From Gammaproteobacteria bacterium (GTDB taxonomy: Bacteria; Pseudomonadota; Gammaproteobacteria; DRLM01), in contig DRLM01000053.1 of NCBI GenBank assembly GCA_011375345.1, forward strand, positions 1 through 56,056: a DNA stretch of 56,056 bases, written 5' to 3'. The notes below the pieces were generated by a model. It searched no databases. It had not been told where the DNA came from and saw only the letters and a list, made by a program, of their open reading frames with translations. Made by a program: the position numbers and the translations under genes. Of the stretch, positions 1 through 56,056 are shown one piece after another (within the stretch, counting starts at the first letter, position 1; each line of letters begins with the position of its first letter).

Positions 1-1
1 C

Positions 2-1144
2 GTCGCGGCGACAGACTATGACGAAAAGCTGTTTAACAAAATCCCCGGACCCGCCGACAAGAACAAACAACAAGCCCAGCCTGCCGGTCGGGTACCGGCC
101 GACAAAACCGGACAGATAAGGCAGGCGTATTTCGGTGACAATGTCCCTGAGCAGGAGCCGGCAATGGCGCCGACAGCGGGAGGGGGCAGCCGGGTGGAAT
201 GGAGTCAAGACCCCTTGCTAGTGGAAATGCGTGAGGAACTCAAAAGCCTGCGTGGGTACATGGAGAACCAGCTCAATGCCATGGCCTGGGGCGAAACCCG
301 CCGCCGCTCACCCTCTCAGGCCCACGTCTTGAAGCGGGCCTTGAGCCTCGGCCTGAGTGATGTCACCGCCCGCGAACTGGCGGCAGTGGCCGAGGGCGTG
401 CGCGATAACGACGCCGCCTGGCGCGCCGCCGTGTCTCATCTTTCCGCCAAGTTGCCCACTGCCGGGGAAGATGCCCTGGATGAGGGGGGGGTGATCGCCC
501 TGGTGGGCCCCACCGGGGTGGGTAAAACCACGACGGTGGCCAAGCTTGCGGCGCGCTACGCCCTCCGGCGCGGGGTCCGCCACATCGCATTGGTCACCAC
601 TGACAACTACCGCGTCGGTGCCCACGAACAGTTGCGCACCTACGGCCGTCTGCTGGACATCCCCGTGCGGGTTGTGGCCAGCGGCCGGGAATTGCGCAGT
701 GCCCTGGACGAGATGGCCGACAAGGACGTGGTGCTGGTGGACACCGCCGGCATGAGTCAGCGGGATATCCGTTTGTCGGAACAGCTTTCCGTGTTGCGCG
801 GCGCGGGCAGGAAACTCAAGACCCTGCTGGTTCTGGCGGCCAGCACATCCCCGCAAAGCCTGGAAGAGGCGGCCAAAGCATTTCAGCGTGTCAGGCTGGA
901 CGGCTGCGTGCTCACCAAGCTGGACGAAGCCGGCCAGTTGGGCGGTGCGCTGGACACCGTGGTGCGGGAGCAGCTGCCCGTTGTCTACGTCAGCGACGGC
1001 CAGCGTGTGCCCGAGGATCTCCATCGTGCCCGGGCGGAGAACCTGGTCAGCCGGGCCCTGGTGCTGCTGGAACAGGGCGGCGTGCCCATTGACGACGACA
1101 GCATACCTTTTCTTGTGGGGAGGGCGGCGAGCAGTGCACATTGA
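2..1144 (+). CDS. flhF: FlhF, SRP-type GTPase for polar flagellum placement (5' end cut by window)
   Basis: FlhF is an SRP-family GTPase that marks the cell pole where the flagellar basal body is assembled. The frame is already open at base 2 (VAATDYDEKLFNK, as in the FlhF N-terminal region), so the true start lies before the window. The C-terminal NG domain is complete: P-loop GPTGVGKTT near base 510, then TTDNYRVGAHEQL, the DTAG box and TKLDEAG as the guanine-specificity motif. A proline- and charge-rich linker precedes the NG domain. flhG follows after 82 bases, and the flhF-flhG-fliA-che order is the usual one in polar-flagellated gammaproteobacteria. Only the far N-terminus is missing. 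Confidence 0.95.
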   Translation, partial: VAATDYDEKLFNKIPGPADKNKQQAQPAGRVPADKTGQIRQAYFGDNVPEQEPAMAPTAGGGSRVEWSQDPLLVEMREELKSLRGYMENQLNAMAWGETRRRSPSQAHVLKRALSLGLSDVTARELAAVAEGVRDNDAAWRAAVSHLSAKLPTAGEDALDEGGVIALVGPTGVGKTTTVAKLAARYALRRGVRHIALVTTDNYRVGAHEQLRTYGRLLDIPVRVVASGRELRSALDEMADKDVVLVDTAGMSQRDIRLSEQLSVLRGAGRKLKTLLVLAASTSPQSLEEAAKAFQRVRLDGCVLTKLDEAGQLGGALDTVVREQLPVVYVSDGQRVPEDLHRARAENLVSRALVLLEQGGVPIDDDSIPFLVGRAASSAH

Positions 1145-1226
1145 GCCGGTGTTCCCATTTGTCATTCCAATGATGTACCCGCTCGGCGCGCGTTGGCGGA
1201 CCGCTGTGGCAGGAGGACGGTGAACC

Positions 1227-2108
1227 ATGCAGGCGAGGCCCCAGGTGGACCAAGCAGCAAGTCTGCGAAACATGGTGCAGCCGCACCCGGTTCGGGTGAT
1301 TGCGGTGACCAGCGGCAAGGGCGGTGTGGGAAAAACCAACGTCTCGGTGAACCTGTCCGTCGCCATGGCGCTGGCGGGTCAGCGGGTGGTGTTGATGGAC
1401 GCAGACCTGGGACTGGCCAATGTGGACGTGATGCTGGGTTTGCATCCCAGCCACACCCTGGCCGATGTGCTCGACGGTCATCGCACTTTGGAAGAAATCA
1501 TTCTCACCGGGCCTGCCGGCGTGCGCGTGGTGCCCGCCACCTCGGGCATTCAGTCCATGGCGGAACTCAGCGCCATGGAACACGCCGGCCTGATTCGGGC
1601 CTTCAGTGAACTGGGCCATACCCTCGATGTGATGGTAATCGATACCGCGGCGGGCATCTCTCCCAGCGTGGTGACGTTCAGCCGCGCGGCCCAGGAGGTG
1701 ATTGTGGTCGTGTGCGACGAGCCCACCTCCATCACCGACGCCTACGCCACCATCAAGCTGCTCAACAAAGACCACGGTGTTTACCGCTTTCGGGTGCTGG
1801 CCAATATGGTGGACAGCCTGCAAGAGGGCCGCGAACTTTTTGCCAAACTGCAGATCGTGACCGACCGCTTTCTCGATGCCCAACTGGAATTCATGGGAGC
1901 CGTTCCCTACGATGAATATCTGCGCAAGGCTGTGCAGCGGCAACGCGCCGTGGTGGAAGCTTTTCCCCGCAGCAAATCTGCGACCGCGTTCAAGAATCTG
2001 GCGGCAAAGGCCGATAAATGGCCCGTGCCGCGCGCCGCGGGTGGTCATGTGGAGTTCTTTGTAGAGCGGTTGATTCAAAGCAGTCAGGAAATGGAGGCGT
2101 CACTATGA
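1227..2108 (+). CDS. flhG: FlhG (FleN), MinD-like ATPase limiting flagellar number
   Basis: FlhG/FleN is a MinD/ParA-type ATPase that counteracts FlhF and keeps flagellar number low. The deviant Walker A GKGGVGKTNVSVNL lies near residue 30, followed by the switch region MDADLGLANVDVMLGL and the DTAAGISPSV box; the 293-residue length is normal. The first residues (about 1-22), rich in Gln and Arg, match the N-terminal activation segment typical of FlhG rather than MinD. An AGGAGG ribosome-binding site sits 10 bases before the ATG. The stop overlaps the fliA start in an ATGA, indicating translational coupling. Confidence 0.95.
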   Translation: MQARPQVDQAASLRNMVQPHPVRVIAVTSGKGGVGKTNVSVNLSVAMALAGQRVVLMDADLGLANVDVMLGLHPSHTLADVLDGHRTLEEIILTGPAGVRVVPATSGIQSMAELSAMEHAGLIRAFSELGHTLDVMVIDTAAGISPSVVTFSRAAQEVIVVVCDEPTSITDAYATIKLLNKDHGVYRFRVLANMVDSLQEGRELFAKLQIVTDRFLDAQLEFMGAVPYDEYLRKAVQRQRAVVEAFPRSKSATAFKNLAAKADKWPVPRAAGGHVEFFVERLIQSSQEMEASL

Positions 2109-2860
2109 GTGCCGCAGCGCAGTCCGCCGTCAAGAAACGTGGTGTTGCGATGAGCTATATCGATCAGGATGATCTTGTCACCCGGCATGCGCCGCTGGTC
2201 AAGCGGATCGCCTACCATCTGATGAGCCGTCTGCCTCCCAGCGTCCAGGCGGACGACTTGATCCAGGCGGGCATGATCGGCCTGCTGGAAGCGGCGCGCA
2301 ATTATGACTCGGGTCAGGGGGCGAGTTTCGAGACCTACGCCGGAATACGCATCCGCGGCGCCATGCTGGATGAAATCCGCCGCAACGACTGGGCGCCGCG
2401 GTCCGTGCACCGCAAGGCGCGCAAGGTCGCCGACGCCGTGCGCCAGATCGAAAGCCGCGAGCGGCGCGATGCCCGGGATCATGAAGTGGCATCGGAACTG
2501 GGTATGACCCTGGACGAATATCACCAAACCCTCCAGGACGCCAGCGGCTACCTCGTCATGAGCTTCGATGACATGGGGGTGGATGATGAAGCCGTTGCCT
2601 CGCAGCTGTCCGACCGTTCCCCTGGCCCCGATGACGGTGTGCAAAACGATGATTTCAAGAAGAGCCTCAGCGAAGCCATACTCAGCCTGCCCGACCGGGA
2701 GCGTCTGGTGATGACGCTTTACTACGACGAAGAACTGAATCTGCGGGAAATCGGCGCCGTCATCGGTGTCAGTGAATCGCGGGTCAGTCAGATACACAGC
2801 CAGGCCTTGATCCGGCTGCAGGCCCGTCTGGGCCGCTGGCTGAATCCCGACGGAAACTAG
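2105..2860 (+). CDS. fliA: Sigma-28 FliA, flagellar RNA polymerase sigma factor
   Basis: FliA directs RNA polymerase to late flagellar and chemotaxis promoters. Region 2 contains [23 protein letters not shown] and [18 protein letters not shown], and region 4 ends with [19 protein letters not shown], all characteristic of sigma-28. The frame is open upstream inside flhG, but I chose the ATG at 2105: it overlaps the flhG stop (ATGA), has GGAGG at 2093 and gives the usual length (251 residues). An in-frame ATG at 2150 (MSYIDQDD) is an alternative. cheY follows after about 60 bases, consistent with a continuous transcript. Confidence 0.94.
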
Positions 2861-2922
2861 ATGCCGGGCGCAAACGGCCGCGAGACATTGTTTATTGGTG
2901 GAAGTGCGCCGAGGAGGTGACC

Positions 2923-3324
2923 TTGGACAAGAACATGAAAATACTGATTGTGGATGATTTCTCCACCATGCGGCGGATCATCAAAAATCTGCTGCGTGAT
3001 CTGGGTTTCAACAACACTGCCGAGGCCGACGACGGTAATACGGCCCTGCCCATGCTGCAAGCGGGCAACTTTGATTTCCTCGTGACCGACTGGAACATGC
3101 CGGGGATGCAGGGCATCGATTTGCTCAAGGCCGTGCGCAAAGATCCCAAACTGGCGAGTCTGCCGGTGTTGATGGTGACCGCAGAGTCCAAAAGAGATCA
3201 GATTGTGGAGGCCGCCCAGGCCGGTGTGAACGGCTATATCGTCAAACCCTTTACCGCGGTCACCCTGAAGGAAAAGATAGAAAAGATATTCGAGCGCATC
3301 GAAGCGACCGCCAAATCCGCCTGA
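2923..3324 (+). CDS. cheY: CheY chemotaxis response regulator
   Basis: CheY is the single-domain receiver that, when phosphorylated by CheA, binds the flagellar switch. Visible are the acidic pair in [12 protein letters not shown], the phospho-acceptor Asp in TDWNMPGM, the switch Thr in VLMVTAES and the Lys in YIVKPFTA. The open frame includes a GTG at 2917, but that codon overlaps the AGGAGG at 2912-2917 and cannot be the start. The TTG at 2923 lies five bases after it and gives [12 protein letters not shown], a normal CheY N-terminus. The ATG at 2935 is a second possibility. cheZ follows 18 bases downstream. Confidence 0.95.
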
Positions 3325-3342
3325 CAACTGGGAGAGTGCTCA

Positions 3343-4092
3343 ATGGATTCCACTGACGTAAAGCTGGCTGGCGATTGTCGGGCGCAACTGCGGTCGCTGC
3401 TGGAACAGATCGAAAACGTGTCCGCTGAAGAGGCGCAACAGCGGGTGGCGGCCTTTATCAAGGAACAGGAAGGCAGCCTGTATCAGGAAATCGGCAAGCT
3501 GACCCGGGGCCTGCACGAAACGCTGTCCACCTTCAGCTCGGACGACAAAGTGGTGGCCCTGGCAGAAAATGAAATACCCGATGCCAAGGAACGCTTGAAC
3601 TACGTCATCACCATCACCGAGCAGGCCGCCAACCGCGTGTTGAACGAAGTGGAAGCCAGCTTGCCGGTGGCGGCCGATCTGGAGCAGCAGTCCAAAGAGT
3701 TGCTCGAAAAATGGCGCAAATTCCAGTCCCGGGACATGACCGTGGATGATTTTCGCACCATGACGCGGGAGATCGACGCGTTTTTGAATTCCACGACATC
3801 CAACGCCGTGATCCTGCACGGTCATTTGTCGGAAATGCTGCTGGCGCAGGATTTTCAGGACCTGACCGGCCAGGTGATCAAGCGGGTGATCAATCTCGTT
3901 CAGGATTTGGAAACCAGTCTGGTGGGCTTGATTCGTGCCACCGGTGAGCAGGCCGGCCCCCGCCCTGAACCCGTTGCCAGGCACCAGCGCGACATCACCG
4001 CCTGCGGGCCGCGGGTGGCCAGGGCGGATGGTGACGGCTATGTGGACGGCCAGGACGAGGTGGACGATTTGCTCTCCAGCCTGGGATTTTAG
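3343..4092 (+). CDS. cheZ: CheZ, CheY-P phosphatase
   Basis: CheZ is the long four-helix-bundle dimer that dephosphorylates CheY-P. The catalytic stretch AQDFQDLTGQVIKRVI contains the Asp and Gln equivalent to E. coli CheZ D143 and Q147. The extreme C-terminus, QDEVDDLLSSLGF, is the amphipathic peptide that docks on CheY, separated from the bundle by a flexible Pro/Arg-rich linker. The length is 249 residues. A GGGAG ribosome-binding site precedes the ATG by a short spacer. It lies between cheY and cheA, as in most polar-flagellar clusters. Confidence 0.95.
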   Translation: MDSTDVKLAGDCRAQLRSLLEQIENVSAEEAQQRVAAFIKEQEGSLYQEIGKLTRGLHETLSTFSSDDKVVALAENEIPDAKERLNYVITITEQAANRVLNEVEASLPVAADLEQQSKELLEKWRKFQSRDMTVDDFRTMTREIDAFLNSTTSNAVILHGHLSEMLLAQDFQDLTGQVIKRVINLVQDLETSLVGLIRATGEQAGPRPEPVARHQRDITACGPRVARADGDGYVDGQDEVDDLLSSLGF

Positions 4093-4164
4093 CTTTGCGG
4101 GAATAGCGGCTACGCTCAGGTGCGCGCTGCCCACAGGCAGTGCCTGAAGGAACGGTTTGAATTT

Positions 4165-6228
4165 ATGGATGCCGACGACGACATTCTTCAGGATTTCCTG
4201 GTTGAGGCCGGAGAAATCCTCGAGCAGCTGGGCGAGCAGCTCATTGGCCTGGAGCAGTGCCCCGACGATCCTGACATATTGAACGCGGTTTTTCGCGGTT
4301 TTCATACCGTCAAGGGTGGGGCGGGGTTTCTCAGCATTGTTCCCCTGGTCGAGGTGTGCCACCGCGCGGAAGACGTGTTTAACGTATTGCGCCAGGGTCA
4401 GCGCCAGGTTGACGCGGACCTGATGGACGTGGTGTTCAAGGTGGTCGACGTGGTGAACGTCATGATGGATGCCGTGCGAAACGGCGAACAGCCCGAGCCC
4501 GCCGATCCTGCTTTGCTCAAGACGCTGGAGGACTACACCCAGGCCGCCGGCACCGGACCCCGGGCCGCCGCGCCCGCCCCGGCGGAGGAGGCGCCCGCAG
4601 CGTCCGCGTCGGAAGCGGATCCTGCCGATGCGGCGTTTGATGCCATGCTGGATGCGGTGGACGATGCGCCTGCGGCTGATGAGGCCGCGAGCGGACCTGC
4701 CAGCGACGACATCACCGAGGAGGAATTCGAGGCGCTGCTGGATGAACTGCACGGCGCGGTGCCGGCCGCCCGGCCTGATGCCCAGCCTGACGCCGCAGCT
4801 CCCGCCAGCGGGTCGGACGACATCACGGAAGAAGAGTTCGAAGCGCTGTTGGACCAGTTGCACGGTCCGGCTCCGGCCGCCAAGGCGGCGCCCGCGCCTG
4901 CTCCCGCGGAGCCGGCGGCAGCCCCCCTTGCCGACGCGGCCCGGGATGGACCACCGCCCGCAGCGGCGGCGCCCAGCCCGCCGCCATCGGCCGTTCCGGC
5001 TCCAAGCCCGGAAAAACCTGCGGGCCGCAAGCCGCTGTTCAAGGACGGTGGGGGCACGCAGGCGGAGACCACCGTTCGGGTGGACACCAGGCGGCTGGAC
5101 GACATCATGAATCTGGTGGGCGAGCTGGTGCTGGTGCGTAACCGCATGGCGACCTTGAAATCGTCCATGGAAGACGACGAAATCGCCAAGGCGGTCGCCA
5201 ATCTGGATTTGGTCACTGCCGATCTGCAAAGCGCCGTAATGAAAACGCGCATGCAGCCCATCAAAAAAGTGTTCGGACGTTTTCCCCGGGTGGTGCGCGA
5301 TCTTTCCCGCAGCCTGGGCAAAGAGATCAATCTGGAAGTGGTGGGAGAAGAAACCGACCTGGACAAAAATCTGGTGGAGGCCCTGGCGGACCCCTTGGTG
5401 CATCTGGTGCGCAATGCGGTGGATCATGGCATTGAAACGCCTGATGTGCGGGAGGCCGCGGGCAAGGACAGAGTGGGCAATGTGTTGTTGTCGGCATGCC
5501 AGGAGGGTGATCACATTCTGCTGACCATCGAGGATGACGGGGCGGGCATGGACGCGAACCGCTTGCGGGAAAAAGCGGTGGAGAAAGGTTTGCTCGATGC
5601 CGACAGCGCCGCGCGCCTGGACGACAAGGAGTGTTACAACCTCATTTTCCACCCCGGATTCTCCACGAAAACAGAGATCTCGGACGTGTCCGGCCGCGGT
5701 GTGGGCATGGATGTGGTGAAAACCCGTATCACCCAGCTCAACGGCAGCGTGGAAATCGATTCTGAGCTGGGCCGCGGCAGCAAAATCAAGGTCAAACTGC
5801 CGCTCACCCTGGCCATCGTGCCCACCCTGATGGTCATGCTGGACCGGCAGATCTTTGCTTTGCCGCTGGCCAATGTCAGCGAAATCATTCAAATGGATTC
5901 CGCCCAGACCAGCGTGGTGGACGGCCAGCAGGTGGCGGTCATCCGCGAGCACACCCTGCCCTTGTTTTATCTGCGCAAGTGGTTGGTACAGAATGCAGGG
6001 CCCGACGATGGTGCGGCGGGGTATGTCGTGGTGGTGCAGATCGGCGACCGGCAGATCGCCTGCGTGGTCGATCAGCTCATTGCCCAGGAAGAAGTCGTCA
6101 TCAAACCCCTGGGTGCCCTGCTTCAGGGCACGCCCGGCCTGGCGGGGGCGACCATTACCGGAGATGGACGTATTGCGTTGATACTGGATATGCCCAGCCT
6201 GATGTCGGGCTATGCCGCGCGCATGTAG
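4165..6228 (+). CDS. cheA: CheA chemotaxis histidine kinase
   Basis: CheA phosphorylates CheY and CheB in response to receptor state. Domains in order: Hpt (P1) with phospho-acceptor His47 in FHTVKGGAGF; a long Ala/Pro-rich linker (about 130-290) with no clear P2 domain; P3 dimerisation (DIMNLVGELVLVRNRM); P4 kinase with the N box NAVDHGIE and G boxes DDGAGMD and GRGVGMDVV; and the C-terminal CheW-like P5 domain. The linker holds two near-identical helices, DDITEEEFEALLD(E/Q)LHG, at 181-197 and 218-234, and a weaker third copy near 156. The start is set at 4165 (MDADDDILQDFL); 15 more in-frame codons upstream do not resemble CheA. Length 687 residues. Confidence 0.95.
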   Translation: MDADDDILQDFLVEAGEILEQLGEQLIGLEQCPDDPDILNAVFRGFHTVKGGAGFLSIVPLVEVCHRAEDVFNVLRQGQRQVDADLMDVVFKVVDVVNVMMDAVRNGEQPEPADPALLKTLEDYTQAAGTGPRAAAPAPAEEAPAASASEADPADAAFDAMLDAVDDAPAADEAASGPASDDITEEEFEALLDELHGAVPAARPDAQPDAAAPASGSDDITEEEFEALLDQLHGPAPAAKAAPAPAPAEPAAAPLADAARDGPPPAAAAPSPPPSAVPAPSPEKPAGRKPLFKDGGGTQAETTVRVDTRRLDDIMNLVGELVLVRNRMATLKSSMEDDEIAKAVANLDLVTADLQSAVMKTRMQPIKKVFGRFPRVVRDLSRSLGKEINLEVVGEETDLDKNLVEALADPLVHLVRNAVDHGIETPDVREAAGKDRVGNVLLSACQEGDHILLTIEDDGAGMDANRLREKAVEKGLLDADSAARLDDKECYNLIFHPGFSTKTEISDVSGRGVGMDVVKTRITQLNGSVEIDSELGRGSKIKVKLPLTLAIVPTLMVMLDRQIFALPLANVSEIIQMDSAQTSVVDGQQVAVIREHTLPLFYLRKWLVQNAGPDDGAAGYVVVVQIGDRQIACVVDQLIAQEEVVIKPLGALLQGTPGLAGATITGDGRIALILDMPSLMSGYAARM

Positions 6229-6243
6229 GGGCCGTGCAGACTC

Positions 6244-7320
6244 ATGCCGATCAGGGTCCTGGTGGTCGATGACTCGAGCTTCTTTCGCAAGCGGGTCAGC
6301 GCCATGATTGAGAGCCATCCGTCTTTGCACGTGATCGCCACGGCGGAAGACGGGGAGGAAGCCATAGAGAAAGCCCACACGCTCCGTCCCGACGTGATCA
6401 CCATGGACGTGGAAATGCCGGTGATGGACGGTATCACCGCAGTGCGCCGTATCATGGCCCGCGACCCTGTTCCCATTCTGATGTTCTCCAGCCTGACCAG
6501 CGCAGGGGCCCAGGCCACCCTGGATGCCCTTGATGCCGGCGCGGTGGATTTCCTGCCCAAACGGTTCGAGGCGATAAGCGATGTCCACAACGAAGTGACC
6601 GGGTTGCTGTGTGCGCGGATATTGAGCATTGCCCGGAGAAGTGCAGGGGCGGCAAGGTTCAGGAGCGCGCGCACGGCGGTCCCGGTGACGCCGGTGCCAG
6701 CGTGCCAGCGGGACGGTGAGCGCGCTTCGGTGCGCAATACCGACATCCTGCTCATCGGTGCCTCCACCGGCGGCCCCGCGGCCCTGCAGCACATTCTTCC
6801 GGCGCTGCCCCGTGATTTTCCCCTGCCTGTTGTGATTGTGCAGCACATGCCCGGCGCCTTCACCGGTCCGTTCGCGGACCGGCTGGACAAGATGAGCCGG
6901 ATTCATGTCAAGGAGGCGGAGCAGGGTGACAGACTGGTGCCTGGCTGCGCCTTGCTGGCGCCGGGCGGGAAACAACTGGTCGTTCAGAAAGTCGGCGGTA
7001 ACGGTATCGCGCTGATATCAGAAAACAAAATCGACACGGCATACAGACCCAGCATAGATGTGACTTTGTCATCCCTGGCCCTGCATCACAACGGCCGTGC
7101 CCTGGCCATCATTTTGACCGGCATGGGTGCCGACGGTTGCGCGGGCGCCGCGGCCCTGAAGTCCCGCGGGGGGCTGGTGTGGACGCAGGACGAACAATCC
7201 AGCGTGGTCTACGGCATGCCGCATGCCGTGGCGGCGGCGGGACTGGCTGATAAGACACTGGCCTTGCAGGACATTGGCGCCGCGCTGGTGTCCGTGTTCT
7301 GTCAAGACGGCTGCCGATGA
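6244..7320 (+). CDS. cheB: CheB, receptor methylesterase/deamidase response regulator
   Basis: CheB removes methyl groups from chemoreceptors once its receiver is phosphorylated. The receiver covers residues 1-125 with acceptor Asp55 (TMDVEMPVMDG). After a linker, the hydrolase domain shows the triad Ser174 (IGASTGGP), His201 (VQHMPG) and Asp297 (MGADG). The length of 358 residues is normal. It begins 15 bases after cheA. No cheR is present in this window, so the partner methyltransferase is encoded elsewhere. Confidence 0.95.
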   Translation: MPIRVLVVDDSSFFRKRVSAMIESHPSLHVIATAEDGEEAIEKAHTLRPDVITMDVEMPVMDGITAVRRIMARDPVPILMFSSLTSAGAQATLDALDAGAVDFLPKRFEAISDVHNEVTGLLCARILSIARRSAGAARFRSARTAVPVTPVPACQRDGERASVRNTDILLIGASTGGPAALQHILPALPRDFPLPVVIVQHMPGAFTGPFADRLDKMSRIHVKEAEQGDRLVPGCALLAPGGKQLVVQKVGGNGIALISENKIDTAYRPSIDVTLSSLALHHNGRALAIILTGMGADGCAGAAALKSRGGLVWTQDEQSSVVYGMPHAVAAAGLADKTLALQDIGAALVSVFCQDGCR

Positions 7321-7382
7321 GACACGGTATGCGGATACGGCCGGCCCGGGCGCGCGGTGTCCCGCTGTAGGGGGGTCGGGCT

Positions 7383-8162
7383 ATGCGTGTTTGGTCCGTG
7401 GCGAATCAGAAAGGTGGCGTTGGGAAAACGACCACCGCGGTGAGCCTCGGCGCCTGGCTGGCCAAGCAGGGCGCCCGTACGCTGTTGGTGGACCTGGATC
7501 CTCACGGTTCTTTGAGCGTCTGGTGTGGTGTGGATCCTGATACGGTGGCGTGCAGCAGCTACGCCTTGTTTGGTGAGCAGCGGTCGATGCCGCAAGCCCT
7601 GGTTGTGGATACGGCCGTGCCGCATTTGCGGCTGATTCCTGCATCGCCGGCACTGGCGACTCTGGATCGGCAGTTGGGTGCCACCAGGGGCAAGGGGCAT
7701 GTGCTGCACCGCAACCTGGCGTTTTGGCGGGACGAATTCGACTACGTGATCCTGGACTGCCCGCCCACACTTGGCATCTTGATGGTCAATGCGCTGGCGG
7801 CGGCAGACCAACTCATCATACCGGTGCAGACAGAATTCCTGGCGCTGAAAGGGCTGGAGCGCATGATTCGCACGGTGGGCATGATCAGCAAGGCGCGGCC
7901 AAGGCCGCTGTCTTACCTGATCATCGCCAGTCAATATGACCCCCGGACACGGGCGTCAAAACGGACGTTGCACACGCTGCGCGAGTGTTATGGCGATAAG
8001 CTGTGGGATCTGGTGATACCGGTGGATACCCTGTTTCGCGAGGCCAGCGAGCGTGTCTGTCCGCTGCCGGTGATGCAGGAAAGATCCAAGGGCGCCCTGG
8101 CCTACAGAGCGCTGATGGACTGCCTGCTGGAAGCAGAATCCCAGTGCGCCGGGGCCTGCTGA
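7383..8162 (+). CDS. parC: ParA-like ATPase of the polar chemotaxis cluster (ParC type)
   Basis: This is a ParA/MinD-family ATPase with the deviant Walker A KGGVGKTT at residues 10-17, the LVDLDPHGSL switch and the DCPPTLG box. ParA proteins between cheB and cheW are known from Vibrio as ParC, which recruits chemosensory arrays to the cell pole and ensures their inheritance. The neighbouring CheW-like gene fits its partner ParP. The symbol is given on context and family and should not be confused with the topoisomerase IV subunit of the same name. A G-rich ribosome-binding site (GGGGGG) precedes the ATG. Length 259 residues. Confidence 0.85.
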   Translation: MRVWSVANQKGGVGKTTTAVSLGAWLAKQGARTLLVDLDPHGSLSVWCGVDPDTVACSSYALFGEQRSMPQALVVDTAVPHLRLIPASPALATLDRQLGATRGKGHVLHRNLAFWRDEFDYVILDCPPTLGILMVNALAAADQLIIPVQTEFLALKGLERMIRTVGMISKARPRPLSYLIIASQYDPRTRASKRTLHTLRECYGDKLWDLVIPVDTLFREASERVCPLPVMQERSKGALAYRALMDCLLEAESQCAGAC

Positions 8163-8217
8163 CGGATTGCTGGCCGGTGTCAACAGAGCGCGTGCCCTGC
8201 CTGGACAGTGATCGAAG

Positions 8218-8865
8218 ATGAACGAGTCACTCTTGGAAGAAAACGAAGCCTTGGCGTCCTATTTCGGTCAACTGATGGACGGTCATGACTCCGGCAAACC
8301 GGGTGCAGGAGCGTCGGCGGAGTCACCGGATCGCTGCGGTGTTGAGGCTGACCATGAGCCGGAACCGCCGGGGCCGGCGTCAAACAGCGCTCATGAACCT
8401 GCGACATCCGCCCGGACGGACGGCGACGGGGGGGGTATTTATCAGATGTTTCTTGTGGCCGGGCTGTGCCTGGCCGTTGATGAGGCAGACGTGGTGGGCA
8501 TTGCCCGGCATGCGGATTTAACGGAACAAAAAACGGGCAAGGATGGCGGGCGCGGCAGCTACAACTCAAAGTGGGGTGTGCTGAGGGTGGTGGATACCGC
8601 GCAGCTCATTGGCGCCGGACGGCGGCAAACGCTGGCAGCGGGCACGGCACCCCCGTCTTTCGTCGTGACGAGGCAGGGCCTGGCATTGCTGTGCGACAAA
8701 GTGCTGGCCGCGGTGACCGTGGATCAACACAAGGTCATCTGGCGCAGCGAGCGCACCGGCCGGCGGTGGCTGGCGGGTGCGGACAGGGAGCGCAAGTTTG
8801 CCATCCTCGATGCCGAGGCACTGCGTCAATACGATCTGACAGCGTTGCCAGCTCCCGTGAGCTGA
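8218..8865 (+). CDS. parP: CheW-like protein with N-terminal extension (ParP type)
   Basis: The 215-residue protein has an acidic, Pro/Ser-rich unstructured N-terminus (about 1-70) and a diverged CheW-like C-terminal half beginning near YQMFLVAGLCLAVDEADVVGIARH. In Vibrio, ParP has this layout: the N-terminus contacts ParC, and the CheW-like part joins the array and binds the CheA linker. Its position directly after the parC-type gene supports the assignment. The CheW fold is inferred from pattern; sequence similarity to the cheW product downstream is weak. No clear alternative start is seen. Confidence 0.75.
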   Translation: MNESLLEENEALASYFGQLMDGHDSGKPGAGASAESPDRCGVEADHEPEPPGPASNSAHEPATSARTDGDGGGIYQMFLVAGLCLAVDEADVVGIARHADLTEQKTGKDGGRGSYNSKWGVLRVVDTAQLIGAGRRQTLAAGTAPPSFVVTRQGLALLCDKVLAAVTVDQHKVIWRSERTGRRWLAGADRERKFAILDAEALRQYDLTALPAPVS

Positions 8866-8992
8866 GCACTGATTTGTTTTTTCCCCGCCGGCGTCATTTC
8901 GATGGCACGCTTCGTGCAATTCCCGTTGTGCACAGTGTGTGGCGTCAACCCTATGACGCGCGCAGAACCGGTTACCAACGCGAAGGTGAGCT

Positions 8993-9451
8993 ATGGGTCA
9001 GTCAGAACCTGCCGTCAACGACACGGTTTCTCAGTGGGTCACATTCAGGCTTGATGAAGAGACGTATGGCATAGACGTATTGCAAGTGCAGGAAGTCCTT
9101 AGAGTCAGCGAAATCTCACCGGTTCCGGGAGCGCCGCCCTTTGTCATCGGCATCATCAATCTGCGTGGCAATGTGGTGACCGTGATCGACACCCGCAGCC
9201 GCTTTGGCCTGATGCCCAAGGAAATCGATGATCTGTCTCGCATCGTGGTGATAGACAGCAACGAAAGAGTGGTGGGCCTGTTGGTCGACAGCGTGGCCGA
9301 GGTGGCCTATGTGCGCGACTCCCAGATCGAAGGCGCCCCCAGCGTGGGTACCGATGAAAGCAGCCGTTTTGTGTCGGGGGTCTGCAACCGCGACGGTCAC
9401 CTGCTGATTATGATCGATCTGGAAAAATTCCTGGGGGAGGATGAATTCTAG
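8993..9451 (+). CDS. cheW: CheW coupling protein
   Basis: CheW links chemoreceptors to CheA. The 152-residue sequence shows the standard core: WVTFRLDEETYGIDVLQVQEVL, the loop ISPVPGAPPFVIGIINLRG, VIDTRSRFGL and a conserved C-terminal Asp-Leu segment. The ATG has a GAAGGTGAG ribosome-binding site five bases upstream. A 127-base gap separates it from the parP-type gene. Two CheW-fold proteins in one cluster fit one canonical coupler plus one array-positioning variant. Confidence 0.95.
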   Translation: MGQSEPAVNDTVSQWVTFRLDEETYGIDVLQVQEVLRVSEISPVPGAPPFVIGIINLRGNVVTVIDTRSRFGLMPKEIDDLSRIVVIDSNERVVGLLVDSVAEVAYVRDSQIEGAPSVGTDESSRFVSGVCNRDGHLLIMIDLEKFLGEDEF

Positions 9452-9488
9452 CCCGGCCGGGCATCTCAGCTTACCGTCAGAGTATTCC

Positions 9489-9866
9489 ATGTTTATGTTT
9501 CTGATTACTGTGCTGGTACTCATTGACATCGCTCTGCTCGCAGCCTTGGTGGCGGCCAGGCGCCGCCTTGACCGGGCATCCGCACCTGATTTGCGGGCGC
9601 TGGAAGCGCTGCGGGCGGACATCAAGGCGCTGTGTACCGGTGCCAGGAACATGGGTTTGCACCTGGAGACGCTGGAGCGGAAATACCGTCTCCTGGTGGA
9701 GCGTCAGGACCGCTTGGACCTGTACGAACCGGACAAACAGATTTACGATCATGCCATACGCCTGGCGCGCAAGGGGGCGCAGGTGGATGAGCTGGTCGAT
9801 CACTGCGGTCTGGCCCGGGGCGAGGCGGAGTTGTTATTGCACGTACACCGCAGTCAGGAACACTAG
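9489..9866 (+). CDS. DUF2802 membrane protein
   Basis: A 125-residue protein with one N-terminal membrane helix (about 2-21), a charged coiled-coil-prone middle, and a C-terminal DUF2802 domain (YEPDKQIYDHAIRLARKG, then a helix-turn-helix-like stretch with LARGEAELLLHV). DUF2802 genes regularly close polar chemotaxis operons; their role is unknown. The ATG at 9489 places the membrane helix at the N-terminus, but no good ribosome-binding site is seen. An in-frame ATG at 9441 overlapping the cheW end is an alternative. It ends nine bases from the tail of the opposing GGDEF-EAL gene. Confidence 0.75.
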   Translation: MFMFLITVLVLIDIALLAALVAARRRLDRASAPDLRALEALRADIKALCTGARNMGLHLETLERKYRLLVERQDRLDLYEPDKQIYDHAIRLARKGAQVDELVDHCGLARGEAELLLHVHRSQEH

Positions 9867-9875
9867 CCCGGTGGC

Positions 9876-11729
9876 TTATTGCGCCGGCAGCAGAGTGTCG
9901 CTGGGCCGGCCGATGAAATAGCCCTGGGCGTAATCCGCGCCGTAATCCTTGAGCACCCGCAACACCTCCGCGTTTTCCACAAATTCCGCCACCACCCGTT
10001 TATTGAGCGTGCGTGCGATGGCGATGATGGATTTCACCAGTGTCTGGTCGACGGGGTCATTGATCAGATTGGTGATGAATGAGCCGTCGATCTTGAGATC
10101 GTCAACGGGAAATTCCTTCAGATAGCTGAAGGAGCTGAATCCGGATCCAAAATCGTCCAGGGCGAACCGGCAGCCCAGCTGGCGCAGGCGCGTGATCATG
10201 TCCCTGGTCTGGGAAAGATTGCTCATGGCTGCGGTTTCAGTGATTTCGAAGGTGATTCTGCCGCCGTCAACGCCGGTTTCCTCCAGCTTCCTTTTTACCA
10301 GCGGCAACAGCTTGCGGTCTTGAAATGCATGGCCGGACAAATTGATATTCAGGCCCAGGGGGGGGGACGAACGGTCCGTCTTGCTCAATACGTCAATGGA
10401 GCTTGACACCACCCATGAATCGATGTCGTGGATCAGCCCCATGTGTTCAGCCACGGGGATGAACTGCCCGGGGGAGATGAGCGAGCCGTCGTCAGCCGTC
10501 ATCCGGATCAGGGTTTCATAGCGGCTCACGGTATTGGTGCGCAGGTCCAACACCGGTTGGAACACGAGTTTGAATTTATTGTTGGCCAGGGCCTCACGGA
10601 TGCGGGGCACCCATTGAATGGCATTGCGCAACGTGGCCATGGCCTGGTCCTCTGCACTGAACAGATGGACCATGTTCCTGCCGTTGGTTTTGGCGACGAA
10701 ACAGGCTTCGTCCGCGCGGGCCAGTATTTCGCTGCCGCTGCAAATGTCCCCGGGACGTACCACCGACACGCCGATACTGGCGCCGATATGGTAGTGACGG
10801 TTGTCGGTGACAAAGCGAAAGGTGTCCATGGATTTTCTCAGGGCGTCGGCGGTTTCCAGGGCGTCGTGCTCGGAGATATCCATGTACAGGACGGCGAACT
10901 CATCGGCGCTGATTCTGGCCACCAGGCCCCGGGGGCTGCACTGCCGGCGAAGCAGATTGCCCACATCGACCAGCAGACGGTCTCCGGTGATGTGGCCTTC
11001 TGAGTCATTGATCAGTTTGAACTGGTCCAGGTCTATGTACAGCAGGGCGCTGTGCTGCTGTTGTTTCCTTGCCCTGAACACTGCCACTTCCAGTTGCTGC
11101 TCCAGCCGCCTGCGGTTGCACAAGCCGGTCAGGTCGTCGTGACCCACCAGGTGTTGCAGCCTCGCTTCCATAATGCGGCGTTCCGCCAGTTCCGCCTCCA
11201 GCTGGCGCTCTTTGTTTTTTCTGAGATCGCGTTCTTGCTTGAGCGCCAGCGCTGAAATCACCCGCGGGACGAGATCAACCTTGCGGACCGGTTTGAACAT
11301 GATATCGGTGGCACCGGCCTCGTAGCTGTGGCGCACCACCTCTTCCTGCCAGGCGCTGTTGGCGGTGATCATGATGACCGGAATGTCTTCCCATTCTTCG
11401 GTGGCGCGGATGATGCGGCACAGTTCGTGACCACTCATCCCCGGCATCATGATGTCCGTCAATACTGCATCGACGGCGCTCAGGCCCTCGCTGCGGCATT
11501 CTTGCAGCAGCACCAGCGCTTCTTTGCCGCTGTGTGCGGTGACCAGGTTGGTGAAACCACTGCGGCGCAACAAAGACTTCAGCAAATCGACATTGTCGTC
11601 GATGTCGTCGACCACCAACACGCGCATTTGCTGCAACGATTCAAACTTGGCGGCGCTGCTGCCGAGCAGGCCGGCTCGTTTGGCGCGCTGGCCGGTGTTG
11701 CCCTCAGGGGTGTTGGCTTGCTGCGGCAT
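9876..11729 (-). CDS. Receiver-GGDEF-EAL protein, probable c-di-GMP phosphodiesterase
   Basis: Domains: response-regulator receiver (about 35-155) with acceptor Asp92 (LTDIMMPGMSG); a coiled-coil linker; a GGDEF domain whose signature reads SADEF at 274-278, so cyclase activity is doubtful; and an EAL domain (about 375-615) with ETL at 405-407 instead of EAL but intact EITET and DDFGSG (525-530). Expected activity is phosphorylation-controlled hydrolysis of c-di-GMP, with the degenerate GGDEF perhaps sensing GTP. No cognate kinase gene is adjacent. It converges on the chemotaxis cluster with almost no gap, so it may influence motility, which is inference. Confidence 0.88.
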   Translation of the reverse strand: MPQQANTPEGNTGQRAKRAGLLGSSAAKFESLQQMRVLVVDDIDDNVDLLKSLLRRSGFTNLVTAHSGKEALVLLQECRSEGLSAVDAVLTDIMMPGMSGHELCRIIRATEEWEDIPVIMITANSAWQEEVVRHSYEAGATDIMFKPVRKVDLVPRVISALALKQERDLRKNKERQLEAELAERRIMEARLQHLVGHDDLTGLCNRRRLEQQLEVAVFRARKQQQHSALLYIDLDQFKLINDSEGHITGDRLLVDVGNLLRRQCSPRGLVARISADEFAVLYMDISEHDALETADALRKSMDTFRFVTDNRHYHIGASIGVSVVRPGDICSGSEILARADEACFVAKTNGRNMVHLFSAEDQAMATLRNAIQWVPRIREALANNKFKLVFQPVLDLRTNTVSRYETLIRMTADDGSLISPGQFIPVAEHMGLIHDIDSWVVSSSIDVLSKTDRSSPPLGLNINLSGHAFQDRKLLPLVKRKLEETGVDGGRITFEITETAAMSNLSQTRDMITRLRQLGCRFALDDFGSGFSSFSYLKEFPVDDLKIDGSFITNLINDPVDQTLVKSIIAIARTLNKRVVAEFVENAEVLRVLKDYGADYAQGYFIGRPSDTLLPAQ

Positions 11730-11820
11730 GGCTCGGGAAATATTATGTGATTACAACGAGTTATTATGTTCGTTGGGCGCCTATCCCTTATCGGCGCCGG
11801 GGACCGGCAACTTTAGCAGG

Positions 11821-11855
11821 GTGTTGAAAAGGGCTTTCCCGGCCTTTTTCAACAA
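11821..11855. repeat. Imperfect palindrome, TGTTGAAAA family
   Basis: An inverted repeat with arms TGTTGAAAAGGGC and GGCCTTTTTCAACA around a short loop. A perfect version of the same element lies at 23057-23089 and a related arm at 22934-22968. Here it sits between two divergent genes, so it is not simply a terminator. It looks like a dispersed REP-type element. Confidence 0.7.
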
Positions 11856-11953
11856 GCTGTTGGACAAAGTTCGTTGTCCCCGTCACGAGTTCGGGTATGC
11901 CGCCAATCGTCTATGATTACAGGGGAGGTACCGTTTCAGGGGAGAGACACGCT

Positions 11954-12502
11954 ATGAAGTTGCCATTGCAGATCACCTTCCGCAATATGGAGGGTTCGCC
12001 AGCCATGGAAGAAAATATCAAAAACAAAGTGGAAAAACTGGAGCGCTGTTTCGATCAGATCATCGCATGCCGTATCGTGGTGGAGGCCATGACCCGGCGC
12101 CGCCAGCAGGGCAATGTGTATCATGTCCGTATCGATGTTACCGTGCCGGGTGGTGAGATCGCGGTAAGCCGTGACCCCGCCGTGAGCCATGCGCATGAAG
12201 ATGTCTACGTGGCGATCCGCGATGCCTTCGATGCTGCCAGGCGCCAGTTGGAGGAGCGCAGTCAACGGCGCCAGCGCCGGGTCAAGCATCATGAGTCGGC
12301 ACCCCAGGGGCGGGTCGCTGAACTCTTCCCCGAGCAACACTATGGCACCATAGAAACCCTGGAAGGCCGGCGTATCTACTTTCATAAAAACAGCTTGATC
12401 AATCTGAGTTTTGCTGAGCTTTCCGTGGGCGCTTATGTCAGCTTCAGCGAAAGCACTGGTGATGAAGGGCCTCAGGCCAGCAGCGTGAAGGTGTTAGCCT
12501 AA
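11954..12502 (+). CDS. HPF/RaiA-type ribosome-associated protein with C-terminal cold-shock-like domain
   Basis: The N-terminal part (about 1-110) is an S30AE/HPF domain: LPLQITFRNMEGSPAMEENI, a basic region with RRRQQGNVYHVRIDVTVPGG, and the helix VAIRDAFDAARRQLEE. HPF proteins bind the 30S decoding centre in resting cells. The C-terminal part (about 118-182; GRVAELFPEQHYGTIETLEG, IYFHKNSL) resembles a cold-shock OB fold rather than the dimerising tail of long HPF. The open frame extends upstream, but the ATG at 11954 has GGGGAGAG before it and gives the normal S30AE start. Length 182 residues. Binding to ribosomes is inferred from the family. Confidence 0.85.
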   Translation: MKLPLQITFRNMEGSPAMEENIKNKVEKLERCFDQIIACRIVVEAMTRRRQQGNVYHVRIDVTVPGGEIAVSRDPAVSHAHEDVYVAIRDAFDAARRQLEERSQRRQRRVKHHESAPQGRVAELFPEQHYGTIETLEGRRIYFHKNSLINLSFAELSVGAYVSFSESTGDEGPQASSVKVLA

Positions 12503-12525
12503 GCCTGGGGCTGGTGGGGGGCATC

Positions 12526-12750
12526 GTGTCGCTGGTCCGCTTCCATTTGAGTATTCCCGCGGACGATTATCTCGCCTACTATCAAGGTGCCGCGCGCGCG
12601 GTGAGTGTGGTGGCGGCCGACGGCCGGAGAATCGAATTTCCGGCCGCGGTCCTGCGACCCTTTGTCGGGCATGAGGGGATCTACGGGTGGTTTGAAATTG
12701 AGTTCGACCAGAACCGGCGCCTGGTTGATATCCGGCGCCTTCAACGCTGA
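12526..12750 (+). CDS. DUF2835 small protein
   Basis: A 74-residue protein with the DUF2835 pattern: RFHLSIPADDYLAYYQG, then IEFPAAVLRPFVGHEGIYG and a C-terminal FDQNRRLVDIRRL. The family is widespread in gammaproteobacteria and has no known role. The GTG at 12526 follows a GGGGGG run by about five bases and gives the typical family start; a GTG at 12514 falls on that run and is less likely. It is tightly placed between the HPF-like gene and the DUF72 gene. Confidence 0.85.
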   Translation: MSLVRFHLSIPADDYLAYYQGAARAVSVVAADGRRIEFPAAVLRPFVGHEGIYGWFEIEFDQNRRLVDIRRLQR

Positions 12751-12765
12751 AGCCAGGAGGCTTGA

Positions 12766-13509
12766 GTGACCGGTGCCGGTCCTGGGGCCTGTTTGCGCGT
12801 GGGCACCTCGGGCTGGTCCTATGCGCATTGGCACGGTGTTTACTATCCCGCCAGGCTGCGGCCCGACGACCGCCTAGCTTATTATGCCCGCGAATTCGAC
12901 ACGGTTGAAATCAATCATTCTTTTTACCGTCTGCCCGTTGCGGAGACGTTTTCCCGCTGGTGCAATGCCACGCCGCCGGGTTTTGTTTTTGCCGTCAAGG
13001 CCAGCCGCTACATCACCCATCAGAAAAAACTGCACAAGGCTCACGGCGCCGCCCGTTTGTTTCTGGAGCGGGCGGCGCATCTCAAGGACAAACTCGGACC
13101 GGTTCTGTTTCAGCTCCCGCCGCGCTGGCGCTGCAACACCGGGCGCCTGCAGGCCTTTGTCCGCCGGCTGCCCCCGGGTCGGCGTTATGCCTTTGAATTT
13201 CGCGATGCGTCCTGGCACCGGGGGGAGGTCTGCCGCCTGCTCCAGCGCTACGGTATGGCGTTTTGTGTGTTTGATCTTGCCGGCCGCAGCGCCCCCTTTG
13301 CCGTGACGGCCGATTTTGTATATCTGCGTTTGCACGGACCGGGTGCAGCCTATTGCGGCCGCTATGGTGAACAGGGCCTGAGGCCCTGGGCGGCATTTGC
13401 ACGGCAGTGCCTGGCGGACGGCCGGGACGTGTATTGTTATTTTGACAATGATGAATCGGCTCACGCGGTGGCGGATGCGCGCTCTTTGCGGGCGCTGCTC
13501 AGGGCATAG
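12766..13509 (+). CDS. DUF72 (YecE-like) TIM-barrel protein
   Basis: A 247-residue DUF72/YecE-family protein. Recognisable blocks are [17 protein letters not shown], the conserved [43 protein letters not shown] and the terminal [14 protein letters not shown]. The fold is a TIM barrel with conserved acidic and aromatic residues; the function is unknown. The GTG start has AGGAGG five bases upstream. The last 11 bases overlap the end of uvrA on the opposite strand. Confidence 0.92.
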
Positions 13510-16360
13510 AGTCGTTCGCGCGAGGCGCCCTTTGGTTGCCGTCCAGCAGTGTTTGCAGGAATCGGCCTGTGTAAGAGCACCCCGCGGCGGCGATGTCTTC
13601 CGGAGTGCCGCTGGCGATGACGGTGCCACCCTTGTCACCCCCTTCGGGGCCCAGGTCCACAATCCAGTCCGCCGTTTTGATGACATCCAGATTGTGTTCA
13701 ATGACGACAATGGTGTTGCCCTGGTCCCGCAGCCGGTGCAGCACGTGCAGCAGTTGCCGGATGTCGTGAAAGTGCAGGCCGGTAGTGGGTTCGTCGAGAA
13801 TATACAGTGTGCGTCCCGTGCTGCGCTTGGACAGTTCGCGGGACAGTTTCACCCGTTGGGCTTCACCGCCCGACAGGGTGGTGGCATTTTGCCCCAGGCG
13901 AATGTAACTCAGGCCCACGTCCATCAGCGTCCGCAGCTTGTTTTTTACCACCGGCACGGCGTCGAAGAATGCCAGCGCGTCTTCCACTGTGAGATTCAGC
14001 ACCTCAAAGATATTTTTCCCCTTGAAACGGATTTCCAGGGTCTCGCGGTTGTAGCGTTGGCCTTTGCACACATCGCAGGGCACGTACACGTCCGGCAGAA
14101 AGTGCATTTCCACTTTGATCACACCGTCACCCTGGCAGGCTTCGCAGCGGCCGCCTTTGACGTTGAAGCTGAAGCGGCCGGGTGAATAGCCCCGGGCCCG
14201 TGCTTCCTGGGTGCCGGCGAACAGCTCGCGGATGGGGGTGAACAGGCCGGTGTACGTGGCCGGGTTGGAACGCGGCGTGCGGCCGATGGGGCTTTGGTCG
14301 ATGTTGATCACTTTGTCGAACAGATCCAGCCCTGCGATTTTGGTGCAGGGTGCCGGCTCGTCGCCGCTGCCGTAGAGGGTACGGGCGGCGTGGCGGTACA
14401 AGGTGTCGTTGACCAGGGTGGACTTGCCGGAGCCGGACACCCCGGTGACACATGTCATCAAACCCACGGGGATGGCGACATCGACGTTTTTCAGATTGTT
14501 GCCTGTGGCACCGCGGATGATCAGTTGTCTGCCGGCATCCGCCCGGGTGCGTGTGGCGGGCACGGCGATGCACAGCTTGCCCGACAGATACTGGCCGGTA
14601 AGGGAGGCCGGATTCGCCATCACCGCCTGCGGCGTCCCTTGCGCCACCACCCGGCCGCCGTGCACCCCCGCGCCCGGACCCATGTCCACCACATGATCCG
14701 CCGCCTTGATGGCGTCTTCGTCGTGCTCCACCACGATGACGGTGTTGCCCAGGTCGCGCAGCCGTTGCAGGGTGTCCAGCAGGCGCTGGTTGTCGCGCTG
14801 GTGCAGGCCGATGGAGGGCTCGTCCAGCACGTACATCACCCCCACCAGCCCCGCTCCGATCTGGCTGGCCAGGCGAATGCGCTGGGCTTCGCCGCCGGAG
14901 AGGGTGTCGGCGGCACGGTCCAGGCTGAGATAATCCAGGCCTACGTTGACTAAAAAGCCGAGCCGTTCGTCCACTTCCTTCAAAATCTTGGCCGCGATTT
15001 TGCCGCGCCGGCCCGGCAGCAGCAGGGTGCGGAAAAACTCGTGGGCGCCTGCGATGGACAGCGCCGTCACTTCGGGCAAGCTCAGCCCGGCGAGGTAGAC
15101 ATGACGTGCTGCACGCCGCAAGCGGGTGCCATTGCAGCCGGGACAGGGGCGGGTGCTCATGTATTTGGTCAGTTCTTCCCGCACCAGGTTGGATTCCGTT
15201 TCCCGGTAGCGCCGCTGCATATTAGGGATGATGCCCTCGAAGGGGTGGGTGCGCCGGGATCGCACGCCCCGTTCCGAGACGTAGTTGAATGTGATGACCT
15301 CCTCGCCGCTGCCGTACAGCACCACTTCCCGCACTTTTTTGCGCAGCTTGCCGAAGGGCTTTTCGATGTCGAAGCCGTAGTGCCTGGCCAGGGATTTCAA
15401 CAACTGGAAATAGTAGGCATTGCGCCGGTCCCAGCCGCGCACCGCGCCGCCAGCCAGGCTCAGGCCGGGGTCAACCACCACCCGCTCGGGATCGAAGAAT
15501 TGATGTACCCCTAAGCCGTCGCAGTCGGGGCAGGCGCCGGCGGGGTTGTTGAACGAGAATAAGCGGGGTTCCAGCTCCGACAGGCTGTAGCCGCAATGGG
15601 GGCAGGCATAGCGGGAGGAGAACAGCAGCTCCGCGCCTTCGTCCGCGTTGATGAAAGCCACCTTCACCAGCCCTTCGCTGAGGCGCAGCGCGGTTTCCAC
15701 GGAGTCCGCCAGCCGTTGCTGGATGTCGGGCCGCACCTTGAAGCGGTCCACCACCACTTCGATGCTGTGTTTGCGGCGCAGATCCAGCTTGGGCGGATCG
15801 TCCAGCTCAAACACCTCGCCGTCGATGCGTGCCCGCACGAAGCCCTGCATGCGCAAATCGTCCAGCAGTTTCAGATGCTCGCCCTTGCGGTCCTGAACCA
15901 CGGGGGCCAGCAGCATCATTTTGCTGCCTGCTGGCAGGTCCAGAATCTGATCCACCATCTGGCTCACGGTCTGGGCTTCCAATACCGTGTTGTGGTCCGG
16001 GCAGCGGGGCTCGCCGGCACGGGCGAACAGCAGGCGCAGGTAGTCGTAGATCTCCGTCACCGTGCCCACGGTGGAACGGGGGTTGTGGGAGGTGGACTTC
16101 TGCTCTATGGAAATGGCGGGGGAGAGGCCCTCGATGTGGTCCACGTCCGGTTTTTCCATCATGGACAAAAACTGGCGGGCATAGCTGGACAGGGATTCCA
16201 CGTAGCGCCGCTGGCCCTCGGCATAAATGGTGTCGAAGGCCAGGGACGACTTGCCCGAGCCCGACAGGCCGGTGATGACAATCAGCCGGTCACGGGGCAG
16301 GTCCAGATCAACGTTTTGCAAATTGTGGGTGCGGGCGCCGCGTATGTGAATGCTGTCCAT
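13499..16360 (-). CDS. uvrA: UvrA, excision-nuclease damage-recognition ATPase
   Basis: UvrA dimers find DNA lesions and load UvrB in nucleotide excision repair. Both ABC modules are visible: Walker [15 protein letters not shown] near the N-terminus and [14 protein letters not shown] in the second half, each with an LSGGEAQR signature. Zinc-binding cysteine sets are CPHCGYS...CPDCDGLG and CEACQGDG...CDVCKGQRY. The start is set at 16360 ([15 protein letters not shown]); the longer open frame runs through an upstream palindromic repeat and is not coding. Length 953 residues. No LexA box is evident in the leader. Confidence 0.97.
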
Positions 16361-16383
16361 CGAGTCGCTCTTCTCGTCTTTTT

Positions 16384-16530
16384 GTGCCCCCCTTTGAAAA
16401 AGGGGGCGGGGGGATTTTCCACACCGGGCCTGCCCCCCGAAAACCACCAGTTTCAGAGCCTGTTCTATTGTGATTTGGTCGATCCTTCCAACCCCCTTTT
16501 TCAAAAGCGGGAGCTTGGAAGGCTGGAGTT
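16384..16530. repeat. G/C-run palindromic repeat cluster upstream of uvrA
   Basis: Two inverted repeats lie in the uvrA-MFS divergent gap. The first (16387-16406) is a run of Cs, TTTGAAAAA, then a run of Gs. The second (16484-16522) has outer arms CCTTCCA/TGGAAGG around CCCCCTTTTTCAAAA. Related copies occur at 26587-26653 and 43404-43520. They are dispersed intergenic repeats that often yield false ORFs, as here where they lengthen the uvrA frame. Confidence 0.75.
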
Positions 16531-16598
16531 GTTCTAAAAGACCAAGCTGCTAAGATACGCCCCTTTCTTGTCACCGGATCAACGCGAAGGGGGTATCC

Positions 16599-17972
16599 AT
16601 GAGTGCAGAGGATATGACGCCCACAGAGCGCCGCGCCGCCGTATCGCTGGCGGCGATATTCACCACCCGCATGCTGGGTCTGTTCATGATTCTGCCCGTG
16701 TTTGCCCTTTACGCCGAACACCTGGACGGGGTGACGCCCGCGCTGGTGGGGCTGGCCATCGGCATTTACGGCCTGTCCCAGGCAGTCCTGCAAATCCCCT
16801 TCGGGCTGATGTCCGACCGCTTAGGTCGCAAGCCGGTGATTGCCTTTGGCCTGGTGGTGTTCGCCCTGGGCAGCGTGGTGGCTGCGGTGGCGGATTCTAT
16901 CACAGGGGTTATCATCGGCCGCGCCCTGCAGGGCAGCGGCGCCATCGCTGCGGCGGTGATGGCGCTGGCGGCGGATCTCACCCGCGAGGAGCACCGCCTC
17001 AAGGCCATGGCCACCATCGGCGCCAGCATCGGCCTGGCCTTTACCGTTTCCCTGATTCTCGGCCCCGTGCTCAACCACTGGATCGGTGTGCCCGGTATCT
17101 TCTGGCTGACGGCGCTTCTGGCCCTGGTGGGGATAGCTATTCTCTACCTGTGGGTGCCGACCCCCGGCCACAGCCAGGTCCACCGGGATGCGGAGCCGGT
17201 GTTGTCCTCCTTCGGTGCGGTGCTGCGCGACGGCGAATTGCTGCGGCTGGATTTCGGCATTTTCACCCTGCACATGCTGCTCACGGCCAGTTTCGTCGTG
17301 GTGCCGCTGGCGCTGCGCGATCATGCCGGCCTGGCCACCGCTTTTCATTGGGTGGTGTATCTGGGCGTCATGGTGGTGGCACTGGCGGCCATGGTGCCAT
17401 TGGTCATCATTGGTGAGAAGCGGCGCAAGCTCAAGCAGATATTCGTTACCGCCGTTGCCATGCTGGGAGTGGGTGAGTTGCTGCTGTTGCTGGGTTGGGA
17501 GTCCCTGCCCGGGATTGTCCTGGCGCTGCTGGTGTTTTTTACCGCCTTCAATGTCCTGGAGGCTACCCTGCCTTCCCTGGTCGCGAAGGTCGCGCCCGCA
17601 GACAAAAAGGGGACGGCCATGGGGGTCTATTCCAGCTCCCAGTTTTTGGGCGCCTTTGCCGGTGGCGCCCTGGGCGGGGGCTTGCACGGCGCCCTGGGCC
17701 TGTCCGGCGTGTTCGGATTTTGCACCGTGGCGGCGGCGGTCTGGGTGGCGGTGGCGGCCACCATGGCACCGCCGCGTTATCTCAGCAGCCGGCTGCTGCA
17801 CGTCGGGCCGCTGGGGGAGGCAGAGGCAATGGCGCTGGCGGAGCGTCTGCGCGCCGTTCCCGGGGTGGAGGAGGCGGTGGTGGCCGGGGAGGAGGGCGTG
17901 GCTTATTTGAAAGTGGACCATCAGCGTCTGGCGGAAGACGCTCTGCGTGAGTTTTCCACCGGGCAGTCGTAA
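16599..17972 (+). CDS. MFS transporter, YajR-like
   Basis: A 457-residue major facilitator with about 12 membrane helices. The MFS motif A appears as [17 protein letters not shown] after helix 2. The C-terminal 60 residues ([20 protein letters not shown] and following) form a soluble ferredoxin-like domain like the YAM domain of E. coli YajR, a drug/H+ antiporter-type carrier of unknown substrate. The ATG at 16599 is preceded by a G-rich site. The gene is divergent from uvrA and precedes ssb; this uvrA-MFS-ssb order is common in gammaproteobacteria. Confidence 0.88.
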
Positions 17973-18013
17973 ACTATCGCCTTAACTATTTCCAGATCTT
18001 GCGAGGAACAGCC

Positions 18014-18490
18014 ATGGCACGAGGCGTCAACAAAGTGATTTTGATCGGTAACCTGGGTCGTGATCCCGAAGTGCGCTACATGCCCAGCGGCTCCGCGGTC
18101 GCCAACGTCTCGGTGGCCACCACTGACAGCTGGAAGGACAAGCAGACGGGGGAGAACCAGGAGCGCACCGAGTGGCACAATGTGGTGTTTTTCGGGCGGC
18201 TGGCGGAAATCGCCGGCGAATACCTGAAAAAAGGCGGCAAGGTTTACGTGGAAGGGAGTCTGCGTACCCGCAAGTGGCAGGACAAGGAAGGCCGCGACCG
18301 CTATACCACCGAGGTGGTGGCCTCGGAGATGCAGATGCTGGACAGCCGCGGGACCGCGGGCGGCAGTGCCACAGCGCGCGACAACGGCACTGACTGGGAC
18401 CGGCCGGCGCAGGCCCCGTCCGCGCAGGCCCCGTCCGCCGCCGCCTCCTCCGGTCCGGCGCAGGATTTCGATGACGATATTCCCTTTTAG
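18014..18490 (+). CDS. ssb: Single-stranded DNA-binding protein Ssb
   Basis: Ssb coats single-stranded DNA in replication, repair and recombination. The OB fold spans about residues 1-110 ([61 protein letters not shown]). A low-complexity Ala/Pro/Ser linker leads to the acidic C-terminal tip DFDDDIPF that recruits partner enzymes. Start chosen at the ATG with GAGGAA just upstream; five further in-frame codons do not belong. The following 273 bases carry no gene that I can see. Confidence 0.97.
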
Positions 18491-18763
18491 GTTTCTTTAG
18501 TTGAGCCAGTGAAGCGTGGCGCCTTGATCCGGGCTGCCGCATGAGGGGGAGCGCGGGCCGGGTTTGTCAACAATGTGTAAACAATAGGCAATACCCCACC
18601 TTCCGGGTGAGTCAAGCTTCGGGATAGGTGTCCGAACTACTACACAGAACCTCAGGTGGGCCGGCGGTCGCCGCGCCCCATTTCCTCTCATTTCTGTGAG
18701 TGGTCGCACTGCGGCGTTCCCAGCGCCCGGACCGGCACAGCCAAGGACTATCGCGGTGGCAGC

Positions 18764-19933
18764 ATGAATCTACACGAATACCAAGCCAAACAGCTTTTCG
18801 CCGGGTTTGACATACCGGTCTCTTCCGGCAAGGTGGTCACCGACGCGGGCCGGGCCCGCGCCGCGGCCGCTGAACTGGGCGGTGACGCCTGGGTGGTCAA
18901 GGCCCAGGTGCACGCCGGCGGACGCGGCAAGGCCGGGGGCGTCAAGCTGGTGCGCAATCCCGAAGACCTGGAAAGCGCCGTCCGCGACATGTTGGGCGCC
19001 CGCCTGGTGACCCACCAGACCCCGCCCGACGGGCTGCCCATCAACACGGTGTTGGTCGAGCCCACTTGCGAAGTGGCGCGGGAGCTGTATTTGGGTGCAG
19101 TCATTGACCGGGCCCGCGAGCGGGTGGTGTTCATGGCCTCCGCCCTTGGCGGCATGGATATCGAACAGGTGGCGGTGGACCAGCCCGACAAGATTCTCAC
19201 CACCTCGGTGGATCCCGTGGTGGGCCTGCAGCCCTACCAATGGCGCCAGGTGGGTTTTGAACTGGGTCTTGCGGGTGATCAGTTCAAACAGCTGGGCCGT
19301 GTGATGACCGGGTTGTACCGCCTGTTCGTGGAAAAAGACGCCGCCCTGGTGGAAATCAATCCGCTGGTGGTGACCGGGGGGGGTGAGCTGTTGGCGGTGG
19401 ATGCCAAGATCAATCTCGACGACAACGCCCTGTTCCGCCATCCCGAGGTGGCGGCGCTGAAAGACCCCAGCCAGGAAGACGAGCGGGAGCTGGAAGCAGA
19501 GCAGTATGGCCTCAACTACATTTCCCTGGACGGCAATATCGGCTGTATGGTGAACGGCGCCGGCCTGGCCATGGCCACCATGGACCTTATCAAACTGTGT
19601 GGTGGCGCGCCGGCCAATTTCCTGGATGTGGGCGGTGGTACCACTGCCGAGCGGGTGGCCGAGGCCTTCAAGCTCATTTTGTCCGATGACAAAGTGCAGG
19701 CGGTGCTGGTGAACATCATTGGCGGCATCGTGCGTTGCGATCTCATCGCCGAGGGTATCATCAAGGCGGTGCAGGAGGTGCACGTGGCTGTGCCGGTGGT
19801 GGTGCGCCTGGAAGGCACCAATGTGGACCAGGGCAAGGCCATGCTGAAGGACAGCGGCCTGGCCATCGAGACCGTCGACGATCTGACCGATGGCGCCCGC
19901 AAGGCCGTCGCCCTGGCGGCAGGAGCACACTGA
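18764..19933 (+). CDS. sucC: Succinyl-CoA synthetase (ADP-forming), beta subunit
   Basis: SucC is the nucleotide-binding beta subunit of the TCA-cycle enzyme converting succinyl-CoA to succinate with ATP formation. The ATP-grasp domain starts [15 protein letters not shown] and includes [18 protein letters not shown]; the C-terminal CoA-ligase half shows [11 protein letters not shown] and [15 protein letters not shown]. Start set at 18764, where the sequence matches the family; the open frame upstream is unrelated. Length 389 residues. Its TGA shares one base with the sucD ATG. Confidence 0.97.
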
Positions 19934-20805
19934 TGGCTGTTTTCGTCAATAAAAACACCAAGGTGATCTGCCAGGGGTTCACCGGCAAACAAGGCACTTT
20001 CCATTCCCGGCAGGCAATGGAATACGGCACGGATCTGGTGGGCGGTGTCACGCCGGGCAAGGGCGGACAAACCCACCTCGGCCGGCCTGTTTTCAACACC
20101 GTGCGCGAAGCAGTGGCCGCCACCGGTGCCGACGCCACCATGATTTACGTGCCCGCGCCCTTCGCCGCCGATGCTATCCTGGAAGCGGCGGACGCCGGTA
20201 TCAAAATGATTGCCTGCATCACCGAGGGCATTCCGGTGCAGGACATGCTGCGGGTCAAGGCGGCGCTGAAGTCTTACGGCGCCCGTTTGATCGGTCCCAA
20301 TTGCCCGGGCATCATCACGCCGGGCGAGTGCAAAATCGGCATCATGCCCGGCGCCATCCACAAAAAAGGCATGATCGGTATCGTCTCTCGTTCCGGCACC
20401 CTGACTTACGAAGCAGTGTATCAAACCACCCAAAACGGCCTGGGACAGAGCACCTGCGTGGGTATCGGCGGCGATCCCATCCAAGGCACCAGCTTTATCG
20501 ACTGCCTGGCCGCCTTCGAGGGAGACCGCCAGACCAAGGGCATCGTGCTGGTGGGCGAAATCGGTGGCACTGCCGAAGAAGAAGCCGCCGACTACATCCG
20601 CACCAGGGTGCGCAAGCCGGTGGTGGCCTATATCGCCGGCGTGACCGCGCCGCCGGGCAAGCGCATGGGCCACGCCGGCGCCATCATTGCAGGGGGCAAA
20701 GGCCGGGCGGCGGACAAGATTGCCGCCCTGGAGGCGGCGGGCGTGCAAGTGGCCCGGTCGCCGGCGGACATCGGAAAACTGATGCTGGATTACTTTACCG
20801 GCTGA
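19933..20805 (+). CDS. sucD: Succinyl-CoA synthetase, alpha subunit
   Basis: SucD carries the CoA-binding Rossmann domain and the phosphorylated histidine. Visible are [15 protein letters not shown] (CoA-binding N-terminus), [14 protein letters not shown], and the phospho-His loop [14 protein letters not shown] near residue 245. The start overlaps the sucC stop as TGATG, giving 290 residues. The pair is transcribed apart from the rest of the TCA-cycle genes, which are not in the window. Confidence 0.97.
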
Positions 20806-20866
20806 TCTCAGCGCGCCGTCCGGAAAACAGTCCCAGCGGCTGCGGGAGCTGAAATAAGGGAAGAGG

Positions 20867-22552
20867 ATGAGCAAGCACCTGCGGGTGGCGTTGGCCCAGC
20901 TTGATTTCCTGGTGGGGGATGTGGCCGGCAATCTGGCCAGGGTGGAGCGGGCGCTGGTTTGCGCGCGGGACGAACTCAGGGCCGACGTGGTGCTGTTTCC
21001 CGAACTCAGCCTGACGGCCTATCCGCCGGAAGATCTCTTGCTCCGGCCCGGCCTGCACCAGCAGGTGCTGCGGGCGCTGGAAATGTTGAAACGCCAAGTG
21101 CGGGGCATTGATGTTGTCATCGGCTATCCCTGCCCCGGCACCGGCGGCCTGTACAACAGCGCCTCTTTGATCCGCGATGGCGACATTCTTGCCACGTATC
21201 GCAAGCAACACTTGCCCAATTACAGCGTGTTCGACGAAAAGCGCTATTTCGTGCCGGGCGCCGAGCCGGCAGTGGTGGACATTAAAGGTGTGCCCGTGGC
21301 CATCACCATTTGCGAGGATTTGTGGCATCCCGGTCCCATGGCGCAGGCGAAGGCGGCGGGTGCGCGACTCATGCTTAACCTCAATGCCTCCCCCTTCCAT
21401 GCGCAAAAACGCCGTGAGCGGGAAGACGTGTTGCGCCAACGCATCGGTGAGGCGCCCCTTCCCATTGTTTATGTCAATCAGGTGGGCGGACAGGACGAAT
21501 TGGTGTTCGAGGGGTCGTCCTTCGTGATGGACAGCGACGGGCGCGTGGTGTGGCGCGCGCCCTTTGGCGAAGAAGCCCTGCGGGTGGTGGAATTCGAGTG
21601 CCGCGGGCAGGGGGTGCGACCGCGGCCCGGCGAGTTGTCACCGGCGCCGGAGGAAGAGGCCGGCGTTTATCAGGCCATCGTGCTGGGGGTGCGGGACTAC
21701 ATCGAAAAAAACGGTTTTCGCGGCGCGGTAATGGGCTTGTCCGGCGGTGTGGATTCCGCCCTGACCCTGGCCATCGCCGTGGATGCCATTGGCGCCGACC
21801 GGGTGGAAGCGGTGATGATGCCCTCCCGCTACACCTCGCAGATGAGCCTGGAGGACGCCGCCGCCGAGGCCCGGGCCCTGGGGGTGGAATACCACGTCAT
21901 CGCCATAGAGCCCGGCTACCAGGCCTTTCTCGACAGCCTGGCGGAGGAGTTCGCCGGCGCTGCGCCGGACGTGACCGAGGAAAACATTCAGGCCCGCTGC
22001 CGGGGCGTCATTCTTATGGCCATTTCCAACAAAAAGCGCAAAATCGTCCTGACCACCGGCAACAAAAGCGAGATGGCGGTGGGTTATGCCACCCTGTACG
22101 GGGACATGGCCGGCGGCTTCGCCCCTATCAAAGATGTGCCCAAAACCCTGGTGTACCGCCTGGCGCGCTATCGCAACCGTCTTGGCAGCGTCATCCCCGA
22201 GCGGGTGCTGACCCGGGCGCCGTCTGCTGAACTCAAGCCCGGCCAGGTGGATCAGGACAGCCTGCCGCCCTATGAGGTGCTCGATCCCATCCTGGCTCTG
22301 TACGTGGAGCAGGACCGTCCGGTAGAAGAGATTATCGCCGCCGGTTTTCCGCCGGAGGTGGTGGCGCGGGTGGTGGCCATGGTCAACCGCAACGAATACA
22401 AGCGCCGCCAGGCCCCGCCCGGGGTGCGGGTAACGCGCCGGGCGTTCGGGCGCGACCGGCGCTATCCCATCACCTCGGGCTATCGAAGCTCGGCCGAACT
22501 GGATATCAACCGGGCCAGCCCTGGCGCCAGAGCAACATTTTGCCCAAAATAG
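20867..22552 (+). CDS. nadE: Glutamine-dependent NAD+ synthetase
   Basis: NadE amidates deamido-NAD+ as the last step of NAD synthesis. The N-terminal nitrilase-type amidase domain has the Glu-Lys-Cys triad: Glu in LFPELSLTAYPPEDLL, Lys in YRKQHLPNYSVFDEKRYF, and Cys in TICEDLWHPG. The C-terminal synthetase has the PP-loop GLSGGVDSALTLAIA, TTGNKSEMAVGY and a basic tail. Length 561 residues, the two-domain type that uses glutamine directly. glnB follows 42 bases downstream, a frequent arrangement. Confidence 0.96.
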   Translation: MSKHLRVALAQLDFLVGDVAGNLARVERALVCARDELRADVVLFPELSLTAYPPEDLLLRPGLHQQVLRALEMLKRQVRGIDVVIGYPCPGTGGLYNSASLIRDGDILATYRKQHLPNYSVFDEKRYFVPGAEPAVVDIKGVPVAITICEDLWHPGPMAQAKAAGARLMLNLNASPFHAQKRREREDVLRQRIGEAPLPIVYVNQVGGQDELVFEGSSFVMDSDGRVVWRAPFGEEALRVVEFECRGQGVRPRPGELSPAPEEEAGVYQAIVLGVRDYIEKNGFRGAVMGLSGGVDSALTLAIAVDAIGADRVEAVMMPSRYTSQMSLEDAAAEARALGVEYHVIAIEPGYQAFLDSLAEEFAGAAPDVTEENIQARCRGVILMAISNKKRKIVLTTGNKSEMAVGYATLYGDMAGGFAPIKDVPKTLVYRLARYRNRLGSVIPERVLTRAPSAELKPGQVDQDSLPPYEVLDPILALYVEQDRPVEEIIAAGFPPEVVARVVAMVNRNEYKRRQAPPGVRVTRRAFGRDRRYPITSGYRSSAELDINRASPGARATFCPK

Positions 22553-22933
<381 letters not shown>

Positions 22934-23104
22934 CAGCTTGTTGAAAAACCCTGCTTTGCAACAAGCTGTGTGCAGTGTGGGGCTGCACCGTCATGTTCAA
23001 TGACGACAAGTCATTGAGCATGTGAGGCAGTCGCAAGCTGCCTTGGCGGCGGCCGGTGTTGAAAAAGGCCGGGAAGGCCTTTTTCAACATCTTGTCGGCT
23101 TGTT
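22934..23104. repeat. Two palindromes between glnB and bamD, possible bidirectional terminator
   Basis: Immediately after the glnB stop is a perfect 10-base inverted repeat (CAGCTTGTTG / CAACAAGCTG, 22934-22968, 15-base loop). At 23057-23089 is a perfect 14-base inverted repeat (TGTTGAAAAAGGCC / GGCCTTTTTCAACA, 5-base loop). It lies between convergent genes and carries an internal T run on each strand, so it could end both transcripts. It belongs to the family at 11821. The bases between the two elements show no gene. Confidence 0.75.
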
Positions 23105-23160
23105 GAGTTTGAACTGGTTTGCAAGTTCAAACACGCGCTTCGAGCCGCCGACGGGGGTGG

Positions 23161-23943
23161 TCAGTCCCCCGTGCCGCCCGCGGCTGGCTGCTCTTTACTG
23201 GCCCCGGTGTCCGGAAAGTTCAAACTCAGCACTCGCCGGGCGTCGGCGGCCAGGTCGCTCAAACCCAGGTGCTGGTAGGCCTCGCTCATGATCTTAAGGG
23301 CTGCGGGAATGGCGGGTGTCTGGTCGTAGTGCTCCAATATGAATTTGGCCCGGTTGGCCGCCGCCACATAGGCGCCTTTTTCCATGTAGAAGCGTGCGGC
23401 ATAGAGCTCGTTTCTGGCCAGGACTTCCCGCAGGTAAATCATTCTCTGCGCCGCATCGGCCGCGTAGGGGCTGCCCGGGAATTTCCGGATGAGTTCCGAA
23501 AAATAGCGGTAGGCTTCCTGCGCCGGGCGGGGATCCCGCTGGCCCGGATCGGTTTCAAACCATCTCTCCAGCGGCCCCATGGTGGGCATGCGCGCCAGCC
23601 CCTTGATGTAATAGGCGTAGTCCACCCGCGGGTGGCGGGGGTAGAGCTTGATGAACTGGTCTGCAGCGGCGACGGCGGATTCCGGTTCTTCGAACTTGTA
23701 GTAGGCGTAGGCGATGTTCAACTGCGCCTGTTGGGCATAGGCGCCGAAGGGGAAGCGGGCGATGAGGTCCTCGAAGTGTTCGATGGCGACTTCGTAGTCG
23801 CCGACATCCATGGCCCGCTTGCCTTCTTGGTAAAATTTCTCCGCCGGCCAGTTTTCCGGGTCGTCAACGGAGCTGGTGAATGCGGCGCAGGCGCTCAACA
23901 TCAGGGCCGTGAGTAAAGGGACAAAGCTGCGTAGCGTGGGCAT
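23161..23943 (-). CDS. bamD: BamD, outer-membrane protein assembly lipoprotein
   Basis: BamD is the essential TPR lipoprotein of the BAM complex that inserts beta-barrel proteins. The signal peptide ends in the lipobox LSAC (Cys at 18). Mature sequence begins with a short linker followed by TPR units: FYQEGKRAMDVGDYEVAIEHF, YAYYKFEEPESAVAAADQFI, YPRHPRVDYAYYIKGLA. Length 260 residues, standard. A second BamD-like gene lies upstream on the same strand. Confidence 0.95.
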   Translation of the reverse strand: MPTLRSFVPLLTALMLSACAAFTSSVDDPENWPAEKFYQEGKRAMDVGDYEVAIEHFEDLIARFPFGAYAQQAQLNIAYAYYKFEEPESAVAAADQFIKLYPRHPRVDYAYYIKGLARMPTMGPLERWFETDPGQRDPRPAQEAYRYFSELIRKFPGSPYAADAAQRMIYLREVLARNELYAARFYMEKGAYVAAANRAKFILEHYDQTPAIPAALKIMSEAYQHLGLSDLAADARRVLSLNFPDTGASKEQPAAGGTGD

Positions 23944-24024
23944 GATACTGTGCTCGAATGACGGCCCGGGGCCGTATGACTGCGTTCCGTCCGCTTGCCC
24001 GGCGTCCGTGCAAACGGCTGTTGT

Positions 24025-24666
24025 TTATGGCGCGTTCGCTGCGCTCAGTGCGGTGGCTTCTCCTTGTGCATCCCTGCCGGCCTGGCTTTCGCCCTGCCGG
24101 GCAGCAGCCAGGGCCTCGCGCATGGCGCGTTCCCTTTGCACCAGCATGGGGGCGTCTTCTGCCACGTATTGACGCAGATAGCGTAAATATTGTTCCGCAG
24201 TCTCCCGATAGCGGGTAGCGGGGAAGCGGTCCAGTATCTCGTTGAACAGCATATAAGCGCGGTGCAGGCCGGCCCGCCATTCCCGGCCGCCGGTGCCCAT
24301 CATCACCGCCTGTTGAAACACCGCCAGGGCGCGTAAATAGTAGGCATAATCCACGCTACGGTGGCGCGGGTAACGATGGATATAAGCGTCGGCCATGGCG
24401 TAGGCGGCGGAAAATTTCAGATTCTTGTAGTAGGCGTAAGCCATTTCCAGCAGGCTTTGGGCGGCGAATTTTTCTTCCACCGCCAGTCCTTTGATTTTTT
24501 CGAATTCATCTATGGCGGTCACATAGTCCCCTGACTTCATGGCCTGGTGGCCGGCCAGAAAATGCTTTCTGGAGGGCCGGTCCTCGGCGGCCGTTGCGTT
24601 CTGGGCCAAGGGTGTTTGACTGACACCAAGCACGAAGCAGGCCAGCATGAAAGCGTAACACCTCAC
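24025..24666 (-). CDS. BamD-like periplasmic TPR protein, no clear lipobox
   Basis: A 213-residue paralogue of the adjacent BamD. Shared blocks include AMKSGDYVTAIDEFEKI, YAYYKNLKFSAAYAMADAYI and YPRHRSVDYAYYLRALAVF. It has a signal-peptide-like N-terminus (about 1-22) but no convincing lipobox; the Cys at 10 sits inside the hydrophobic core. The C-terminal TPR pair of BamD is replaced by a short Gln/Ala/Glu-rich tail. The gene lies 80 bases upstream of bamD, same strand, probably co-transcribed. Whether it binds the BAM complex is unknown. Confidence 0.85.
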   Translation of the reverse strand: MRCYAFMLACFVLGVSQTPLAQNATAAEDRPSRKHFLAGHQAMKSGDYVTAIDEFEKIKGLAVEEKFAAQSLLEMAYAYYKNLKFSAAYAMADAYIHRYPRHRSVDYAYYLRALAVFQQAVMMGTGGREWRAGLHRAYMLFNEILDRFPATRYRETAEQYLRYLRQYVAEDAPMLVQRERAMREALAAARQGESQAGRDAQGEATALSAANAP

Positions 24667-24872
24667 TTCAACAACCCTTCCCTAGGTTGGCACATCAGAC
24701 CGCAATCTTTGTACACTTGCGGCATTCCCCCGTACCCGGCGAGCCCTGGATATCCGCTTGTTTCTGCCCCGCCTTCATCGATTTTCAGAGCTGACCTTCG
24801 GTGTACAGCGTTGATTTATGGCTTTTCTGCACAGTGATTATACGTGCAATTCAGTGATTCAAGAATACATGT

Positions 24873-25844
24873 ATGAGCCCGGAGAAAGAAAACCGCCAGA
24901 TACTTTCAGCCACCGTCCCCCTGAGCGTGGCGGGCAGGCGTCTCGATCAGGCTCTCGCGGCCCTGTTTCCCGCGTACTCCCGCAGCCGCTTGCAGCAGTG
25001 GATCAAGGCCGGGCGCGTCACCGTCAACGGCCGGGTTCTGCGCGGTCGCGCCAGACTCAGCGGGGGTGAACGGGTTGTCGTGGAAGTGGTGGCAGAGCAG
25101 GCGGTAAGCTGGCAGGCCCAGTCTTTGCCCCTGGCCGTGGTCTACGAGGACGACAGCCTGCTGGTCATCAACAAGCCGCCCGGCGTGGTGGTGCATCCCG
25201 CGGCGGGCAACTGGGACGGTACTTTGGTCAATGCCCTGTTGCACCACGCCCCCGAGCTGGAGCGCCTGCCCCGTGCCGGAGTGGTGCACCGTCTGGACAA
25301 GGACACCAGTGGGCTGCTGGTGGTGGCCCGCACCCTGGCGGCGCAAAAAAGTCTGGTGGCACAATTGCAGGCCCGCACCGTGAGCCGGGAGTACGCGGCG
25401 GTGGTGGTGGGCGCCCTGGTGGCGGGGGGCACGGTGGACGCCCCCATCGGCCGCCATCCCGTGGACCGCAAGCGCATGGCCGTGGTGCCAAGGGGCAAGC
25501 CGGCCATCAGCCATTATCGCGTCCAAGGCCGCTTCCGGGCCCACACCCATATTGCTGTGCGCCTGGAGACGGGGCGCACTCACCAAATCCGGGTGCACCT
25601 GGCCCATATCCGCCATCCGCTGGTGGGGGATGCCACCTACGGCGGCCGCGCGCGCCTGCCTTCCGGCGCCGGAGACGCACTCATTCAAGCCCTGCGCGGT
25701 TTTCCCCGCCAGGCCTTGCATGCCCGCCGCCTGGCCCTGCGGCATCCGCGGCGGGGCGAACCGGTGTCGTGGGAGGCGCCTTTGCCGGACGATATATGCC
25801 AGCTGCTCGCCGCGCTAAAAGCCGATACGGACGCCCAGGCATGA
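24873..25844 (+). CDS. rluD: 23S rRNA pseudouridine synthase RluD
   Basis: RluD makes pseudouridines in helix 69 of 23S rRNA. The N-terminal S4 domain (VAGRRLDQALAALFPAYSRS) is followed by the catalytic domain with HRLDKDTSGLLVVA, where Asp is the nucleophile, VYEDDSLLVINKPPGVVVHP, and TGRTHQIRVHLAH near the end. Length 323 residues. It faces away from the two BamD-type genes; the rluD/bamD divergent pair is conserved in gammaproteobacteria. Its stop overlaps the start of the next gene. Confidence 0.95.
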   Translation: MSPEKENRQILSATVPLSVAGRRLDQALAALFPAYSRSRLQQWIKAGRVTVNGRVLRGRARLSGGERVVVEVVAEQAVSWQAQSLPLAVVYEDDSLLVINKPPGVVVHPAAGNWDGTLVNALLHHAPELERLPRAGVVHRLDKDTSGLLVVARTLAAQKSLVAQLQARTVSREYAAVVVGALVAGGTVDAPIGRHPVDRKRMAVVPRGKPAISHYRVQGRFRAHTHIAVRLETGRTHQIRVHLAHIRHPLVGDATYGGRARLPSGAGDALIQALRGFPRQALHARRLALRHPRRGEPVSWEAPLPDDICQLLAALKADTDAQA

Positions 25845-26584
25845 CCGGCCCGGCCTGGATTACCCCGGACTGGCCCGCGCCCCCGACGGTGCGGGCGCTT
25901 GCCACCACCCGCAGCGGCGGGGTGAGCGAGCCGCCCTACGGCAGCCTCAACCTGGCCGGTCATGTGGGCGATGAGCCGGAGCAGGTGCAGGAAAACCGCC
26001 GTCGCTTGCGGCGTGCCGTGCCCTTGCCCGCGGAACCGCTGTGGCTGGCACAGGCGCACGGCACGGTTGTGGTGGATGCCGCCTGTGCCAGGGCCGGAGT
26101 GGTGGCGGACGGCAGTTTCAGCCGCCACCCCGGCCTGGTCTGCACCGTGCTCACCGCCGACTGCCTGCCCCTGTTGCTGTGCGACACTGGCGGTACTGTA
26201 GTGGCCGCCGTCCACGCCGGTTGGCGTGGCCTGGCCGCCGGCATCATCGAACAGGCCGTGCGGGCCCTGGGCCGGCCGGGGCGGCGCCTGCTCGCCTGGC
26301 TTGGCCCCGCCATTGGCCCCACCGCCTTCGAGGTGGGCCCCGAGGTGCGCCAAGCCTTCATCCAACAGGACGCCGCGGCGGAACACGCCTTTCACCCCGG
26401 GCGCGGGGACCGCTACCTCGCGAACTTATACGCCCTGGCCCGTCAGCGCCTCGCACGCGTTCATGTCACCGCGGTGTACGGTGGGCATTGGTGCACCGTG
26501 GGCGATGCTGAACGTTTTTTCTCCTATCGCCGCGACGGTCTCACGGGGCGGATGGCGGCCTTGGTTTGGCTGGCCCCGTGCTAA
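25841..26584 (+). CDS. pgeF: PgeF/YfiH, multicopper-type purine nucleoside enzyme / peptidoglycan editing factor
   Basis: The YfiH/LACC1 family acts on purine nucleosides in vitro and in E. coli is linked to removing misincorporated serine from peptidoglycan. Metal and active-site blocks are visible: LWLAQAHGTVVVD, LTADCLPLLLCD, VAAVHAGWRGLAAGI, and the terminal GHWCTVGDAERFFSYRRDG. The ATG at 25841 overlaps the rluD stop as ATGA; a longer frame upstream is a shadow of rluD. Length 247 residues. rluD-pgeF is a conserved pair. Confidence 0.92.
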   Translation: MTGPAWITPDWPAPPTVRALATTRSGGVSEPPYGSLNLAGHVGDEPEQVQENRRRLRRAVPLPAEPLWLAQAHGTVVVDAACARAGVVADGSFSRHPGLVCTVLTADCLPLLLCDTGGTVVAAVHAGWRGLAAGIIEQAVRALGRPGRRLLAWLGPAIGPTAFEVGPEVRQAFIQQDAAAEHAFHPGRGDRYLANLYALARQRLARVHVTAVYGGHWCTVGDAERFFSYRRDGLTGRMAALVWLAPC

Positions 26585-26586
26585 GT

Positions 26587-26653
26587 CCCCCATTTTTCAA
26601 AAGGGGAATAGAAAGCCATCTCCTCTATGGCCTGCCTCTTTCTCAAAGAGGGG
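26587..26653. repeat. Dispersed C/G-run palindromes after pgeF
   Basis: Two inverted repeats, CCCC-ATTTTTCAAAA-GGGG (26587-26606) and CCTCTTT-CTC-AAAGAGG (about 26636-26652), resemble those before uvrA and after tilS. They lie between pgeF and the ZIP gene. Nothing else is seen in the 187-base gap. Confidence 0.65.
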
Positions 26654-26771
26654 AGTGAGCGCGGGGAGGTGGGCGCTGACGGCGGGGGGACCGATCCTGG
26701 CGCCTTTTCAGGCTGGACCCTCCAGACAATTCGGGTAGACTGCCCGGCTACCTTGTTGACCGGATTGTTGA

Positions 26772-27566
26772 ATGGGCGTGCTCGGGTGGATCATTCTTTT
26801 CAGCCTGCTGGGTGGTGTGCTGAGTGTGGTGGCGGCGGGAACGTTTTTGCTGCTGCCGTCGCTGTGGCGTGAGCGCCTGCTGCCGTACTTGATCAGTTTC
26901 GCCACCGGCGCTTTGCTGGGGGCGGCGTTTCTGGCTTTGTTGCCCCACGCCATGGGGGCGCCCGGTGTGGACGATGTGCACGATGTGCACGATTTGATGT
27001 TGGCGGTGTTGCTGGGTGTGCTGGCGTTTTTCGTGCTGGAAAAAATGGTGCTGTGGCGCCATTGTCATCATCGCCATTGCGAGGCGCACGATCCGACGGA
27101 GAGCGGCTCACAGGGCGAGGCGTCGGCGGGGGTCATCGTGCTGGTGGGGGACAGTCTGCATAATTTCGTGGACGGCATCATCATTGCCGCCGCGTTTCTC
27201 TCCGACAGTCATCTTGGCATGGTTACCGCCCTGGCCGTGGCCGCCCATGAAATCCCCCAGGAAGTGGGCGATTTCGCCGTGCTGCTGAGTAGCGGCTTCA
27301 GCCGGGGCCGGGCCATGGGGTTCAATCTGTTGTCGTCCCTGGCGACGGTGGTGGGGGCGGTGCTGGCCTATTATGGTTTGCAGGATGCCCAGCAACTGGT
27401 GCCCTATGCCTTGGCGGTCGCGGCGGCGAGCTTTATTTACGTGGCGGTGGCGGACTTGATTCCGGGTTTGCACGAACGGGTGGAACTGAGTGCAAGCTTG
27501 CAGCAAATCGGCTTGATTTCCGCAGGTGTGCTGACCGTTTATCTGGCCCACAGCACCCTGCATTGA
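26772..27566 (+). CDS. ZIP-family metal transporter
   Basis: A 264-residue ZIP protein with about seven to eight membrane helices. The metal path is marked by HNFVDGIIIAAAF in one helix and HEIPQEVGDFAVL in the next, the usual paired His motifs. The loop between helices 3 and 4 is His-rich (HCHHRHCEAHD), as in zinc/iron ZIP carriers, and another short run DDVHDVHD precedes it. The likely substrates are Zn2+, Fe2+ or related cations; specificity cannot be told. No strong ribosome-binding site is seen. A two-ACT-domain gene follows within 12 bases. Confidence 0.92.
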   Translation: MGVLGWIILFSLLGGVLSVVAAGTFLLLPSLWRERLLPYLISFATGALLGAAFLALLPHAMGAPGVDDVHDVHDLMLAVLLGVLAFFVLEKMVLWRHCHHRHCEAHDPTESGSQGEASAGVIVLVGDSLHNFVDGIIIAAAFLSDSHLGMVTALAVAAHEIPQEVGDFAVLLSSGFSRGRAMGFNLLSSLATVVGAVLAYYGLQDAQQLVPYALAVAAASFIYVAVADLIPGLHERVELSASLQQIGLISAGVLTVYLAHSTLH

Positions 27567-27578
27567 GGGGGTTCGGAC

Positions 27579-28100
27579 ATGAAGCACTGGTATATGTTGA
27601 CGGTGGTGGGCAGGGACCGGCCCGGTATCGTGGCCCACGTGACCCGCGCCTTGTACGAGGGTGGCGCCAATCTGGGGGAGGCTTCCATGCTGCGCCTGGG
27701 GGGTAATTTCACCATCATGCTGATGGTGGAGTTCGACGGCACGGCCAGGCAGCTGGCAGTGACGGTGGAGCCGGTGATCCAATCCTTGGGGTTGCACCTG
27801 CACGTGGACGCCATCGAGGGCCGCCTGCACGAACACTTGCTTCCCGATGTGCGTATTACCGTGTTCGGGGCGGATCGCGCCGGCATCGTCGCCAAAGTGA
27901 CCGGCATCCTGGCGGAGGCGGGCTTGAATATTCTCGATCTGGACTCGGATGTGGCGGGCAGCACTGACGCACCCCTCTATATCATGCATATCGAGGGTCA
28001 GGCCACTGAAGGTGTTGAAGCCCTGGAATCCGCTCTCAGTGTCGTGCGCCAGGAAGGCGTGGAAGCCCGCCTTGGCCTTGTTGAGACCATGGTGGGCTGA
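27579..28100 (+). CDS. GcvR-like protein with two ACT domains
   Basis: A 173-residue protein with two ACT domains (about 5-80 and 90-168), each opening with a VGRDRPGIVAHVTRALYEGG or FGADRAGIVAKVTGILAEAG segment. E. coli GcvR has this layout and restrains GcvA in control of the glycine cleavage system. No gcv genes are nearby, so the target is inferred. GAGGGGG lies before the ATG. Its stop overlaps the def start as TGATG. Confidence 0.85.
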   Translation: MKHWYMLTVVGRDRPGIVAHVTRALYEGGANLGEASMLRLGGNFTIMLMVEFDGTARQLAVTVEPVIQSLGLHLHVDAIEGRLHEHLLPDVRITVFGADRAGIVAKVTGILAEAGLNILDLDSDVAGSTDAPLYIMHIEGQATEGVEALESALSVVRQEGVEARLGLVETMVG

Positions 28101-28597
28101 TGGCGCTGGAGATTCTGACCTATCCCGATCCGCGCCTGAAGCAAGTCTCTTCACCGGTGGAGGTTTTCGATCAGTCTTTGCTGGCGTTTGTGGCGGAGCT
28201 GGCGGCCACCATGGGCGAGGGTCCCGGTGCCGTGGGCATCGCCGCGCCCCAGGTGGGCCGTTTCCAACGCATCGTCATTGTGGACTGCTCCGCCCGGCGC
28301 CAGGTGGAGAGCCACGGCCGCATGGTGCTGATCAACCCCGAAATCAGCGCATGGGAGGGCCTGGACGTGGGCCGGGAGGGCTGCCTGTCTGTGCCCGACT
28401 ACACCGGCAACGTGATCCGGGCGGCGCGCATTGTGGTGGACGCCTTCGATGAGCATGGCGCGCGGCAGCGCTACGAGTGCGCCGGTTTTGAAGCCCGGGC
28501 CGTGCAGCACGAAATCGATCATCTCGACGGCCTGCTGTTCCTCGACCGCCTGGTGAGCCGGCGCAACGACCTGTTTCGGCGCAAGGTCTACAAATAA
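28100..28597 (+). CDS. def: Peptide deformylase
   Basis: Def removes the N-formyl group from nascent proteins. The three metalloenzyme motifs are all present: GIAAPQVG, EGCLSVPDY (metal Cys) and HEIDHLDG (metal His pair and catalytic Glu). The length of 165 residues is standard. Unlike the usual def-fmt pairing, here it follows a gcvR-like gene and no fmt is present, so it may be a second copy in the genome. Translation is coupled to the gene before it. Confidence 0.95.
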   Translation: MALEILTYPDPRLKQVSSPVEVFDQSLLAFVAELAATMGEGPGAVGIAAPQVGRFQRIVIVDCSARRQVESHGRMVLINPEISAWEGLDVGREGCLSVPDYTGNVIRAARIVVDAFDEHGARQRYECAGFEARAVQHEIDHLDGLLFLDRLVSRRNDLFRRKVYK

Positions 28598-28802
28598 CTC
28601 TACTCTTGCGTTTCCGTGCCTTGCGATGTCAACCGACGCCGCCGTGCGACGTTAGAATGACAAACAGCCGTGACCGGGTTTGGACTGATGGCAGCCAGGG
28701 CGGATCGCGGGCGTGGGGGGGATGCAAGTGTCAGATGAGGACCGTTTGTTTGTTGCAACAGGCGCGGAATTTGAGACGGCATAGACGGGGAGGAAGCAGA
28801 CA

Positions 28803-29339
28803 CTGGCCGCCACCGAAGCTCTGGAGCGATTTCTCGCCGGAGTGGAAAAACGCGCCCTGCATATGGCGCGGATCGCCACCGGCGATACCGACGAGGCATT
28901 GGACGTGGTACAAGACGCCATGATGAAACTCGTCCAACACTACGCGGACCGCAGCGAGGCCGAGTGGCCGCCGTTGTTTTACCGGGTGTTGAACAACCGC
29001 ATCAACGACTGGCACCGCCGCGGCGCAGTGCGGCGGCGCTGGATGGCGTGGCGCCGCGCGCCGGAGGAGGGCGATGACCATCCTGAGCTGGACTGGCACG
29101 ACCCTGAGGCCCCCGGCACTGAGCGGCGCGTGGCGGGCGAGCGGGCGGCTGAAGCACTGGAACGTGCATTGCGCAGGCTGCCGCCGCGTCAGCAGCAGGC
29201 GTTCATGCTGCGCACCTGGGAAGGTCTGGATGTGGCCCAGACAGCACAAGCCATGGGGTGCTCCGCCGGCAGTGTGAAAACCCATTACTCCCGTGCCGTG
29301 CACACCCTGCGCGAGCAACTTCAGGATCATTGGCCGTGA
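28803..29339 (+). CDS. ECF-like RNA polymerase sigma factor, probable CTG start
   Basis: A sigma-70-family factor with only regions 2 and 4: region 2 around GDTDEALDVVQDAMMKLVQHY, and region 4 LPPRQQQAFMLRTWEGLDVA followed by the HTH CSAGSVKTHYSRAVHTLR. The first ATG/GTG/TTG-type codon in frame is GTG 28842, but it would cut the N-terminal helix and has its purine stretch directly abutting. Upstream the frame reads LAATEALERFLAGVEKRA back to a CTG at 28803, eight bases after GGGGAGGA, with a stop just before. The 178-residue form is therefore proposed. The stop overlaps the next gene as GTGA. Confidence 0.82.
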   Translation: MAATEALERFLAGVEKRALHMARIATGDTDEALDVVQDAMMKLVQHYADRSEAEWPPLFYRVLNNRINDWHRRGAVRRRWMAWRRAPEEGDDHPELDWHDPEAPGTERRVAGERAAEALERALRRLPPRQQQAFMLRTWEGLDVAQTAQAMGCSAGSVKTHYSRAVHTLREQLQDHWP

Positions 29340-29698
29340 CCCCGCGTGACGATGAGCAGGTTTTTCTGGACCACGCCAAGCGTGTGCTGGAGGCGCGGGC
29401 CGAATCCCTGGACGAACTCACCCGCGCCCGTTTGCGTGCCGCGCGCAAGCAGGCCCTGGCCGCCGCAGCGCCTGTTCGCACGCCGTGGAAAGGGCGTGCC
29501 TTCGGGGGCGCTTTCGCCACCGCCGCCGTAGTGGTGCTTGCCGTCGTGTTGTGGTCCGGCCCTGAACAGGGGTTGGATCCGGTGGTTCCCGCTGCTGAAC
29601 TGGATGATATGGAGCTCTTGCTGTCAGGGGAAGAGCTGGAGGTTTTCGAAGACGCGGATTTTTACCTGTGGTTGGCCGATGTGCATGAAACGGGTTAG
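29336..29698 (+). CDS. DUF3619 single-pass membrane protein, candidate anti-sigma factor
   Basis: A 120-residue protein: a charged N-terminal cytoplasmic segment (about 1-48, LDELTRARLRAARKQALAAA), one membrane helix (about 55-72, ATAAVVVLAVVLW), and an acidic C-terminal periplasmic tail (LDDMELLLSGEELEVFEDAD). This resembles DUF3619, often found beside ECF-type sigma factors. The GTG start overlaps the sigma stop. The layout fits an anti-sigma factor, though no zinc-binding anti-sigma motif is present; the role is inferred from position and topology. Confidence 0.8.
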   Translation: MTPRDDEQVFLDHAKRVLEARAESLDELTRARLRAARKQALAAAAPVRTPWKGRAFGGAFATAAVVVLAVVLWSGPEQGLDPVVPAAELDDMELLLSGEELEVFEDADFYLWLADVHETG

Positions 29699-29903
29699 CG
29701 TCGTCTGGTTGTTGATGCTGGTGCTGATCCCTTTTGCGGCAGTGGCAGACGACGCACCGGAAGACGAGTCGCCCTCTCTTGAACTCTTGGAATTTCTCGC
29801 TGATTGGGAAACGGATGACGGTGAATGGGTGGATCCCATGCGCTTTCAAGGTCCGGAATCCCAAACAACAGCAGTACAGGCGGATGAGCGCGATGAAGAT
29901 TAG
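29685..29903 (+). CDS. Small very acidic secreted protein
   Basis: A 72-residue ORF starting at ATG 29685, overlapping the end of the DUF3619 gene by 14 bases. A signal peptide (about 1-21, VVWLLMLVLIPFAAVA) precedes a mature chain of about 51 residues with 19 Asp/Glu and only 2 Arg. I recognise no domain. Its end overlaps the start of the DUF3106 gene, so the four genes from the sigma factor on form an overlapping unit. It could pair electrostatically with the very basic DUF3106 product, which is speculation. Confidence 0.7.
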   Translation: MKRVSVVWLLMLVLIPFAAVADDAPEDESPSLELLEFLADWETDDGEWVDPMRFQGPESQTTAVQADERDED

Positions 29904-30567
29904 AACCCTGATACTGGCCTTTTCCGTGGGGCTCGGCGGGTGGTTGCCGGGAGCTTTCGCCCTGGATTGGTCCTCCCTCAGCCCGGGGGAACAAGCCGTG
30001 CTCAAGCCTTTCGCCGATAAATGGGATCAATTGCCAGCAGATCGTCAGGCCCGTCTGCAACGGGGCGCCCAGCGGTGGGCGGAAATGGATGCGGGTGAAC
30101 GGAAGCTGGCGCAACAACGGTTTAAGCATTGGCGTGAACTGTCACCCGAGCAAAGGGCGAAGATGCGCGAACGTTTCAGGCGATTCAAGGCCTTGCCACC
30201 GGCGGAACAGGCTCGAATCCGGCGGATGTGGCAGTGGTTCAAGGCGCAGCCCCCCGAGCGGCGCCGTAAGCTGCGGCAGGAATGGAAAAGTTTGACACCG
30301 GAACAGCGCCGCAAGGCACGGCAGCAAATCCGTCATGGCGATTTGATGCCCCATGAGAGACGGCGCTTGCAGGAGGGGATCCATGCTTTGCCACAGAGCG
30401 AGCGCCAGCGGCTGAAAGAGCACTGGCGTGAACTGTCGCCCGCTCAGCGGGACCGGGCGCGCGACGCACTGCGGCAGATGACGCCGCGGGAGCGGCATGA
30501 GGCCCTGCAGCGGTTTCGGCACCGCGAGAGCCAGGGGTTTCACCCCCGGGCGCGGCCGCAACGGTAG
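29893..30567 (+). CDS. DUF3106 secreted basic helical-repeat protein
   Basis: A 224-residue protein with a signal peptide (about 1-26, ending PGAFA) and a mature chain built almost wholly of tandem helical repeats. Five copies of exactly 18 residues of the type LSPEQRAKMRERFRRFKA are followed by about six copies of 15-17 residues (such as LPQSERQRLKEHWRE). Each begins with Leu/Met-x-Pro and ends near an aromatic residue; Arg and Lys dominate. This matches DUF3106, a family of unknown function that recalls the periplasmic LTxxQ (CpxP/Spy) stress proteins. ATG 29893 is preferred over 29884 on ribosome-binding-site spacing. Confidence 0.82.
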   Translation: MKIRTLILAFSVGLGGWLPGAFALDWSSLSPGEQAVLKPFADKWDQLPADRQARLQRGAQRWAEMDAGERKLAQQRFKHWRELSPEQRAKMRERFRRFKALPPAEQARIRRMWQWFKAQPPERRRKLRQEWKSLTPEQRRKARQQIRHGDLMPHERRRLQEGIHALPQSERQRLKEHWRELSPAQRDRARDALRQMTPRERHEALQRFRHRESQGFHPRARPQR

Positions 30568-30768
30568 ATTCCGCCGTGCCGTCTCCTCCTGCCGGGCAAT
30601 GCGGGCCAGGAACCTGCCGGGTTTCGGATGAATCGGCTGCAAAACCGGGAGATGTGGTCCTTGTTGGCGCGATTTTTCGTCACCAGGCACCCCCTGGGCG
30701 TCTCAACATCGCGACAATCTGCCCTCGTTCTCCCGCTTTTTCGCTCGATCCTCCTAAATCCGACAGTC

Positions 30769-31071
30769 CTAAGGCGCGGAGCTTAGAACATTGTGACCGG
30801 AAAAGCGCAGCGCTGCAGCGCCGCTGCCGCCCACGGCGAAGTCAAGCAGCGCAGGTTCTTCCAGGCGGAAACGGGGGGCTGGGGTGCCGGGCGGCGGGCT
30901 GATGTCCAGGGTGTCGAAGCGTACCCCCAGACTGGCTTGGTCATGATTTTCCCTGGCGCCGCCGAAACTGACTTCCCAATACACGGTGACCGCGTCCGGG
31001 ACAGTTTCAACAGCATGGGCGGGGGCGATGATCACCGCGCAAAGCGCGAGCGCTGGGAGCCGTTTTTTCAT
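30769..31071 (-). CDS. Small secreted protein, unknown function
   Basis: A 100-residue ORF with a clear signal peptide (MKKRLPALALCAVIIAPAHA, cleavage after AHA). The mature part begins VETVPDAVTVYWEVSFGGAR and contains a short pattern LGVRFDTLDISP and alternating hydrophobic residues that suggest beta structure. I do not recognise the family. The 200 bases between it and the DUF3106 gene on the other strand hold no gene. Supported by the signal peptide and codon pattern only. Confidence 0.6.
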   Translation of the reverse strand: MKKRLPALALCAVIIAPAHAVETVPDAVTVYWEVSFGGARENHDQASLGVRFDTLDISPPPGTPAPRFRLEEPALLDFAVGGSGAAALRFSGHNVLSSAP

Positions 31072-31188
31072 TGTGCGTTACAACCGAATCGCATATCCGT
31101 TGCGGATGGCGCCAAAGTACCGTAGTTTTAAAATGAATACAAGCAAAAGCTGTGTGGTTTTGTTTTGTCAAGCTGCCGGGAGCCTGCC

Positions 31189-31374
31189 GTGGGTGACGTT
31201 GTTCCTTTCAAACGACCGAAATTATCAGACAAACACCGGGGCCGTGCGTTGTGCCGCAGCGGCTTTCATCAATGGACCGTGCAGGCGGAGCGCCGTTTCG
31301 ATGTCAAACAGGGAAAGCTGATCACGGCTTACCGCTGCCGGCGTTGTGGGCTGACCAGAAACGAAGCCCGCTAG
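31189..31374 (+). CDS. Small zinc-ribbon-like protein
   Basis: A 61-residue ORF from GTG 31189 with GGGAG six bases upstream. It reads VPFKRPKLSDKHRGRALCRS, then a Gly-Phe-His-x-Trp segment, and ends YRCRRCGLTRNEAR. The Cys before GFHQW together with the CxxC near the end could bind zinc. It resembles small gammaproteobacterial proteins of unknown function. A TTG 24 bases upstream is a less likely start. Confidence 0.6.
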   Translation: MGDVVPFKRPKLSDKHRGRALCRSGFHQWTVQAERRFDVKQGKLITAYRCRRCGLTRNEAR

Positions 31375-31391
31375 TTCCCCCGGGAATTATC

Positions 31392-31688
31392 GTGAAACGC
31401 TATCGGGTGACCGCTTTGTACGAACAGCCCCCCTTGGAGCGCACCGTGGAACTTTGCGCCGAAACGGCTGAGCGCGCCATGGTGAAGGCGCTCATTGAGC
31501 GGCGCCTGCCCGCCCACTTTGCCCGGGATGAAAAAGGCTGGTATCAGCCGGTGTTGTGGCGCCCTGAGCTGGCTGGTCCCAGGCGCTGGCCCACGCTGGT
31601 GGGGCGCGACACCCTGGTCTGGGGGGAAGGCCAGGGCGGCGAGCGGCGTTTGCGGTTTTATGTGGTGGATTGCGGGGAGCAGGGGTAG
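31392..31688 (+). CDS. Hypothetical protein upstream of modB
   Basis: A 98-residue ORF from GTG 31392 (MKRYRVTALYEQPPLERTVE) to a stop that abuts the modB start. It looks soluble, with mixed alpha/beta pattern, an AERAMVKALIERRLP helix and several Trp residues (GWYQPVLWRPEL). No family is recognised. The ribosome-binding site is weak. Direct adjacency to modB suggests co-transcription. Confidence 0.55.
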   Translation: MKRYRVTALYEQPPLERTVELCAETAERAMVKALIERRLPAHFARDEKGWYQPVLWRPELAGPRRWPTLVGRDTLVWGEGQGGERRLRFYVVDCGEQG

Positions 31689-32369
31689 GTGTTGTCCGAG
31701 GGGGATTGGGCGGCGCTGTGGATTACCTTGCGCCTGGCCCTGGTCACCACTTTGGTGTTGTTGCTGCTCGGTACGCCTCTGGCGTGGTGGCTGGCGCGGC
31801 CGGGACGCTGGTGGAAGACCGGCATCGAAGCGGTGGTGGCCGTGCCGCTGGTGTTGCCGCCCACCGTGTTGGGTTTTTATCTGTTGACGGTCTTGAGCCC
31901 GGAGGGTGTCCTGGGCGGCGGCTGGCGCGCATTGACCGGTGGCTCTTTGGCGTTCACCTTCACCGGTTTGGTGATCGGCTCGGTGCTGTATTCCCTCCCC
32001 TTCGTGGTGCAGCCGCTGCAAAACGCCTTTGCCGCTGTGGGGCAGCGACCGCTGGAGGCTGCCGCCATGTTGCGCGCCTCGCCGCTGGACCGGTTTTTTT
32101 CCGTTGCCGTGCCGCTGGCGCGCCGGGGCTTCCTCACCGCCGCAACCCTGGGGTTCGCCCACACTGTCGGCGAGTTCGGCGTTGTGTTGATGATAGGCGG
32201 CAATATCCCCGGTCAGACGCAGGTGCTGTCCATCGCTGTCTACGATCACGTGGAAAGCCTGGATTACGGCCAGGCCCATATCCTGTCCGCGGGGCTGTTG
32301 TTGTTCTCCTTTGTGGTGTTGTTGGCGGTGTACGGGGTCAACCGCCGCCTCGCCGCTGTGGGCAGATAA
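31689..32369 (+). CDS. modB: ModB, molybdate ABC transporter permease (orphan)
   Basis: ModB forms the membrane channel of the molybdate importer. About five to six membrane helices are seen, with the [14 protein letters not shown] segment, the EAA-type cytoplasmic loop [20 protein letters not shown] and the ModB-like [18 protein letters not shown]. Length 226 residues is typical. Neither the binding protein (modA) nor the ATPase (modC) is adjacent: the next gene is dnaE. The start is GTG 31689 or TTG 31692; the second has better spacing from AGGGG. Confidence 0.88.
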
Positions 32370-32429
32370 TCGAGCCGTCCTGCCCGCCCCCGTCGATGAT
32401 TTCTGTCTGCTGAGCTAGAATCGCCGCCC

Positions 32430-35400
32430 ATGGCAGTTCCTTTTGTTCACCTTCGGGTACACACTGAATATTCGCTCGTTAACGGCATTGTGCGGGTGAA
32501 GTCCCTGGTCGAAGCCGCGGTCGCAGCGGGCATGCCGGCGGTGGCGGTGACCGATCAGGGCAACCTGTTCGCGGCGGTGAAGTTTTACCGTGCGGCGCTG
32601 GCGGCCGGAATCAAGCCGCTTATCGGGGTGGATGTGTGGTTCCGGCGCGACCAGGGCGGGGGGGATCCCAGCCGGTTGGTGCTGTTGTGCCAAAACCAGG
32701 ACGGCTACCACCGCCTCACCCGGCTCATTTCCCGCAGTTATCTGGAGGGGCAGGAGCGGGGTGTGCCCATGGTCCGCAGCGCCTGGCTGGAGGGTGGCAC
32801 CGAGGGTTTGATCGCTCTCTCCGGTGGCCGCCAGGGGGAACTGGGCCAGACCCTGCTGGCCGGGCAGGACGCCCGGCTGCTGCTGGCCGACTGGCAGCGC
32901 TGGTTCCCGGACCGCTTTTACCTTGAAGTCCAGCGCACCGGCCGGCCCCAGGACGAAGACTACCTGCACGCCGCGGTGGAGCTGGCCGCCGCGGCGGACC
33001 TGCCGGTGGTGGCCACCAATGACGTGCACTTTCTCTCCCCGGACGATTTCGATGCCCACGAGGCACGGGTGTGTATACACGAGGGCCGGGTGCTGGGCGA
33101 TTCCCGCCGGCCACGAATGTACTCCGAACAGCAGTATCTGCGTACGCCGGACGAAATGGCCGAGCTGTTCAGCGACCTGCCCGAGGCGCTGGAAAACACC
33201 GTGGAAATCGCCCGGCGCTGCAATCTGGAGCTGAACCTGGGCCAGCCAGTGCTGCCGGCATTCCCTATTCCCGGGGGCCTGACCACCGACGATTATTTCC
33301 GCCAGCAATCCCGCGCGGGGCTGGAGCGGCGGCTGGCCTTTTTATTTGATACCGGGGCGGAGAATTTTGCCGACATTCGCAAACCGTATGATGAACGTCT
33401 GGAGAGCGAGCTGGACGTGATTTGCCAGATGGGCTTCCCCGGCTACTTTCTCATCGTGGCTGACTTCATCCGCTGGGCCAGGCAAAACGGCGTGCCTGTG
33501 GGGCCGGGGCGGGGCTCAGGGGCGGGCTCCTTGGTGGCCTATGCCCTGGGAATTACCGATTTGGATCCAATACGTTATGACCTTCTCTTCGAGCGGTTTC
33601 TGAATCCAGAGCGGGTCTCCATGCCCGACTTTGACGTGGATTTTTGCATGGAGGGGCGTGACCGGGTCATCGACTACGTGGTGCAGACCTACGGCCGCGA
33701 GCGGGTCTCGCAAATCATCACTTACGGCACCATGGCCGCCAAGGCAGTGGTGCGGGACGTGGGCCGGGTGCTGGGCCACCCCTTCGGCTTTGTGGATCAG
33801 ATTGCCAAGCTCATCCCCTTCGAACTGGGCATGACCCTGGATAAGGCCCTGGAACAAGAAGAGCAGCTCAAAGCGCGCTATGACCAAGAAGACGAGGTGC
33901 GTGATCTCATTGATCTCGCCCGCAAGCTGGAAGGGGTGGCGCGTAACGCCGGCAAGCACGCCGGCGGGGTGGTGATCGCGCCCACCGCGCTCACTGATTT
34001 CACGGCGCTCTACTGCGAGCAGGGCGGCGGCAGCGCCGTCACCCAGTTTGACAAGGATGACGTGGAAGCCGTCGGCCTGGTGAAGTTCGATTTTCTGGGG
34101 CTGCGCACCCTCACCATCATTGACTGGGCCGTCAAAACCGTCAACGCCCAGCAGGAGCAGGCCGGTGAGCCCCCCCTGGACATCGCCCGCATTCCCCTGG
34201 ACGACGAAGCTGCCTTCAAGTTGCTGAAAAACTGCGAAACCACCGCCGTCTTCCAGCTCGAATCCCAGGGCATGAAAGACCTCATCAAGCGCCTCCAGCC
34301 CGACTGCTTCGAGGACATCGTCGCCCTGGTGGCCCTGTTCCGCCCCGGCCCCCTGCAATCGGGCATGGTGGATGATTTCATCAACCGCAAACACGGCCGC
34401 ACCCGGGTGGAATACCCCCACCCCGATCTGGCGCCCATACTCAAGCCCACATACGGCGTGATCCTGTACCAGGAGCAGGTCATGCAAATCGCCCAGGTGC
34501 TGGCAGGCTATACCTTGGGGGGCGCCGATCTGCTGCGCCGCGCCATGGGCAAGAAAAAACCCGAGGAAATGGCCAAGCAGCGGGAAATTTTTGTCAGCGG
34601 CGCCACCGCGCGGGGGGTGGCGGAAAGCACCGCCACCTATATCTTCGATTTGATGGAGAAGTTCGCCGGCTACGGTTTCAACAAATCCCACTCGGCCGCT
34701 TACGCTTTGGTGAGCTATCAGACCGCCTGGCTGAAAGCCCACCATCCGGCCGCCTTTATGGCCGCGGTGATGTCTGCGGATATGCACAACACTGACAAAG
34801 TGGTTACCTTCATCGACGAAGCGCGGCGCATGAAACTGGACTTGCTGCCGCCGGATGTGAACAGTTGCGAGACCGCCTTCGCCGTGAAAGACGAGCGCAC
34901 TGTCTACTATGGCCTGGGGGCCATCAAGGGTGTGGGCTCGGCCGCCACCGACGGCATTGTTGCCGAACGTCAGGAACACGGCCGCTACCAGGACCTGTTC
35001 GAATTCTGCCGCCGCATCGACACCCGCAAACTCAACCGCCGGGCCCTGGAAGCCCTGCTCCGCGCCGGCGCCCTGGACAAGCTGGGACCGGGCCGGGCCA
35101 CCCTCATGGCTTCTTTGGACACCGCATTGAAGCTGGCAGAGCAACACGTGCGCGATATTGCCGTGGGACAAAACGATTTGTTCGGCGGCTGCGTGCACGT
35201 GTCCGAACAGGGCGAATTCGTGCACGCCGAAGAATGGAGCGAACGCGAACGCCTGCAAGGGGAAAAAGAAACCCTGGGGCTCTATCTCACCGGCCATCCC
35301 ATTGAACAATACGAAAGCGAGTTGCGCCAGTTCGTCCGCGCCCGCCTGAGCGAGCTGCAGCCCGAGCGCAACCAGACCGTTGTCGTAGCGGGCCTGGTGG

Positions 35401-35882
35401 TGGGTCTGCGCACCCGCAACAGCAAGCGTGGCGACCGCATGGCTTTTGTCACCCTGGACGACCGCAGCGGCCGCATCGAACTGGCCGTGTTTTCCCAGGT
35501 CTACGCCAAATACCGCACCCTGGTGGTGAAGGACAAACTGCTGGTGGTGGAAGGCACTGTCAGCGTGGATGATTACTCGGGTGGCTTTAAGATGAGCGCC
35601 GAGCGTATTTTCGACATTGATCACGCCCGCGACGCCTTCGCCCGCCGTCTGGAAATCGCCGTCGATGCCCGCCGCGCGGCCAATGGCTTTATGCAGGCGC
35701 TGGAGCGGACCCTGGGGCCGTTTCGGGAGGGTCAGTGTCCGGTGTGGGTAAACTACCGCACCGCTTCAGCCCAGGCGCGCCTGGCCCTGGGGGATGACTG
35801 GCGCGTGATGCCCAGCGATGAATTGCTGCATCGTTTGCGGGATTTGGCGGGGGAGGAGGGTGTGCGGGTGGTTTACCAGTGA
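32430..35882 (+). CDS. dnaE: DNA polymerase III alpha subunit
   Basis: DnaE is the replicative polymerase. The N-terminal PHP domain opens [20 protein letters not shown]. Two polymerase aspartates lie in [16 protein letters not shown] near residue 403, and the palm and finger blocks include [24 protein letters not shown] and [21 protein letters not shown] helix-hairpin-helix and an OB-fold region ([20 protein letters not shown]) close the protein. Length 1150 residues is standard. In many relatives dnaE is followed directly by accA; here five kilobases lie in between. Confidence 0.97.
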
Positions 35883-35937
35883 CGTCTGAAACAGTGCCAG
35901 TGGCACAACTGAATGCAAGGGGTATTGAACCTGTGTC

Positions 35938-37326
35938 ATGAACAAGCGGATTGTTGCCCTGCTGCTGGCCTTGATGTTCGCCGCCGGCGCTGCCGCGCAA
36001 CACGCTGTACCAGCACCTGCCGCGGACATTTCGTCCTACCCGGATGGCTGGCGCGCCTACTTCATCGACGAGCCGGTATTCAACGGCCGTCTTTACATCG
36101 TGGAAGCGGGGGTCGGAAACAAGCAAACCGTTGTCCTCGTCCATGGCCTGGGCGATAACGGTCTCAACGACTGGCTGAACACCATCCCCGCCCTGGCAGA
36201 TCACTTTCACGTCGTCGCCTTCGATCTGCCCGGTTTTGGCCGCTCGGATTCTGGTTCCGGTCTGTATTCTCCCTCCAATTACAGCCGCCTCATTCATTGG
36301 CTGGCGGGCCGCCTGGCCAAAGGAAAAGTGATCGCGATCGGTCATTCGCTGGGGGGCGCCATCGTGCTGCGTTATGCGCACGATTACCAACACGAAGTGG
36401 AGAAATTAGCCCTCGTTGACGCTGCAGGGATTTTGCAACGCACTGTGTTTACCAAGCATCTGGCACGCCTGACCCGGGCGTACCAGGCGCGCCTGGGCCG
36501 TGTCGGCGCATGGCTGGCGGATATTACCCGCCGCGTGGACAGCCTCAGCGAGCGCTTGTTGGAGGCCGCCGATGCTGTTCCTGATTGGTCCCAGATTATT
36601 CTCAACAACGAGATGGCGCGCGGATACCTGCTCAAAGACCACCACATGACCCATGCGGCCATGGCCTTGATCAACGAAGATTTCTCGAAAGCCATCAGCG
36701 AGGTCAAGGTACCCACCCGGATAATTTGGGGCGGGGTGGACAGCGTTGCGCCCTTGCGGACCGGAATCCTGCTTGCCGGCCGCATGCCCGATGCAACGTT
36801 GACGGTCATGGAAGGCGTCAATCATGTGCCGATGAAGCAGGCGCCCGCCGCCTTCAATGCCCTGTTGCGCGGCGCGCTGGTGGCGGATCAAACCGGGGAG
36901 CGCATCCGGGCGCCCCGGCCGCAGGCGGTCAACGATGACTTCGCCTGCCGGGGCCAGAGCGGAGTCCGAATCAATGGACCGTACCGGCGCATCGACATTC
37001 AAGGCTGTGAGCAGGTGATGCTGCAAGACGTGTTTGCCAGATCGCTGACAGTCTCGGCATCGCGCGTCATCCTTGAGAACGTCAAAATCGTCGCCAGGGG
37101 CACGGCGCTGTCCGCGCGGCAGTCCGTGATTGAAGGCACTTTGGTCCGGTTGCTGGGTGCCTTGCCCCTGCAGGCTACGGAAAGCCGAATCGATCTGGCC
37201 GGCTCGTCCCTGGTGTCAGATACGGATCGTGCGATGGCGCTGGAAGGGTCGGCCGTGTATTTCTCGGTGAGTGACGCCAGCACCAATGGGCGCAGCCGTT
37301 ATTTGCATGGCATTGTCGCCGAGTGA
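35938..37326 (+). CDS. Secreted alpha/beta hydrolase with C-terminal beta-solenoid-like extension
   Basis: A 462-residue exported protein (signal peptide about 1-20). Residues 60-310 are an alpha/beta hydrolase: oxyanion segment VLVHGLGDNG, nucleophile Ser137 in GHSLGG, acid Asp268 (WGGVDSVAP) and His296 (GVNHVPM). Residues 330-462 add a tail with two Cys (337, 357) and short repeated strands (IDIQGCEQVMLQDVFARSLT, ASRVILENVKIVARGTALSA) that look like a small parallel beta-solenoid. I do not know this combination. The substrate cannot be told. The gene lies between dnaE and the cbb locus. Confidence 0.82.
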   Translation: MNKRIVALLLALMFAAGAAAQHAVPAPAADISSYPDGWRAYFIDEPVFNGRLYIVEAGVGNKQTVVLVHGLGDNGLNDWLNTIPALADHFHVVAFDLPGFGRSDSGSGLYSPSNYSRLIHWLAGRLAKGKVIAIGHSLGGAIVLRYAHDYQHEVEKLALVDAAGILQRTVFTKHLARLTRAYQARLGRVGAWLADITRRVDSLSERLLEAADAVPDWSQIILNNEMARGYLLKDHHMTHAAMALINEDFSKAISEVKVPTRIIWGGVDSVAPLRTGILLAGRMPDATLTVMEGVNHVPMKQAPAAFNALLRGALVADQTGERIRAPRPQAVNDDFACRGQSGVRINGPYRRIDIQGCEQVMLQDVFARSLTVSASRVILENVKIVARGTALSARQSVIEGTLVRLLGALPLQATESRIDLAGSSLVSDTDRAMALEGSAVYFSVSDASTNGRSRYLHGIVAE

Positions 37327-37374
37327 TGTTTGATTCTGTGTCCCTGATTTTACAGCTTCGTCGGTTTTCCATGT

Positions 37375-38103
37375 TTACACGCGGCAGGTCAGGTATGGGT
37401 TGCTCGGCAGGAATTTGCAGGGGTTCACCGCACGATCTCCCGCTCTCACCTCGAAGTGCAAATGCGGGCCGGTGGACCGGCCGGTGGAGCCCAACAAAGC
37501 GATGATTTGGCCTTGTTGCACCACTTGATTTTCTTTCACCTTGATCACGTCGTTGTGCGCATAATGGGAAGTGAGGCCATTGGCGTGATGCACAATCACC
37601 AGATTTCCATAACCGTTCCTGTGGTTTGCGGCAAAGATCACCGTTCCGGCGGCCACGGCATAAACAGGTGTTCCCGTCGGTCCGCCGATATCAATTCCGC
37701 GATGCCGGCCTCTCATTCGCCAACCGAACTGTGAAGTGACAACGGTGTTTTTTCCGGCCGCGACGGGCCACCGGAAAGCAGCCGCGCCGGCAGAGGGGTC
37801 CACTCCTGACGGAGGGGGCGGGCTGGCCTTTTTTCTCGAAGCTGGGGGGCGGCCTGCCGGGGATGCTTTTTTTGATTTGAGTATTCCCCTCAGCCATTTG
37901 TCGTCGGCGTCGCTGAGGAAGTCGCCTATCTTTTTGGTGGAACGGCTGACTCCTGTGCCAATCGCACTGACGCTTTTGTCATAAGATCGCAATACGGCAT
38001 TGCCGAAATCAGACCCTGAAAGGGTGCCACGCACCGCCGAGCAGCCCCCCGCAGCGCCGATCAGGAGGCTGAGCAAGAAAAGTGGAAACGTATTTTTCCG
38101 CAC
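37375..38103 (-). CDS. M23 (LytM-type) peptidase lipoprotein
   Basis: A 242-residue protein from GTG 38103 (MRKNTFPLFLLSLLIGAAGG then Cys), giving a lipoprotein signal with Cys about 21. An AGAGGAA site precedes it. A longer frame from ATG 38151 would put 16 residues before the signal peptide. The C-terminal M23 domain has HRGIDIGGPTGTPVYA, SHYAHN and the metal pair in GPHLHFEVR, so the zinc site looks intact and it may cleave peptidoglycan cross-links. A Lys/Pro-rich linker connects the parts. NlpD/MepM-like, but without a LysM domain. Confidence 0.9.
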   Translation of the reverse strand: MRKNTFPLFLLSLLIGAAGGCSAVRGTLSGSDFGNAVLRSYDKSVSAIGTGVSRSTKKIGDFLSDADDKWLRGILKSKKASPAGRPPASRKKASPPPPSGVDPSAGAAAFRWPVAAGKNTVVTSQFGWRMRGRHRGIDIGGPTGTPVYAVAAGTVIFAANHRNGYGNLVIVHHANGLTSHYAHNDVIKVKENQVVQQGQIIALLGSTGRSTGPHLHFEVRAGDRAVNPCKFLPSNPYLTCRV

Positions 38104-38195
38104 CCCTGAATATTCCTCTAAACCAGCGGTTGACCGATCTGAAAAACGCATTTGTTCTGCCCCGACAGGGTACCCGATAGTTGCGGGGGGGTGCC

Positions 38196-38415
38196 ATGAA
38201 AAAACGTCCGGTGAATGTTACCCCGCTGATCCTCCTGATGGTTGTTGCTTCCCGGATTGACGTCGAGTGCCGCGGCATTCATTCCGGATGGGGAGTGGTC
38301 GTCGTCGCACTGCTCTTCAGACCTGGCTCGCCTCACCGGCGGATTGTTCGGCTGGCTGTTTCGCAGCATTCAGGGGGCTGTTTACGCACGGTCTCCGGCA
38401 CCGGAGGCGGCTTGA
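38196..38415 (+). pseudogene. Small secreted protein split by a one-base frameshift
   Basis: ATG 38196, after a run of seven Gs, reads MKKRPVNVTPLILLMVVAS. At the CCC run 38251-38253 the frame changes: removing one C continues as GLTSSAAAFIPDGEWSSSHC and on to a TGA at 38415. The joined product would be about 72 residues with an ordinary signal peptide ending in AAA. As sequenced the frame is broken. Either a real frameshift mutation or a sequencing error is possible. No family is recognised. The rest of the 430-base gap up to the cbbM terminator shows no other gene. Confidence 0.5.
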
Positions 38416-38462
38416 GCGGCTGCTCGTAGCGTGGGGTCCGGGCGGTGCTGCGAGGCCGGGCA

Positions 38463-38498
38463 GAAAAAAAGAAGGCGGTGACGCACCGCGTCACCGCC
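38463..38498 (-). terminator. Rho-independent terminator of cbbM
   Basis: On the minus strand, a perfect 11-base stem (GGCGGTGACGC / GCGTCACCGCC, 38474-38498) with a three-base loop is followed by TTCTTTTTTTCTG. It lies about 37 bases after the cbbM stop. This is the clearest intrinsic terminator in the window. Confidence 0.92.
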
Positions 38499-38535
38499 CG
38501 CTTTTATTGTTTTCCAGTGTGGGTTTGCGGGCCGC

Positions 38536-39945
38536 TCAGGCGGCATTGATGCCCAGTTTCTCACGCCAGCCCGGGAACAGCTTGTCGGCGTCGCCGGGGA
38601 ACGATTCGAACGCGCGGGCAAACTCGTGATGCGTCTTGGCGAATTCGACGGGGTCGGCGCCTTCCTTCCAGCACTGGTACGCCTGATCCAGTGATTTACC
38701 CCCCGCCGCCGGGCTGTCAATATGGCCGAAGGCACCGCCACCACAGGTGTTGATCAGGTTGGCATGGCCCAGGTTCTCGAAGAAGCCGATCAGGCGCAGG
38801 GCGTTCATGCCGCCGGAGATGATGGGCGTGGTCGCCTTCATGCCGTGCCATTTCTGGTAGAAGTAGGGTCCCTGGCACTCATCGCGTTCCAGCATGTAGG
38901 CCAGCACGGTTTCGCCGGCATGCCCCTCCATCTTGCCGTAGCCCATGGTGCCGGTGTGGATGCCGGAGGCGCCCATCAGCCGGGCCAGCTTCATGTAGCA
39001 CAGGGGATCCATGCCCATGGGGGATTTGTAGGACGTCACCGCGCCGTGACCCGCCCGGTGAAAGTGCAGGAAGGTGTCGGGAAAGGCACGTCGGCAGGTG
39101 GTGACGCCGGCGGGACCGGTGACGAAGCCGTCAACCAGGAAGGCGACATGATCGGCAGAGTTGTATTTGGCGAACTCTTCCAGGATGTATTCGCCGCGAT
39201 GAATCATTTCCTGATGGAAATCTGCGGTGATGTTGGCGGAAAACAACTTGGCTTCACCGGTCTCCTGCTGGGCACGGTCCATGGCCTGCGCCACCAGCGG
39301 GATCACTTCCTTCATCGGGCAGAACGGTTGATTGGCCTGGGGCTCGTCGTTCTTGATAAAAGTGCCTCCCAGCCAGAAGTCATAACAGGCCTTGGCGAAC
39401 GGTTCGGGCCGCAGGCCCAGTTTGGGTTTGATGATGGTGCCGGCAATGTAGCCACCGTCCACTTCGGGACGGCCCAGTACCTTCCACAGGTTGGTGATGT
39501 TGGCGGCGGGGCCATCAAAGCGCTTGATCATGCACTCGGGCACGAGGAAATCCAGCATGCGCAAGCCTTCATGGTCCCCCATGCCCTGGTTGTTGCCCAG
39601 AATCAGTGACCACATGTGAGAGACGTTGAAGACGCCGTCGGTCAGGTTGGGGTCAAACAGTTCAACGGGGTAGGCCACTTTCATCAGTCCGCCCTGGTCG
39701 CCAAAGGCGTTCTCGTCGATGTCATAGACCAGGGCGTCCACCCCCCGGGTGAAATCATCGGTGGTGGATACTTCCACGTTGGTGCCGGTGGAAGATTCGG
39801 CCGCAACGTGGGCGGCCACGGCCAGAAAACCGTGCCCCGGGGCGGGTTTCATGCGGTAGGCCACCAGCAGGTGTTTGCCATCGGCAATGAGATCTTCTTC
39901 TTTCAAATCAAGATCGGCATAGCGGCCGGATTGATCGTTTGCCAT
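38536..39945 (-). CDS. cbbM: Ribulose bisphosphate carboxylase, form II (CbbM)
   Basis: CbbM fixes CO2 onto ribulose-1,5-bisphosphate in the Calvin cycle; form II enzymes work as homodimers or small oligomers and tolerate high CO2 and low O2. The 469-residue sequence shows catalytic Lys173 ([13 protein letters not shown]), the carbamylated Lys198 ([11 protein letters not shown]), the loop-6 region ([10 protein letters not shown]) and [12 protein letters not shown] 39945 follows GGAGG by five bases. No cbbQ/cbbO activase genes or small-subunit gene flank it; the gene ends in a strong terminator. cbbR is divergent. Confidence 0.97.
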
Positions 39946-40055
39946 GAGTTCCTCCAATACGGTTGCAACGGGACAATATATTTCTCAATGCAGTATAAAA
40001 AATATGGTATATAAGAAAAATTAAGAATTACTTTCACAAAATAAAAGTATTGTTT
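39946..40055. promoter_or_regulatory. cbbM-cbbR divergent control region with candidate CbbR site
   Basis: This 110-base AT-rich gap separates cbbM (-) and cbbR (+). On the minus strand TATACT at 39992-39997 is a good -10 for cbbM, giving a leader of about 40 bases; the matching -35 is poor, as expected for an activated promoter. TAA-N7-TAA at 40012-40024 fits the TNA-N7-TNA pattern of CbbR binding sites and lies just upstream of that promoter. Assigned by eye and by analogy with known cbb promoters. Confidence 0.6.
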
Positions 40056-40964
40056 ATGAGAAGGCTGACTTTGCGACAACTCGAGATTCTCGCCGCCGTG
40101 GCCCGCTGCGAGAGTTTTTCCCGCGCCAGTGCCGAGCTTCATCTCACCCAGCCGGCCGTTTCCATGCAGATCAAGCAGTTGGAGGGCGCGTTGGGGATCC
40201 CCCTATTTGAACACATGGGCAAGCACATTCACCTCACCGAGGCGGGCAGGGAAGTGTTGCGGGTGAGCGAGGTGTTGGAACGCGAACTGACCAACCTCGA
40301 CCAGCTCCTGGCGGATATGCAAGGGCTGAAAGGCGGCACCCTCACCGTGTCGGCGGCCAGCACCGCCAGCATTTTCACGGTGCGCCTGCTCGCCGTGTTT
40401 CGTGGTCTTCATCCGGATGTGCGCCTTCGTCTCAACGTGGTCAATCGTGAAACCCTGCTGAAGCACCTGGGCGACAACAGCATTGACCTGGCCTTGATGG
40501 GGCAGCCACCCGAGGGCCACCGTCTGGTGGCACAGGCGTTCATGGACAACCCCCTGGTCGTCATTGGTGCCGCCGGCCATGCCTTGGCGGCCAAGAAGAA
40601 TATCCCCCTCGAAAGACTGCTGGATGAGCCCCTTATCGGGCGCGAACAAGGTTCGGGCACGCGCAGCGCCCTGGAAAAATTTTTCGCTGAGCGGGGGCAC
40701 GTTTTTCAGGCGGCCATGGAAATGAACAAAAACGAGGCGATCAAACACGCCGTGGAGGCGGGCCTGGGGCTGGGTGTAGTATCACTCCACACGGTCAGGG
40801 CGGAAATCGACTCCGGCCAGTTGTGCGTCCTGGACGTGCAGGGGTTTCCATTGCGACGGCAGTGGCACCTGGTCCACCGCGAGGGCAAGCGGCTGAGTCC
40901 GGCCGCCTCGGCCTTTGCCCGCCTGGTATTGCAGCAGGCGGCCGAGTTCCAGGTTTACATTTGA
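40056..40964 (+). CDS. cbbR: CbbR, LysR-type regulator of RuBisCO genes
   Basis: A 302-residue LysR-family regulator. The N-terminal winged HTH reads LTLRQLEILAAVARCESFSR, ASAELHLTQPAVSMQIKQLE; the C-terminal effector domain includes LTVSAASTASIFTVRLLAVF and a SIDLALMGQPPE segment that matches CbbR proteins. It is divergent from cbbM, the normal place for CbbR. ATG 40056 is preferred over TTG 40050; the ribosome-binding site is weak, suggesting low expression. The effector is usually a Calvin-cycle or redox metabolite. Confidence 0.93.
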   Translation: MRRLTLRQLEILAAVARCESFSRASAELHLTQPAVSMQIKQLEGALGIPLFEHMGKHIHLTEAGREVLRVSEVLERELTNLDQLLADMQGLKGGTLTVSAASTASIFTVRLLAVFRGLHPDVRLRLNVVNRETLLKHLGDNSIDLALMGQPPEGHRLVAQAFMDNPLVVIGAAGHALAAKKNIPLERLLDEPLIGREQGSGTRSALEKFFAERGHVFQAAMEMNKNEAIKHAVEAGLGLGVVSLHTVRAEIDSGQLCVLDVQGFPLRRQWHLVHREGKRLSPAASAFARLVLQQAAEFQVYI

Positions 40965-41061
40965 GAGGGGGCTGGCTCGTGCCCCTTTTGGCGGTGGCTA
41001 AGCGCCCCCCGCGACGCTAGAATAACGCCCCCACGCGCGACACCCACGGACACGCCTTTTC

Positions 41062-42018
41062 ATGAAACGCCATTTCCTGGATTTCGAACAGCCCATCGCC
41101 GAACTGGAGGCGAAAATCGAAGAACTGCGCTTTGTCAGCAGCGACAGCGATATCAACTTGTCGGAAGAAATCGGCAAGCTGGAGGAGAAAAGCCGGGGCC
41201 TGACGGAATCCATTTTTTCCAAGCTCAACGCCTGGCAGATTTCCCAGCTGGCGCGCCACCCCATGCGGCCGTTCACCTCCGATTACGTGGAACGCATGTT
41301 CACCGATTTTGAAGAGCTGCACGGTGACCGCAGCTTTTCCGATGACCGGGCCATCGTTGGCGGCCTGGCGCGACTGGACGGCCGGCCGGTGATGGTCATC
41401 GGCCACCAAAAGGGCCGCGACACTAAAGAAAAAGTCCGCCGCAATTTCGGCATGCCGCGCCCGGAAGGGTACCGCAAAGCCCTCAGGCTGATGGAAACCG
41501 CCGAGCGGTTCAAACTGCCCATCCTCACCTTCATCGACACCCCCGGTGCCTATCCCGGCATTGATGCCGAAGAGCGGGGCCAGTCCGAGGCCATTGCCCG
41601 CAACCTGCTGGTGATGGCGCGCCTCAAGGTGCCCATCATTTGCACGGTCATTGGCGAGGGCGGTTCCGGCGGCGCGCTGGCCATCGGTGTGGGCGACCGT
41701 GTGCTGATGCTGCAATACGGCACCTATTCCGTCATTTCTCCCGAAGGCTGCGCCTCCATTTTGTGGAAAAGCGCGGAGAAAGCGTCCGATGCCGCCGAAG
41801 CCATGGGCATCACCTCCGACCGTTTGCTGGAACTCAAACTGGTGGACGAGGTGGTGCCCGAACCCCTGGGCGGCGCCCACCGGGACGTGGACGCCATGGC
41901 CCAGCGTCTCAAAGACACCCTGGCGGAACACATCGCCCAGCTTACGGCGCTGGACACCGGCGCGCTGCTGGCCCGGCGCAGCGAGCGGCTGATGCAGTTC
42001 GGCCATTTCACCGGCTGA
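41062..42018 (+). CDS. accA: Acetyl-CoA carboxylase, carboxyltransferase alpha subunit
   Basis: AccA with AccD transfers CO2 from biotin to acetyl-CoA, the first committed step of fatty-acid synthesis. Recognisable are [56 protein letters not shown], and the [20 protein letters not shown] block. Length 318 residues. tilS starts one base after its stop. In many gammaproteobacteria accA follows dnaE directly. Confidence 0.97.
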
Positions 42019-42019
42019 T

Positions 42020-43366
42020 GTGACGTCCGCTCACCCTCAGTTTTCACCGCAAGCCCTGGCGCAGCGCCTTCAGGCCCACCTTCCTGCTGCGCGCCTGCTC
42101 GTCGCCTACAGCGGGGGACGGGATTCCCACGTTCTGCTCCACGCGCTGGCCAGTGTGCGGGACGGCTTGCCGCCACTGGCCGCCGTTCACATCGACCACG
42201 GTCTGCAAGCCACATCGGCCGCCTGGGCGGCTCACTGCCGGCAGGTGTGCCAGGCGCTGGGCGTCGACTACCTCGGTCGCCAGGTGACCGTCCGCGCCGC
42301 GCCGGGAGAGAGCCCTGAAGCCGCCGCGCGTCGGGCCCGCTACCGCGCCTTGCGCCAATGTGTGGAGCAGGGCACACTGCTGCTCACCGCCCATCACCGA
42401 GACGATCAGGCCGAGACGTTATTGCTCCAACTGCTGCGCGGCGCCGGCCCCCACGGTTTGGCGGCCATGCCCGAAGCGGCGGCTTTCGGGGACGGGCTGC
42501 ACCTCCGGCCGCTGCTGGACTACAGCCGCGCTCAACTCGCCCGCTATGCCGCCGGGCAGATGCTGCACTGGATCGACGACCCCTCCAACGAAGACACCCG
42601 CTTTGACCGCAACCACCTCCGCCACGCCCTGATTCCCGGCATTGCCGAACGCTGGCCCGGCGCCGGCCGCGCCCTGGCCCGGGCGGCGGGCCACCAGGCC
42701 GAGGCCGCCGCTTTGCTGGATCAACTGGCCGCCGGCGATCTCGTGCAAGCGGCGGGAACGACGCCGGGCACCCTCAGCATCGCCTCCTTGCTGACCATGG
42801 ACGGTCCCCGCCGCCGCAACCTTTTGCGTTATTGGCTGAAGGAAAAAGGCCTGCCCCTGCCCAACGCCGCCCGTCTGCTCCACATCGAGCAGAACGTGCT
42901 CCGCGCCCGCGCCGACGCCGAACCCCTGGTTCACTGGCCCGGCGCCGAAGTGCGCCGCTACCGGGACGCGCTCTACGCCGGTCCGCCCCTGCCGCCCATT
43001 GACCCGGAATTCGCCGTGGAATGGTCTTTGACCGGGCCCCTGATCCTGCCCGACGGCACGCGCCTGCGTGCCCGGCGTGGGGAAGGGGAGGGTATCCGGC
43101 TGGCTTGTTGTCCGGGCGGGCGCGTGACGGTGCGCTACCGCCGCGGCGGCGAACGGTGCCGGCCCGCGGGGCGGGGCGGCACCCGCCCGTTGAAAAAACT
43201 GCTTCAGGAACAGGGTGTGCCGCCATGGGCGCGTGAGCGCCTGCCCTTGCTGTATCATGGTGCTGCGCTGTTGGCCGTCGCGGGGGTGCTGGTGTGTGAG
43301 CCGGCGGGCGCGGCCCCGTCAGAACCGGGGGGGGTGATTGTCCGCGAAGGGGGGGGTTGGCCGTGA
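42020..43366 (+). CDS. tilS: tRNA(Ile)-lysidine synthetase TilS
   Basis: TilS adds lysine to C34 of tRNA-Ile(CAU) so that it reads AUA codons. The PP-loop SGGRDS lies near residue 30, followed by AVHIDHGLQ, TAHHRDDQAETLLLQLLRG and DDPSNEDTRFDRNHLRH. The central and C-terminal substrate-binding domains continue to GGERCRPAGRGGTRPLKKLL, typical of TilS. Length 448 residues. GTG start one base after the accA stop. accA-tilS is a conserved pair. Confidence 0.96.
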   Translation: MTSAHPQFSPQALAQRLQAHLPAARLLVAYSGGRDSHVLLHALASVRDGLPPLAAVHIDHGLQATSAAWAAHCRQVCQALGVDYLGRQVTVRAAPGESPEAAARRARYRALRQCVEQGTLLLTAHHRDDQAETLLLQLLRGAGPHGLAAMPEAAAFGDGLHLRPLLDYSRAQLARYAAGQMLHWIDDPSNEDTRFDRNHLRHALIPGIAERWPGAGRALARAAGHQAEAAALLDQLAAGDLVQAAGTTPGTLSIASLLTMDGPRRRNLLRYWLKEKGLPLPNAARLLHIEQNVLRARADAEPLVHWPGAEVRRYRDALYAGPPLPPIDPEFAVEWSLTGPLILPDGTRLRARRGEGEGIRLACCPGGRVTVRYRRGGERCRPAGRGGTRPLKKLLQEQGVPPWARERLPLLYHGAALLAVAGVLVCEPAGAAPSEPGGVIVREGGGWP

Positions 43367-43403
43367 GGGGGTTGTTACGGGCTTGTTGGCTGAAATTGGA
43401 AAG

Positions 43404-43520
43404 TCCCCCCTCCCGGCCCGTTCTTTTAAAATTAATGAAGAGCAAGAAACCGGAGTGCCCGGTTCGCCACAGTTCCAGCCTTCCACTCCCTCTATGAGAC
43501 AGGGGGATCAGGGGGGGCAA
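43404..43520. repeat. Dispersed C/G-run repeat after tilS
   Basis: A region with a CCCCCC run, an AGTTCCAGCCTTCCA segment, and a hairpin CCCTCTATGAGACAGGGGG (43488-43505). The AGTTCCAGCCTTCCA block is close to the reverse complement of part of the uvrA leader repeat (16514-16530). It fills most of the 199-base tilS-rpfE gap and extends the next reading frame falsely upstream. Confidence 0.6.
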
Positions 43521-43565
43521 AAATATCAATTTCCCGATCCAACCCAGACCCACGGCAATCAGACA

Positions 43566-44651
43566 ATGCCCGCCCAACTCACCCTCTTCGCCCCCGGCTT
43601 CTTCGGCCCGCCCGGCCTTCCCCGGGAAGGCGACTGGCTGGCCGGGCTGGATCTGTCCGCCACCACCGCCATGCTCAGCCGCGCCGACCGCAGCGCCGGC
43701 GGTGGGGGAAGTTTCGAAGCCGCGTTGTGCGCCTGTTTTGGTCTTCATTCAGAAGACAATGCGGATTTGCCCATCGCCGCCCTCACCCGGCAAATGGACA
43801 GGGGTGATGCCGGGCAGGACTATTGGCTGCGGGCCGACCCCGTGCACCTGCGGGCCGACCGGGACCGCCTGGTGATGCTGGGCAACAGCGCACTGGCACT
43901 GGAACCGGAAGAGCGCGCCCAGCTCAACGCCGAGCTGGCGCCCCATTTCGCCGAGCTGGGCATGGCCCTGGAGCTGGTCCGTGGCGGGCGGGCTTATCTT
44001 CGCCTGAGCCGGGCCGCCGCCGTGGTCACCTCGCCCTTGTCGGAAGTGGTGGGGCAGGACGTGCTTGCCCACATGCCCGACGGTCCCGATGCCGCAAGCT
44101 GGCGCAGTCTGCTCAATGAAGCCCAGATGCTGCTCCATGCCAGCCCCGTCAACCGGGTGCGCCGGCAGCGCGGTCTGCCGGTGGTGAACAGCTTGTGGTT
44201 CTGGGGCGGGGGCCGCCTGCCGGAGGGACTTACCGCAGCCGGCGACGTGCTGTGGGGCGAACAAGCCCTCGCGGTCGCCTTGGCGCAGGCGTCCGGGATG
44301 CACACCCAGCCGTTGCCCGCTGGGCTGGCCGAGGGCTTGGAACAGATGGAAGCGGGCCACCACTGGCTGGTGTGGGACAGGCTGTCCGAAGCGGTTTCCA
44401 TGGGCGATATGGACGCCTGGCGGGACGGCTTGAATGTGCTGCATCATGCCTGGCTGGCGCCTGCGGCGGAGGCCGTGCGCCGCGGCCGTTTGCAGCACTT
44501 CACACTTCACACAATACATTCAATATTCTCCGTGACAAGTAGAACGCAAAAGCGTTGGTGGCGCCGTCACCGTTCCTTGCCGGCACTGAATGCCGGTAAT
44601 GCCTTCGGTCCCCTCTCCCTCAGGGAGAAGGGCGGGGTGAGGGTGGACTAA
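43566..44651 (+). CDS. RpfE-like / COG4255 protein beside recJ
   Basis: A 361-residue protein of the family annotated as RpfE regulatory or cofactor-independent phosphoglycerate-mutase-like (COG4255), commonly found next to recJ. Visible are LTLFAPGFFGPP, DYWLRADPVHLRADRDRLVM, LLNEAQMLLHASPVNRVRRQ, and VNSLWFWGGGRLPEG. The start at ATG 43566 is the family start; 76 upstream in-frame codons run through a repeat. The last roughly 20 residues (ending PLSLREKGGVRVD) are encoded by a palindromic repeat at 44611-44648, so the natural C-terminus has been extended or replaced. Enzymatic activity is unproven. Confidence 0.82.
   Translation: MPAQLTLFAPGFFGPPGLPREGDWLAGLDLSATTAMLSRADRSAGGGGSFEAALCACFGLHSEDNADLPIAALTRQMDRGDAGQDYWLRADPVHLRADRDRLVMLGNSALALEPEERAQLNAELAPHFAELGMALELVRGGRAYLRLSRAAAVVTSPLSEVVGQDVLAHMPDGPDAASWRSLLNEAQMLLHASPVNRVRRQRGLPVVNSLWFWGGGRLPEGLTAAGDVLWGEQALAVALAQASGMHTQPLPAGLAEGLEQMEAGHHWLVWDRLSEAVSMGDMDAWRDGLNVLHHAWLAPAAEAVRRGRLQHFTLHTIHSIFSVTSRTQKRWWRRHRSLPALNAGNAFGPLSLREKGGVRVD
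44578..44648. repeat. Palindromic repeat in the 3' end of the RpfE-like gene
   Basis: Two hairpins: CCGGC-ACTGAAT-GCCGG (44580-44596) and CCCTCTCCCT-CA-GGGAGAAGGG (44611-44632) followed by CGGGGTGAGGGTGG. The second matches a very common bacterial intergenic repeat that is usually mis-translated as LSLRE-type peptides. Here the annotated reading frame runs through it to the stop. Confidence 0.75.
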
Positions 44652-44811
44652 ACGTTCAGGGAGCGCCTTCACCTGTGCTTCTCCATATCCATAGGGGGTG
44701 GCAGGGAGGTTTGAGCCACGCTGCGGCGGTTTGATTTGGTGCCACCGCGCCCGGGCCAGTCTGGTTTGTGTCTGATTTCAATGGGTTGGCAATGCAGCGA
44801 AGGGAGCCGAA

Positions 44812-46527
44812 TTGAAAAAAGTCATCATCCGCCGCCCCGCCGGGGACAGCGAACTGATCCTGCCCGACGATGTGCACCCCGTGCTGCGCCGCATTTACGC
44901 CAGCCGGGCGGTATCTCATCCGCGGGAGCTGGACTGCTCCCTGCGGCAGCTGCTGCCCTTCACTCAGCTCAAAGGCATGGACGCCGCCGTGGCCGTGCTG
45001 GCCCGGGCGCTGCGTGATCGTCAGCGCATTCTGATCGTGGGGGATTTCGACGCCGATGGTGCCACCGCCACGGCTGTGGCAGTACGGGCTTTGCGGGCCA
45101 TGGGGGCGGCGCACGTGGACTTTCTGGTGCCCAACCGTTTCGACTACGGCTACGGCCTCACGCCGGAAATCGTCGTTGCCGCCGAATCCCTGCGGCCGGA
45201 GGTGCTGGTGACGGTGGACAACGGCATTTCCAGCCTGGCCGGGGTGGCCGCAGCGCGGGAGCGGGGCATGGCGGTGGTGGTGACCGATCATCATTTGCCC
45301 GGCGCTGCGCTGCCGGAGGCGGACGCCATTGTCAATCCCAACCAAGCCGGCGACAGCTTCCCCAGCAAAAACCTGGCGGGAGTCGGGGTCATTTTTTACG
45401 TGATGCTGGCGCTCAGGGCCCATTTGCGGGACAGCGGCGGGTTCGCCCGCGCCGGCATCACGGAGCCCAATCTGGCGGCTTTGCTGGATCTGGTGGCGCT
45501 GGGCACGGTGGCGGACGTGGTGCCGTTGGACCACAACAACCGCATTCTTGTGAGCCAGGGGCTGGCCCGTATCCGCGCCGGCCAGTGTTGTCCCGGCGTG
45601 CAGGCGCTGCTTCAGGTGGCCGGGCGGCCGCGGGAGCGGATCGGCGCCAGCGACATGGGGTATATGGTGGGGCCGCGGCTCAATGCCGCCGGGCGTCTGG
45701 AGGACATGTCCATCGGTATCGCCTGCCTGCTCAGCGATGATCTCACGCAGGCCCGCGCCTTGGCCGCCCGGCTCGACGCCCTCAACCGCGAACGCCGTGC
45801 CATCGAATCGGAAATGCGGGACGAAGCACTGGCGGAACTCAGCGCGCTGGCCCTGGATGAGGGCGCGGTCCTGCCCACCGGCCTGTGCCTGTATCAACCC
45901 CATTGGCACCAGGGCGTGGTGGGCTTGGTGGCGTCCCGCCTCAAAGACAAGCTGCACCGGCCCGTGATCGCCTTTGCCGCCGCGGGAGAGGGCGAGCTGA
46001 AGGGTTCCGCCCGCTCCGTGCCCGGCTTGCATATCCGCGATGCCCTGGACGCCGTGGCGGCGCGCCATCCCGGTCTGCTCAACAAATTTGGTGGCCACGC
46101 CATGGCTGCTGGTTTGTCGTTGCCCATGAACCAGTTCGAGGCCTTTCGTGTCGCCTTTGATGCAGAAGTGAAACGTCATCTGGGGAAGGACGATCTGCAC
46201 GGGGTTATTCACTCCGACGGTGAACTGTCCCCCCGGGAACTGGATATCGGTTTCGCCGAAACCCTGCGCGCCGCCGGCCCCTGGGGGCAGGGTTTCCCCG
46301 AGCCCGTGTTCGACGGCCGGTTCAACGTTGCCTCCCGCCGCATTGTCGGTGAGCGCCATCTCAAACTTGCTCTGCGGCTTCCGGAGCTGGAGCGAAGCAT
46401 CGATGCCATATGGTTCAATGCCGAGGACACGATTGAGGCCGACAGTGTCCGCCTGGCATACAAGCTGGACGTCAACGAATACCGCGGTGAACGGCGGGCG
46501 CAGTTGGTGGTCGAGCATATGGAATGA
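44812..46527 (+). CDS. recJ: Single-strand 5'-3' exonuclease RecJ
   Basis: RecJ degrades single-stranded DNA 5' to 3' in recombination and mismatch repair. DHH-family metal motifs are visible: VGDFDADGATATAVAVRAL, TVDNGISSLAGV, VVVTDHHLPGAALPEADAIVN, LVALGTVADVVPLDHNNR, and the DHHA1 signature KFGGHAMAAGLSL. The TTG start at 44812 follows AGGGAG by five bases; the KKVIIRRPAGDSEL segment begins there. Length 571 residues. The 160 bases before it show no gene. Confidence 0.96.
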   Translation: MKKVIIRRPAGDSELILPDDVHPVLRRIYASRAVSHPRELDCSLRQLLPFTQLKGMDAAVAVLARALRDRQRILIVGDFDADGATATAVAVRALRAMGAAHVDFLVPNRFDYGYGLTPEIVVAAESLRPEVLVTVDNGISSLAGVAAARERGMAVVVTDHHLPGAALPEADAIVNPNQAGDSFPSKNLAGVGVIFYVMLALRAHLRDSGGFARAGITEPNLAALLDLVALGTVADVVPLDHNNRILVSQGLARIRAGQCCPGVQALLQVAGRPRERIGASDMGYMVGPRLNAAGRLEDMSIGIACLLSDDLTQARALAARLDALNRERRAIESEMRDEALAELSALALDEGAVLPTGLCLYQPHWHQGVVGLVASRLKDKLHRPVIAFAAAGEGELKGSARSVPGLHIRDALDAVAARHPGLLNKFGGHAMAAGLSLPMNQFEAFRVAFDAEVKRHLGKDDLHGVIHSDGELSPRELDIGFAETLRAAGPWGQGFPEPVFDGRFNVASRRIVGERHLKLALRLPELERSIDAIWFNAEDTIEADSVRLAYKLDVNEYRGERRAQLVVEHME

Positions 46528-46595
46528 GCGTCAGGTCAAGTTTTTTTAGGGCGCCCGTTCCAGGATTAATGCTTAACGGTAAGGAGTAAGACACC

Positions 46596-47051
46596 ATGTC
46601 CATGTCGCCAATGACGCTGCGGCAGTATTCATCCATCGCCGCTGCGGCGTTGCTGCTGATTCTGCTGGCCGGTTGCGAAAAAGAAATCCCCGTCGAACAG
46701 TCCATTAAAGAAGTGAGCCGCCTGCTTGAAGTCCGCAAACAAGCCATTGACAACAAAGATCTCGATCTCTATGCCTCAATCATCCTGCCCGGCTACAGCG
46801 CCAGCGGCATACCCTTCGAGGCAGTGGTCAGCGACATGGAACGCTTGTTCTCCAGCGACGAGAAGATCGAGTTCCGGTACAAAAGAACAAGGCCGTCCAT
46901 CAAAGCCAATTCGGCGCGTGTCACCCAGATGATCGAATACCACTTTCTGCCATCGGGACGCAGCGTCAAGACCAGGGAAACCCTTGATCTGCGGCGGGTG
47001 GATGGGAAGTGGTATATCGCTTCGGGGATTGCGTTGGGAATGGGAGGATAG
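46596..47051 (+). CDS. Small lipoprotein, NTF2-like fold suspected
   Basis: A 151-residue lipoprotein: signal peptide with lipobox LLAGC (Cys about 27), then an alpha/beta chain (EQSIKEVSRLLEVRKQAIDN, DLYASIILPGYSASG) ending in a strand-rich half (SVKTRETLDLRRVDGKWYIA). The pattern of an N-terminal helix pair followed by strands ending VDGKWYIASG resembles SnoaL/DUF4440-type NTF2-like domains. No function can be given. ATG 46596 is preceded by AAGGAG about 12 bases upstream. Confidence 0.8.
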   Translation: MSMSPMTLRQYSSIAAAALLLILLAGCEKEIPVEQSIKEVSRLLEVRKQAIDNKDLDLYASIILPGYSASGIPFEAVVSDMERLFSSDEKIEFRYKRTRPSIKANSARVTQMIEYHFLPSGRSVKTRETLDLRRVDGKWYIASGIALGMGG

Positions 47052-47118
47052 CGCGGAACCTCGTTGCAGCATCCAAGAGACATCGTCTTGTTCCGGGGCA
47101 AGGGGGGCTGGACAGTTG

Positions 47119-47147
47119 CCTTTCTTAAAGGGCTCTGACCCCTTAAC
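47119..47147. repeat. REP-like element
   Basis: CCTTT-CTT-AAAGG hairpin (47119-47131) continuing as GCTCTGACCCCTTAA. This GGGTCAGAGCCCTTT motif is a frequent REP-type repeat in proteobacteria. One copy only is seen in the window. Confidence 0.55.
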
Positions 47148-47160
47148 CTTCCTGGGTTGC

Positions 47161-47694
47161 GGAAGGCCGGAAGGGTATTAGTATATTATAACTTGCTAAT
47201 ATTAATGACCCGGAATGTGTCTGTGAGGGGCGTGGATGCCTGCGTCATGACGGGCGGGGGCGGGATCCCTGGGATCGGGGTGCGTGTGCGGAATGTCTAA
47301 CAATGTAAGACTTGTTCGCCCCTGGCCGAAAAAGGTAAACTAGTGGCGCTTAAGTTCGGTACTGTAGCGAACGTTGGGCAAACCCTTCCGTAGCGAAGTG
47401 GTGTCAAGGGCAATCGGAATGCCCAGTGGTTTTTCGATGCCGGGCGCGGGCGTGCAAGACGCCTGGCCAATCAGCTTAAGGCCCTTTGGGCCGTCTTTCC
47501 TACGCATCATAAAACAGAGAACAACAATACCAGCGAAAGATTAATTCACGCGTTAGCTTGCAGTCATCACCGTGTGCCTTGGAGCCCACGCGCTTTACGA
47601 AACCTGCAGCTTGCACGCGGCAGATTGCAGGCATCCAGACGGACGAACGATTGAGGCGGGAACCTCCGGGGTTTTTGCATTGAGGTGAGGCCGA
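47161..47694. other. Non-coding stretch with serial hairpins before the WD40 gene
   Basis: No convincing ORF. It starts with an AT-rich island holding inverted ATTAG/CTAAT arms 14 bases apart (47177-47200). Then come hairpins in series: GTTCG/CGAAC (47354-47372), CTTC/GAAG (47385-47398), GGGCA/TGCCC (47408-47424), GGCGT/ACGCC (47449-47463) and GGCCC/GGGCC (47480-47492) followed by GTCTTTCC. A structured leader or small RNA is possible; I cannot match it to a known family. The final 200 bases lead into the ribosome-binding site GAGGTGAGG of the WD40 gene. Confidence 0.4.
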
Positions 47695-50600
47695 ATGGTT
47701 AGAATGAAGTGCGCTGGTCACCGGGGTGTTTGGGCCCGGGTCGGGTTTGTCTTGGGGCTTGGGGGCTTGCTGGTTGCGTTAGGCGCCTGTTCCGGCGGCA
47801 GCTCGGGTGGCGGCGAGTCCTCGGCGGCCATCAGGCTTCCTGCCGATAATCAACTGGCCGTGGACTTGCCGCTGTCCCTCACCGAGGCTAATCCGGTTTC
47901 CGCCGATTCCAACTGGCGGCCCACGGGTTTTTCTTTGCCCGAATTCAAGGCGATTTCAGTGTCCACCGGGGCGGCGACCCTGCCTTCCGATCCGGGCCAG
48001 ACTTCGTTCAACCTGATGTTTGACCCCTTCTTTGGTGAGGGCCAAAACAGTGCCACCCAAACCAACTGCCCCGGTCGGGGTCCGGAAGAACCCCCGTACA
48101 CCTTGCTTGCCAATGGCGCACTGCAGGGCCTGTGTTTCGCCCGCGCCATCCGCATCGCCCTGAAACGGGCGGTGTTCGATTACACCTCTTCCACCAGCAT
48201 TCTCACCAGCATCGCCCGCTATACGCCGCCCAATGCCGAGGGCACGGTGGTGGAGTACACCAACCCGGACGTGCAGACCAACAGCGGCACGGGTCTGTCC
48301 ATTCAATATAAATACCAGTGCGTGGCCAATTGTTCCGCGCCGGTGGATCAGCGTGATTACAGTTTTACCGTGGGTCTGGCGCCGTTGGCCGACAAGACCC
48401 GTCTGATCGGCCGCATGGACTGGACGTTGAAAGCCGACGGCAGCAGTTCCGGTAGCATGACCGTGACCCGCGATCTGATGCAGGGCCCGGCCTTTACCTG
48501 CAACCAGTCTGACTGCCGGCCGCCGCAGATTGAATTTCAGTTCCAGTCCGATCCCGGCGGGGTGGCGAAATCCTTTGTGATGAAATACGCCCCCATCAGT
48601 CAGGACGAGTTTCACCACGACGCCAGCGTGATCCGCATCCAGCGCATTCCTGCCACGGACACCGATCCGGCCCTGTGGGTGGTGCAGGGCACCATCGACT
48701 ATGCCCTGGAACTGGGAATCAATCCGGCGCGCGATTCTTTCACCTGGCACGCCTTTGTGGGGGGGGTCAATGCCAAGGTGCACTTCTCCGCGGTGGCGGA
48801 AGATGTGTTTGCGGGCGGCCGTGCCCTGTTCAACGCCGTGCTGGCGGACGACAGCCGCGGCGCCCTGACGCGCTCGGCGGACTTGCAGCCCGCTGACCTG
48901 AAAGGGTCCCATCTGTGGGCGGCCTACAAAAAATTGCTGAAAACAATTTATACCGAAGCGCTGTACACCTCTTTGGGTCTGAACACCGGCCGTTCTGCCA
49001 TCGTCTGGAATGGTGACGATGCCAATCTGGCCTTGTTGCCCAGCTTTACCGCCTCCGCCAGCGGCGAGGTCAATGCGGTGGCCGTCAGCGCTGACGGCCG
49101 GCGTCTGGCCAGCGGCGGCGCAGACGGCACTTTGCGCATTTTCGATATTGATCCCATGGGCGCGACTTTTGGCACCGAACTGCTGCAATGTTCGCCCCAC
49201 GGTGGTGCGGCGGTGCGCAGTGTGCAGTTTTCCGCTGACGGCAGCGAGGTGCTGACCGGCGGCGATGATGGCCGGGCCCTGCGCCTGGCCAGCAGCGACT
49301 GCAGCGAGCTTAAGGCGTTTACCCATGCGGCGGAGGGCTTGTGCCTTGCCCGCGTCCGGGCGGTGTACACGCCGGACGGCACGGGGGTGGTGAGCGCCAG
49401 TGAAGGCCGCAATGCCGCCACGGTATGGCACTGGCAGCTCGACGGCGTGCTGCTCGGCAGTCAGAAGCAATGGTTTATGCCGGTGGTGGAGGGGACTTTC
49501 GACCCCAATGGCACCACCTATTATTGTGGCAATCGCAGTTTCCGCAGCCTGGATATTGCCGCGGTACCGGGCGATCCCGGCCGCTTTCGGGTGCTCACCG
49601 CCTATTGGGACGCCACCGCGCGCCTGTGGGATCCCTCCCGCAACACCGAGCTGATTTTCCGCCACAGCGGTCCCAGCGACACCAGCACCCAGACGGTGGA
49701 TGTGCGGGCCGCCTTCAGCCCGGACGGCAGTGAGGTCTTTACCACTACCTCCCGCGGCACAGACAGTGCCCAGCTGGGCCTGTTTCATTGGGCGGCGGTG
49801 GATGCCTCCCCCGTGGGCGGACAGGAAATCCAAACGGCTTACAGTTATCAGGATCTCGCCGGCAGCAGTTATGACTTTCTCCACTTCAGCCCGGACGGTT
49901 CCCGTTTGTTGCTGGCCCTTGGGGGGTGGCATTATTTTTACAGCGTGCCTGCAACCCCCAGCACTCCGCTGACCCTGGTCAAAAGCGCCTATATTACTGC
50001 GCCCACCCGCGCTGCTTCATTTTACGGTCCGGGCAACGATGTGGTGTTCCTGGGCCGCAGCACCGGGGTGGTGGACACCTACAACCCCTTTGCCATGAAC
50101 CAGTTCCAGCCTTTCAACGGTCACCAGGGTGCCGCGTCGCGGGTATCGTTTTCCAGTGACGGCAACCGTCTGCTGACGGCGGGCCGTGATGGGACGGCGC
50201 GGCTGTGGAGTGTGCAGTTGGGCACGCCCTTGCAGGCCTTCATCGGCCACGGGCCGGATCCGGACAATTCCGCCCGCACCGGCGTCAACACCGCTTTTTT
50301 TGCCGACGGTGACACCAAGGTGGTGACTGCCGGGGTGGATCGCACCGCGCGGTTGTGGAATGCCACCACTGGTGCGGTGCTGCAAACCTACAGCGGTCAC
50401 ACGGGCGCGGTGAATTCGGCGGTGTTCGACCCGGCGTTCACCCGCTTGGTGACCGCCGGTGCCGACGGCAAGCTGATGCTGTGGGATCCCAGCGGCACGG
50501 TGCTGGCCACCCTCGCCAATGCCCATCCCGGCGGTGCGGCGTTTGCGGTGTTTTCTCCCGACGGCACCCGCCTGGCCAGCGGCGGCGCCGACGGGGTGGT

Positions 50601-51435
50601 GCGGATTTGGGATGCCACGGTAATGCCGCCGGCGGAACTGGGTTCATTCAATGCCGGCACGGCTGTCAATGTGGTGGACTTCGCTCCCGACGGCAGCAGG
50701 GTGGCGGCAGGCGCTAGCGATGGCTACGCATACGTGATCGGCGCCGACCCGGCCGATGGGGCGACCTTTGCCCAGCAAATCACCCGGGTCGCCCACGGCG
50801 GCCGGGTGCTCACCAGTTATTTTTCCCGCCATGACAACGGTGCTCAGCTGCTCACCACCCGGAGCGAAGGCTACAGCGGTAATGTCAACCTGGCGGCCTA
50901 TGCCTTCCAGTGGGACATCGACCCCGCCTCACCCAATTTCGGGACGCGCCTGATTGACCGCAACGACGGCAGCGGTTATGTGCAGAATCTGGGCACGGTT
51001 TTCGCCGCGGAAATGTCCGACGGCGGACGCTTCGTGGCGGCCGGCTCTGAAGGGGGCCGTTTTCAGGCGTCCTGGGTGGATTTCGATGGCCTGTGGGCCA
51101 GAAACAAGACCCAGTCGGCCATGGAACAGGGGCTGTGGGCTGACGAAAATGATGATGTCAACCCCTATTTCATGGAGCCCGTACAGACCAGCAGCGCGTC
51201 GGTGTGCTACGAAGTGGACGACCCTTTGGCCAACACCTGCAAGTCCACTTGTGCCGATATCGAGGGCGGTTGCTATATCTACGATGTGGAGTCCACCTAC
51301 CGGCATCAGGCCCGGGGCCTGGCCAGCAGCATCGACGAGACTCAGTACACCCGCTTGCGCACTATCCTCGATGGCCTGGCCGAACCCTGGTTTACCGAAA
51401 CTTTCACCGCCACCCCCATTCCCCCGGTGAATTGA
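47695..51435 (+). CDS. Large WD40-repeat lipoprotein
   Basis: A 1246-residue protein with a lipoprotein signal (LVALGAC, Cys about 32) and a Gly/Ser-rich tether (SGGSSGGGESS). Residues about 45-440 form a domain I do not recognise, with paired cysteines (NCPGRGP...LCFAR, QCVANCSAP, TCNQSDCRPP). From about residue 455 to 1130 I count some 14 WD40-type units, such as VNAVAVSADGRRLASGGADG and AVFSPDGTRLASGGADGVVR, enough for two seven-bladed propellers. The last 100 residues contain four close Cys (VCYEVDD...TCKSTCADIEGGC). It is probably attached to the outer membrane and binds proteins or other ligands; the function is unknown. ATG 47695 or 47704. Confidence 0.85.
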   Translation: MVRMKCAGHRGVWARVGFVLGLGGLLVALGACSGGSSGGGESSAAIRLPADNQLAVDLPLSLTEANPVSADSNWRPTGFSLPEFKAISVSTGAATLPSDPGQTSFNLMFDPFFGEGQNSATQTNCPGRGPEEPPYTLLANGALQGLCFARAIRIALKRAVFDYTSSTSILTSIARYTPPNAEGTVVEYTNPDVQTNSGTGLSIQYKYQCVANCSAPVDQRDYSFTVGLAPLADKTRLIGRMDWTLKADGSSSGSMTVTRDLMQGPAFTCNQSDCRPPQIEFQFQSDPGGVAKSFVMKYAPISQDEFHHDASVIRIQRIPATDTDPALWVVQGTIDYALELGINPARDSFTWHAFVGGVNAKVHFSAVAEDVFAGGRALFNAVLADDSRGALTRSADLQPADLKGSHLWAAYKKLLKTIYTEALYTSLGLNTGRSAIVWNGDDANLALLPSFTASASGEVNAVAVSADGRRLASGGADGTLRIFDIDPMGATFGTELLQCSPHGGAAVRSVQFSADGSEVLTGGDDGRALRLASSDCSELKAFTHAAEGLCLARVRAVYTPDGTGVVSASEGRNAATVWHWQLDGVLLGSQKQWFMPVVEGTFDPNGTTYYCGNRSFRSLDIAAVPGDPGRFRVLTAYWDATARLWDPSRNTELIFRHSGPSDTSTQTVDVRAAFSPDGSEVFTTTSRGTDSAQLGLFHWAAVDASPVGGQEIQTAYSYQDLAGSSYDFLHFSPDGSRLLLALGGWHYFYSVPATPSTPLTLVKSAYITAPTRAASFYGPGNDVVFLGRSTGVVDTYNPFAMNQFQPFNGHQGAASRVSFSSDGNRLLTAGRDGTARLWSVQLGTPLQAFIGHGPDPDNSARTGVNTAFFADGDTKVVTAGVDRTARLWNATTGAVLQTYSGHTGAVNSAVFDPAFTRLVTAGADGKLMLWDPSGTVLATLANAHPGGAAFAVFSPDGTRLASGGADGVVRIWDATVMPPAELGSFNAGTAVNVVDFAPDGSRVAAGASDGYAYVIGADPADGATFAQQITRVAHGGRVLTSYFSRHDNGAQLLTTRSEGYSGNVNLAAYAFQWDIDPASPNFGTRLIDRNDGSGYVQNLGTVFAAEMSDGGRFVAAGSEGGRFQASWVDFDGLWARNKTQSAMEQGLWADENDDVNPYFMEPVQTSSASVCYEVDDPLANTCKSTCADIEGGCYIYDVESTYRHQARGLASSIDETQYTRLRTILDGLAEPWFTETFTATPIPPVN

Positions 51436-51485
51436 CCGGTGCCATGCTAGACTGGCGTCCCCTCAGGAAACGGAGAACAACGACA

Positions 51486-51926
51486 GTGTCCAGCAGCGAG
51501 TTCAGCAAGCGAGCCGTGGGTCTGGTTTTGACGCTGGCTTCCAGCTTGGCCGGCGCCGCCCCCAATGTGGTGCCGGGCTTGTGGGAGACCACGGTGACGG
51601 TGCACGTGGAAGGTGGTTCTTTTCCCATGCCGGCCATCAAATCGCGCAAGTGCATCAACCAGAACGACCTGGTGCCCAACAGCGTCCAGTCCAACATGCG
51701 GTGTAACATGAGCGAACCCGAGGTGGACGGTAATGACGTGTCCTGGAAGGTGAACTGTGCCGACGAACGGGGCGAAATGACCGGCGAGGCGAAGATCACC
51801 TACGCCGGTGATCACTTCGAGGGCAATATGGACGTGTTGATCGAGGAAATCGGCGGTGACCGCAGCCTGAAAATGAAATACGTGATGCGCGGCATGCGCA
51901 TGCGGGCCTGCAATCAGGCCCGTTGA
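51486..51926 (+). CDS. DUF3617 exported protein
   Basis: A 146-residue protein with a signal peptide (about 1-25, VGLVLTLASSLAGAA) and a DUF3617 domain: PGLWETTVTVHVEGGSFPM, KSRKCINQNDLVPN, MRCNMSEPEVDGNDVSWKVN, and beta-strand pattern through to FEGNMDVLIEE. Three conserved Cys fit the family. GTG 51486 with GGAG about ten bases upstream is preferred; in-frame ATG 51444 would lengthen the N-terminus by 14 residues. It lies 50 bases after the WD40 gene. The function of DUF3617 is unknown. Confidence 0.85.
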   Translation: MSSSEFSKRAVGLVLTLASSLAGAAPNVVPGLWETTVTVHVEGGSFPMPAIKSRKCINQNDLVPNSVQSNMRCNMSEPEVDGNDVSWKVNCADERGEMTGEAKITYAGDHFEGNMDVLIEEIGGDRSLKMKYVMRGMRMRACNQAR

Positions 51927-51938
51927 GGACGGTCTGTT

Positions 51939-52781
51939 TCAGTGTCCGCGTTGCCGGCGGGCGGGTTCTTTGGCGCTGGCGATGATCTTGGCAACGGCGA
52001 TGCCGGTGGCGAAATAGAATTCCTGCTCCATCAGGGGGCTGTCGGAAAAGGTGGCGCCGCTGAGTGAGTCCAGCCGGGCGAATACCCCGATCCAGTACCC
52101 CCGCGTTCTTTTTTGCATGGCCAGGGTGACCCGGCTGCCGGCATAGCCGGCAGCCGGATGGTACTCGGGGCGGGCGGCGCTGGCGTGGGTGGCGGCTACC
52201 TCGTAGAAATACTCGTGGTAGCTTTTGTCGCCGAACAGCGGGCCGAGGGACAGCGAGAATGACCACGGTCCGCTGTGGCGGCCATTGAACTTGAGATATT
52301 CCACATAGGGGCTGAACACCCACCCTGCGTGATCCACATGTTTCCGGTCAAAGGCCAGGGCGGCTCGTACCGGCAGGCGCAGCCAGAGGGCGTGTCCGCG
52401 TGGCTTGAGTGGGCCCAGCCTGATATCCAGCGACGGGCCTATCTCCACGGTGGGGTCCAGGCTGGGCATGCCGCGACGGGCGGTATCGGCATCCTCGGGT
52501 ACGGGCACGCCGCCGGCCAGGCTGACATCCGCTTCCAGCCGGGGGGAACGAAACAGCAGGCCGTGGACCCCCTCTTCATCCACTTGCAGGCGCTCGCCGT
52601 GGTATTGCACGAACGGAAAAGGCAGGGCGTAGGCGGTTACGCTCTGGGCGCCGCGGTAGTGGGGCAGCACCACGCCGCCCGCACCGACGCCCAGCTCCCA
52701 CAGCGGCAGCCCGCCGGCGCCGGCGGGCAACGGGCTGAGTGCCGCCACCAGGGCCAGGAGCAGTGCGCGGCGGCACGTCAC
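51939..52781 (-). CDS. MipA/OmpV-family outer-membrane protein
   Basis: A 280-residue protein with a signal peptide (about 1-22) and the MipA/OmpV pattern: LGVGAGGVVLPHYRGAQSVT, ALPFPFVQYHGERLQVDEEG, repeated beta-hairpins, and YWIGVFARLDSLSGATFSDS near the end. The family forms outer-membrane beta barrels; some members scaffold murein enzymes, others respond to salt. The C-terminus lacks a classic terminal Phe, ending in a charged Arg/Gln stretch. It starts four bases from the end of the dehydrogenase gene upstream, so it is probably in the same transcript. Confidence 0.88.
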   Translation of the reverse strand: MTCRRALLLALVAALSPLPAGAGGLPLWELGVGAGGVVLPHYRGAQSVTAYALPFPFVQYHGERLQVDEEGVHGLLFRSPRLEADVSLAGGVPVPEDADTARRGMPSLDPTVEIGPSLDIRLGPLKPRGHALWLRLPVRAALAFDRKHVDHAGWVFSPYVEYLKFNGRHSGPWSFSLSLGPLFGDKSYHEYFYEVAATHASAARPEYHPAAGYAGSRVTLAMQKRTRGYWIGVFARLDSLSGATFSDSPLMEQEFYFATGIAVAKIIASAKEPARRQRGH

Positions 52782-52784
52782 GGT

Positions 52785-53978
52785 TTACAGCGCCTGTTCC
52801 AGCGCTTGGTGCAACTCGGCGTCCGTCAACACCACGGGATTGGTTTTCATGCTGCTGCCGCGGCTGTGGGCGATGATTTTGGGGAAATCCGCCGACCGGA
52901 GGCGGAAGTCCCCCAGGCGGGGCAGGGACACCCGGCGGGTCCAGTCTTCCAACAGTTTCACCAGGGCGTTTGTGGCGGCGCCGGGGTCGGGATGGTCGCG
53001 TCCGCTGAGGAGTCGGGCCACGTCGGCGTATTTTCCCAGGGCCGGGTGGTCCGGTGCCCGGTCCCTGAGGGCTTGCAGATTGACCGCCGTGCAGGGGGCC
53101 AGCAGGCGGCCGCAGACCACCCCGTGGGGAATGGGGAAAAAGGCTCCAAGGGGGGAGGCAAGCCCGTGCACCGCCCCCAGCCCCGCCTGGGCCAGGGTGA
53201 TACCGGACAGCAGCGCCCCATAGGCCAGGGCAGTGCGGCCGGCGGCGGCCTGACTGTTGTCCTCCAAGGCGGGAAACAGACCCTGGCCGAGGCGGGCTAT
53301 GCCATCGCGGGCCAGGGCGTCGGACACCGCGTGGGCGCGGCTGGAGACATAAGACTCGATCAACTGGGTGAGCGCGTCCAGGGCGTTGGCGGCCAGCAGC
53401 GGCTTGGGGCAGGTGGCCAGCAGTGCCGGATCCACTACCGCGTCCACAGGCACCAGGCGCTCGTCGCGAAAGGATTTTTTAAAGCCCTCGGGCCCGATCA
53501 CGCTGAGCACCGCGTTCTTGGTGGCCTCGGAGCCGGTGCCGGCTGTGGTGGGAACGGCGATGAAGGGCAGGGCGGGACCCTGGTAGGGGCGCCCTCTGCC
53601 CACGCCTTCCAGATAATCCATCACCGAATCGCCGCTGGGGAGCAGCCCGGCCACTGCCTTGGCGGCATCCAGCACGCTGCCGCCCCCGATGCCCACCACC
53701 AGCTCCAGGCCCATGCCGTGATAACGCGCCACCAGCGCGTCCACTGTGGCCGGGCTGGGTTCGCCGGATACGGTTTCGTGATGCCAGTGCAGGCCGGCGG
53801 CACGCAGCCCGTCCAACAGGGCTTGGAAGTGGGGCGAGGCCGGAAAAGCGGTGCGGCTGGTGATGAGCAGAAGGCGGGAACCTTGTGCCGCCACCAGGGC
53901 CGGCAGCGCCTGGATCTGTCCCGTGCCAAAATGGATGCGGGGCAGGCGCGAGAGCTGAAACGGGCGCGGCGGGATCAT
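52785..53978 (-). CDS. Iron-containing alcohol dehydrogenase family protein
   Basis: A 397-residue group III dehydrogenase. NAD-binding residues lie in GIGGGSVLDAAKAVAG and PTTAGTGSEATKNAVLS. The metal-ligand positions read Asp in NALDALTQLIESY, Gln in place of the first His, and His in GAVHGLASPLG and PIPHGVVCG. The Gln substitution occurs in part of the family, so the bound metal may differ. It probably reduces an aldehyde or oxidises an alcohol; the substrate is unknown. It overlaps the upstream LsrG-like gene by four bases. Confidence 0.92.
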   Translation of the reverse strand: MIPPRPFQLSRLPRIHFGTGQIQALPALVAAQGSRLLLITSRTAFPASPHFQALLDGLRAAGLHWHHETVSGEPSPATVDALVARYHGMGLELVVGIGGGSVLDAAKAVAGLLPSGDSVMDYLEGVGRGRPYQGPALPFIAVPTTAGTGSEATKNAVLSVIGPEGFKKSFRDERLVPVDAVVDPALLATCPKPLLAANALDALTQLIESYVSSRAHAVSDALARDGIARLGQGLFPALEDNSQAAAGRTALAYGALLSGITLAQAGLGAVHGLASPLGAFFPIPHGVVCGRLLAPCTAVNLQALRDRAPDHPALGKYADVARLLSGRDHPDPGAATNALVKLLEDWTRRVSLPRLGDFRLRSADFPKIIAHSRGSSMKTNPVVLTDAELHQALEQAL

Positions 53979-54277
53979 TCGCTGACCACGGGAAACAGGC
54001 CGCTGTAGGGCTCCCCCCGGCGCGGCTCCGCCATCCAGCCGGCCACCGTTTCGCGCCAGCTGAGGTAGTGTTGCGTTTTCTTGTGGGCGGCGGCGTCCGC
54101 CTCGCTGCGATAGGCCTCGTACAGAATGAACGACTGCGGGTCGGTGGCATCCTGGAGCACATCAAAGCGCAGATTGCCCGGTTCCTGCACCGAGGCGTAA
54201 TGATTGAGTCTGGTGGCCGCAATAAAGTCGTTCACATGCTCCGCTTTGACGCGCACGTGCACCAGCGTGACTTTCAT
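53975..54277 (-). CDS. LsrG-like antibiotic-biosynthesis-monooxygenase-fold protein
   Basis: A 100-residue ferredoxin-like dimeric barrel protein: MKVTLVHVRVKAEHVNDFIA, VQEPGNLRFDVLQD, FILYEAYRSEADAAAHKKTQ. The pattern closely follows E. coli LsrG, which acts on phospho-AI-2, but the family also includes quinol monooxygenases. ATG 54277 has AAGGAG six bases upstream; the longer frame is spurious. It is the first gene of a three-gene minus-strand unit with the dehydrogenase and MipA/OmpV. No other lsr genes are present, so an AI-2 role is unproven. Confidence 0.88.
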   Translation of the reverse strand: MKVTLVHVRVKAEHVNDFIAATRLNHYASVQEPGNLRFDVLQDATDPQSFILYEAYRSEADAAAHKKTQHYLSWRETVAGWMAEPRRGEPYSGLFPVVSE

Positions 54278-54422
54278 GGTGTTCTCCTTATCAAGTGTCG
54301 GGGCAGCGTTTCCGGGCCCGCCTATGATGGGAATTTCCCCGGCGCCTTGCAAGCGCCCCAGCCGGGCGGCGTGGTACCATTGGCACGGTTTTCTCTGAAG
54401 ACTGACCGAGAAGGATTTGCAC

Positions 54423-54767
54423 ATGTCGGACTGCCTGTTTTGCAAAATGGTCGCCGGTGAGATCAAGCCCGATGTGGTTTATGAAGACGATGACGTGCTG
54501 GCGTTCAAAGATATCAATCCGCAAGCGCCGGTTCACGTGCTCGTGGTGCCGAAGCAGCACATTGCCACCCTCAATGATCTGAAGCTGGAACACGGGCCTC
54601 TGGTGGGGCGGTTGTATCTGGCGGCGAAGCGCGTGGCGGAGGAACAGGGCATTGCCACGGAGGGATACCGCACGCTGATAAACTGCAATGAGGCGGCGGG
54701 TCAGACGGTGTTTCACCTGCATCTGCACGTTTTGGGTGGGCGCAGGATGGGGTGGCCGCCCGGTTGA
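54423..54767 (+). CDS. HIT-family nucleotide hydrolase (HinT type)
   Basis: A 114-residue HIT protein. Zinc-site Cys pair is in CLFCKMVAGEI; the core includes DDDVLAFKDINPQAPVHVLV and the catalytic HxHxHxx signature HLHLHVLGGR near the C-terminus. Members hydrolyse purine nucleoside phosphoramidates. ATG 54423 lies a few bases after GAGAAGGA. It is divergent from the LsrG-like gene. Confidence 0.95.
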   Translation: MSDCLFCKMVAGEIKPDVVYEDDDVLAFKDINPQAPVHVLVVPKQHIATLNDLKLEHGPLVGRLYLAAKRVAEEQGIATEGYRTLINCNEAAGQTVFHLHLHVLGGRRMGWPPG

Positions 54768-54882
54768 CAGCAGTGCCCGGTGGGTCCCGCCCGGAATATT
54801 GGCGGGCGGTGGCAACGGCTCGGGGGCACTCCCACTCCGCGCCCCGCGGGGAGGCTTTGCCCCCCCAATATTTGAGAAGGCG

Positions 54883-55410
54883 CTAGCCCGAGGTGCCGTT
54901 GCCGCGTTTTGATTCGCCGTAGTGCGTTTCCAGCAGTGTGGTCAAAGACGCTTTCATGTGTTCCACGCCTTCGCCTGATTTGGCTGAGATGGGCAGCACT
55001 TCGCTTTGAAAATGAGTCTGAATGTCCGCCACCGGCAGCACATTGGGCAGGTCCCGTTTGTTGGCGCAGATGATATGGGGCAGGCCCTGATCGATCATCT
55101 CCTGCTCAATAACACGGGCGCGGGGTGGCACGCCTTCTGCGACCGCCAGCTCACTGTCCACCAGCAAGATGCCGACGTGGGCGCCCCTGGCGATGACCCG
55201 GCGGACGAATTCGAACCGGGGTTGGCCCGGTGTGCCGAAAAAATGAAGCGAATAACCCGCAAGGGTGTGAATGCCGAAATCCAGCCCGACGGTGATGGCG
55301 TGCCCCTCCCGGGACTGTGTTTCCACGCCTTTTGCCGCGGGTGCGAAGAGTCGCACCAAAGTTGTTTTTCCGCTGTTTCCTTCTCCGAAAACCACAACCT
55401 TTATATTCAT
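54883..55410 (-). CDS. Small Ras-like GTPase, COG2229/MglA-related (lone)
   Basis: A 175-residue GTPase. P-loop GEGNSGKTTLV lies near residue 9; a Thr in the switch I region (HAITVGLDFG), the G3 segment FFGTPGQPRF with Pro in place of the usual residue, ANKRDL for guanine specificity and ISAKSGEGV as G5. It matches the bacterial COG2229/MglA-related group. These GTPases usually sit beside a Roadblock/longin-type protein, but none is nearby, so partner and process are unknown. The last residues (SKRGNGTSG) are flexible. The 115 bases before HIT contain a GC hairpin but no gene. Confidence 0.85.
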   Translation of the reverse strand: MNIKVVVFGEGNSGKTTLVRLFAPAAKGVETQSREGHAITVGLDFGIHTLAGYSLHFFGTPGQPRFEFVRRVIARGAHVGILLVDSELAVAEGVPPRARVIEQEMIDQGLPHIICANKRDLPNVLPVADIQTHFQSEVLPISAKSGEGVEHMKASLTTLLETHYGESKRGNGTSG

Positions 55411-55831
55411 TGTTAGAGTTGACTCCCGCTCGCAAAAAATCCAAAGCGCGGTACGGAATGGTGTGGAACCGAGGCTTGTGGATCCCTGCAGCTTGTTGTT
55501 GGAAAGTTATTTTGTCGGCAGAGATTGGACCCTGGGTATTCTATGGAGGGTGGGGTCACAAAACAACTCTTGTTGTGTAGAAATTGCTGGGCACCTGCCC
55601 TCCAGGTGTGGGCCTGCGGTGCATGGCTTACCGTGAAACTGGGTATTTGCGCCGCACCGGGCACGGGGGGGGTAGTGAAAGCCCTCCTATCCCCGGTCCG
55701 GTCGGGTTTTGGATGGGTTAAAGATTAATAATTAATCAGTTACGAGGTTTTTTTGAATTGAAACCTACATCCTGGCGGTGCTTTCATCAGGTTTCACCGA
55801 TGATACGATGACTATCAGCCAGCCGCGGCGG
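55411..55831. other. Gene-poor stretch with an AT palindrome
   Basis: I see no supportable gene here. A perfect 15-base palindrome GATTAATAATTAATC lies at 55723-55737 in an AT-rich patch, followed by TTACGAGGTTTTTTT. It may be an operator or terminator-linked element, but nothing clearly starts or ends at it. Confidence 0.4.
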
Positions 55832-56056
55832 CTATCGTTGTTCCGACGAAACAAAGGCCGGTTTCAGGCGCTTGCCGCTCCAGGAGAATTGAGGTAATCT
55901 CTCACACGCTTTTTGTGTGGCTATTGCACCAAGAGTATAGTCGTTCTCACCTGACTCTAAGGCCGTCACTCCACCCCGCACCGGCACGAGATTGTCTTTA
56001 AAGTATAGGGTGTGTCGCCCGCAGTTTTCTGATAAGTAGACCAACAAAGTGAAAAC
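55832..56056 (-). CDS. Possible C-terminal part of a gene running off the window
   Basis: On the minus strand an open frame runs from the window edge to a stop at 55832, about 74 residues (including LYFKDNLVPVRGGVTALESG and LPQFSWSGKRLKPAFVS). No family is recognised. It may be the tail of a real gene whose start lies outside, or chance. Confidence 0.25.
   Translation of the reverse strand, partial: VFTLLVYLSENCGRHTLYFKDNLVPVRGGVTALESGENDYTLGAIATQKACERLPQFSWSGKRLKPAFVSSEQR

Follow-up and report, generated by a model that had tools for sequence, protein, structure and literature searches.

Organization of the locus

The DNA analysed here (the window) comprises 56,056 nt of the forward strand of contig DRLM01000053.1 (assembly GCA_011375345.1), from Gammaproteobacteria bacterium DRLM01. 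An operon on its plus strand encodes, in order, an ECF sigma factor, a membrane protein resembling an anti-sigma factor, a secreted acidic peptide and a secreted DUF3106 protein (Table 1). All four genes overlap: the sigma-factor and membrane-protein genes by 4 nt (GTGA), the membrane-protein and peptide genes by 14 nt, and the peptide and DUF3106 genes by 11 nt. The four overlapping ORFs of the original prediction are thus all present, and the operon is real and conserved.

Table 1. Features of the operon, with positions numbered from the first nucleotide of the window
Feature	Position	Strand	Basis
Predicted self-activating promoter, GTCAAC-N16-CGTT (SigAb-type −35 and −10)	28628–28653	+	Sequence match
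ECF sigma factor, NF006550/PRK09047	28803–29339	+	NCBIfam NF006550, 240.5 bits; Pfam Sigma70_r2, r4_2
Single-pass membrane protein, AabA/DUF3619-like, presumed anti-sigma factor	29336–29698	+	Position, 4 nt overlap, one hydrophobic segment, acidic C-terminal tail
Conserved periplasmic tail motif, EELEVFEDADFYLWL	29630–29674	+	Family consensus LELYEDLDFYxWL from 81 tails
Secreted acidic peptide, 72 aa, mature form about 51 aa	29685–29903	+	Profile of family, conserved place before DUF3106
Conserved peptide core, PSLELLEFLADWETDDGEWVDP	29772–29837	+	Invariant L35 and G46; nearly invariant F37, L38 and P51
Secreted basic DUF3106 protein, AabB-like, helical repeat	29893–30567	+	PF11304, 120.8 bits

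Sigma factor and relationship to SigAb

The sigma factor scores above the NF006550 cut-off of 173 bits, as do the sigma factors of Acinetobacter guerrae, Frateuria, Nitrospira defluvii and one betaproteobacterium. No ATG, GTG or TTG start preserving the whole of region 2 was found between 28803 and 28845; translation probably starts at the CTG at 28803, which is preceded by a good ribosome-binding site, GGGGAGGAAG. Relatives were collected from whole genomes and named contigs using the window sigma factor as the query. Some genomes (G014, G075, G079, G278, G281 and G282) carry a second sigma–DUF3106 pair without the peptide, that is, paralogous circuits.

In A. baumannii, sigAb is followed by aabA, encoding a membrane protein of 107 amino acids, and by aabB, encoding a periplasmic protein with a signal peptide at residues 1–21 (PMC12153292). 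Each of AabA and AabB reduces the activity of SigAb, SigAb activates its own expression and copper is an activator (PMC12153292). The SigAb promoter was mapped by experiment (−35 GTCAAC, −10 CGTT and a spacer of 17 nt, with 16 tolerated), and the authors termed SigAb Acinetobacter-specific in 2025 (PMC12153292). The comparison was made via a locus of A. guerrae (L049) and not with the A. baumannii sequence itself. This locus encodes an NF006550 sigma factor (222 bits; cut-off 173), a membrane protein of 106 amino acids and a third protein that passes the DUF3106 cut-off (31.4 versus 24.3 bits), with GTCAAC-N17-CGTT upstream. Its agreement with the published aabA and aabB in length, overlaps, signal peptide and promoter with a 17 nt spacer suggests that it represents the published SigAb system.

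Compared in this way, the SigAb–AabA–AabB operon and the window share an NF006550 sigma factor, a small membrane anti-sigma protein, a periplasmic DUF3106 protein, overlapping genes and the promoter. The Acinetobacter operon differs in having no acidic peptide, and the copper response is that of Acinetobacter. Since homologous operons occur outside Acinetobacter, SigAb is not Acinetobacter-specific.

Promoter and regulon

An unguided count of hexamers 5′ of the sigma-factor genes ranked GTCAAC as the most enriched, at 47 of 85 loci compared with 4.1 in shuffled sequences. The complete element GTCAAC-N16/17-CGTT lies within 400 nt upstream at 52 of the 85 loci (mean of 0.04 loci in shuffles), and within this distance its spacer sharply favours 16 nt (44 loci) and 17 nt (eight loci). 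When sites up to 1100 nt upstream were counted, 72 of 82 loci had the element ahead of the operon, reading TGTCAACC at −35 and GCGTT at −10. The site in the window, which is the sole match to GTCAAC-N16/17-CGTT in the 56 kb (chance 0.18), precedes the operon with a spacer within the 16–17 nt range and has the same core as the SigAb promoter (PMC12153292).

A scan of the window's own genome gave 15 matches to the promoter pattern compared with 17 for a reversed control, and the remaining 14 matches all fall inside ORFs. As the pattern is no commoner than its control and its other matches are intragenic, no further target can be named. The sigma factor may directly control little beyond the operon itself, in line with the three direct targets of SigAb (PMC12153292).

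Membrane protein

The membrane protein consists of 120 amino acids, and R37, W51 and W112 are nearly invariant in a 44-row alignment of its relatives. It had been labelled DUF3619 in the original prediction; the window protein itself falls below the cut-off for this family (PF12279, 18.4 versus 22.2 bits), whereas a fused relative passes it. In one relative (L013) a domain with the zinc anti-sigma motif HxxxCxxC (HVRECRQC) takes the place of the N-terminal half, with the tail motif kept as LEFYRWL. A model of a fused relative (see below) has two N-terminal helices (residues 2–17 and 21–45) with pLDDT values of about 70. The membrane protein is presumed to be an anti-sigma factor on three indirect lines: what AabA does in the Acinetobacter operon, the domain swap in L013 and the two N-terminal helices, modelled with moderate confidence, as in CnrY.

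AabA has been modelled on SigAb as CnrY on CnrH (PMC12153292). The CnrH–CnrY–CnrX system of Cupriavidus metallidurans is similarly organized, with an ECF sigma factor, a short single-pass anti-sigma factor and a periplasmic partner encoded together. It differs from the window in that it has no acidic peptide and in that the DUF3106 protein of the window is a helical repeat with no detectable match among solved structures; profile comparison of the membrane protein with CnrY showed no sequence similarity.

DUF3106 protein and a fusion to the membrane protein in relatives

The DUF3106 protein (224 amino acids) scores above the PF11304 cut-off of 24.3 bits. Its basic character, as originally described, was confirmed, with 52 Lys/Arg and 25 Asp/Glu among 199 mature residues; across operons the median net charge is +20. 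Modelling in AlphaFold2 gave a regular all-helical repeat (mean pLDDT of 85.7) for which no significant fold match was found in the PDB, and a CpxP-like or CnrX-like fold was rejected on this basis. In the literature library searched by DUF number and family accession, no paper names DUF3619 or DUF3106, and no function is described for either.

The locus had been likened to the RseA/RseB and CpxP systems. A classical envelope-stress circuit of either type would share the general layout of a sigma factor, a membrane anti-sigma factor and a periplasmic partner, and in RpoE–RseA–RseB a secreted partner likewise acts on the membrane anti-sigma factor. Family membership was not borne out: RseA and MucB/RseB domains are absent among the Pfam matches at E values of up to 1, and the CpxP/Spy family (LTXXQ, PF07813) reaches 12.8 bits against a cut-off of 24.3. 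With no RseA, RseB or CpxP match above a Pfam cut-off, no PDB fold match for the DUF3106 protein and a promoter unlike that of RpoE, a circuit of this classical type is highly improbable.

In one betaproteobacterial lineage (L041–L044), DUF3619 and DUF3106 are fused in a single protein of 303–306 amino acids; that of L042 (303 amino acids) contains both DUF3619 (59.2 bits) and DUF3106 (89.8 bits) above their cut-offs. The fusion is the strongest computed evidence in favour of the two acting together, and argues that they do. The model of the fusion has pLDDT values under 50 in the tail, which is too uncertain to reveal a tail contact. A search of 369 genomes, run without a positive control, returned no further fusions. 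By eye, a gene for an RDD-family-like membrane protein lies 3′ of the fusion in L041–L044.

Acidic peptide

Counted from residue 22, the mature peptide has 51 residues, 19 acidic and two basic, exactly as originally stated. It matches no Pfam or NCBIfam family. The family core reads LLEFLGxWExxDGxWxDP, in which L35 and G46 are invariant among 20 diverse members. A profile search of 276 genomes of the class gave 51 matches in 50 genomes and 42 genera. All but two of these matches (49) precede a DUF3106 match on their own strand at a distance of 59–236 nt, and the two exceptions are weak; 46 also sit downstream of a sigma-factor gene, and of the three DUF3106-adjacent matches that do not, two are at contig ends. 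The peptide also occurs in Nitrospira, for example in the complete N. defluvii genome. The peptide is thus conserved beside the sigma factor and membrane protein in relatives, as the original prediction called for, and the recurrence of the peptide and its gene order (49 of 276 genomes) is far beyond chance.

A spurious ORF arising as a by-product of overlapping frames might be suspected from the short length of the reading frame and from its overlap with both neighbours by 11–14 nt. The core is conserved across Gammaproteobacteria and Nitrospira, the profile matches span 42 genera, the signal peptide is retained and dN/dS values for relatives range from 0.11 to 0.57 (eleven pairs), so that an artefact of this kind can practically be dismissed; in relatives the ORF is under purifying selection. 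Among the sigma–DUF3106 loci the peptide is present in 46 of 77 and absent in 31, and it is therefore dispensable for the core switch. Loci with and without the peptide form clusters on the sigma-factor tree, yet about 12 changes are needed.

In 53 of 55 operons the peptide carries a net negative charge (median −12), and the original prediction had made opposite charge the driver of the circuit. This part did not hold, as the charges of the peptide and of DUF3106 do not co-vary across operons (ρ = −0.04). A higher DUF3106 charge in operons with the peptide (p = 2 × 10−8, uncorrected for relatedness) found no support from independent pairs on the sigma-factor tree, a test that was uninformative. 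Mimicry of the anti-sigma tail by the peptide core was also considered and rejected (hhalign P = 0.029, probability 1.7%; p = 0.13–0.23 against column permutations).

Two loci (L092 and L172) retain the peptide and DUF3106 beside an apparent remnant of the anti-sigma tail, and no sigma-factor gene was detected there; an L,D-transpeptidase-like ORF was seen by eye upstream in L092. Together with the strict placement of the peptide beside DUF3106, these loci point to DUF3106 as its partner. Most likely, the peptide binds DUF3106 and modulates the hold of DUF3106 on the anti-sigma tail. Direct action of the peptide on the anti-sigma factor, for example by protecting it from a protease or by presenting it to one, would bypass DUF3106. 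Both the tail and the peptide combine acidic character with a hydrophobic core, and across operons the charge of one correlates with that of the other (ρ = 0.59, not corrected for relatedness). Like-charged segments are, however, improbable direct partners, 49 of the 51 peptide matches adjoin DUF3106 and the peptide stays with DUF3106 where the sigma-factor gene has been lost; we consider direct action unlikely.

Additional first genes

At 18 loci an additional gene for a secreted protein sits between the promoter site and the sigma-factor gene. LDRKGDRIDNR-type repeats occur in 14 of the 18 proteins (L026, L030, L031, L019, L115, L114, L108, L117, L105, L002, L124, L109, L120 and L006); two of these were scanned against Pfam and yielded only sub-threshold similarity to apolipoproteins. 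The others are an EF-hand protein (L039), His-rich proteins (L118 and L011) and a Gly-rich protein (L003), which suggests a connection with metals or charged envelope components.

These genes bear on the possibility that the peptide and DUF3106 are outputs of the switch, induced by the sigma factor for periplasmic buffering or as chaperones, and not its regulators. An operon that carries a further secreted protein of a charged or metal-binding type as its first gene at 18 loci looks like a carrier of secreted products, and survival of the peptide and DUF3106 in L092 and L172 without a detectable sigma-factor gene fits the same idea. Against it, the DUF3106 protein of Acinetobacter, AabB, lowers SigAb activity (PMC12153292), and one lineage has DUF3106 and the anti-sigma protein as a single polypeptide. 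We regard a pure output role as a lesser possibility.

Proposed mechanism

One explanation, in which we place about even confidence, treats the locus as a SigAb/AabA/AabB-type ECF switch that activates itself and includes one more part, a tuning peptide that binds DUF3106. The sigma factor would transcribe its own operon from GTCAAC-N16-CGTT at 28628, and the short cytoplasmic end of the membrane protein would keep the sigma factor inactive. Secreted DUF3106 would wrap the acidic periplasmic tail (LELYEDLDFYxWL) and so maintain the holding state, with the acidic peptide as a putative periplasmic ligand of DUF3106 that tunes the hold. Most likely the peptide would occupy DUF3106, exposing the tail and releasing the sigma factor, although the sign of this effect is a guess.

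The evidence from the present analysis is gene order, conservation, selection, promoter conservation and the two-part fusion in relatives. The function of the promoter, self-activation and inhibition by the AabA-like and AabB-like proteins are carried over from the Acinetobacter version, and would apply here by homology. AabB alone inhibits SigAb in Escherichia coli (PMC12153292), which speaks against a simple tail-binding role for DUF3106. The circuit originally proposed is therefore partly supported and largely right, part of it having already been published for Acinetobacter: the layout of sigma factor, membrane anti-sigma factor and periplasmic partner is backed by the experiments on the homologous sigAb–aabA–aabB (PMC12153292) and joint action by the DUF3619–DUF3106 fusion, whereas charge as the driver is not upheld. 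The new elements are how widely the SigAb-type family is distributed, the conservation of its promoter, the existence of an additional peptide family and the variety of secreted proteins encoded by the first gene at 18 loci.

More tentatively, the peptide could be an operon-encoded decoy for the co-repressor DUF3106, freeing the tail and setting the threshold of the SigAb-type response. We know of no description of a small secreted peptide that opposes the co-repressor acting on the ECF sigma factor of the same operon. If true, the decoy peptide would be an additional layer of control on a widespread SigAb-type stress response.

Within a broad family that shares one conserved promoter and occurs in many gammaproteobacteria, in betaproteobacteria and in Nitrospira, SigAb becomes the member that has been studied best, and the published promoter mutagenesis and anti-sigma assays are directly transferable to this family. 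Most such systems include a conserved small secreted protein that is absent in Acinetobacter, and the peptide family thereby offers a handle on envelope sensing by the two anti-SigAb proteins.
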